Of a DNA stretch of 36,226 nt, positions 1 to 36,226 are shown piece by piece (positions within the stretch are counted from its first letter, which is position 1; every line of letters begins with the position of its first letter). The notes under the pieces were generated by a model that saw only the letters and a program-made list of their open reading frames with translations, had not been told where the DNA came from and did not search any database. A program made the position numbers and the translations under genes. The DNA is from an uncultured Acetatifactor sp. Its GTDB lineage: Bacteria > Bacillota > Clostridia > Lachnospirales > Lachnospiraceae. The stretch is from the NCBI GenBank assembly GCA_947581905.1, contig CANPWC010000004.1:1-36226 (forward strand), given 5' to 3'.

Positions 1-1
1 C

Positions 2-637
2 ATTATCACGGTGGACGACGTGGTGGACATCATGGAAGAGGAGACCACCGAGGACATGGAGAAGATGGCGGCTATCGTGCCCAGCGACAAGCCCTATATG
101 AAGACGGGGATCTGGGAGACGTTCCAGAAAAGGATCCCCTGGCTTTTGCTGTTGATGGTTTCCGCCACGTTCACGGGACACATCATCACGTCCTTTGAAG
201 ACGCGTTAAGCGTATATGTGGCTTTGACCGCCTTCATCCCCATGCTGATGGATACGGGGGGCAATGCGGGAGGCCAGGCCAGCGTGACGATCATCCGTGG
301 ATTGTCCTTAGGGGAGATCGAATACAGGGATGTATTGAAAGTATTATGGAAAGAGCTCCGCGTTGCCTTCCTGTGCGGCATGGCGCTTGCCGTGGCAAAT
401 TTCGCGAAGCTGATGCTGTTCGACCGGGTGGACCTGTCTGTGGCCCTTGTGGTGTGCATCACCCTGGTGGCGGCGGTGGTGATGGCCATGATCGTGGGAT
501 GCCTCTTGCCGGTGTTGGCCAAGAGGATCGGCTTCGACCCGGCCGTCATGGCGAGCCCGTTTATCACGACCATTGTGGACGCCCTGTCCCTCCTGGTATA
601 TTTCCAGGTGGCCACGGCCGTGCTCCATATCACTTGA
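2..637 (+). CDS. mgtE: Magnesium transporter MgtE, C-terminal part (5' truncated by window edge)
   Basis: Open frame from base 2 (ITVDDVVDIMEEETTEDMEKMAAI...); MDTGGNAGGQASVTIIRGL and FDPAVMASPFITTIVDALSLLVYF are characteristic of the MgtE membrane domain. Confidence 0.93.
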   Translation: MITVDDVVDIMEEETTEDMEKMAAIVPSDKPYMKTGIWETFQKRIPWLLLLMVSATFTGHIITSFEDALSVYVALTAFIPMLMDTGGNAGGQASVTIIRGLSLGEIEYRDVLKVLWKELRVAFLCGMALAVANFAKLMLFDRVDLSVALVVCITLVAAVVMAMIVGCLLPVLAKRIGFDPAVMASPFITTIVDALSLLVYFQVATAVLHIT

Positions 638-720
638 CGGGGCCGGACTAGGCGCTTCCCTTTACGGGAAGCGCAGCCGCATGCCGGCAAAGGAGCCAAC
701 CGGCAAGAGGGACCAACCAA

Positions 721-765
721 AAAGCTGCACCCTCCGCATTCGCGGCAGGTGCAGCTTTCTTTCTC
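721..765. terminator. Bidirectional intrinsic terminator between mgtE and pfp
   Basis: AAAGCTGCACC (721-731) / GGTGCAGCTTT (748-758) perfect 11-bp stem, T-rich downstream and A-rich upstream, between convergent genes. Confidence 0.85.
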
Positions 766-766
766 T

Positions 767-2008
767 TTATCTCTTCCTTAATACCAGGTGCTGAGGCAGG
801 CCGTTTACCATGAAAGGCTGGTAGTCGCCCTGGATGAGGGGCTTTACGTAATCCACGAACTCTTCGGTCACGAAGTTGCCCTCCTTGTTCACCCAATCCC
901 TGGGGACGAGCTTCTCGTTGTTGGCGATGCGGTGCACGTCATAGATGCCGGCCGCGCTCATGTAAGGATCGTCGGCGACACGGTCGATGACCACCATCTT
1001 GCCGGTATCGCCTTCGTCCGCAGCCTTGACGGCGGCGCCGCCCACCATGAACGCTTCGTCGATATCGGTACGGGAAGCCATGTGGGATGCGCTCCTCTGA
1101 AGGGTGGAGAATTCGATGGCCCTTGTCTTGCAGCCCATCTTCGCGCCCAGGTATCCTGCCAGGTAGCTGGCGGTGCCCTGAAGCTGCCTGTGTCCGAACG
1201 CGTCCACGTAATCCGCGCCGCCGGACAGTTCGCATACATAGCGGCCGTCAGCCAGCTTGATGCCCTCGGAAACCGCGATGACCACGTTCTTCTTCTTATG
1301 CACCAGTTCCTGCACTTTCTTGAAGAAACGGTCCATGTCGAACGTGATCTCAGGCAGGTAGATCAGGTCAGGGCCTTCGCATTCCTCGGTCCTTGCCAAA
1401 GCGGTAGCGCCAGTCAGCCAGCCGGCGTTGCGCCCCATGATCTCCAGGATGGTGATGTTCTCCTTATTGTAGCTTAAGCCAAGGGCGTCGCGGATGACTT
1501 CCTTGGTGGACGCGGCGATATACTTGGCGGCGCTGCCGAAGCCCGGCGTATGGTCCGTCAGGGCCAGGTCGTTGTCAATGGTCTTGGGAACGCCCAAAAA
1601 CTTCTGGGAATGTCCCTTGATGATCGCGTAATCGGACAGCTTCTTGATCGTGTCCATGGAGTCGTTGCCGCCGATATAGATGAAAGCCTCAATCTCCAAT
1701 TTATCCAGGATGGAGAAGATTTTCTCATAGAAGTCGGGATTCTCATGAATCTCAGGAAGCTTGTAACGACAGGAACCCAGGAAAGCGGAAGGGGTCCTCT
1801 TCAAAAGCTCGATATCCATGTCAGAGTGGATCTGGGTGGAAAGGTCTACGTACTGCTCGTCCAGGAAGCCCTGGATGCCGTGCAGCATGCCATATACTTT
1901 GTGGAAGCCACGTTCTTTGGCCGTCTTATAGACCCCTGCCAAGCTGGAATTGATGACAGAAGTGGGCCCGCCGGACTGGCCTACGATAATGTTGCGTCTT
2001 TTTGCCAT
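767..2008 (-). CDS. pfp: 6-phosphofructokinase, probably diphosphate (PPi)-dependent type
   Basis: IIVGQSGGPTSVINSSL, GGNDSMDTIKKLS, PKTIDNDL motifs; Asp in GGND and Lys in PKTIDND match the PPi-PFK signature. Confidence 0.9.
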   Translation of the reverse strand: MAKRRNIIVGQSGGPTSVINSSLAGVYKTAKERGFHKVYGMLHGIQGFLDEQYVDLSTQIHSDMDIELLKRTPSAFLGSCRYKLPEIHENPDFYEKIFSILDKLEIEAFIYIGGNDSMDTIKKLSDYAIIKGHSQKFLGVPKTIDNDLALTDHTPGFGSAAKYIAASTKEVIRDALGLSYNKENITILEIMGRNAGWLTGATALARTEECEGPDLIYLPEITFDMDRFFKKVQELVHKKKNVVIAVSEGIKLADGRYVCELSGGADYVDAFGHRQLQGTASYLAGYLGAKMGCKTRAIEFSTLQRSASHMASRTDIDEAFMVGGAAVKAADEGDTGKMVVIDRVADDPYMSAAGIYDVHRIANNEKLVPRDWVNKEGNFVTEEFVDYVKPLIQGDYQPFMVNGLPQHLVLRKR

Positions 2009-2065
2009 TTATAAATGCCTCCTTGCAATTGGTTGTTTAAGGATGTCTACTCCAAGTCATCCCTC

Positions 2066-2094
2066 ATTATAGCAAACAGGCTTTTCCTTTGCAA
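2066..2094 (-). promoter_or_regulatory. Sigma-A type promoter for pfp
   Basis: Minus strand TTGCAA-N17-TATAAT (-35 at 2089-2094, -10 at 2066-2071). Confidence 0.75.
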
Positions 2095-2167
2095 CTGGAA
2101 AATTCGCTAAAATAAGGGAAAATAAGAGGTTTTTTTGTTACAATGTGACCCCTTTTGCCGAGATGTG

Positions 2168-3961
2168 TCAGCCCGCGTCCTCCAGGAAATCGAACTGGGA
2201 CATGTAGAGGTCGTAATAAGCGCCGCGCTTCTTGATCAGCTCGTCGTGCGTCCCCATCTCCAGGATGCCGCCTTGGTCCACATAGACGATGCAGTCCGCG
2301 TTCTTGATGGTGGAAAGCCGGTGCGCGATGATAAAGGAGGTCCTCCCCTCCAAAAGGCGCGCCAGGCCTTTCTGCAGAAGCAGCTCCGTCTCCGTGTCGA
2401 TGCTGGAGGTCGCTTCGTCCAGGATGAGGATGCGGGGATCCGCCAAAAGGGCGCGCGCGAAAGAGATCAGCTGGCGCTGGCCGGCGGAGAGGCGGCTGCC
2501 TCGTTCATTGACTTCCGTGTAATAGCCGTTCTCCATCTGCATGATGAAGTCGTGGGCGCACACGGTCTTGGCGGCGGCGATGACCTCTTCATCCGTCGCC
2601 GTGCGGTTGCCGTAGCGGATGTTGTCCATGATGGTGCCGGCGAAGATGAAGCTGTCCTGCATCATGACGCCCATCTGCGTGCGCAGGGAGTGGATGGTCA
2701 CGGTGGAGATGTCGATGCCGTCCACCAGGATCTGGCCGGAATCCACGTTGTAGAAACGGCTCATCAGGTTGACGATGGTGGACTTGCCCGCGCCGGTAGG
2801 CCCTACGAAGGCGAAAGTCTGCCCCTGCGCAACCTTGAAGTTGATGTCATGCAGGATTTCCTGGCCCTGGTCGTAACTGAACCGCACGTCCTTAAATTCC
2901 ACGTCCCCATGGATGGGGGGCATCTCGACGGCGTCCGGGGCGTCCGCGACGTTGACCGGCTCGTCGATGGTCTCGAAGATACGTTCCAGGTAGGAAATGG
3001 CGGTCAGCAGGCTGTTATAGAACGCGGCCAAGGTGTTGATCGGGGCCCAGAACCTGCCGATGTAGGAGGTGAACAGGATCAGCGTGCCGGCCGTCAGGGT
3101 AGGGGTGGGGGCCAGGATCCATTGGATGCCTAAGACGTAGATGAACGCCAAGGTGATGGAAGAGATCATGTTCACGCTGGGGCCCATGGCGAAGTTATAC
3201 AAAACCGCCCGCATCCAGGCCTTGCGGTAGCTGTCGCTTAGGTGGTTGAAGATGCCGGTGTTTTCCTGTTCCCGCACGAAAGACTGGGTCACGCGGATGC
3301 CGTTGATGCTTTCCGCGATATAGGCGTTTAAGTTGGACTGCTTGTTGGACTGGATCTGCCAGGCGCGGCGCTGCCTTTTCTTGATGAAGATGATGACCGC
3401 GGCCAGCAAGGGCAGTCCGCAAAGGCAGATCAAGGTCAGCCTTACATCGTTGATCAGCATGAAGAACACGATGAAAAACAAGTTGCACAGATCCGTGATC
3501 GTATTGACGATGCCATTGCTAAGCAAGTCGCTTAGGCTGTTGACATAGTTTACCACCCTTACCTGGATCTTGCCATGGGGCCTGTCGTCATAATAGGAAA
3601 AAGGCAGCTCCTGCAGGTGGCAGAAAATGTCGGAGCGGATGTCATGGATGATGCCCTGCCCGATCACGCTCATGGTACGCACCTTGATGCGGGTGCAGCC
3701 CGCGGAATAGATGGAGATCACCAGGGTTAAGAGGCTGACGATGATGATGCCCTTCATGTCCTGGTTGGGGATGTAGACATCCATGATCTGCTTGAGGAAC
3801 ATGGGGATGACCATGGTTAGGGCGCTGGCGCTCAGCATCATGAAGACGACGGCGGCCATTTTCTTCGTATGCGGCCCGATGTAGCCGAACAGCCGCTTTA
3901 ATTGTTTCAGGTTAAAACTGGTCTCTAAGACCTCGTCCATGTCATATCGGTTCCGTGCCAT
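2168..3961 (-). CDS. ABC transporter, fused permease/ATP-binding (exporter half-transporter)
   Basis: Walker A GPTGAGKST, signature RLSAGQRQL (degenerate LSGGQ), Walker B ILILDEATSSID, N-terminal TM domain. Confidence 0.95.
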   Translation of the reverse strand: MARNRYDMDEVLETSFNLKQLKRLFGYIGPHTKKMAAVVFMMLSASALTMVIPMFLKQIMDVYIPNQDMKGIIIVSLLTLVISIYSAGCTRIKVRTMSVIGQGIIHDIRSDIFCHLQELPFSYYDDRPHGKIQVRVVNYVNSLSDLLSNGIVNTITDLCNLFFIVFFMLINDVRLTLICLCGLPLLAAVIIFIKKRQRRAWQIQSNKQSNLNAYIAESINGIRVTQSFVREQENTGIFNHLSDSYRKAWMRAVLYNFAMGPSVNMISSITLAFIYVLGIQWILAPTPTLTAGTLILFTSYIGRFWAPINTLAAFYNSLLTAISYLERIFETIDEPVNVADAPDAVEMPPIHGDVEFKDVRFSYDQGQEILHDINFKVAQGQTFAFVGPTGAGKSTIVNLMSRFYNVDSGQILVDGIDISTVTIHSLRTQMGVMMQDSFIFAGTIMDNIRYGNRTATDEEVIAAAKTVCAHDFIMQMENGYYTEVNERGSRLSAGQRQLISFARALLADPRILILDEATSSIDTETELLLQKGLARLLEGRTSFIIAHRLSTIKNADCIVYVDQGGILEMGTHDELIKKRGAYYDLYMSQFDFLEDAG

Positions 3962-3964
3962 GAT

Positions 3965-5758
3965 TTAAAGCCCTCCTTCCTGGCAGGCCGCGCCTGGCTT
4001 GTCATGTTTGCGCTCCTCCAACAAGTCGTAAGGGATTTCCCCGTATTGGTTGCGGAACGTGGTGGCGTAGTAGCCTCCCTGCCGTACCAGGGATTCGTGG
4101 GTGCCCTGTTCGATGATGCGCCCATGGTCCATGACCAGGATCAGGTCCGCGTCCTTGATGGAAGAGATGCGGTAGGCGATGACGAACACCGTGCAGTCCT
4201 TTTCCGCCTGGATGTTTTTCAGCTGCTTTTGGATGTAGCTTTCCGTCTCCATGTCCACGGCGGAGGTGGTGTCGTCCAGGATCAGGATGGCGGGGTCCTT
4301 AAGAAGGGCCCTGGCCAGGGAAATACGCTGCTTCTGCCCGCCGGACAGGCCCACGCCCCGTTCGCCCACGATGGTGTCATAGCCATCCGCCAGCTCCTTG
4401 ATGAAATGGTTGGCATCCGACATGATGGCCGCGTGCTTCACGTCTTCAAAGCTGCATTCGGGACGGCCATAGGAAATATTGCCCTCGATCGTGTCGGAGA
4501 ACAGGAAGACATCCTGCATCGCCATGCCGATGTTGTCCCTTAAGTTGTAAAGGTCATGCTGCCGGACGTCTATGCCGTCGATGAGCACTTCTCCGGAAGT
4601 GGTGTCGTAGAAACGGCACAATAGGTTCATCAGGGTGGACTTTCCGGAACCCGTGGTCCCGATGATGCCCACCGTCTGCCCGGCCTTGACCTGGAAATTT
4701 ATGTCGGTGACGATCTCCGCGTCGTCGGCGCGATAGGACACGTTGCGGAATTCCACGTTCCCTTTAAGCTTTTCCTGGATGCCGCCGATCCTGGGCGAGA
4801 CGACTTTGGGCTCTTCGCTGTAGGTGGCGTAAATCTTTTCCACCGAAGTGATGAAGTTCTGGATGTCGTTGACCCACCAGCCAGCCATACGCAAGGGATT
4901 GTTGAGCATCCACAGATAGCCGTTGATCTTGACCATGTCGCCCAAGGTGATCTCCCCGCAGATGACCATATAGCCGCCGTAGAGCATCAGCACCACGTTC
5001 AGCATGTTGGAGAAGATTTCAAAGTTCGGCACATATTTGCTCCAAATCTTGGAAGCGTTGACCTGGGAATCCCGGAACTTGTCATTCTCCACGTTGAATT
5101 TCTCAATCTCGTAATCTTCCTTAGCAAAAGCCTTGACCACGCGGTTGCCGCTGACGTTCTCCTGCACGAACGCGTTCAGGGAGGAGAAGCAGTCCCGGTT
5201 GCGCTGGAACGCGGGACGCACTTTCGTCGCCTGCTGATAGGTGGTTAATACCGTGAACGGCAGCACCAGGATCATGAGGAGGGCGAGCTTCACGTTGACG
5301 GTGAAGATCATAAGGAGCGCGAAAATGAACATCAGGATGTTCTGGTAAATGGTGTAAATGCACATGGCGACGAAATGCCGGATGGCCTCCATATCACCGG
5401 TCTGGCGGCTCATCAGGTCGCCGGTCCGCTTCCTATTATAAAAGGCGAAGTCCTCCATCAGAAGCTTGCGGTACACCTTGTCCCTCATGTCGTACAAGAC
5501 GCCTTGGGAAGCCGTCTCGAAGATGAACTGGTACAAGACGGTCAGGGCGCCGATCACTACCGTGACCAAGAGCAGGCAAAAGACCAGGAAGGGCAGCTTG
5601 TCATAAGCGCCTCCCGTGATGACGTCATCCACGATGGCGCCGGATATGTAGGGGTTGACGAGGGACAGCGCCGCAATCACGGTGGTCATGAGCAACCCCA
5701 GGGCTAAGAGCTTTTGATACTTCTTTAAAAAGGAATAAAACCATTTCATCGGTGTCAT
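3965..5758 (-). CDS. ABC transporter, fused permease/ATP-binding (partner half-transporter)
   Basis: Walker A GTTGSGKST, LSGGQKQR, Walker B ILILDDTTSAVD; 3 nt from downstream partner, likely heterodimer. Confidence 0.95.
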   Translation of the reverse strand: MTPMKWFYSFLKKYQKLLALGLLMTTVIAALSLVNPYISGAIVDDVITGGAYDKLPFLVFCLLLVTVVIGALTVLYQFIFETASQGVLYDMRDKVYRKLLMEDFAFYNRKRTGDLMSRQTGDMEAIRHFVAMCIYTIYQNILMFIFALLMIFTVNVKLALLMILVLPFTVLTTYQQATKVRPAFQRNRDCFSSLNAFVQENVSGNRVVKAFAKEDYEIEKFNVENDKFRDSQVNASKIWSKYVPNFEIFSNMLNVVLMLYGGYMVICGEITLGDMVKINGYLWMLNNPLRMAGWWVNDIQNFITSVEKIYATYSEEPKVVSPRIGGIQEKLKGNVEFRNVSYRADDAEIVTDINFQVKAGQTVGIIGTTGSGKSTLMNLLCRFYDTTSGEVLIDGIDVRQHDLYNLRDNIGMAMQDVFLFSDTIEGNISYGRPECSFEDVKHAAIMSDANHFIKELADGYDTIVGERGVGLSGGQKQRISLARALLKDPAILILDDTTSAVDMETESYIQKQLKNIQAEKDCTVFVIAYRISSIKDADLILVMDHGRIIEQGTHESLVRQGGYYATTFRNQYGEIPYDLLEERKHDKPGAACQEGGL

Positions 5759-5980
5759 AACGGTATCCTCCTAGTATCCATAAATCTAATGCGCGCCTAT
5801 CGAAAAAGAAATGGAATATCTTGTGCGGATGATGGATTTTTTTGCAGGTACTTTACTTTTTTCGCGCTTCCATATAAAATAGGAAATAGAGAGGGGCTAA
5901 GGCTGCATAGGACGATGCGGGCCTTTATAAGGAAACGGCAAAAGAACGCTTTGTCCTGACGGACGGGAGAGGTTGACGAA

Positions 5981-6844
5981 ATGTGTGACGGAAAAAGTAT
6001 TTTTGCGGAAGAGTTGAACCCTACTTTCTTATTCACCTGGAAAGGCATGCGTAACAGCGGCAAAGAGGAAGCGCTGGAGAACTACCATAGCCATGAGTAC
6101 GTGGAGGTCGCCGTGATATTGTCCGGACATGGCAGGCATCGCGTGGAGGACCGGATTTTGGATGTGTCCGAGGGAGATGTGCTGATCTTAAACCCCGGCG
6201 TCCGCCACCAGGCCTTGTCGGTCGAGGGGAATGATTCACCCAGCGTCGAATTCTTCATCGCGGCCGCCGATTTCCATATCAAAGACCTGCCTCCAAATTC
6301 CCTGCCTCTGCCTAAGGGCGCGCCCATCCTCCATACCGAAGGTGATTTAAGGCAGCGCATCATGCGCATCTGCTCCTATATGGAGGCGGAGAACGCCGTA
6401 TGCCGCCAGGGGCGGTATTATATGATGAAGGCTTACCTCATCCAGATCCTGCTTTTGATCATCCGTGAGCAGTATGAGCCGGAGGAGCGCAAGGACGCCT
6501 ATTCCTTTGAATCCGTGAACCGCAAGTATGTGGTGGAGCAGATCCTCAATTATTTCGAGGACCATTACAATGAAAAGATATCCCTGGACCAGATCGCGGA
6601 AAACATGTACTTAAGCCCTTTTTACATCTCCAAGATCTTTAAGAGCGAGACGGGCAACACCCCGATCCGCCACCTGATCGACATCCGCCTTTCCCGTGCC
6701 AAGGAATTGTTGGAAAACGGCTGGAGCGGCAGCATCCAGGAGGTCGCGGCTTTTGTAGGATATGACGATGCCTACCATTTCAGCAAGCTTTTTAAGAAGC
6801 GTTACAACTTAACCCCCACCCAGGTCAAGAAAGGCGCGGTATAG
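5981..6844 (+). CDS. AraC family transcriptional regulator (cupin sensor + double HTH)
   Basis: N-terminal cupin-like segment (YHSHEYVEVAVILSGHGRHRV); C-terminal ISLDQIAENMYLSPFYISKIFKSETGNTPIRHLIDIRLSRAKELL...VGYDDAYHFSKLFKKRYNLTPTQ. Confidence 0.95.
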   Translation: MCDGKSIFAEELNPTFLFTWKGMRNSGKEEALENYHSHEYVEVAVILSGHGRHRVEDRILDVSEGDVLILNPGVRHQALSVEGNDSPSVEFFIAAADFHIKDLPPNSLPLPKGAPILHTEGDLRQRIMRICSYMEAENAVCRQGRYYMMKAYLIQILLLIIREQYEPEERKDAYSFESVNRKYVVEQILNYFEDHYNEKISLDQIAENMYLSPFYISKIFKSETGNTPIRHLIDIRLSRAKELLENGWSGSIQEVAAFVGYDDAYHFSKLFKKRYNLTPTQVKKGAV

Positions 6845-6877
6845 CGCGGCTTTTCCCCCTTTTTGGTGAAAAGGAGG

Positions 6878-6906
6878 TTTTCAAACCTGGAGAAATGTGG
6901 TACAAT
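6878..6906 (+). promoter_or_regulatory. Putative sigma-A promoter with extended -10
   Basis: TTTTCA-N17-TACAAT with TGG immediately 5' of the -10. Confidence 0.55.
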
Positions 6907-6910
6907 GGTC

Positions 6911-7005
6911 TTGTCGGCAAAAGGTCCCAAGAGGGCTCCCTTTGCCCGTCCGCATCCGCGGGAGCGGTGCGCAAGCCCTGACGTTTACGGGAATGGAGCC
7001 GGCAG
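6911..7005 (+). ncRNA. Candidate multi-stem structured 5' leader of the 7030 gene
   Basis: Closing stem TTGTCGGC (6911-6918)/GCCGGCAG (6998-7005) enclosing AAAGG/CCTTT and CCCGT/ACGGG arms; by-eye pairing only. Confidence 0.35.
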
Positions 7006-7029
7006 GATTAACATATTGGAGGGTGAATT

Positions 7030-7698
7030 ATGAGGTATTTCTTTGAGTCTTGCGTGGAAAAAAAGGAAGAGGGCTACGTGATCCAGATTCCCTTTAACAT
7101 TTGGGAGGTCTGCAAGCAGCGTGACGTCATCCAGGCAGATGTCGTCCTGGACAACAAGATCATCGCCTGTGAACTGCTTCCCTTGCAAAAGGGCAACTAC
7201 GAGATCCATATCAAGGACGAGGACGCGGTCACGGTGGAACTGGGCGTGCCCCACAAGATCCTGCTCCATGTGAATGGTTCCCTGATCCGTATGGACCAGA
7301 ACAGCCCTTATAGCTTTGACAACCCGATCCGTAAGATTGACAGCATGAAGGTCATCATCCAGCCCGAGGACGGCTTGTGCGGACAGGCCTGCGTGGCGAT
7401 GCTTGCGGGCATCACCATCGCCGAGGTCATCATGGTCATGGACTGCAGGGAGTGGCAGGCGACCATGGGACGCATGATCTCCGCCCTGAACTATTTCGGG
7501 ATCGACCACAGCGACATCATCGTCTATACCGAAGGCAGGGACGCGGTGCTTCCGAAATGCTGCATCATGATGGAGAGGATGGGGCGCTATTGCCATTACC
7601 TGATCCATTACGACGGCAAGTACTATGACTCCAACTTAGGCGTCCTGCAGGAATATGACATGAGCAAGCTCTTGGGTTATCTGGAGATCAAGTGTTAA
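7030..7698 (+). CDS. DUF1905-like N-terminal domain fused to C39/papain-like cysteine peptidase-like domain
   Basis: N-terminus (GYVIQIPFNIWEVCKQRDVIQADVVLDNKIIACELLPLQKGNYEIHIKDED) resembles DUF1905; C-terminus has QPEDGLCGQACVAML and CHYLIHYDGKYYDSN, resembling Q...C and H/D catalytic motifs of C39-like peptidases. Confidence 0.6.
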   Translation: MRYFFESCVEKKEEGYVIQIPFNIWEVCKQRDVIQADVVLDNKIIACELLPLQKGNYEIHIKDEDAVTVELGVPHKILLHVNGSLIRMDQNSPYSFDNPIRKIDSMKVIIQPEDGLCGQACVAMLAGITIAEVIMVMDCREWQATMGRMISALNYFGIDHSDIIVYTEGRDAVLPKCCIMMERMGRYCHYLIHYDGKYYDSNLGVLQEYDMSKLLGYLEIKC

Positions 7699-7714
7699 GG
7701 ACCAGCTTTCGACA

Positions 7715-7744
7715 GGGCCCCGGCGTCGCCGGGGCCCTTTTTTC
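7715..7744 (+). terminator. Intrinsic terminator
   Basis: GGGCCCCGGC-GTC-GCCGGGGCCC followed by TTTTTTT. Confidence 0.95.
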
Positions 7745-7884
7745 CTGCTGTTTGGACATACGGTGGGAAGATTCTAAAATAAATATTAAATCCCCTTTTC
7801 CTGGACAAAATAAGAAAATGGAAGAAATCAAGAGGAATAACAAGAAAATAAGAGAAAATAAGACTTGTTTCCTTTTTAATAAGG

Positions 7885-7913
7885 TTGCAAACGCCGGCAT
7901 ATAAAATTAATAT
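7885..7913 (+). promoter_or_regulatory. Sigma-A promoter of groESL
   Basis: TTGCAA-N17-TAATAT just upstream of CIRCE. Confidence 0.7.
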
Positions 7914-7924
7914 AGGTCTTGCAG

Positions 7925-7951
7925 TTAGCACTCATAGGAAAAGAGTGCTAA
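7925..7951. promoter_or_regulatory. CIRCE operator (HrcA binding site)
   Basis: TTAGCACTC-N9-GAGTGCTAA, exact match to CIRCE consensus, upstream of groES. Confidence 0.97.
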
Positions 7952-7989
7952 CAAATTGCGAAAGACAACAAAGAGAATGATAGGAGGCA

Positions 7990-8280
7990 TTGACCATGAA
8001 ATTGGTTCCATTGGGTGACAGAGTGGTATTGAAGCAGCTGGTCGCAGAGGAGACGACCAAGTCCGGCATCGTTCTTCCCGGGCAGAATAAGGAGAAGCCT
8101 CAGCAGGCGGAAGTCATCGCGGTAGGCCCCGGCGGCGTCGTGGACGGCAAAGAAGTGAAGATGGAGGTCAAGGTTGGCGACAACGTCATCTACTCCAAGT
8201 ATTCCGGCACGGAAGTGAAGTTGGAGAATGAGGAATACATCATCGTAAGGCAGAGCGACATCCTGGCGGTCATCCAGTAA
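7990..8280 (+). CDS. groES: Co-chaperonin GroES
   Basis: [50 protein letters not shown] at 7996 gives [11 protein letters not shown] and is the more likely start. Confidence 0.97.
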
Positions 8281-8357
8281 GGAGTAAGGCGCGGCAAGGC
8301 GCTTTTTGAGGACCGGAAGCGCATGATACGAAAGAAGCGCCCGGATGGGGCGCTTAG

Positions 8358-10016
<1,659 letters not shown>

Positions 10017-10055
10017 TAGGTCCCGCCAAGGTTTCGGGATCAGGAAGGAGGGCTC

Positions 10056-10229
10056 ATGGACAGGTTCGAGTATGTCGTGGTAAGCATTGACGGCGATTAC
10101 GCCCATTTGCGGCGGATAGGCGCAGAGGGCGATGAGCTCAAGCTGGTGGCGCGGGCCCTGCTTCCGCCTGAAATCGTCGAGGGGACGAAGCTAGCCTATG
10201 AATGGATGCAGTACAGCATCCTGGAATGA
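10056..10229 (+). CDS. Small (57 aa) DUF3006-like protein
   Basis: AGGAAGGAGG RBS then MDRFEYVVVSIDGDYAHLRRIGAEGDELKLVARALLPPEIVEGTKLAYEWMQYSILE; below the ORF-track length cutoff. Confidence 0.55.
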   Translation: MDRFEYVVVSIDGDYAHLRRIGAEGDELKLVARALLPPEIVEGTKLAYEWMQYSILE

Positions 10230-10282
10230 GGAAAAAGGGCTGAACCGTTACTATAATTCTGCGGAAATCTTGGAAAAAGGGC

Positions 10283-10311
10283 TTGACAATTCCAGATGCT
10301 GGGCTTATACT
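10283..10311 (+). promoter_or_regulatory. Sigma-A promoter of the rimP-nusA-infB operon
   Basis: TTGACA-N17-TATACT. Confidence 0.85.
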
Positions 10312-10340
10312 GAACATGATTTATATGGTAGTCGTTAGTT

Positions 10341-10372
10341 AAGAGTGGAACGCGTTCCACTCTTAATCTTTT
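10341..10372 (+). terminator. Promoter-proximal leader hairpin / candidate attenuator
   Basis: AAGAGTGGAA-CGCG-TTCCACTCTT perfect 10-bp stem then AATCTTTTG, inside the 5' UTR of rimP-nusA. Confidence 0.6.
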
Positions 10373-10374
10373 GT

Positions 10375-10436
10375 AAAGGCGTATCAGGCAGGCCTGCAGG
10401 GCGGCGCAAGGCAGGCTTGCAAAGGCGTATCAGGCA
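10375..10436 (+). repeat. 16-nt direct repeat pair AAAGGCGTATCAGGCA
   Basis: Identical 16-mers at 10375-10390 and 10421-10436 flanking GCAAG-GCAGG-CTTGC inverted repeat. Confidence 0.85.
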
Positions 10437-10454
10437 AGGAAAGGGAGGGTGCCC

Positions 10455-10919
10455 ATGTCCAAGAGGGAAGAATACGAAGCCAGGACGGAAGAGCTTCTGC
10501 TGCCCATCGCGCAGGAATGCGGCGTGAGGATTTATGATGTGGAATATGTGAAGGAAGGCAGCGATTGGTACCTGCGCGCGTTCATTGACAAGGACGGCGG
10601 GGTAGGCATCAATGACTGTGAGGCGGTCAGCCGCATCCTTTCAGATCGGCTGGATGAGGAGGACTTCATCCCGGACGCCTATATCCTGGAGGTCAGCAGC
10701 CCGGGGCTGGGCAGGGCTTTGAAGAAGGACCGGCACCTGGCCCAAAGCCTGGGACAGGAAGTGGAGGTCAAGCTTTTTGCCCCTGTGGACCGATGCAAGG
10801 AATTTGTCGGCATCTTGGAAGGATTTGACGACAAGCAGGTGTCCATCCTGGAAAACGGGGCTTTGAGAAGCTTTGAACGCGGCAACATCGCCATCATCAG
10901 GCTGACCTTGGATTTTTGA
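10455..10919 (+). CDS. rimP: Ribosome maturation factor RimP
   Basis: VRIYDVEYVKEGSDWYLRAFIDKDGGVGINDCEAVSRILSDRLDEED...LEVSSPGLGRALKKDRH; first gene of nusA operon. Confidence 0.96.
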   Translation: MSKREEYEARTEELLLPIAQECGVRIYDVEYVKEGSDWYLRAFIDKDGGVGINDCEAVSRILSDRLDEEDFIPDAYILEVSSPGLGRALKKDRHLAQSLGQEVEVKLFAPVDRCKEFVGILEGFDDKQVSILENGALRSFERGNIAIIRLTLDF

Positions 10920-11029
10920 GGAAAGAAGGCATGCGCGCGCCCGGGGGTGGCGCGGACGGCAGGTTTTGATAGAATCGCGGCTCCAAGGCAGCGCCTGGAG
11001 CGGACTGGCAGAATGGAGGAAAAAGGAAA

Positions 11030-12229
11030 ATGAATAAGGAATTAATGGAAGCGCTGGATATTCTGGAGAGAGAAAAGGAGATCAGCAAGGATACCCTTTT
11101 CGATGCGATCGAGAACTCCTTGATGACGGCCTGCAAGAACCATTTCGGCAAGAATGACAACATCAAGGTGGAGATCAACCGGGAGACTTGTGACTTCCTG
11201 GTCTATGCGGAAAAGGAAGTGGTGCAGGACAAGGAAGAAGTGGAGGATCCCGTGCTGCAGATCGCTTTGGAGGACGCGAGGGCGATCTCCAAGGATGTCC
11301 AGGTAGGCGACGTCATCCATGTGGAGATCAAGTCCAAGGAGTTCGGCCGAATCGCGACCATGAATGCCAAGAACGTCATCCTCCAGAAGATCCGTGAAGA
11401 AGAAAGAAGCGTGATCTATAACCAGTATTTTGAAAAGGAAAAGGACGTCGTGACCGGCGTGGTCCAGCGTTATGTGGGCAAGGACATCAGCGTCAACCTT
11501 GGCAAGGCGGACGCGCTTTTGCCGGAGAGCGAGCAGGTCAAGGGCGAAACGTTCCGTCCGACGGAGCGGATCAAGGTCTACGTCCTGGAAGTGAAAAACA
11601 CCCCCAAGGGCCCCCGCATCAGGGTGAGCCGCACCCATCCGGAATTGGTGAAGCGCCTGTTTGAGGCGGAGGTGACGGAGATCCGCGACGGCGTCGTGGA
11701 GATCAAGAGCATCGCCAGGGAAGCGGGCAGCCGTACGAAGATTTCCGTCTGGAGCAACTATCCCAACGTGGACGCGGTAGGCGCCTGCGTAGGCATGAAC
11801 GGTTCCAGGGTCAATGCCATCGTGGATGAGCTGCGGGGCGAGAAGATCGATATCGTGAATTGGGATGAGAACCCTGGCAACTTCATCCAGAACGCCCTGT
11901 CCCCGGCCAAGGTGGTGGCGGTGTTCGCGGACCCGGATGAGAAGACTGCCAAAGTAGTGGTGCCGGATTACGTGCTTTCCCTGGCGATCGGCAAGGAGGG
12001 GCAGAACGCCCGCCTTGCGGCAAGGCTGACCGGCTACAAGATCGACATCAAGTCGGAGACCCAGGCGAAGGACGCCCCTGGCTTCCGTTATGAGGATTAC
12101 ATCGATGATTACGATGACTATGACGAGTATGAGGAAAGCTACGAGGAAGGCTACGAGGAAGGATATAGCGACGGATATGAAGAGGGCTATGAGGAAGAAG
12201 GCGGCCAGGATAGCGGCGAAGACGAATAA
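11030..12229 (+). CDS. nusA: Transcription termination/antitermination factor NusA
   Basis: S1 and KH regions: VGKDISVNLGKADALLPESEQ, GACVGMNGSRVNAIVDELRGEKIDIV, LAIGKEGQNARLAARLTGYKIDIKSE. Confidence 0.98.
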   Translation: MNKELMEALDILEREKEISKDTLFDAIENSLMTACKNHFGKNDNIKVEINRETCDFLVYAEKEVVQDKEEVEDPVLQIALEDARAISKDVQVGDVIHVEIKSKEFGRIATMNAKNVILQKIREEERSVIYNQYFEKEKDVVTGVVQRYVGKDISVNLGKADALLPESEQVKGETFRPTERIKVYVLEVKNTPKGPRIRVSRTHPELVKRLFEAEVTEIRDGVVEIKSIAREAGSRTKISVWSNYPNVDAVGACVGMNGSRVNAIVDELRGEKIDIVNWDENPGNFIQNALSPAKVVAVFADPDEKTAKVVVPDYVLSLAIGKEGQNARLAARLTGYKIDIKSETQAKDAPGFRYEDYIDDYDDYDEYEESYEEGYEEGYSDGYEEGYEEEGGQDSGEDE

Positions 12230-12242
12230 GGTGTGAGGGAAA

Positions 12243-12536
12243 ATGGCGAAGAAGATTCCTTTCAGGCAGTGCGTCGGCTGCGGGGAGATGAAGGGCAAGA
12301 AGGAAATGATGCGTGTCCTTCGCACGACGGATGGCCAGGTCTGCCTGGATGTAACAGGTAAAATGAACGGACGGGGCGCGTATCTTTGCAAACGGATGGA
12401 ATGCCTGAAGCTGGCCCGGAAGAACAAGGGGCTGGAGCGGTCTTTCAAGATGGGCATCCCGAACGAGGTCTATGAGGCGTTGGAACAGGAGTTTACCGCC
12501 CTGGAAAAGGAGTTAGAGAAGTTTGAATCAAAATAG
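12243..12536 (+). CDS. ylxR: YlxR family RNA-binding protein (RNase P modulator RnpM type)
   Basis: IPFRQCVGCGEMKGKKEMMRVLR...GRGAYLCKRMECLKLARK; between nusA and ylxQ. Confidence 0.95.
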   Translation: MAKKIPFRQCVGCGEMKGKKEMMRVLRTTDGQVCLDVTGKMNGRGAYLCKRMECLKLARKNKGLERSFKMGIPNEVYEALEQEFTALEKELEKFESK

Positions 12537-12873
12537 GGTCATGTCCATGCTGGGGCTTGCGGCGAAGGGACGCAACGTGGTCAGCGGAGAATTTCAGACA
12601 GTGGGCGCCGTCAGGGACGGTACAGCCTCGCTGGTCATCGTGGCGTTAGACGCGTCAGAGAATACCAAGAAGTTATTTTCCGACAAATGCAGCTTTTATC
12701 ATGTGCCGGTTTACCAATACGGTTCCAAGGAAAAGCTGGGCCGGGCGATCGGGAAGGATTATCGGTCGTCGGTAGCGGTCATAGACGCCGGTTTGGCGGA
12801 GAATATCAGGAAGCTTCTCGAACAGCCGGGAATGCTTAAGGATGGAGGTAGATTGCATGGCGAAAGTGATTGA
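12523..12873 (+). CDS. ylxQ: L7Ae/L30e/S12e family ribosomal-like protein YlxQ
   Basis: [16 protein letters not shown]...[46 protein letters not shown] start or ATG at 12541. Confidence 0.9.
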
Positions 12874-15800
12874 GCTTGCGAAGGAATTGAATAAACCGAG
12901 CAAGGAAATCATAGATTTTTTACAGAAAAAGGGCATAGAGGGAAAGACCCCGCAAAGCCCTCTGGAGGATGACGTGGCAGGTATGGTACGAAAGGAATTA
13001 GGAAATGATAAGCCGCAGGGGGCGCCCGCGCGTGCGGATGGGGAGGCTCCCAGGAAGAAGCGCAATATCATTATTGTGAGCAATCAGCCGAACTCGAAGA
13101 TTCCGGGGCAGCGTTCCCAGGGGTCTTCCCGTCCTGTCGGCAAGGGCAATTACAGCACGCAGACGGGAGGGTACAGCCAACCGGCGGCGTCCCGTCCGGA
13201 AAAGGGGTCTAACCGTTCCGGCCAGGGAGGCGCGAGGCAAAAGCCCCAATCCCAGTCCCAGTCCTCTTTCGTCCGTCCGATCAAGCCTTTGACGCCTCCA
13301 TCCCCTACCCCCAGCGTACAGATGGTGGCAACTAAGCCGGCCGCGAAGCCTCGTCCGGCCGGAAAGCCCAAGGAAGCTTTGGCAGAGCCCGTCAAGGATG
13401 CGGCAGCCGTGCCTGCGCAGGAGTTGGCCGCGGCAGGGCAGGCCAAGGTCCAGGAGCAGGCGGCCGCAAGCCGTCCTGTGCAGGAGGACGTCACGATAGA
13501 AAAGGAACAGGCGGCTGCGCCCGCGGCAAAAGCCGCGGAGCCCGAAAGCAGGCCTGTCGAAAGGACCCGCGCCCAGGAGGGCAGGGGCGAAGCCCGAAGG
13601 TCCCAGGAGGGCAGGGGCGAAGCCCGCGCCCAGGAAGGGCGTTCCCAGGAGGGCCGGGAAGGGCGGCGTGAGGGCCGTACCCAGGAGGGCCGCGGCGAAG
13701 GCCGTTTCCAGGAAGGCAGGGGCGAGGCCCGCAGGTCCCAGGAGGGTCGTTCCCAGGAAGGCCGGGAAGGGCGGCGTGAGGGCCGTCCTTCGGAAGACCG
13801 TCCCGCGGATGCCAGGAATCGGGACGGCAGGAGCCGTGACAGAGGAGCGCAGGACCGCGCAGGCGGCCAGGCGCAGGGCAGAGGAGGAGCGAGCAATGGC
13901 AGACCGTCTTACAACAGACAAGATGGCATGGCGAGACCGGCTAGAGCAGGCGCTGATGGTGGTTCGGATAGCCGCCGCGGCGGCGGCAGCGGCCAAGGCG
14001 CTGGCCGTGGCGGCGCGAATTATGGCAGAGACGCTCGCGGCGCTGCGGGGCAGGGAAGTCGATTCCACGGTAAAGACTCGTCTGGCGGCTTTGCGCAGGA
14101 AGCTCCGTCCAAGGACATGGAGAAGAAGCGGGAGCAAGACAAGAGGCGCATCAGCCAGGAGAAGGACAAACGCTCCAGGCGTGAAATGATCTATGAAGAG
14201 GAAGAGAGCCTGAAGAAGCCCGGCCGCTTCATTAAGCCCGAAAAGAAAGAGGAAGCGGCGGAGGAAGCCATCAAGGTCATCACCCTGCCTGAGTCCATCA
14301 CGATCAAGGACCTGGCGGATAAGATGAGGATGCAGCCTGCAGCCATCATTAAGAAGCTCTTCCTGCAGGGCAAGATCGTGACCGTCAACCAGGAGATTTC
14401 CTATGAAGATGCCGAAGGCATCGCCATGGATTATGAGATCCTCTGTGAAAAAGAAGAAAAAGTGGATGTCATCGAGGAGCTTTTGCGCGAGGACGAGGAA
14501 GAAGAAGCCAGCATGGTGGAGCGTCCTCCCGTCGTCTGCGTCATGGGCCATGTGGACCACGGCAAGACCTCCCTTTTGGATGCCATCCGTAAGACGAACG
14601 TGACGGATAAGGAAGCCGGCGGCATTACCCAGCATATCGGCGCTTATACCGTCAATGTGAACAACAGGCGGATCACGTTCTTGGATACGCCCGGACATGA
14701 AGCGTTCACCGCCATGCGTATGCGCGGGGCGAACGCCACGGACATCGCCATCCTGGTGGTGGCGGCGGATGACGGCGTGATGCCGCAGACCATAGAGGCG
14801 ATCAACCATGCCAAGGCGGCAGGCGTCGAGATCATCGTCGCGATCAATAAGATTGATAAGCCCTCCGCCAACGTGGAGCGGGTGAAGCAGGAACTGACGG
14901 AGTATGGGCTGGTCGCCGAGGAATGGGGCGGAAGCACTGTCTTCGCGCCGGTTTCCGCCAAAACAGGGGAAGGCATCGAAGAAATGCTGGAAATGATCCT
15001 GTTGACCGCGGACATCCTGGAGCTTCGCGCCAATCCCAAGCGGCGCGCCAGGGGCCTGGTCATCGAGGCGCAGCTGGATAAGGGCAGGGGCCCTGTGGCG
15101 ACCGTCCTGGTGCAGAAAGGCACCCTGCGTGTAGGCGACTTCATTTCCGCGGGCGCCAGCCATGGCAAGGTACGCGCGATGATCGACGACAAGGGCAAGC
15201 GGCTTAAGGAAGCCACGCCCTCCACTCCTGTGGAGATTTTGGGCTTGAACGACGTGCCCAGCGCGGGCGAGGTCTTCTTGGCCCACGACAATGACAAGAC
15301 GGCCAAGACCTATGCTGAGACCTACCTGGCGCAGCATAAGGAGAAAATGATAGAGGAGACCAAGGCAAGGATGTCCTTAGACGACCTGTTCTCCCAGATC
15401 AAAGAGGGCAACTTAAAAGAGCTGAACCTGATCGTCAAGGCCGATGTGCAGGGCAGCGTGGAAGCGGTGAAGCAATCCCTTTCCAAGCTTTCCAACGAGG
15501 AAGTGGTCGTCAAGTGCATCCATGGCGGCGTAGGAGCGATCAACGAATCCGACGTCATGCTCGCGGGCGCGTCCAATGCCATCATCATAGGCTTCAATGT
15601 ACGTCCTGACGCCACGGCCAAGGCCACGGCGGAAAGGGAAGGCGTGGATGTCCGCCTTTACAAGGTCATTTACCAGGCGATCGAGGATATCGAGGCCGCC
15701 ATGAAGGGAATGTTGGATCCGATCTTCGAGGAAAAGGTGATCGGCCATGCCGAGGTGCGCCAGATCTTCCGTGCGTCCGCCATCGGCAATATCGCCGGCG

Positions 15801-16021
15801 CTTATGTGTTGGACGGCGTCTTCCAGAGGAACTGCAAGATCCGTATTACGCGCCAGGGCGAGCAGATCTACGAAGGCGAGCTGGCATCCCTGAAGCGGTT
15901 CAAGGATGATGTGAAGGAAGTAAAAGCCGGGTTTGAATGCGGCCTCGTGTTCAAGGGCTATGACCAGATGCAGGAGCTGGATATCGTGGAAGCCTACATC
16001 ATGGTGGAGGTGCCTCGCTAA
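12857..16021 (+). CDS. infB: Translation initiation factor IF-2
   Basis: [23 protein letters not shown]-terminus; G1 [42 protein letters not shown] before ATG 12857. Confidence 0.99.
13565..13786 (+). repeat. Tandem/higher-order repeat inside infB encoding QEGR(G/E)(E/G)(A/R)R units
   Basis: Repeated CCCAGGAGGGCAGGGGCGAAGCCCG; near-identical 28-mers GGCCGGGAAGGGCGGCGTGAGGGCCGT at about 13651 and 13759 (108 bp offset). Confidence 0.85.
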
Positions 16022-16054
16022 TAGGGCCCGTTCATGCGGGCAGGGAGTGTCGGA

Positions 16055-16456
16055 ATGAAAAAAAACAGCGTGAAAAACACCCGGATCAACGGTGAAGTGC
16101 AAAGAGTCCTGGCGGAAGTGATCCGGGGGGAGATCAAGGATCCCAGGATCAGCCCCATGACCAGCGTCGTGGACGTAGAAGTGGCGCCTGACTTGAAAAC
16201 CTGCAAGGTATGGATCAGCGTGCTGGGCGGGGAAGAGGAGCGCAAGGCGACCTATGAGGGGCTTAAGAGCGCGACCGGCTTCCTTAAGGGCAGGCTTGCC
16301 AAAACCGTCAATTTAAGGAATACGCCGGACATCACGTTCGTGATGGATCAGTCTATCGAATATGGGGTGAACATGTCCCATAAGATCGATGAGGTGATCG
16401 CCGCGGACCAAAGCAGGCCGCAGGGCGTAGCGCAGGATTTCGGACAGGAATCGTGA
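16055..16456 (+). CDS. rbfA: Ribosome-binding factor A
   Basis: RINGEVQRVLAEVIRGEIKDPRISPMTSVVDVEVAPDLKTCKVWISVLG. Confidence 0.96.
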   Translation: MKKNSVKNTRINGEVQRVLAEVIRGEIKDPRISPMTSVVDVEVAPDLKTCKVWISVLGGEEERKATYEGLKSATGFLKGRLAKTVNLRNTPDITFVMDQSIEYGVNMSHKIDEVIAADQSRPQGVAQDFGQES

Positions 16457-16472
16457 TCAATGTGGATTTTCC

Positions 16473-16580
16473 GATAAGCCTCGTTTATGCGGGGCTTATC
16501 GCGCCTTTACGCGGGCATGCGTATTCCGCTATTTATGTGGGAGCGTCATAAATAGCTTTAGAGGAGAGCATTAACGCTCC
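16473..16580 (+). ncRNA. Candidate intercistronic structured RNA with possible pseudoknot
   Basis: Hairpin 1 GATAAGCCTCG(16473-16483)/CGGGGCTTATC(16490-16500); hairpin 2 GCTATTTATG(16528-16537)/CATAAATAGC(16547-16556); loop GGAGCGT (16540-16546) complementary to ACGCTCC (16574-16580). Confidence 0.45.
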
Positions 16581-16602
16581 GGATTGGAGACGAATCGAGC
16601 AT

Positions 16603-17556
16603 ATGGATATTCTACAGGAGTGCAGGGGGGCAAAGAGGATCGGCATCGGCGGCCATGTCCGTCCGGACGGGGACTGCGTCGGCGCATGCCTTGGATTATA
16701 TCAGTATCTATGCAAGAGCCTGCCGGAAGCTTCGGTCCAGGTTTTCCTGGAGAAACCGGCTGAAATCTTCCGTGAGATCAAAGGGTACGACGAAATTGAC
16801 AGCGAGTGTGGGCAGCAGGAAGCGTTCGACGTGTTCTTTTGCCTGGACTGTGCGCAGGACCGTTTGGGAGGCGCGCAAGGATATTTTGCCGCGGCAGGAA
16901 AGACCCTCAATATTGACCATCATGTCAGTAATCCGGGTTGCGGCGGCATCAACTACATAAGGCCTGAGGCGAGCTCCACCAGCGAACTGGTCTATGACCT
17001 GATTGATAAAGAAGCCTTGGACAAGGACCTGGCGATGGCGCTTTATATCGGCATCATCCATGATACGGGCGTGTTCCAGTATTCCAATACATCCCCGCAG
17101 ACCATGGAGAAAGCGGCGAAGCTGATTTCTTTCGGCTTTGACTTCCCAAGGCTGATTGAGGAAACCTTTTACCAGAAGACCTACCTGCAATCCCAGATCA
17201 TGGGACGGGCCCTGATCCAGAGCATCCGTTTCATGGATGGCAGGTGCATCGTAAGCGGGATCGACCGAAAGACCATGGATTTCTACGGTGTGGGGCCAAG
17301 CGACTTGGAAGGCATCGTCAACCAGCTGCGCAACATCAAGGGCATCCATTGCGCCATTTTCATGTATCAGACGGATGTGCTGGAATATAAGATCAGCATG
17401 CGTTCCGATGAATTGGTGGACGTGGCCAAGGTGGCAGAGTTTTTCGGCGGCGGCGGCCATAAAAGGGCGGCCGGCTGCACCATGCGGGGCACTTTCCATG
17501 ACTGCGTGAACAACCTTTCGCTGCATATTGAAAGACAGTTGGACGGCAGGCTTTAA
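16603..17556 (+). CDS. nrnA: DHH/DHHA1 phosphoesterase, bifunctional oligoribonuclease/PAP phosphatase (NrnA)
   Basis: GHVRPDGDCVGACLGLYQYL, NIDHHVSN, FGGGGHKRAAGCT. Confidence 0.93.
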   Translation: MDILQECRGAKRIGIGGHVRPDGDCVGACLGLYQYLCKSLPEASVQVFLEKPAEIFREIKGYDEIDSECGQQEAFDVFFCLDCAQDRLGGAQGYFAAAGKTLNIDHHVSNPGCGGINYIRPEASSTSELVYDLIDKEALDKDLAMALYIGIIHDTGVFQYSNTSPQTMEKAAKLISFGFDFPRLIEETFYQKTYLQSQIMGRALIQSIRFMDGRCIVSGIDRKTMDFYGVGPSDLEGIVNQLRNIKGIHCAIFMYQTDVLEYKISMRSDELVDVAKVAEFFGGGGHKRAAGCTMRGTFHDCVNNLSLHIERQLDGRL

Positions 17557-17584
17557 GCGGCATTGTAAGGGAAAGGGTGGCGCG

Positions 17585-18484
17585 ATGTATCATGGCTTGA
17601 TCATTTTAGATAAGGAAGCGGGCTTTACGTCCCATGACGCGGTGGCGAAGCTAAGGGGCATCTGCGGGCAGAAGAAAATCGGCCATACGGGGACCCTGGA
17701 CCCTGCCGCCTTGGGCGTGCTTCCCGTCTGCCTGGGCAATGCCACGAAGCTTTGCGGCATGATCACGGATTGGGACAAGGAATACGTGGCGGACCTATTG
17801 TTGGGGGTACGGACGGATACCCAGGATGCTACCGGACAAGTGCTCGAGCGGCGCGAGGTGGATTTGCCTGCCGACAGGGTGGAACAGGCCGTTTTGAGCT
17901 TCCAGGGTCCCTATCTGCAGGTCCCTCCCATGTATTCCGCCTTGAAAAAGGATGGGAAGCGGCTTTACGAATTGGCCAGGGCCGGCAAAGAGGTGGAGCG
18001 CGCGGCACGGCCTGTGGAAATCAAGGAAATCGAGATCCTGGAAATGGACCTGCCTCGGGTGAGGCTGCGGGTGGCCTGTTCCAAGGGGACTTATATCCGC
18101 ACGCTCTGTGACGACATCGGACGCCTCCTGGGAGTGGGAGGCATCATGGAGGGGCTGCTTCGGACCCGCGTAGGCAAGTTCGGGCTGGCGGAAGCGATCA
18201 CCCTAAGCCAGGCGCAGGCCCTTAAGGAGGAAGGGCGGCTTGCACAGGCCCTTATTCCGACGGACGCCTGTTTCCAGGAATATCCTGCATTGCATGTGAG
18301 GCGGGAATTTAGCTCCCTGTTGTATAACGGCAACGCGTTTTCCCCAGGACAGGCCCTGGAGGGAGGAAAGCCTGAGGCGGGGCGTTGGGTACGGGTTTAT
18401 GACGAGGACGGACGGTTTTGCGCCGTTTATGAATATGAGCCTTCCCTTGCCCGTTTCCGCCCGGTCAAGATGTTCTTAACATAA
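17585..18484 (+). CDS. truB: tRNA pseudouridine(55) synthase TruB
   Basis: MYHGLIILDKEAGFTSHDAVAKLRGICGQKKIGHTGTLDPAALGVLPVCLGNATKL. Confidence 0.97.
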   Translation: MYHGLIILDKEAGFTSHDAVAKLRGICGQKKIGHTGTLDPAALGVLPVCLGNATKLCGMITDWDKEYVADLLLGVRTDTQDATGQVLERREVDLPADRVEQAVLSFQGPYLQVPPMYSALKKDGKRLYELARAGKEVERAARPVEIKEIEILEMDLPRVRLRVACSKGTYIRTLCDDIGRLLGVGGIMEGLLRTRVGKFGLAEAITLSQAQALKEEGRLAQALIPTDACFQEYPALHVRREFSSLLYNGNAFSPGQALEGGKPEAGRWVRVYDEDGRFCAVYEYEPSLARFRPVKMFLT

Positions 18485-18521
18485 TCAGCCAGGAAGCGCT
18501 TCGGCGTTTGAGGAGCACACA

Positions 18522-19451
18522 GTGGAAAGAATCGCGAACACGTTGGATTTTCAGTTGGAAGGGGAAAGCGCCGTCGCCATCGGCAAGTTTGATGGCGTCC
18601 ACTTAGGGCACAGGCGTCTGTTGGAGGAAATCCTGTCAAAGAAGCGGGACGGCTTAAAGGCTTGCGTCTTCACGTTCCATCCATCCCCGTCCGTCCTGTT
18701 TGGGGGCGGGGACGGCAGGGAGCTGACCACCCGGGAGGAGAAGCGGGTGCTGTTCGAGCGGCTGGGCGTGGACGTCCTGGTGGAATTTCCGTTGAATTTC
18801 CAGACTGCCGCCATTTCCCCGGAAGCCTTCGTGGAGGAGATTTTGTTCGGACGGCTGCATGCAAGGTTCTTAGCGGCGGGAAGCGACCTGTCCTTCGGTT
18901 CGAGCGGCCGCGGCAACGCCGCCCTTTTGTGCCGTATGGGCAGGCAGTTGGGGTTTGAAGCCAAGATCATCGAAAAGGTCCGCATGGATGGGGAAGTCAT
19001 CAGTTCCACCTATGTGCGCCGCCAGGTGGAGGACGGCAACCTCCCTTTGGCGGGGAAGCTTCTGGGGATGCCCTATCCGGTGATGGGGGAAGTCCTGCAC
19101 GGCAAGCGCATCGGCCGGAGGCTGGGCATGCCCACGCTGAACCTTCGCCCGCCGGAAAATAAGCTCATGCCTCCCTGCGGCGTCTACCTGTCCACGGTCC
19201 GCATCCGCGGGCGCGAATACCGCGCCGTCAGCAATGTGGGCTATAAGCCTACCGTGACGCAGGAACGCGTCCTGGGCCTGGAGAGTTATCTGTACGGTTT
19301 CGCGGAAGAGGTCTATGGGGAGTGGGCGGAGGCGTCCCTTTATGAATGGGTGCGCCCGGAGCGCAAGTTCGCGGACTTGGACGCCCTTAGGGGGCAGATC
19401 GCCCAAGACGTGCGCACTGGCGCGGCCTGGCGTCCTTTTCCTCCAACATAA
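18522..19451 (+). CDS. ribF: Bifunctional riboflavin kinase/FAD synthetase
   Basis: AVAIGKFDGVHLGHRRLLEEI, FAAGSDLSFG-like, GKRIGRRLGMPTLNL; GTG start with AGGAG RBS. Confidence 0.95.
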   Translation: MERIANTLDFQLEGESAVAIGKFDGVHLGHRRLLEEILSKKRDGLKACVFTFHPSPSVLFGGGDGRELTTREEKRVLFERLGVDVLVEFPLNFQTAAISPEAFVEEILFGRLHARFLAAGSDLSFGSSGRGNAALLCRMGRQLGFEAKIIEKVRMDGEVISSTYVRRQVEDGNLPLAGKLLGMPYPVMGEVLHGKRIGRRLGMPTLNLRPPENKLMPPCGVYLSTVRIRGREYRAVSNVGYKPTVTQERVLGLESYLYGFAEEVYGEWAEASLYEWVRPERKFADLDALRGQIAQDVRTGAAWRPFPPT

Positions 19452-19470
19452 GAAAAGCGAGGTGGTTCCT

Positions 19471-21096
19471 ATGAATAGTGGCATCTTTTTATCTTTGGCC
19501 GGCGGCTTGGGCCTGTTCCTGTTCGGGATGGACCTGATGAGCGACTCCATAGAAAAGGTGGCGGGCGCCAAGCTGCGCCATATCCTGGAGCTTTTTACCA
19601 CCAACCGTTTCATGGGCATGATCGTGGGCATCGTCTTCACCGGCGTCATCCAGTCGTCCTCGGCATGCACCGCCATGGTCGTCAGCTTCGTGAACTCAGG
19701 CCTTATGAACCTCTATCAGGCGGCGGGCGTGATCTTCGGCGCGAACATCGGCACGACCATCACCCCCCAGCTGGTTTCTTTCAATATGTCCGCGGTAGCG
19801 CCCATCATCCTGTTGTCGGGCGTTTTGGTCGTGTTATTTTGTAAAAAGGAAAAGATTAAGAAGGGTGCGGAGGTCATCGTGGGCTTCGGCATCCTTTTTG
19901 TGGGCTTAAGCACCATGTCCTCCGCCATGGAGGGCATGAAGGACGTGGAAGAGGTGACGAGCCTGCTTGGCTCCTTGCGCAACCCGTTCCTTGCCACCCT
20001 GGTGGGGTGCCTGTTGACCGCCATCATCCAAAGCTCCTCCGTGACGGTCAGCATCGTCCTGCTTTTGGCGAACCAAAACCTGCTGGACCTGTCCATTACG
20101 CTCTACATCATCCTGGGCTGCAACATCGGCGCCTGCACCACGGCCCTGCTGGTTTCCCTTTCCGGTAAAAAGGACGCCAAGCGCGCCGCCATGATCCATT
20201 TGCTTTTCAACGTCATCGGCACGGCGGTCATATACCTTGTCTTGTTCGTGGCGAAAGACCAGGTGATGCGCCTGATCGGCTCCATTTCCGCTGACAACGG
20301 CAGGTTCGTCGCCAACGCCCATACCATGTTCAAGGTGTTCCAGGTCATCGTCCTGTTCCCGTTTTCGGGCTGGATCGTACGGCTGTCCGAGCTTTGCGTG
20401 CCTGGCGAGGATAAGAAGATCAATTACCGTGAGAGTTACCAGTTGAAATATATCGGGGAAAAGGTGGTCTTCAACCCGGCCACGGCCGTGGTGGAGGTGT
20501 TAAAGGAGATGGACCGCATGGCATCCTTGGCCAGTGAGAACCTGACCCGCGCCATGAACGCCCTCATCACCTTGGACCAGGAGGACATCGACGAGGTCTA
20601 TGAGGTGGAGAAGAATATCAACTTCCTGAATCGGGCGATCACGGGCTATCTGGTGAAGATCAACCAGACGACCCTGCCCATCGAGGACTTGAAAGGCCTG
20701 GGCGCCCTTTTCCATGTGGTGAACGACATCGAGCGCATCGGCGACCATGCGGAGAATATCGCGGACGCCGCCCAGGAACGCGCCCGGTCCGGCATCGTCT
20801 TGAGCAAGGAAGCCCAGCGGGAATTGGGGGAGATGCTGGATGCGGACATTACCCTGATCCGTTATGCGGTGGAGATCTTCGTCAAGAGCGACGAGCGGCA
20901 CCTGAAGGATGTCTCCGCCCTGGAGGAGAGCGTGGACGCCATGGAAAAGGAGTTCCAGAAGCTTCATGTGGAGCGCCTGACCAGCGGCGCGTGCACGCCC
21001 GAGGCGGGCATGATGTTCTCCGACATCATATCCGGGCTGGAGCGCGTGGCGGACCACGCCACCAACATCGCCTTCGCCACCGTTTCAGAAGAATGA
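19471..21096 (+). CDS. Na/Pi cotransporter family protein with C-terminal PhoU-like domain
   Basis: GGLGLFLFGMDLMSDSIEKVAGAKLRHILE, repeated IQSSSA/IQSSSVTVS motifs, C-terminal NDIERIGDHAENIADAAQE (PhoU-like). Confidence 0.95.
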   Translation: MNSGIFLSLAGGLGLFLFGMDLMSDSIEKVAGAKLRHILELFTTNRFMGMIVGIVFTGVIQSSSACTAMVVSFVNSGLMNLYQAAGVIFGANIGTTITPQLVSFNMSAVAPIILLSGVLVVLFCKKEKIKKGAEVIVGFGILFVGLSTMSSAMEGMKDVEEVTSLLGSLRNPFLATLVGCLLTAIIQSSSVTVSIVLLLANQNLLDLSITLYIILGCNIGACTTALLVSLSGKKDAKRAAMIHLLFNVIGTAVIYLVLFVAKDQVMRLIGSISADNGRFVANAHTMFKVFQVIVLFPFSGWIVRLSELCVPGEDKKINYRESYQLKYIGEKVVFNPATAVVEVLKEMDRMASLASENLTRAMNALITLDQEDIDEVYEVEKNINFLNRAITGYLVKINQTTLPIEDLKGLGALFHVVNDIERIGDHAENIADAAQERARSGIVLSKEAQRELGEMLDADITLIRYAVEIFVKSDERHLKDVSALEESVDAMEKEFQKLHVERLTSGACTPEAGMMFSDIISGLERVADHATNIAFATVSEE

Positions 21097-21118
21097 GTGG
21101 TTTCTTTCCAAGAAACTG

Positions 21119-21147
21119 TTGACAGCGTGGGTGGGGCTTGTTATAAT
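21119..21147 (+). promoter_or_regulatory. Consensus sigma-A promoter
   Basis: TTGACA-N17-TATAAT, perfect hexamers, upstream of NlpC/P60 gene. Confidence 0.9.
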
Positions 21148-21212
21148 CTTCCTTGTGGATGTAATAATTTTGTAACAAAGTTGTAAACGACGGTTCACAG
21201 GAAGGACGTAAG

Positions 21213-22277
21213 ATGAAAAATCGGATCACGGTGAGGAAAATCTGTATATGGGCGCTAGGCTTGTCGGTGGCTTTCTATAGCGCGCTTCCGGCATCGGCGG
21301 CGGAAATGGCAGGCAATATCCTGCCGGCGTTGGGCGTGGACAACCTGGTGGCGGAGAGCATGAGCGAAGCGGAGTACCTGGCCATGGCCCAGGAGGCGCA
21401 GAACGCGTTCTGGGGCTACACCAACCTGGGCATCGCCGATGTGGAGTCCGGCAACCTGAACGTCCGGGAAGCCCCGTCCACGGACGCCAAGCTGGTGGGC
21501 AAGATGCCGAAGCATTCCGCCTGTGAGATCTTGGAGACGGTGGATGATTGGGCCCACATCCAGTCCGGTGAAGTGGAAGGATATGTGAAGATCCATTCCC
21601 TGGACGACCCGGAGTCCTCTTACCTGTTGACCGGGCCGGATGCCAGGCTGAAGGCGAAGGAGCTTGTGAGCACCGTGGCCAGGGTGACTGGCAACGGCGT
21701 GAACATCAGGGATGAAGCCAGCATGGACGGCGCGGTCCTGACCCAGGTGCTGACCGGGGAGGAGCTGGAATATGTAGAGACGCTGGACGGCTGGGTCAAG
21801 GTCCTGATGGATGATGAAGAAGCTTACATCAATGAGGAATATGTGGAAATAGAAGAGAAGCTTCCTACGGCGATCACGATGTCGGAGCTTTTGTACGGCG
21901 TTGGCGTGTCAGACCTGCGTGTGGATCTGGTGGAGTATGCCAAGCAGTTCTTGGGCAACCCTTATGTCATGGGCGGCACCAGCCTGACGAAAGGCACCGA
22001 TTGTTCCGGCTTCGTCCTTAGGATCTTCGAGCATTATGGCATTAAGCTGAGCCGCACCTCCAGGGCGCAGTCCAATGATGGGACCAAGATCAGCGCCTCG
22101 GACCTTAAGCCGGGGGACCTGGTGTTCTATGGCAACAGCAAGGGCACCATCAACCATGTGGCGCTCTATATCGGCGGCGGCCAAGTCATCCATGCCAGCA
22201 GCCGTAAGACGGGCATCAAGATCAGTAAGTATAATTACCGTTCGCCGGTCAAGTGCGTGCGGATCATCCAGGATTAA
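21213..22277 (+). CDS. Secreted cell-wall hydrolase: signal peptide, two SH3b domains, NlpC/P60 domain
   Basis: Signal-like N-terminus; ESGNLNVREAPSTDAKLVG and NGVNIRDEASMDGAVLTQV SH3b repeats; TDCSGFVLRIFEHYG and INHVALYIGGGQVIHASS catalytic motifs. Confidence 0.95.
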   Translation: MKNRITVRKICIWALGLSVAFYSALPASAAEMAGNILPALGVDNLVAESMSEAEYLAMAQEAQNAFWGYTNLGIADVESGNLNVREAPSTDAKLVGKMPKHSACEILETVDDWAHIQSGEVEGYVKIHSLDDPESSYLLTGPDARLKAKELVSTVARVTGNGVNIRDEASMDGAVLTQVLTGEELEYVETLDGWVKVLMDDEEAYINEEYVEIEEKLPTAITMSELLYGVGVSDLRVDLVEYAKQFLGNPYVMGGTSLTKGTDCSGFVLRIFEHYGIKLSRTSRAQSNDGTKISASDLKPGDLVFYGNSKGTINHVALYIGGGQVIHASSRKTGIKISKYNYRSPVKCVRIIQD

Positions 22278-22294
22278 GAAGAAATAAAAAGGGG

Positions 22295-22323
22295 TTTACT
22301 TTTTGGATATCTTATGATATGAT
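22295..22323 (+). promoter_or_regulatory. Sigma-A promoter of rpsO
   Basis: TTTACT-N17-TATGAT. Confidence 0.65.
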
Positions 22324-22336
22324 AGGCAGGTATGAA

Positions 22337-22403
22337 AGCCAGCGCTCAGGAAAGGGAGACTCCGACCCCTCCTTAGGACTTGGCGTTATCTGATGAAAGG
22401 AGG
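22337..22403 (+). promoter_or_regulatory. Candidate rpsO (S15) autoregulatory leader
   Basis: CCTCCTT (22368-22374) is complementary to the SD AAGGAGG (22397-22403) and alternatively to upstream AGGAAAGGG. Confidence 0.45.
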
Positions 22404-22411
22404 ACTTAGAC

Positions 22412-22678
22412 ATGATTTCCAAAGAGAAGAAGACGGCCGTGATCAATGAATACGCGAGGACCCCTGGCGACACCGGTTCACCCGAAGTCCAGGTCGCGAT
22501 CTTGACCGCCAGGATCCAGGAGCTCACCGAGCACCTGAAAGCGAATCCCAAGGATCATCATTCCCGCCGCGGCTTGCTGAAGATGGTAGGTCAGAGGCGT
22601 GGCTTGCTGGGTTATCTGAAGAGCAAGGATATCGACAGGTATCGTGAGTTGATCGATCGTCTGGGATTAAGAAAGTAA
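22412..22678 (+). CDS. rpsO: 30S ribosomal protein S15
   Basis: [55 protein letters not shown]. Confidence 0.99.
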
Positions 22679-22688
22679 TCTGCAAGCT

Positions 22689-22728
22689 AAAGCGGAGCGT
22701 TCCCGACTCGGTTCGGTCGCTCCGCTTT
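22689..22728 (+). terminator. Hairpin after rpsO (partial terminator or processing site)
   Basis: AAAGCGGAGCG (22689-22699)/CGCTCCGCTTT (22718-22728) perfect 11-bp stem, short T run. Confidence 0.75.
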
Positions 22729-22740
22729 CTTGAAGTGGTG

Positions 22741-22817
22741 CGGGCAGGTATTCCGAGACCGCTGAAAAGGGTGGATGAGGCATCCGTCTTTTTCAGTAGT
22801 TTCGGCTTTTCTGCCCG
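22741..22817 (+). ncRNA. Long interrupted hairpin in the pnp 5' leader
   Basis: CGGGCAG/CTGCCCG, CCGAGAC/GTTTCGG, and a continuous 16-bp stem (22762-22777/22781-22796, including G-U pairs) with an AGG triloop. Confidence 0.65.
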
Positions 22818-22864
22818 GCATCGCAAAACGAATGCGCCGCAAGGGCGGCAGAATGGAGGAAACG

Positions 22865-24955
22865 ATGTATCAGACTTATTCAATGGAATTGGCAGGACGC
22901 ACGCTGTCCGTGGACATCAACCGCGTCGGCAGGCAGGCGAACGGCTGCGCGTTCATGCACTATGGCGAGACCACGGTGTTAAGCACCGCTACTGCGTCCG
23001 AGAAGCCCAGGGAGGGGATCGACTTCTTCCCCTTGAGCGTGGAATTTGAAGAGAAGCTCTATGCCGTCGGCAAGATTCCCGGCGGTTTTAACAAGAGGGA
23101 GGGCAAGGCCAGCGAGAACGCGGTCTTGACCAGCCGTGTCATCGACAGGCCCATGCGTCCCCTGTTCCCCAAGGATTACCGCAACGACGTGACCTTGAAC
23201 AACATGGTCATGAGCGTGGATCCCGCGTGCCGGCCGGAGCTGGTCGCCATGTTGGGCGCCGCGATCGCGACCTGCATTTCCGATATCCCGTTTGACGGTC
23301 CCTGCGCCATGACCCAGGTAGGCATGATCGACGGGGAATTCATCGTCAACCCTTCCCAGGAGCAGTGGAAGCATGGGGACCTGAACCTGACGGTCGCCTC
23401 CACCCGGGAAAAGGTCATCATGATCGAGGCCGGGGCCAATGAGGTGCCGGAAGCGAAGATGATCGAGGCGATTTACCTGGCGCATGAAGTGAACCAGACC
23501 ATCATCGCGTTCATTGACAAGATCGTGGCGGAAGTGGGCAAGCCCAAGCATGCTTACACCAGCTGCGCGGTTCCCGAGGAGATGTTCGAAGAGATGAAGA
23601 AGATCGTCACTCCTGAGGAAATGGAAGTGGCGGTGTTCACCGATGAGAAGCAGGTCCGTGAGGAGAATATCCGCCAGATCACCGCGAAGTTGGAAGAAGC
23701 GTTCGCGGAGAAGGAAGATTGGCTTGCGATCCTGGGCGAAGCCGTATACCAGTATGAGAAGAAGACCGTCCGCAAGATGATCCTTAAGGACCACAAGCGT
23801 CCCGACGGCAGGCAGATCACCCAGATCCGTCCGCTGTCAGCCGAGGTCGACATCATTCCCAGGGTCCATGGTTCCGCCATGTTCACCCGTGGACAGACCC
23901 AGATCTGCAACGTATGCACCCTGGCCCCTCTGTCCGAACAGCAGAAGCTGGACGGGCTGGATGAGAACGAGGTCAGCAAGCGTTATATGCACCATTACAA
24001 CTTCCCGTCCTATTCCGTAGGCGAGACCAAGCCGTCCAGAGGCCCCGGACGCCGTGAGATCGGTCATGGCGCCTTGGCGGAGAGGGCCCTTTTGCCCGTG
24101 CTTCCCAGCGAGGACGAGTTCCCGTACGCGATCCGTTCCGTATCTGAGACGTTCGAGTCCAACGGCTCCACCTCCATGGCGTCCACCTGCGCGTCCTGCA
24201 TGTCCCTGATGGCGGCAGGCGTCCCCATCAAGAAGATGGTGGCAGGAATCTCCTGCGGCCTGGTGACGGGCGAGACGGACGACGACTTCGTCCTGCTTAC
24301 CGATATCCAGGGCTTGGAAGACTTCTTCGGCGATATGGACTTCAAAGTGACCGGAACGACGGAGGGCATCACCGCCATCCAGATGGATATCAAGATCCAT
24401 GGGCTGACCCGTCCCATCGTGGAGGGCGCGATCGCAAGGTGCCGTGAAGCGAGGCTGTTCATCATGGATACCTGCATGAAGCCCGTCATCTCCGCGCCCA
24501 GGCCGGAAGTCGGACCTTATGCGCCGAAGATCATCTCCGTCCAGATCGATCCTGAGAAGATCGGGGACGTGGTCGGACAGCGCGGCAAGACCATCAACGA
24601 GATCATTGCCCGTACCGGCGTGAAGATTGACATTTCCGATGATGGACAGGTGTCGATCTGCGGCACTGACAAGGAAATGATGGAGAAGGCGGAAGAAATG
24701 GTGAAAATCATCGTCACCGATTTCGAGGCCGGCCAGATTTTCCGCGGCAAGGTCGTCAGCATTAAGGAATTTGGCGCGTTCATTGAATTTGCGCCTGGCA
24801 AGGAGGGCATGGTCCACATTTCCAAGATCGCGCGGGAGAGGATCAACCGCGTGGAGGATGTCCTTACCCTGGGCGACATGGTCACGGTCGTCTGCCTTGG
24901 CAAGGATAAGATGGGCAGGATCAGCTTCTCCATGAAGGACGTGGCACAGAAATAA
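22865..24955 (+). CDS. pnp: Polyribonucleotide nucleotidyltransferase (PNPase)
   Basis: MAGRTLSVDINR-like start, EFEEKLYAVGKIPGGFNKREGK, C-terminal KH (IGDVVGQRGKTINEIIARTGVKIDI) and S1 domains. Confidence 0.99.
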   Translation: MYQTYSMELAGRTLSVDINRVGRQANGCAFMHYGETTVLSTATASEKPREGIDFFPLSVEFEEKLYAVGKIPGGFNKREGKASENAVLTSRVIDRPMRPLFPKDYRNDVTLNNMVMSVDPACRPELVAMLGAAIATCISDIPFDGPCAMTQVGMIDGEFIVNPSQEQWKHGDLNLTVASTREKVIMIEAGANEVPEAKMIEAIYLAHEVNQTIIAFIDKIVAEVGKPKHAYTSCAVPEEMFEEMKKIVTPEEMEVAVFTDEKQVREENIRQITAKLEEAFAEKEDWLAILGEAVYQYEKKTVRKMILKDHKRPDGRQITQIRPLSAEVDIIPRVHGSAMFTRGQTQICNVCTLAPLSEQQKLDGLDENEVSKRYMHHYNFPSYSVGETKPSRGPGRREIGHGALAERALLPVLPSEDEFPYAIRSVSETFESNGSTSMASTCASCMSLMAAGVPIKKMVAGISCGLVTGETDDDFVLLTDIQGLEDFFGDMDFKVTGTTEGITAIQMDIKIHGLTRPIVEGAIARCREARLFIMDTCMKPVISAPRPEVGPYAPKIISVQIDPEKIGDVVGQRGKTINEIIARTGVKIDISDDGQVSICGTDKEMMEKAEEMVKIIVTDFEAGQIFRGKVVSIKEFGAFIEFAPGKEGMVHISKIARERINRVEDVLTLGDMVTVVCLGKDKMGRISFSMKDVAQK

Positions 24956-25024
24956 GGCGGACGGGCGTCCCCCTAAGGAGCGGATGCCTGGCCTGGATGA
25001 TCAGGAATAAGGAATAAGGCAGGT

Positions 25025-25066
25025 GCGCCATACGCGGCGAAAAGCCGCGGCATGGCGCGCTTTTTC
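25025..25066 (+). terminator. Intrinsic terminator downstream of pnp
   Basis: GCGCCAT-A-CGCGGC-GAAAA-GCCGCG-GC-ATGGCGC followed by TTTTT. Confidence 0.9.
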
Positions 25067-25204
25067 CTTGTTTACGTTTTTTTTAGAATTATTTAGAAAG
25101 GAAATATTGTAAATCGCCGGATGGGGGAGTAGGATAAGGAAAGGTGGGATATGGGCGGTCCCAGGGGCGCGCCCGATGCCAGGATGCGAATGCGAGGAAG
25201 TTGT

Positions 25205-25597
25205 ATGAGAGAGAGAATTTACCGCTTTATGCAAGGGCGTTATGGGAATGACAAGCTGAACCAGTTCTTAATGATCGTGGCGCTGGTTTGCATGGTGGTC
25301 TCCCTGTTCGGGCCGAACTTTTTTTACCTGCTTGCGCTGGCCCTTTTGGTTTATGTGTATTATCGCATGTTTTCCCGGAAGATTTATGCGCGTTCCGCGG
25401 AGAACCAGAGGTACCTGCAGCTGGAATATAAGGTAAAAGGATATTTGGGCAAGAAGAAAAGGGAGTTCCAGCAGCGTAAGACGCACCGTATTTTTAAGTG
25501 CCCGAACTGCAGGCAGAAGATCCGGGTGCCTAAGGGGCATGGGAAGATCGAGGTCCGCTGCCCCAAATGCAAGACGACGTTTTTCAGGAGAAGCTGA
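25205..25597 (+). CDS. Small membrane protein with C-terminal zinc ribbon
   Basis: Two hydrophobic segments (FLMIVALVCMVVSLFGPNFFYLLALALLVYVYY) then CPNC...CPKC zinc-ribbon. Confidence 0.8.
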   Translation: MRERIYRFMQGRYGNDKLNQFLMIVALVCMVVSLFGPNFFYLLALALLVYVYYRMFSRKIYARSAENQRYLQLEYKVKGYLGKKKREFQQRKTHRIFKCPNCRQKIRVPKGHGKIEVRCPKCKTTFFRRS

Positions 25598-25629
25598 CGG
25601 CAAGGGCTTGGCTGCCTGGGAGGGACGCG

Positions 25630-26529
25630 ATGTTCGGATATATCAATGTCAACCAATCGGAATTGAAGTTTAAGGAATTTGCCATCTACCACTCTTATTA
25701 TTGCGGGCTGTGCAGGGTATTGAAAAGGAAGTACGGCCTGTCCGGGCAGCTTTCCTTAAGCTACGACATGACCTTTCTGGTAATGGTGCTGACGGGGCTT
25801 TATGACCCGGAGACGACGCTTGACTCTTGCAGGTGCGTCGCCCATCCTTTTGAGAAGCATGAGATGAGGACGAATGTTTTCACGGAGTACATGGCGGACA
25901 TGAACGTCCTTTTTACCTATTATAAATGCAGGGACGACTGGGAAGACGAGAAGAAGCTGCACAAGCTGCTCTACGGGAAGCTGTTGGAGGGAAAGGCGGA
26001 TGCTGCGCGGAAGCTTTATGAGGACAAGGTACGGCAGATCGGCCTGTTGATGGATAAGATCACGGAGGCGGAGAAGGCAGGGGAGACGGACCTGGATAAG
26101 ATGAGCGGGCTGTTCGGCCTTGTCATGTCCCAGATCGTCGTGTGGAAAGACGATGAATGGAAGGAGAACCTGTCGCGGTTCAGCTTCTTTTTGGGGAAGT
26201 TCATCTATCTGATGGACGCTTATGAGGATGTGGAAGAGGATAACAGGAAAGGGACTTATAATCCTCTGAAAGAGAAGTACCAGCACCCGGATTTTGAAGA
26301 GGAGTGCAAGACCATATTGACGATGATGATGTCAGAATGCTGCAGGGAATTTGAGAAGCTTCCCATCCTGGAAAATATCTCCATCCTGCGCAACATCCTG
26401 TATTCCGGCGTCTGGTCCCGTTATGGGATGGTTCAAAAGAAGCGGATGAAAGGGCTGGAAGCGGAAGGACCGGAAAGCGGGGAGGCAAACGTCCAAGCGG
26501 GAGAGGGAAAGGTAGAGCGGCATGTATGA
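25630..26529 (+). CDS. DUF5685 family protein of unknown function
   Basis: [37 protein letters not shown]-terminus; recognised as DUF5685-like; contains DDWED and DAYEDVEED motifs. Confidence 0.7.
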
Positions 26530-27265
26530 CCCTTACAGCGTACTCGGCGTAAGCAGGAATGCTTCGGAGGAAGAAATTAAAAAAGCATATCGCGCTTTGA
26601 GCAGGAAGTATCATCCGGACGCCAACATCAACAATCCCAACAAGGACCAGGCGGAAGAGAAGTTTAAGGAGATCCAGGCTGCCTACCAGCAGATCATGAA
26701 AGAGCGCACGGAGGGCTATAGCGGCCAGTCCGGCTACGGCGGCGGGGACGGTTACGGCGGCAGCGGCGGCTATGGGGGCGGCAGCTACGGCGGTTATGGG
26801 GGCGGCTATGGGGGCTTTGGCCGGGGGGCTTATGGCCCGTTCGGCGGCTTTGGCGGCTTCGGAGCATCCTCCAATACCGGATACGAAGATAACACGCATC
26901 TGCGTGCCGCGGGAAATTATATCCGCAACGGATATTACAAGGAGGCCAGGACCGCCTTGGACGGCATGGAAGAGCGGGAGCGCAACGCCAGGTGGTATTA
27001 TTACAGCGCCATCGCCCATTCCGGCATGGGCAACAATGTGGCGGCCTTGGAGCATGCTCGGCGCGCCGCGGCCTTAGAGCCTGGGAACCAGGAGTATCAG
27101 AGCCTGGTAAGAAGCTTTGAAAGCGGAGGCACCTGGTATGAACAGCGGCAGGCCGCTTATGGTTATCCTTCCTATAACGGCGGCAACCTCTGTACCAGGC
27201 TTTGCATCGCCTATCTGGTCAGCCAGCTTTGCTGCGGCGGAGGCATGTTCTTCTATTGTTGCTAG
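26522..27265 (+). CDS. J-domain (DnaJ-like) protein with Gly/Tyr-rich linker and TPR-like region
   Basis: [37 protein letters not shown] with HPD; GYGG-rich linker; helical repeat; Cys-rich C-terminus; overlaps upstream stop by 8 nt. Confidence 0.9.
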
Positions 27266-27330
27266 AGGAGGCATCGCCGCTAGGAGAGGCATTGCCGCTA
27301 GGGGAGGCATTGCCGCCAGGGGAGGCGGCC
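27264..27330 (+). repeat. 18-bp tandem repeat, about 3.7 copies
   Basis: AGAGGAGGCATCGCCGCT / AGGAGAGGCATTGCCGCT / AGGGGAGGCATTGCCGCC / AGGGGAGGCGGCC starting at the J-protein stop codon. Confidence 0.9.
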
Positions 27331-27373
27331 GGCCTTGTACGAAGAATAGTACAAAGAAAAAGTCAAAAACCTA

Positions 27374-27402
27374 TTGCATTTTCCTGTCTCCTTGATTATA
27401 AT
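27374..27402 (+). promoter_or_regulatory. Sigma-A promoter of nrdDG
   Basis: TTGCAT-N17-TATAAT. Confidence 0.8.
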
Positions 27403-27405
27403 GGG

Positions 27406-27453
27406 AATCAAGATATAGATGCGAGGCAGGGCGTAAGACACTAGATGTTGTAT
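27406..27453 (+). promoter_or_regulatory. Candidate tandem NrdR boxes
   Basis: ACACTAGATGTTGTAT (27438-27453) close to the NrdR-box consensus; weaker AATCAAGATATAGATG (27406-27421) 32 bp upstream. Confidence 0.4.
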
Positions 27454-27588
27454 TTCCATGAGGATAGGATACCAATTCGCGACCGTATCTGGGCTGTAAG
27501 CTGGATGCGGTCAACTTATGTCCATGGATCGCTTCGATATTGACGGTGCTTTGTTTCCTGCATGGTAATTAAGGAAGGGTTGAGGAAG

Positions 27589-29718
27589 ATGATGAAGATT
27601 CAGAAGAGGGACGGGCGGATCGTGCCTTATGAGGCGGATAAGATCATTATGGCCATCCGTAAGGCGAACAACGAGGTGGAAGAGCGGGAGCGCGCCACGG
27701 AGGATATCATTGATGAGATCCTGGAGGATGTGGAGAAGCAGGAGAATGGAAGGCTGACCGTGGAACGGATCCAGGACATGATCGAGGCGGACCTGGTCAA
27801 GCACAACAAATATACGCTGGCCAAGAAGTATATCGTATACCGCTACCAGAGGAGCCTGCTTCGCAAGTCCAATACCACGGATGAATCCATCCTGAAGCTG
27901 ATCCGGAATGAGAATAAGGAGCTGGCGGAAGAAAATTCCAATAAGAATACCCGTCTGGCCTCCACCCAGCGCGATTATATCGCGGGGGAGGTTTCCCGGG
28001 ACGTGACCAGGCGCCTGCTTCTGCCGGAGCATATTTCCCTTGCCCATGACAATGGCGTGATCCATTTCCATGACGCGGATTATTTCATCCAGCCGATCTT
28101 CAACTGCTGCCTGATCAATATTAAGGACATGCTGGACAACGGCACTTCCATCAATGGCAAGATGATCGAGTCCCCTAAGAGCTTCCAGGTCGCCTGCACC
28201 GTGACCACGCAGATCATCGCGGCGGTGGCCAGCAACCAATACGGCGGTCAGTCCGTGAATATCAAGCATCTGGGGAAATATCTTTATAAGAGCCGTAAGA
28301 AGTTCGAGAAGCAGCTTCAGGACGAGTTCGGCGACAAGATGGACGCCGAGACCATGAAAAGGGTGGTTGACATCCGCCTGAAGGATGAGCTTCGCAGCGG
28401 CGTCCAGACCATCCAATACCAGATCAACACCTTGATGACCACCAACGGGCAGTCCCCGTTCGTGACGCTTTTCCTTCATATTGACGACGAGGACGAGTAT
28501 GTGGAAGAGACGGTCATGATCATTGAGGAGATCCTGCGCCAGCGCCTGCAGGGGACGAAGAATGAGAAAGGGGTCTATGTGACGCCCGCGTTCCCGAAGC
28601 TGGTTTACGTCCTGGATGAGAACAACTGCCTCAAGGGCGGGAAGTACGATTACGTGACGAAGCTCGCCGCGCGCTGCTCCGCCAAGAGGATGTACCCGGA
28701 TTACATTTCCGCCAAGAAGATGCGGGAGAATTATGCGGGGGAGGTTTTCTCCTGCATGGGCTGCCGTTCGTTCCTTTCCCCCTGGAAGGATGAAAACGGC
28801 AAATATAAATGGGAGGGGCGTTTCAACCAGGGCGTCGTCAGCCTGAACCTGCCCCAGATCGGCATTTTGGCAAAAGGGGATGAGGAAAAGTTCTGGAGGC
28901 TCATGGACGAGCGCCTGCAGATTTGCTATGAAGCGTTGATGTGCCGCCACAAATCCCTGATGGGCGTGGTCAGCGACGTGAGCCCCATCCATTGGCAGTA
29001 CGGCGCGATCGCCCGCCTCGGCAAGGGGGAAAAGATCGACAAGTATTTGGAGAATGGCTATTCCACGCTGTCCTTAGGCTACATCGGGCTGTATGAGACC
29101 ACTTACCTGATGAAAGGCTGCAGCCATACCGCCCCGGAGGGCAAGGAATTTGCCCTGCGCGTCATGGACCGCCTCAACGCGGCCGTGGCGGAGTGGAAGG
29201 CGAAGACCAGGCTGGGCTTCAGCCTGTACGGCACGCCTGCGGAATCCCTGTGTTACCGGTTCGCCCGCATCGACCGGGAGAAGTTCGGCGACATCGAGAA
29301 CGTCACCGACAAAGGGTATTACACCAATTCGTACCATGTGGACGTCAGGGAGCCGATTGACGCGTTCACGAAGTTCACGTTCGAAAGCGAGTTCCAGAAT
29401 AAGTCCCTGGGCGGCGCCATCTCTTATGTGGAGGTGCCCAACCTGATCAATAACGTGGAAGCGATTGAGGAAGTGATCCGGTTCATCTATGACAATATCC
29501 AGTATGGCGAGTTCAACACCAAGTCTGATTATTGCCATGTGTGCGGCTTCGATGGGGAAATACAGATCAACGACGACATGGAATGGGAATGCCCGCAGTG
29601 CCATAATAAGGATCATTCCAAGATGAACGTGACCAGGAGGACCTGCGGCTACCTGGGAGAGAATTATTGGAACGCGGGCAAGACCAAGGAGATCAAGGCA
29701 AGGGTGCTGCACCTGTAA
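27589..29718 (+). CDS. nrdD: Anaerobic ribonucleoside-triphosphate reductase (class III), with ATP-cone
   Basis: IQKRDGRIVPYEADKIIMAIRKA ATP-cone; glycyl-radical C-terminus RRTCGYLGENYWNAGKTKEIKARVLHL; CHVC...CPQC zinc site. Confidence 0.98.
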   Translation: MMKIQKRDGRIVPYEADKIIMAIRKANNEVEERERATEDIIDEILEDVEKQENGRLTVERIQDMIEADLVKHNKYTLAKKYIVYRYQRSLLRKSNTTDESILKLIRNENKELAEENSNKNTRLASTQRDYIAGEVSRDVTRRLLLPEHISLAHDNGVIHFHDADYFIQPIFNCCLINIKDMLDNGTSINGKMIESPKSFQVACTVTTQIIAAVASNQYGGQSVNIKHLGKYLYKSRKKFEKQLQDEFGDKMDAETMKRVVDIRLKDELRSGVQTIQYQINTLMTTNGQSPFVTLFLHIDDEDEYVEETVMIIEEILRQRLQGTKNEKGVYVTPAFPKLVYVLDENNCLKGGKYDYVTKLAARCSAKRMYPDYISAKKMRENYAGEVFSCMGCRSFLSPWKDENGKYKWEGRFNQGVVSLNLPQIGILAKGDEEKFWRLMDERLQICYEALMCRHKSLMGVVSDVSPIHWQYGAIARLGKGEKIDKYLENGYSTLSLGYIGLYETTYLMKGCSHTAPEGKEFALRVMDRLNAAVAEWKAKTRLGFSLYGTPAESLCYRFARIDREKFGDIENVTDKGYYTNSYHVDVREPIDAFTKFTFESEFQNKSLGGAISYVEVPNLINNVEAIEEVIRFIYDNIQYGEFNTKSDYCHVCGFDGEIQINDDMEWECPQCHNKDHSKMNVTRRTCGYLGENYWNAGKTKEIKARVLHL

Positions 29719-29759
29719 AAGGGGCGTCCTAAGGGGCCTTACGCGGGAGGAAGCTGCCA

Positions 29760-30296
29760 GTGAATTATGCGACGATCAAGAAAACCGATGTGGCAAACGG
29801 GCCGGGTATCCGCGTCTCCCTTTTCGTGAGCGGCTGCACCCACCACTGCCCGGAATGCTTTAACGCGGAGGCCTGGGATTTTTCTTACGGTCAGCCCTAT
29901 ACGCTTAAGACGCAGGAAGAAATCCTGGCTGCCTTGGCTCCGGGCTATATCCGGGGCATCAGCCTTTTGGGCGGGGAGCCTTTCGAGGATGGGAACCGCC
30001 CCGTGGTGCGCGCCCTCCTGGAAGAGGTGCGGAAAAGATATCCAGACAAGGATGTGTGGTGCTACACGGGCTATACGTTTGATGAGGATTTCCCCAAGTG
30101 GATGGAAGAGGGGCGCGAGGACGTGCTGCCTTTGCTGAAACTGATCGACGTCCTGGTGGACGGGGAATTTGTGGCGGCGCTTAAGAACCTGAAGATCCCA
30201 TTCCGTGGTTCCGAGAACCAACGGATCATCGATGTGCCTGCCTCTTTGGCATCCGGGAGCACGGTCTTGGTGGAACGATATCGACTGAAATCATAA
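29760..30296 (+). CDS. nrdG: Anaerobic RNR activating protein (radical SAM)
   Basis: NGPGIRVSLFVSGCTHHCPECFNAEAWDF, LLGGEPFEDGN; follows nrdD. Confidence 0.97.
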   Translation: MNYATIKKTDVANGPGIRVSLFVSGCTHHCPECFNAEAWDFSYGQPYTLKTQEEILAALAPGYIRGISLLGGEPFEDGNRPVVRALLEEVRKRYPDKDVWCYTGYTFDEDFPKWMEEGREDVLPLLKLIDVLVDGEFVAALKNLKIPFRGSENQRIIDVPASLASGSTVLVERYRLKS

Positions 30297-30344
30297 AAGG
30301 TCTTTGGCTGGTCTGGAAGTTAGTTCAGAAGGACGAAAGAAACG

Positions 30345-30380
30345 GCGGCATATGGGCTTGGATGGCCCATATGCCGCTTT
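30345..30380. terminator. Bidirectional terminator between nrdG and the giant minus-strand gene
   Basis: GCGGCATATGGGC (30345-30357)/GCCCATATGCCGC (30365-30377) perfect 13-bp stem flanked by A-rich and T-rich sequence. Confidence 0.9.
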
Positions 30381-30425
30381 TGGGTTCCCAGGCCAGGGCC
30401 TTGGGCAAATGGAGGATTCCCTTTC

Positions 30426-33400
30426 TTATTCCCCGGAAGCCTTGGCCCTTTGCCGTACCAGGTTCTTCTGGGCGGTGGAGAGCATGAGCTTGATGCGGTT
30501 CAGCTGGTTTACCTCGCTGGCGCCGGGGTCGTAATCAATGGCGACGATGTTGGATTCCGGATAGTGCTTGCGCAGGGCCTTGATCACGCCCTTGCCCACC
30601 ACATGGTTGGGCAGGCAGCCGAACGGCTGGGTGCATACGATGTTGGGCACGCCGTCATGGATGAGCTCTACCATTTCTCCCGTTAAGAACCAGCCCTCGC
30701 CGGTCTGGTTGCCGATGGAGACGATGGGCTGCGCGAACTGGGCGATTTCCCGGATGGGCGTGGGAGGGGTGAAGTGCTTGCTTTTCCGAAATTCACTGGC
30801 CGCCGCCCCGCGAAGCACGTCCTCTAAGGCCCAAATGCCCAGGCTGCAAAGCCTTGCCGCCTTCTTGCTGGTGCCTAGATGGTCCGCCTTATAAATCTGG
30901 TTGTAGAAGCAGTATAGCATGAAGTCGATCAAATCCGGCACCACCGCCTCCGCCCCTTCCGCTTCCAGAAGCTCTACCAGGTGGTTGTTCCCGGCAGGCG
31001 AGAACTTCACCAGGATCTCGCCCACGATGCCCACCCTGGGCTTTTGGATGTCCAAAAGGGGGATCTGGTCGAAGTCGCGGATGATGGCGCGGCACATGCC
31101 GGGGAACTTGGCAAGGTTTAAATGCTTGGCGGACACATATTCCGTCACCTGCTTCTTCCATTTCTCGTGCATGGCGTCCACGCTTCCGGGAGTGGCTTCA
31201 TAAGGCCGCATCCTGTATACGCACCGCATGAAGATATCGCCGAACTGGGCGGCCACCGCGGCCCGCAGCAGGAGCTTTGCGTTCAGGTGGAAGCCCGGGT
31301 TGCTTTCGATGCCTGCCAGGTTTAAGGAGATCACGGGGATCTGCCCCATCCCGGCTTTCGCCAAGGCCCTTCGGATGAAGCCGATGTAATTGGTGGCCCG
31401 GCATCCGCCGCCGGTCTGGCTCATGATGATGGCGGTCTTGTCCAGGTCATATTTCCCGGAAAGCAGGGCCTCCATGATCTGTCCCACCACCAGGAGGGAA
31501 GGATAGCAGGCGTCGTTGTTGACGTACTTTAAGCCCACGTCCACGGAGTGCTTGTTGTCATTGTCCAGGACCACGAAGTGGTAGCCGCAGGCGTTCAGGG
31601 CGGGCTGCAGCAGTTCGAAGTGGATGGGGGACATCTGCGGGCAGATGATGGTATAATCCTTGCGCATCTCTTCGGTGAAAGGCACCTTGTTGATGGCGGA
31701 GGAGTGGATGACGCGCTTTTTGTTGCGCTGTTCGCGTACGCGGATGGCGGACAACAGGGAGCGGATGCGGATCCTGGCTGCCCCCAGGTTGTTGACCTCG
31801 TCAATCTTTAAGCAAGTATAAATCTTGTCCGAGCCGGACAGGATGTCGTTCACCTGGTCCGTGGTCACGGCGTCTAGGCCGCAGCCGAAAGAGTTTAGCT
31901 GCACCAGGTCCAGGTTCTCCACGGTCTTCACATAGCTTGCCGCCGCGTAGAGCCGGGAGTGGTACATCCACTGGTCAGACACGATCAACGGACGCTCCGG
32001 GCAGCCTAGGTGGGAGATGGAATCCTCCGTCAGCACGGCGATGTCATAGGAAGTAATCAACTCCGGGATGCCATGGTTGATCTCCGGGTCGATATGGTAG
32101 GGGCGTCCGGCGAGCACGATGCCCCGCTTGCCGGTCTGCTTCAGGTATTGGAGCACCTCTTCCCCTTTTTTCTGGACATCCTTATGCGCCTGCTCCATTT
32201 CTTCCCAGCCGGCCTTGGCCGCATCCGACACTTCCTGGGCGGAATATTCGCTGAATTCTTTCACAAGCGCCTCCGTCACCGTATCCAGGTTGGCGAAGGA
32301 CATAAACGGGTTACGGAACGCGACTTTCCCTTCCCCGATCTCCTCCACGTTGTTCTTGATGTTTTCCGAATAAGAAGTGACGATAGGGCAATTATAATGG
32401 TTGTTGGCGTCCTCGAATTCGTTGCGCTCATAGAACAGGGCGGGGTAGAAGATGAAAGGGACGCCCTTGCGGATGAGCCAGGTCACATGCCCGTGCGCGA
32501 GCTTCGCGGGGTAACATTCCGATTCGCTGGGGATGGATTCAATGCCCAGCTCATAAATGTTGCGGGTGGAGCTGGGGGACAGGATGACACGATAGCCCAA
32601 CTTGGTGAAAAAGGTGAACCAGAACGGATAATTCTCGTACATGTTAAGGACCCTGGGGATGCCGACCACGCCCCTGGGGGCCTTGTCCGCGTCCAGAGGG
32701 GTATAGGAAAAGAGCCTCTGCAGCTTATAATCGAACAGGTTCGGCACGTTGTTGGCGTTCTTCTGGCCTCCGATGCCCCGCTCGCAGCGGTTGCCGGAGA
32801 TGTATTGCCGACCGCCTGAGAAGCGGTTGATGGTCAGGCGGCAGCTGTTGTTGCAGCCGCGGCATTTGGCCATGCTGGTGGTAAACTGCAGGTTCACCAG
32901 GCGCTCATAAGGAAGCAGCGTGGTTTCGTAGCCCTCTTCATAACGCTCCCTGGCGATCAGGGCCGCGCCGAAGGCTCCCATGATGCCTGCGATGTCCGGG
33001 CGGATGGCCTGGCAGTCCGCGATCTTTTCAAAGCTCCTTAAGACCGCGTCGTTATAGAAGGTGCCGCCTTGGACCACGATGTTCTTTCCAAGCTCCGAGG
33101 CGGAGGAGACCTTGATGACCTTGAACAAGGCGTTCTTGATGACGGAATAGGCAAGCCCCGCGGAAATGTCCGCCACGGACGCCCCTTCCTTCTGCGCCTG
33201 CTTCACCTTGGAATTCATGAAGACCGTGCAGCGGGTCCCTAAGTCGATGGGATGGGGGGCGAACAAGGCCTCTTTGGCAAAGTCCTGGACGCTGTAGTTC
33301 AAAGATTTGGCAAAGGTCTCGATGAAGGAGCCGCAGCCGGAGGAACAGGCCTCGTTCAGCATGACGCTGTCCACGGTCTGGTTCTTGATCTTGATACATT

Positions 33401-34697
33401 TCATGTCCTGCCCGCCGATGTCCAGGATGCAGTCCACATCCGGGTCAAAGAACGCGGCGGCGTAGTAGTGCGCCACGGTCTCCACCTCGCCGTCGTCCAA
33501 AAGGAAGGCGGCCTTCAACAGGGCTTCCCCGTAACCTGTGGAACAGGAGCGGACGATTGACACGTCCGCAGGCAGGATGGAGTAGATCTCTTTTAAGGAA
33601 CGGATCGCCGTCTTTAACGGGCTGCCGTCGTTGTTGCTATAGAAAGAATAAAGCAGGGAGCCATCCTCCCCCACCAGGGCGATCTTCGTGGTGGTGGAAC
33701 CGGCGTCGATGCCAAGGTAGGCTTTCCCATGGTAATCTTCCAGGCTTGCCGTCCCCACATGGTGCTTCCCATGGCGCTCCAGGAATACCTGATAATCCGC
33801 CTCGCAAGCAAATAAGGGCTCCATGCGCTCCACCTCGAAATCCATCTTGATGTCGCTGGAGAGCTTGCCCACCATTTCCTCCATCATATAGGAGACGTCC
33901 TCCTTGGAATTCAGGGCGGAGCCTATGGCGGCGAACAGGTGGGAATTGTCCGTGTCGATGATATGTTCCTCGTCCAGGTTCAAGGTGCGGATGAAAGCCA
34001 CTTTCAGTTCGGAAAGGAAGTGCAGGGGCCCGCCTAAGAAGGCTACATGCCCTCTGATGGGCTTGCCGCAGGCCAGCCCGCTGATGGTCTGGTTCACCAC
34101 CGCCTGGAAAATGGAGGCGGAAAGATCTTCCTTGGTAGCGCCCTCATTGATCAGGGGCTGGATGTCGCTCTTGGCGAAGACGCCGCACCGCGCGGCGATG
34201 GTATAGAGGGACTTGTAATTTTTGGCATATTCGTTTAAGCCTGCCGCGTCCGTCTGCAGCAGGGAAGCCATCTGGTCGATGAAGGAGCCCGTGCCGCCCG
34301 CGCAGATGCCGTTCATGCGCTGTTCCACGTTGCCGCCCTCGAAATAGATGATCTTCGCGTCCTCGCCGCCCAGCTCGATGGCCACGTCCGTCTTGGGGGC
34401 CAGTTCCTTAAGGGAAGTGGCGACGGCGATGACTTCCTGGGTAAAGGGCACGCCCAGGTGGTTCGCCAAGGTCAGCCCGCCGGAGCCGGTGATCATGGGA
34501 TGCAGCAGGAGGTTGCCAAGCTTGGCGTAGGCCTTGTCCAACAGGGAGGACAGGGTCTCGCGGATGTTCGCGTAATGTCTTTGGTAATCGGAGAAAAGGA
34601 GATGTCCAAGGTCATCCAGGATCGCGATCTTGACCGTCGTGGAACCGATGTCGATTCCCAGCCTGCAGGCCGTTTGGGATGTCGTCGTATTGGTCAT
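30426..34697 (-). CDS. 1423-aa acyl-CoA dehydratase activase-related protein: two ASKHA activase domains fused to dehydratase/DUF2229-like Cys-rich region
   Basis: [19 protein letters not shown] and [29 protein letters not shown] and CSSGCGSF; Cys motifs [57 protein letters not shown]. Confidence 0.9.
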
Positions 34698-34726
34698 ATA
34701 GGGTCAACCTTTCTAAAATGAAATAA

Positions 34727-34766
34727 AAACCGCGTAAGGAGGCGCGCCCGCGCCATCCCTTTTACG
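34727..34766 (-). terminator. Leader terminator/attenuator candidate upstream of the giant activase gene
   Basis: Minus strand CGTAAAAGGGATGGCGCG-GG-CGCGCCTCCTTACG-CGGTTTTTATTT between promoter and start codon. Confidence 0.55.
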
Positions 34767-34794
34767 TTAAATGCGCTTTCCGCGACTAGCAATG

Positions 34795-34823
34795 ATTATA
34801 CTCCAGAATGTCGTAAATTGCAA
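34795..34823 (-). promoter_or_regulatory. Sigma-A promoter of the giant activase gene
   Basis: Minus strand TTGCAA-N17-TATAAT. Confidence 0.85.
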
Positions 34824-34916
34824 TGAACAATCCGCGAAGATTGTCGAAGAAGCAGGTAAAGAAACGGTTAAGAATCCAAAAATTTTATAAAATTTATCAA
34901 AGAAAAAGAAATCTGG

Positions 34917-34945
34917 TTTACTTCTTTGGGCTGGGATGCTAAAAT
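34917..34945 (+). promoter_or_regulatory. Putative promoter of rhomboid-like gene
   Basis: TTTACT-N17-TAAAAT. Confidence 0.6.
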
Positions 34946-35032
34946 ATATTCAAGTGTGTGCCCATTCATGACCGCCCCAAGCTTCGTCCAAGGGCGGATG
35001 GGATGGATGGCATAAATGGAGGAGATGCCTGG

Positions 35033-35899
35033 ATGAGTCGATTTGAGAAAAGGTTTGGAAAATATGCGATTCGGAACCTGTCGCTGGTGCTGGTCTTATG
35101 CTACGTCGCCGGATATGCGATCCGGCTGCTTTTGCCGCAGCTGCAGGCCTATATGACCCTGAACCCCTATGCCATCCTGCATGGCGAGGTATGGAGGCTG
35201 TTCACCTGGATCTTGATCCCGCCCAGCTCCCTGGACCTGTTTACGATCATCATGTTATTCTTCTATTACAGCATCGGCACTTCCCTGGAGCATGTGTGGG
35301 GGACGTACCTTTATAACGTCTATCTGTTTTCCGGGATGCTGTTCACGGTGGCGGGCAGCTTCGTCGCGATGGGGCTGTATTACCTGATGGGCTACGGGGA
35401 CTTAGGCACAGGCATCGCCGCCATCAGCATCCAGCAGATGTCGTCGGTATTCAGCACCTACTATATCAACATGTCGATCTTCTTGGCCTATGCCGCCACG
35501 TTCCCCAACGCCCAGGTCTTATTGATGTTCATCATACCGGTCCGGATGAAATGGATGGGCATCGCCTATTCCGTCCTGCTATTGGTGGACCTGGTCTCCG
35601 GCGTGGGCAACCCGATCCTGAATATTTTCTACCGTGTCGCCATATTCGCGTCTTTGCTTAACTTCGTCGTGTTCTGGCTTAGGACCAGGATGCGGCATAT
35701 GGCTCCCAAGCAGGTCATCAGGCGGCAGCAGTTCCGTTCCCAGGTGCATCAGGCGTCCCGCGTCACCAAGCATAAATGCGCGATCTGCGGCAGGACGGAT
35801 GAGGACGATCCGAACCTGGAGTTCCGTTTCTGCTCGAAGTGCAACGGGAATTACGAGTATTGCCAGTACCACCTGTTCACCCATGAGCATGTCCGTTAG
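35033..35899 (+). CDS. Rhomboid-like membrane protein with C-terminal zinc-ribbon (probable pseudoprotease)
   Basis: GEVWRLFTWILIPPSS rhomboid WR/L1 motif, about six hydrophobic segments; no GxSG; C-terminal CAICGRTDEDDPNLEFRFCSKCNGNYEYCQYHLFTHEH. Confidence 0.75.
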   Translation: MSRFEKRFGKYAIRNLSLVLVLCYVAGYAIRLLLPQLQAYMTLNPYAILHGEVWRLFTWILIPPSSLDLFTIIMLFFYYSIGTSLEHVWGTYLYNVYLFSGMLFTVAGSFVAMGLYYLMGYGDLGTGIAAISIQQMSSVFSTYYINMSIFLAYAATFPNAQVLLMFIIPVRMKWMGIAYSVLLLVDLVSGVGNPILNIFYRVAIFASLLNFVVFWLRTRMRHMAPKQVIRRQQFRSQVHQASRVTKHKCAICGRTDEDDPNLEFRFCSKCNGNYEYCQYHLFTHEHVR

Positions 35900-35953
35900 G
35901 GGCAGGGCCGCATGTTTTCGGATGTAAGGAAAGCAAGGGATAGGAGGATCGCC

Positions 35954-36226
35954 ATGGATCGGGAAGTGTTGTTTGCCAAGACCCTGGAGGGCGTAAGGGA
36001 GACGGCGAAGAAGCAGGGGAACTGCATCAGCCAGGCGCAGGTGGAGGAAGCGTTCGCCCCATTGGGGTTTGACGCCCGACAGCTTGACATGGTCTATGAT
36101 TATTTGAAGAACCGCCATATCGGCATCGGGGAGCCTTTAGAAGAAGAGGATTACCTGACCAGGCAGGAACTGGATTACCTGCAGCTTTACCTGGATGGGC
36201 TCAAGGAGATTGGGCAGGTGGAAGAG
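35954..36226 (+). CDS. Partial CDS, sigma-70 factor region-1.1-like N-terminus (runs off window)
   Basis: TAGGAGG RBS; MDREVLFAKTLEGVRETAKKQGNCISQAQVEEAFAPLGFDARQLDMVYDYLKNRHIGIGEPLEEEDYLTRQELDYLQLYLDGLKEIGQ. Confidence 0.5.
   Translation, partial: MDREVLFAKTLEGVRETAKKQGNCISQAQVEEAFAPLGFDARQLDMVYDYLKNRHIGIGEPLEEEDYLTRQELDYLQLYLDGLKEIGQVEE

Follow-up and report, generated by a model that had tools for sequence, protein, structure and literature searches.

A DUF1905 domain joined to a C39-type peptidase domain in a conserved family of Lachnospiraceae proteins

The gene at positions 7030-7698 of the window, a stretch of 36,226 nucleotides from an uncultured Acetatifactor sp. (contig CANPWC010000004.1), encodes a protein of 222 residues that almost certainly consists of an N-terminal DUF1905 domain and a C-terminal C39-type peptidase domain. 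DUF1905-C39 fusions form a separate family, spread over ~20 or more genera, with C39-only, GNAT-fused and phage relatives. In this conserved gut-bacterial family, the C39 fold is detached from exporters, cytoplasmic and joined to DUF1905. The explanation that we consider best, with somewhat less than even confidence, is a soluble C39-type hydrolase that would use DUF1905 as a binding module and a peptide or amide compound as substrate. The best-known role of C39 domains is that of leader peptidase in bacteriocin and quorum-sensing exporters, and DUF1905 is, to our knowledge, a domain without assigned function. No published description of a DUF1905-C39 fusion was found in the literature searched, which comprised sources accessible without subscription.

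Domain architecture and predicted catalytic residues

The features of the gene and its surroundings are compiled in Table 1. The dN/dS ratio of the gene was ~0.02-0.05 in comparisons in which synonymous change was not saturated, indicating strong purifying selection. Thus, the open reading frame is a true coding gene and not a chance one. The peptides quoted in the original prediction were all present. The promoter-like sequence is suggestive at best, since it is a consensus match of a kind found twice where 1.3 were expected. Terminator-type matches in the region did not exceed the number expected by chance; the stem at 7714-7738 is nonetheless strong and well placed.

Table 1. Features of the DUF1905-C39-like gene and its neighbourhood (positions in the window)
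Feature	Position	Strand	Basis or remark
AraC/cupin regulator, upstream conserved neighbour	5981..6844	+	Pfam
Promoter-like TTTTCA-N17-TACAAT, TG before -10, 5' of gene	6878..6906	+	consensus match
Ribosome-binding site GGAGGGTGAATT, then ATG	7018..7029	+	read directly in the sequence
DUF1905-C39-like gene, 222 aa	7030..7698	+	ATG start, whole ORF including stop
DUF1905 barrel, residues ~1-91	7030..7302	+	Pfam PF08922, hhalign, Foldseek to 2d9r
Linker SPYSFDNPIRKID, residues 92-104	7303..7341	+	also precedes the C39-like domain in GNAT-fused relatives
C39-type peptidase domain, residues 105-222	7342..7695	+	Pfam, hhalign, Foldseek
Gln111, predicted oxyanion-hole residue	7360..7362	+	Q-X5-C spacing as in C39 exporters
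Cys117, predicted nucleophile	7378..7380	+	aligned with exporter Cys
His189, predicted catalytic base	7594..7596	+	invariance, alignment
Asp200, predicted third triad residue	7627..7629	+	invariance, alignment
Intrinsic terminator, 11-bp stem then T run, between gene and groES	7714..7738	+	stem strong, correctly placed
groES, downstream conserved neighbour	7990..8280	+	synteny count
groEL, downstream conserved neighbour	8385..10016	+	synteny

The likeness to DUF1905 covers the N-terminal ~91 residues and was detected by Pfam, hhalign and Foldseek. Against the Pfam model (PF08922; gathering score 24), the window protein reached 21.7 bits (E 2e-4), and 24.1 bits in a genome search with neighbours in frame. 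Many relatives exceeded the gathering score; all 11 aligned relatives matched the model (best E 5e-8), and the distant fusions L134 and L252 scored higher, with 44.9 and 37.8 bits, respectively. Depending on the search, the window protein itself thus stood at 21.7-24.1 bits against a threshold of 24. Comparison with standalone DUF1905 proteins by hhalign gave 92.7% (E 4e-7), and the predicted structure of the N-terminal half was matched by Foldseek to PDB 2d9r, which we take to be a DUF1905 representative, with a probability of 1.00, a TMt of 0.75 and an rmsd of 2.7 over 85 columns. Canonical DUF1905 proteins in related genomes mostly comprise ~100 residues, whereas the DUF1905 domain of the window protein is joined to a papain-fold enzyme.

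Single-sequence searches with the C-terminal half were weak, and the window sequence alone matched Peptidase_C39 (PF03412) with an E of 0.16, below gathering. The nine related C-terminal domains of alignment A2 all matched PF03412 at E<=1, again weakly (best 1.6e-4), and a 19-member profile retrieved the AMS/PCAT leader peptidase 6mpz (E 0.0047). The comparison with the C39 domains of ABC exporters by hhalign yielded 97% (E 8e-11). An AlphaFold2 model built on an 18-sequence alignment had a mean pLDDT of 90 and a pTM of 0.87. The best PDB matches of its C-terminal half in Foldseek were the peptidase domains of PCAT1, ComA and AMS proteins (top E 3.9e-4, probability 1.00), with moderate TM-scores, as expected when only half of the protein matches. 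DUF3335 (PF11814) and Peptidase_C39_2 (PF13529) were each matched by one member, with E values of 0.11 and 0.074, which does not justify assignment to either family, and no known family was matched in NCBIfam. Csd3_N2 and other weak Pfam matches were dropped because they were not common to the relatives.

In both hhalign and the profile search, C117, H189 and D200 aligned with the corresponding residues of exporter C39 domains. Together with Q111, they were invariant in all 81 close sequences. A wider count covered 236 related domains from cells and phages: the Cys was kept in every one, the His was missing in 5 and the Asp in 9, and the Gln was present in 219, its place being otherwise taken by E, P, Y or a gap. 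Profile matches of the relatives and by hhalign, a predicted Cys-His-Asp triad with an upstream Gln and a predicted papain-type fold thus place the domain in PF03412. The original prediction had described the two halves in just this way. Its Q-C-H-D/N layout holds for the first three residues and the aspartate, the third triad residue being Asp (D200) and not Asn. The peptidase or amidase-like activity that it proposed is likewise a putative one here.

The domain shares its predicted fold and the Q-X5-C-G, H and D layout with the C39 domains of PCAT/AMS exporters (PF03412; PCAT1, ComA, 6mpz). The latter, however, sit in an ABC transporter, whereas the window protein is soluble and fused to DUF1905, without a precursor gene seen alongside. 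It therefore has a C39-type domain yet is not a C39 exporter, being a soluble protein of 222 residues with no transporter domain and no neighbour with a GG leader in view. Inspection by eye revealed no signal peptide, and neither an exporter nor a precursor peptide gene was seen directly beside 7030-7698, both as originally claimed. The latter statement covers the immediate neighbours; ABC genes at 2168-5758 are located on the opposite strand, beyond the AraC gene.

Distribution and genomic setting

Homologs were present in 32 of 36 genomes of the same genus, in addition to the window's own genome (2.35 Mb). Among these 32 copies, one is a fragment at the edge of a contig; the full-length homologs are 71-89% identical, and none is interrupted by stops. 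When Lachnospiraceae were sampled with one genome per genus, 37 of 249 genera matched the C39-like profile, a number that includes ABC exporters of 700+ residues and C39-only proteins. In about two dozen of these genera, the match had the size of the fusion, and all those inspected carried the DUF1905 motif (L237 and L249 lay outside the inspection). Beyond Lachnospiraceae, further families of the order and of the class contain such fusions as well (L129, L130, L134, L145, L149). The search for further fusions that had been recommended at the outset thus revealed a widespread family instead of an isolated case. In a tree of 58 rows, 29 DUF1905 fusions fell into a single clade (support 100/98); the remaining one, L134, grouped with C39-only proteins. 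With L134 standing apart, two histories are conceivable: an old fusion from which some lines have lost DUF1905, or two separate origins. Inheritance of the gene was largely vertical, and a search for plasmid-borne relatives found none.

The genomic setting was evaluated at those of 80 named loci that had enough flanking sequence. In 52 of 71 loci, the DUF1905-C39 gene was preceded by the AraC gene in the same orientation, and in 66 of 73 it was followed by groES. In many other Lachnospiraceae genera, the gene has unrelated neighbours; the synteny may therefore reflect simple inheritance. An operon with groESL was considered and is countered by the terminator at 7714-7738 and by a CIRCE-like inverted repeat before groES. 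The repeat, TTAGCACTC...GAGTGCTAA, was read directly at 7925-7951 of the window. CIRCE is the usual operator of the heat-shock repressor HrcA. Judged from these signals, groES is probably transcribed separately from the 222-residue gene.

Fusion partners, neighbours and phage relatives

In four loci of one family of the order (L131:766-1902, L132, L133 and L135:934-1896), a GNAT acetyltransferase is fused to the C39-like domain. These forms share a linker of the SPYS-x-NPIR-x-ID type before the C39-like domain. The occurrence of the same linker after either DUF1905 or GNAT suggests that the N-terminal partner is interchangeable.

Evidence on neighbours was gathered by inspection, and genes outside the Pfam scans were recognised by reading the sequence. 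In L129 and L145, Pfam (GyrI-like and Cass2) identified an AraC-GyrI regulator directly upstream of the DUF1905-C39 gene; L130 and L251 have the same arrangement, as judged from their alignment to this pair. In L137, a Pfam-confirmed AraC-GyrI gene stands beside a C39-only gene. GyrI genes are scarce, with about 2 per genome, which puts the expected probability of accidental adjacency well below 1% per gene. The cases within the DUF1905 clade probably represent one inherited arrangement. The XRE regulators next to C39-only genes resembled GyrI on visual inspection; they were not counted, as hhalign gave 0.5%. GNAT genes adjoin C39-only genes in L138/L230, L140/L227 and L228, and genes of the glyoxalase/bleomycin-resistance type, APH, beta-lactamase-like, YjbR and DUF1801 genes adjoin or lie near other relatives. 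No GyrI, GNAT or resistance-like neighbour was found in the window's lineage, and the window's genome contained no GyrI match anywhere. A separate DUF1905 locus (L207:1015-2536) carries a DUF1801-like ORF, recognised by eye, and a GyrI-like ORF (match G039:C64:2356-2883), hinting that DUF1905 itself keeps company with GyrI and DUF1801.

All nine C39-like domains of A2 matched the phage family phrog_4049 (best 6e-10), and the best Foldseek match among viral models was a 'Peptidase C39 domain-containing protein' of Bacillus phage vB_BcoS-136. The likeness comprises profile and fold matches and common C-H-DP motifs; the phage forms are single domains of ~120-140 residues, whereas the window protein has two domains. 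Phage contigs with a single-domain C39-like gene akin to phrog_4049 are L161 (4001-4405), L155 (3944-4360) and L163 (4004-4366). As read from the sequence, the gene abuts a terminase-like gene in L161 and L155 and lies between tail genes in L163.

Proposed function and alternatives

We propose that the protein may act as a soluble cysteine hydrolase of the cytoplasm; its C-terminal domain would represent a minimal C39/papain-fold enzyme with a Cys117-His189-Asp200 triad and Gln111 in the oxyanion hole. The DUF1905 barrel would be a module for binding or positioning, located where classical C39 proteins have their ABC transporter. The putative substrate would be a small compound, peptidic or xenobiotic, in which a peptide or amide bond is hydrolysed, and not an export leader; the role would be detoxifying or compound-modifying. 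The presence of the catalytic residues speaks in favour of an active enzyme, which we consider very probable. The substrate class is suggested by the neighbours of relatives, a line of evidence that is weakest for the window's lineage, and is put forward quite tentatively. A more specific version, in which a soluble C39-fold family with interchangeable DUF1905 or GNAT partners inactivates or remodels intracellular antibiotics or toxins of the peptide or amide type, appears rather unlikely. If true, DUF1905 would gain its first functional setting, and a resistance role would be added to a fold otherwise associated chiefly with the cleavage of leader peptides. The substrate, once found, would point to a function for DUF1905, for the GNAT-fused and C39-only relatives and for phrog_4049.

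A compound-modifying role is placed first on the strength of the neighbours of relatives, yet at modest confidence, as such neighbours are absent in the window's lineage; a housekeeping protease comes second. Such a cytosolic protease or amidase would trim or modify a cellular protein or peptide, perhaps as part of quality control of proteins, and DUF1905 would recruit the substrate. Since the gene is near-universal and strongly conserved in the genus, housekeeping fits better than detoxification, and the spread over ~20 or more genera, the largely vertical inheritance, the low dN/dS and the groESL synteny point the same way. Cpe1, a soluble effector of the papain-like type that has been likened to ABC exporter peptidases, cleaves the proteins GyrB and ParE (PMC12136450) and provides a precedent. 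However, groESL has its own promoter region, the terminator ends the 222-residue gene first, and no substrate candidate emerged, so that we regard a housekeeping role as somewhat doubtful. The nearest solved structures, the PCAT/AMS and ComA leader peptidases, would also suit a detached exporter peptidase that matures peptides after a double-glycine leader, their precursor being encoded elsewhere. Yet the sequence is far from exporter domains, and neither a PCAT exporter nor a precursor was observed beside the window gene or the inspected relatives (the systematic search covered ORFs above 60-70 residues), which makes this improbable.

Little likelihood attaches to a protein that would use the C39-like fold for ligand binding and DUF1905 for regulation. 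The invariance of all four residues in the window's lineage, and of C, H and D in nearly all of the 236 domains, speaks against it. In its favour, the DUF1905-C39-like proteins L149:1171-1806 (+) and L252:1441-2154 (-), sisters in the tree, retain DUF1905 and a CGHCC motif and have lost the catalytic His and Asp. These two are probable pseudoenzymes, and some family members may thus act without catalysis. Papain-fold enzymes include transferases, and the GNAT fusions and neighbours suggest acyl-group chemistry; an acyl- or peptidyl-transferase working via a Cys thioester is nevertheless improbable, because the searches by sequence and by structure retrieved no known transferase with the papain fold.

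A Cpe1-like toxin was rejected. The effectors of this type differ from the window gene, which has neither a delivery domain nor an immunity gene and is conserved, chromosomal and largely vertically inherited; by this context it is not a toxin. Chain 9l5u, a 'DUF4150 domain-containing protein', aligned weakly with the 19-member profile (E 0.02), its link to Cpe1 not being established. An anti-phage defence system was likewise discarded, as PADLOC gave no match for four representatives. Directly 3' of the C39-only gene in L232, a second, different papain-like ORF of the C39_2 type was observed (1893-2429, plus strand), matching PF13529 with an E of 8e-4, below gathering.
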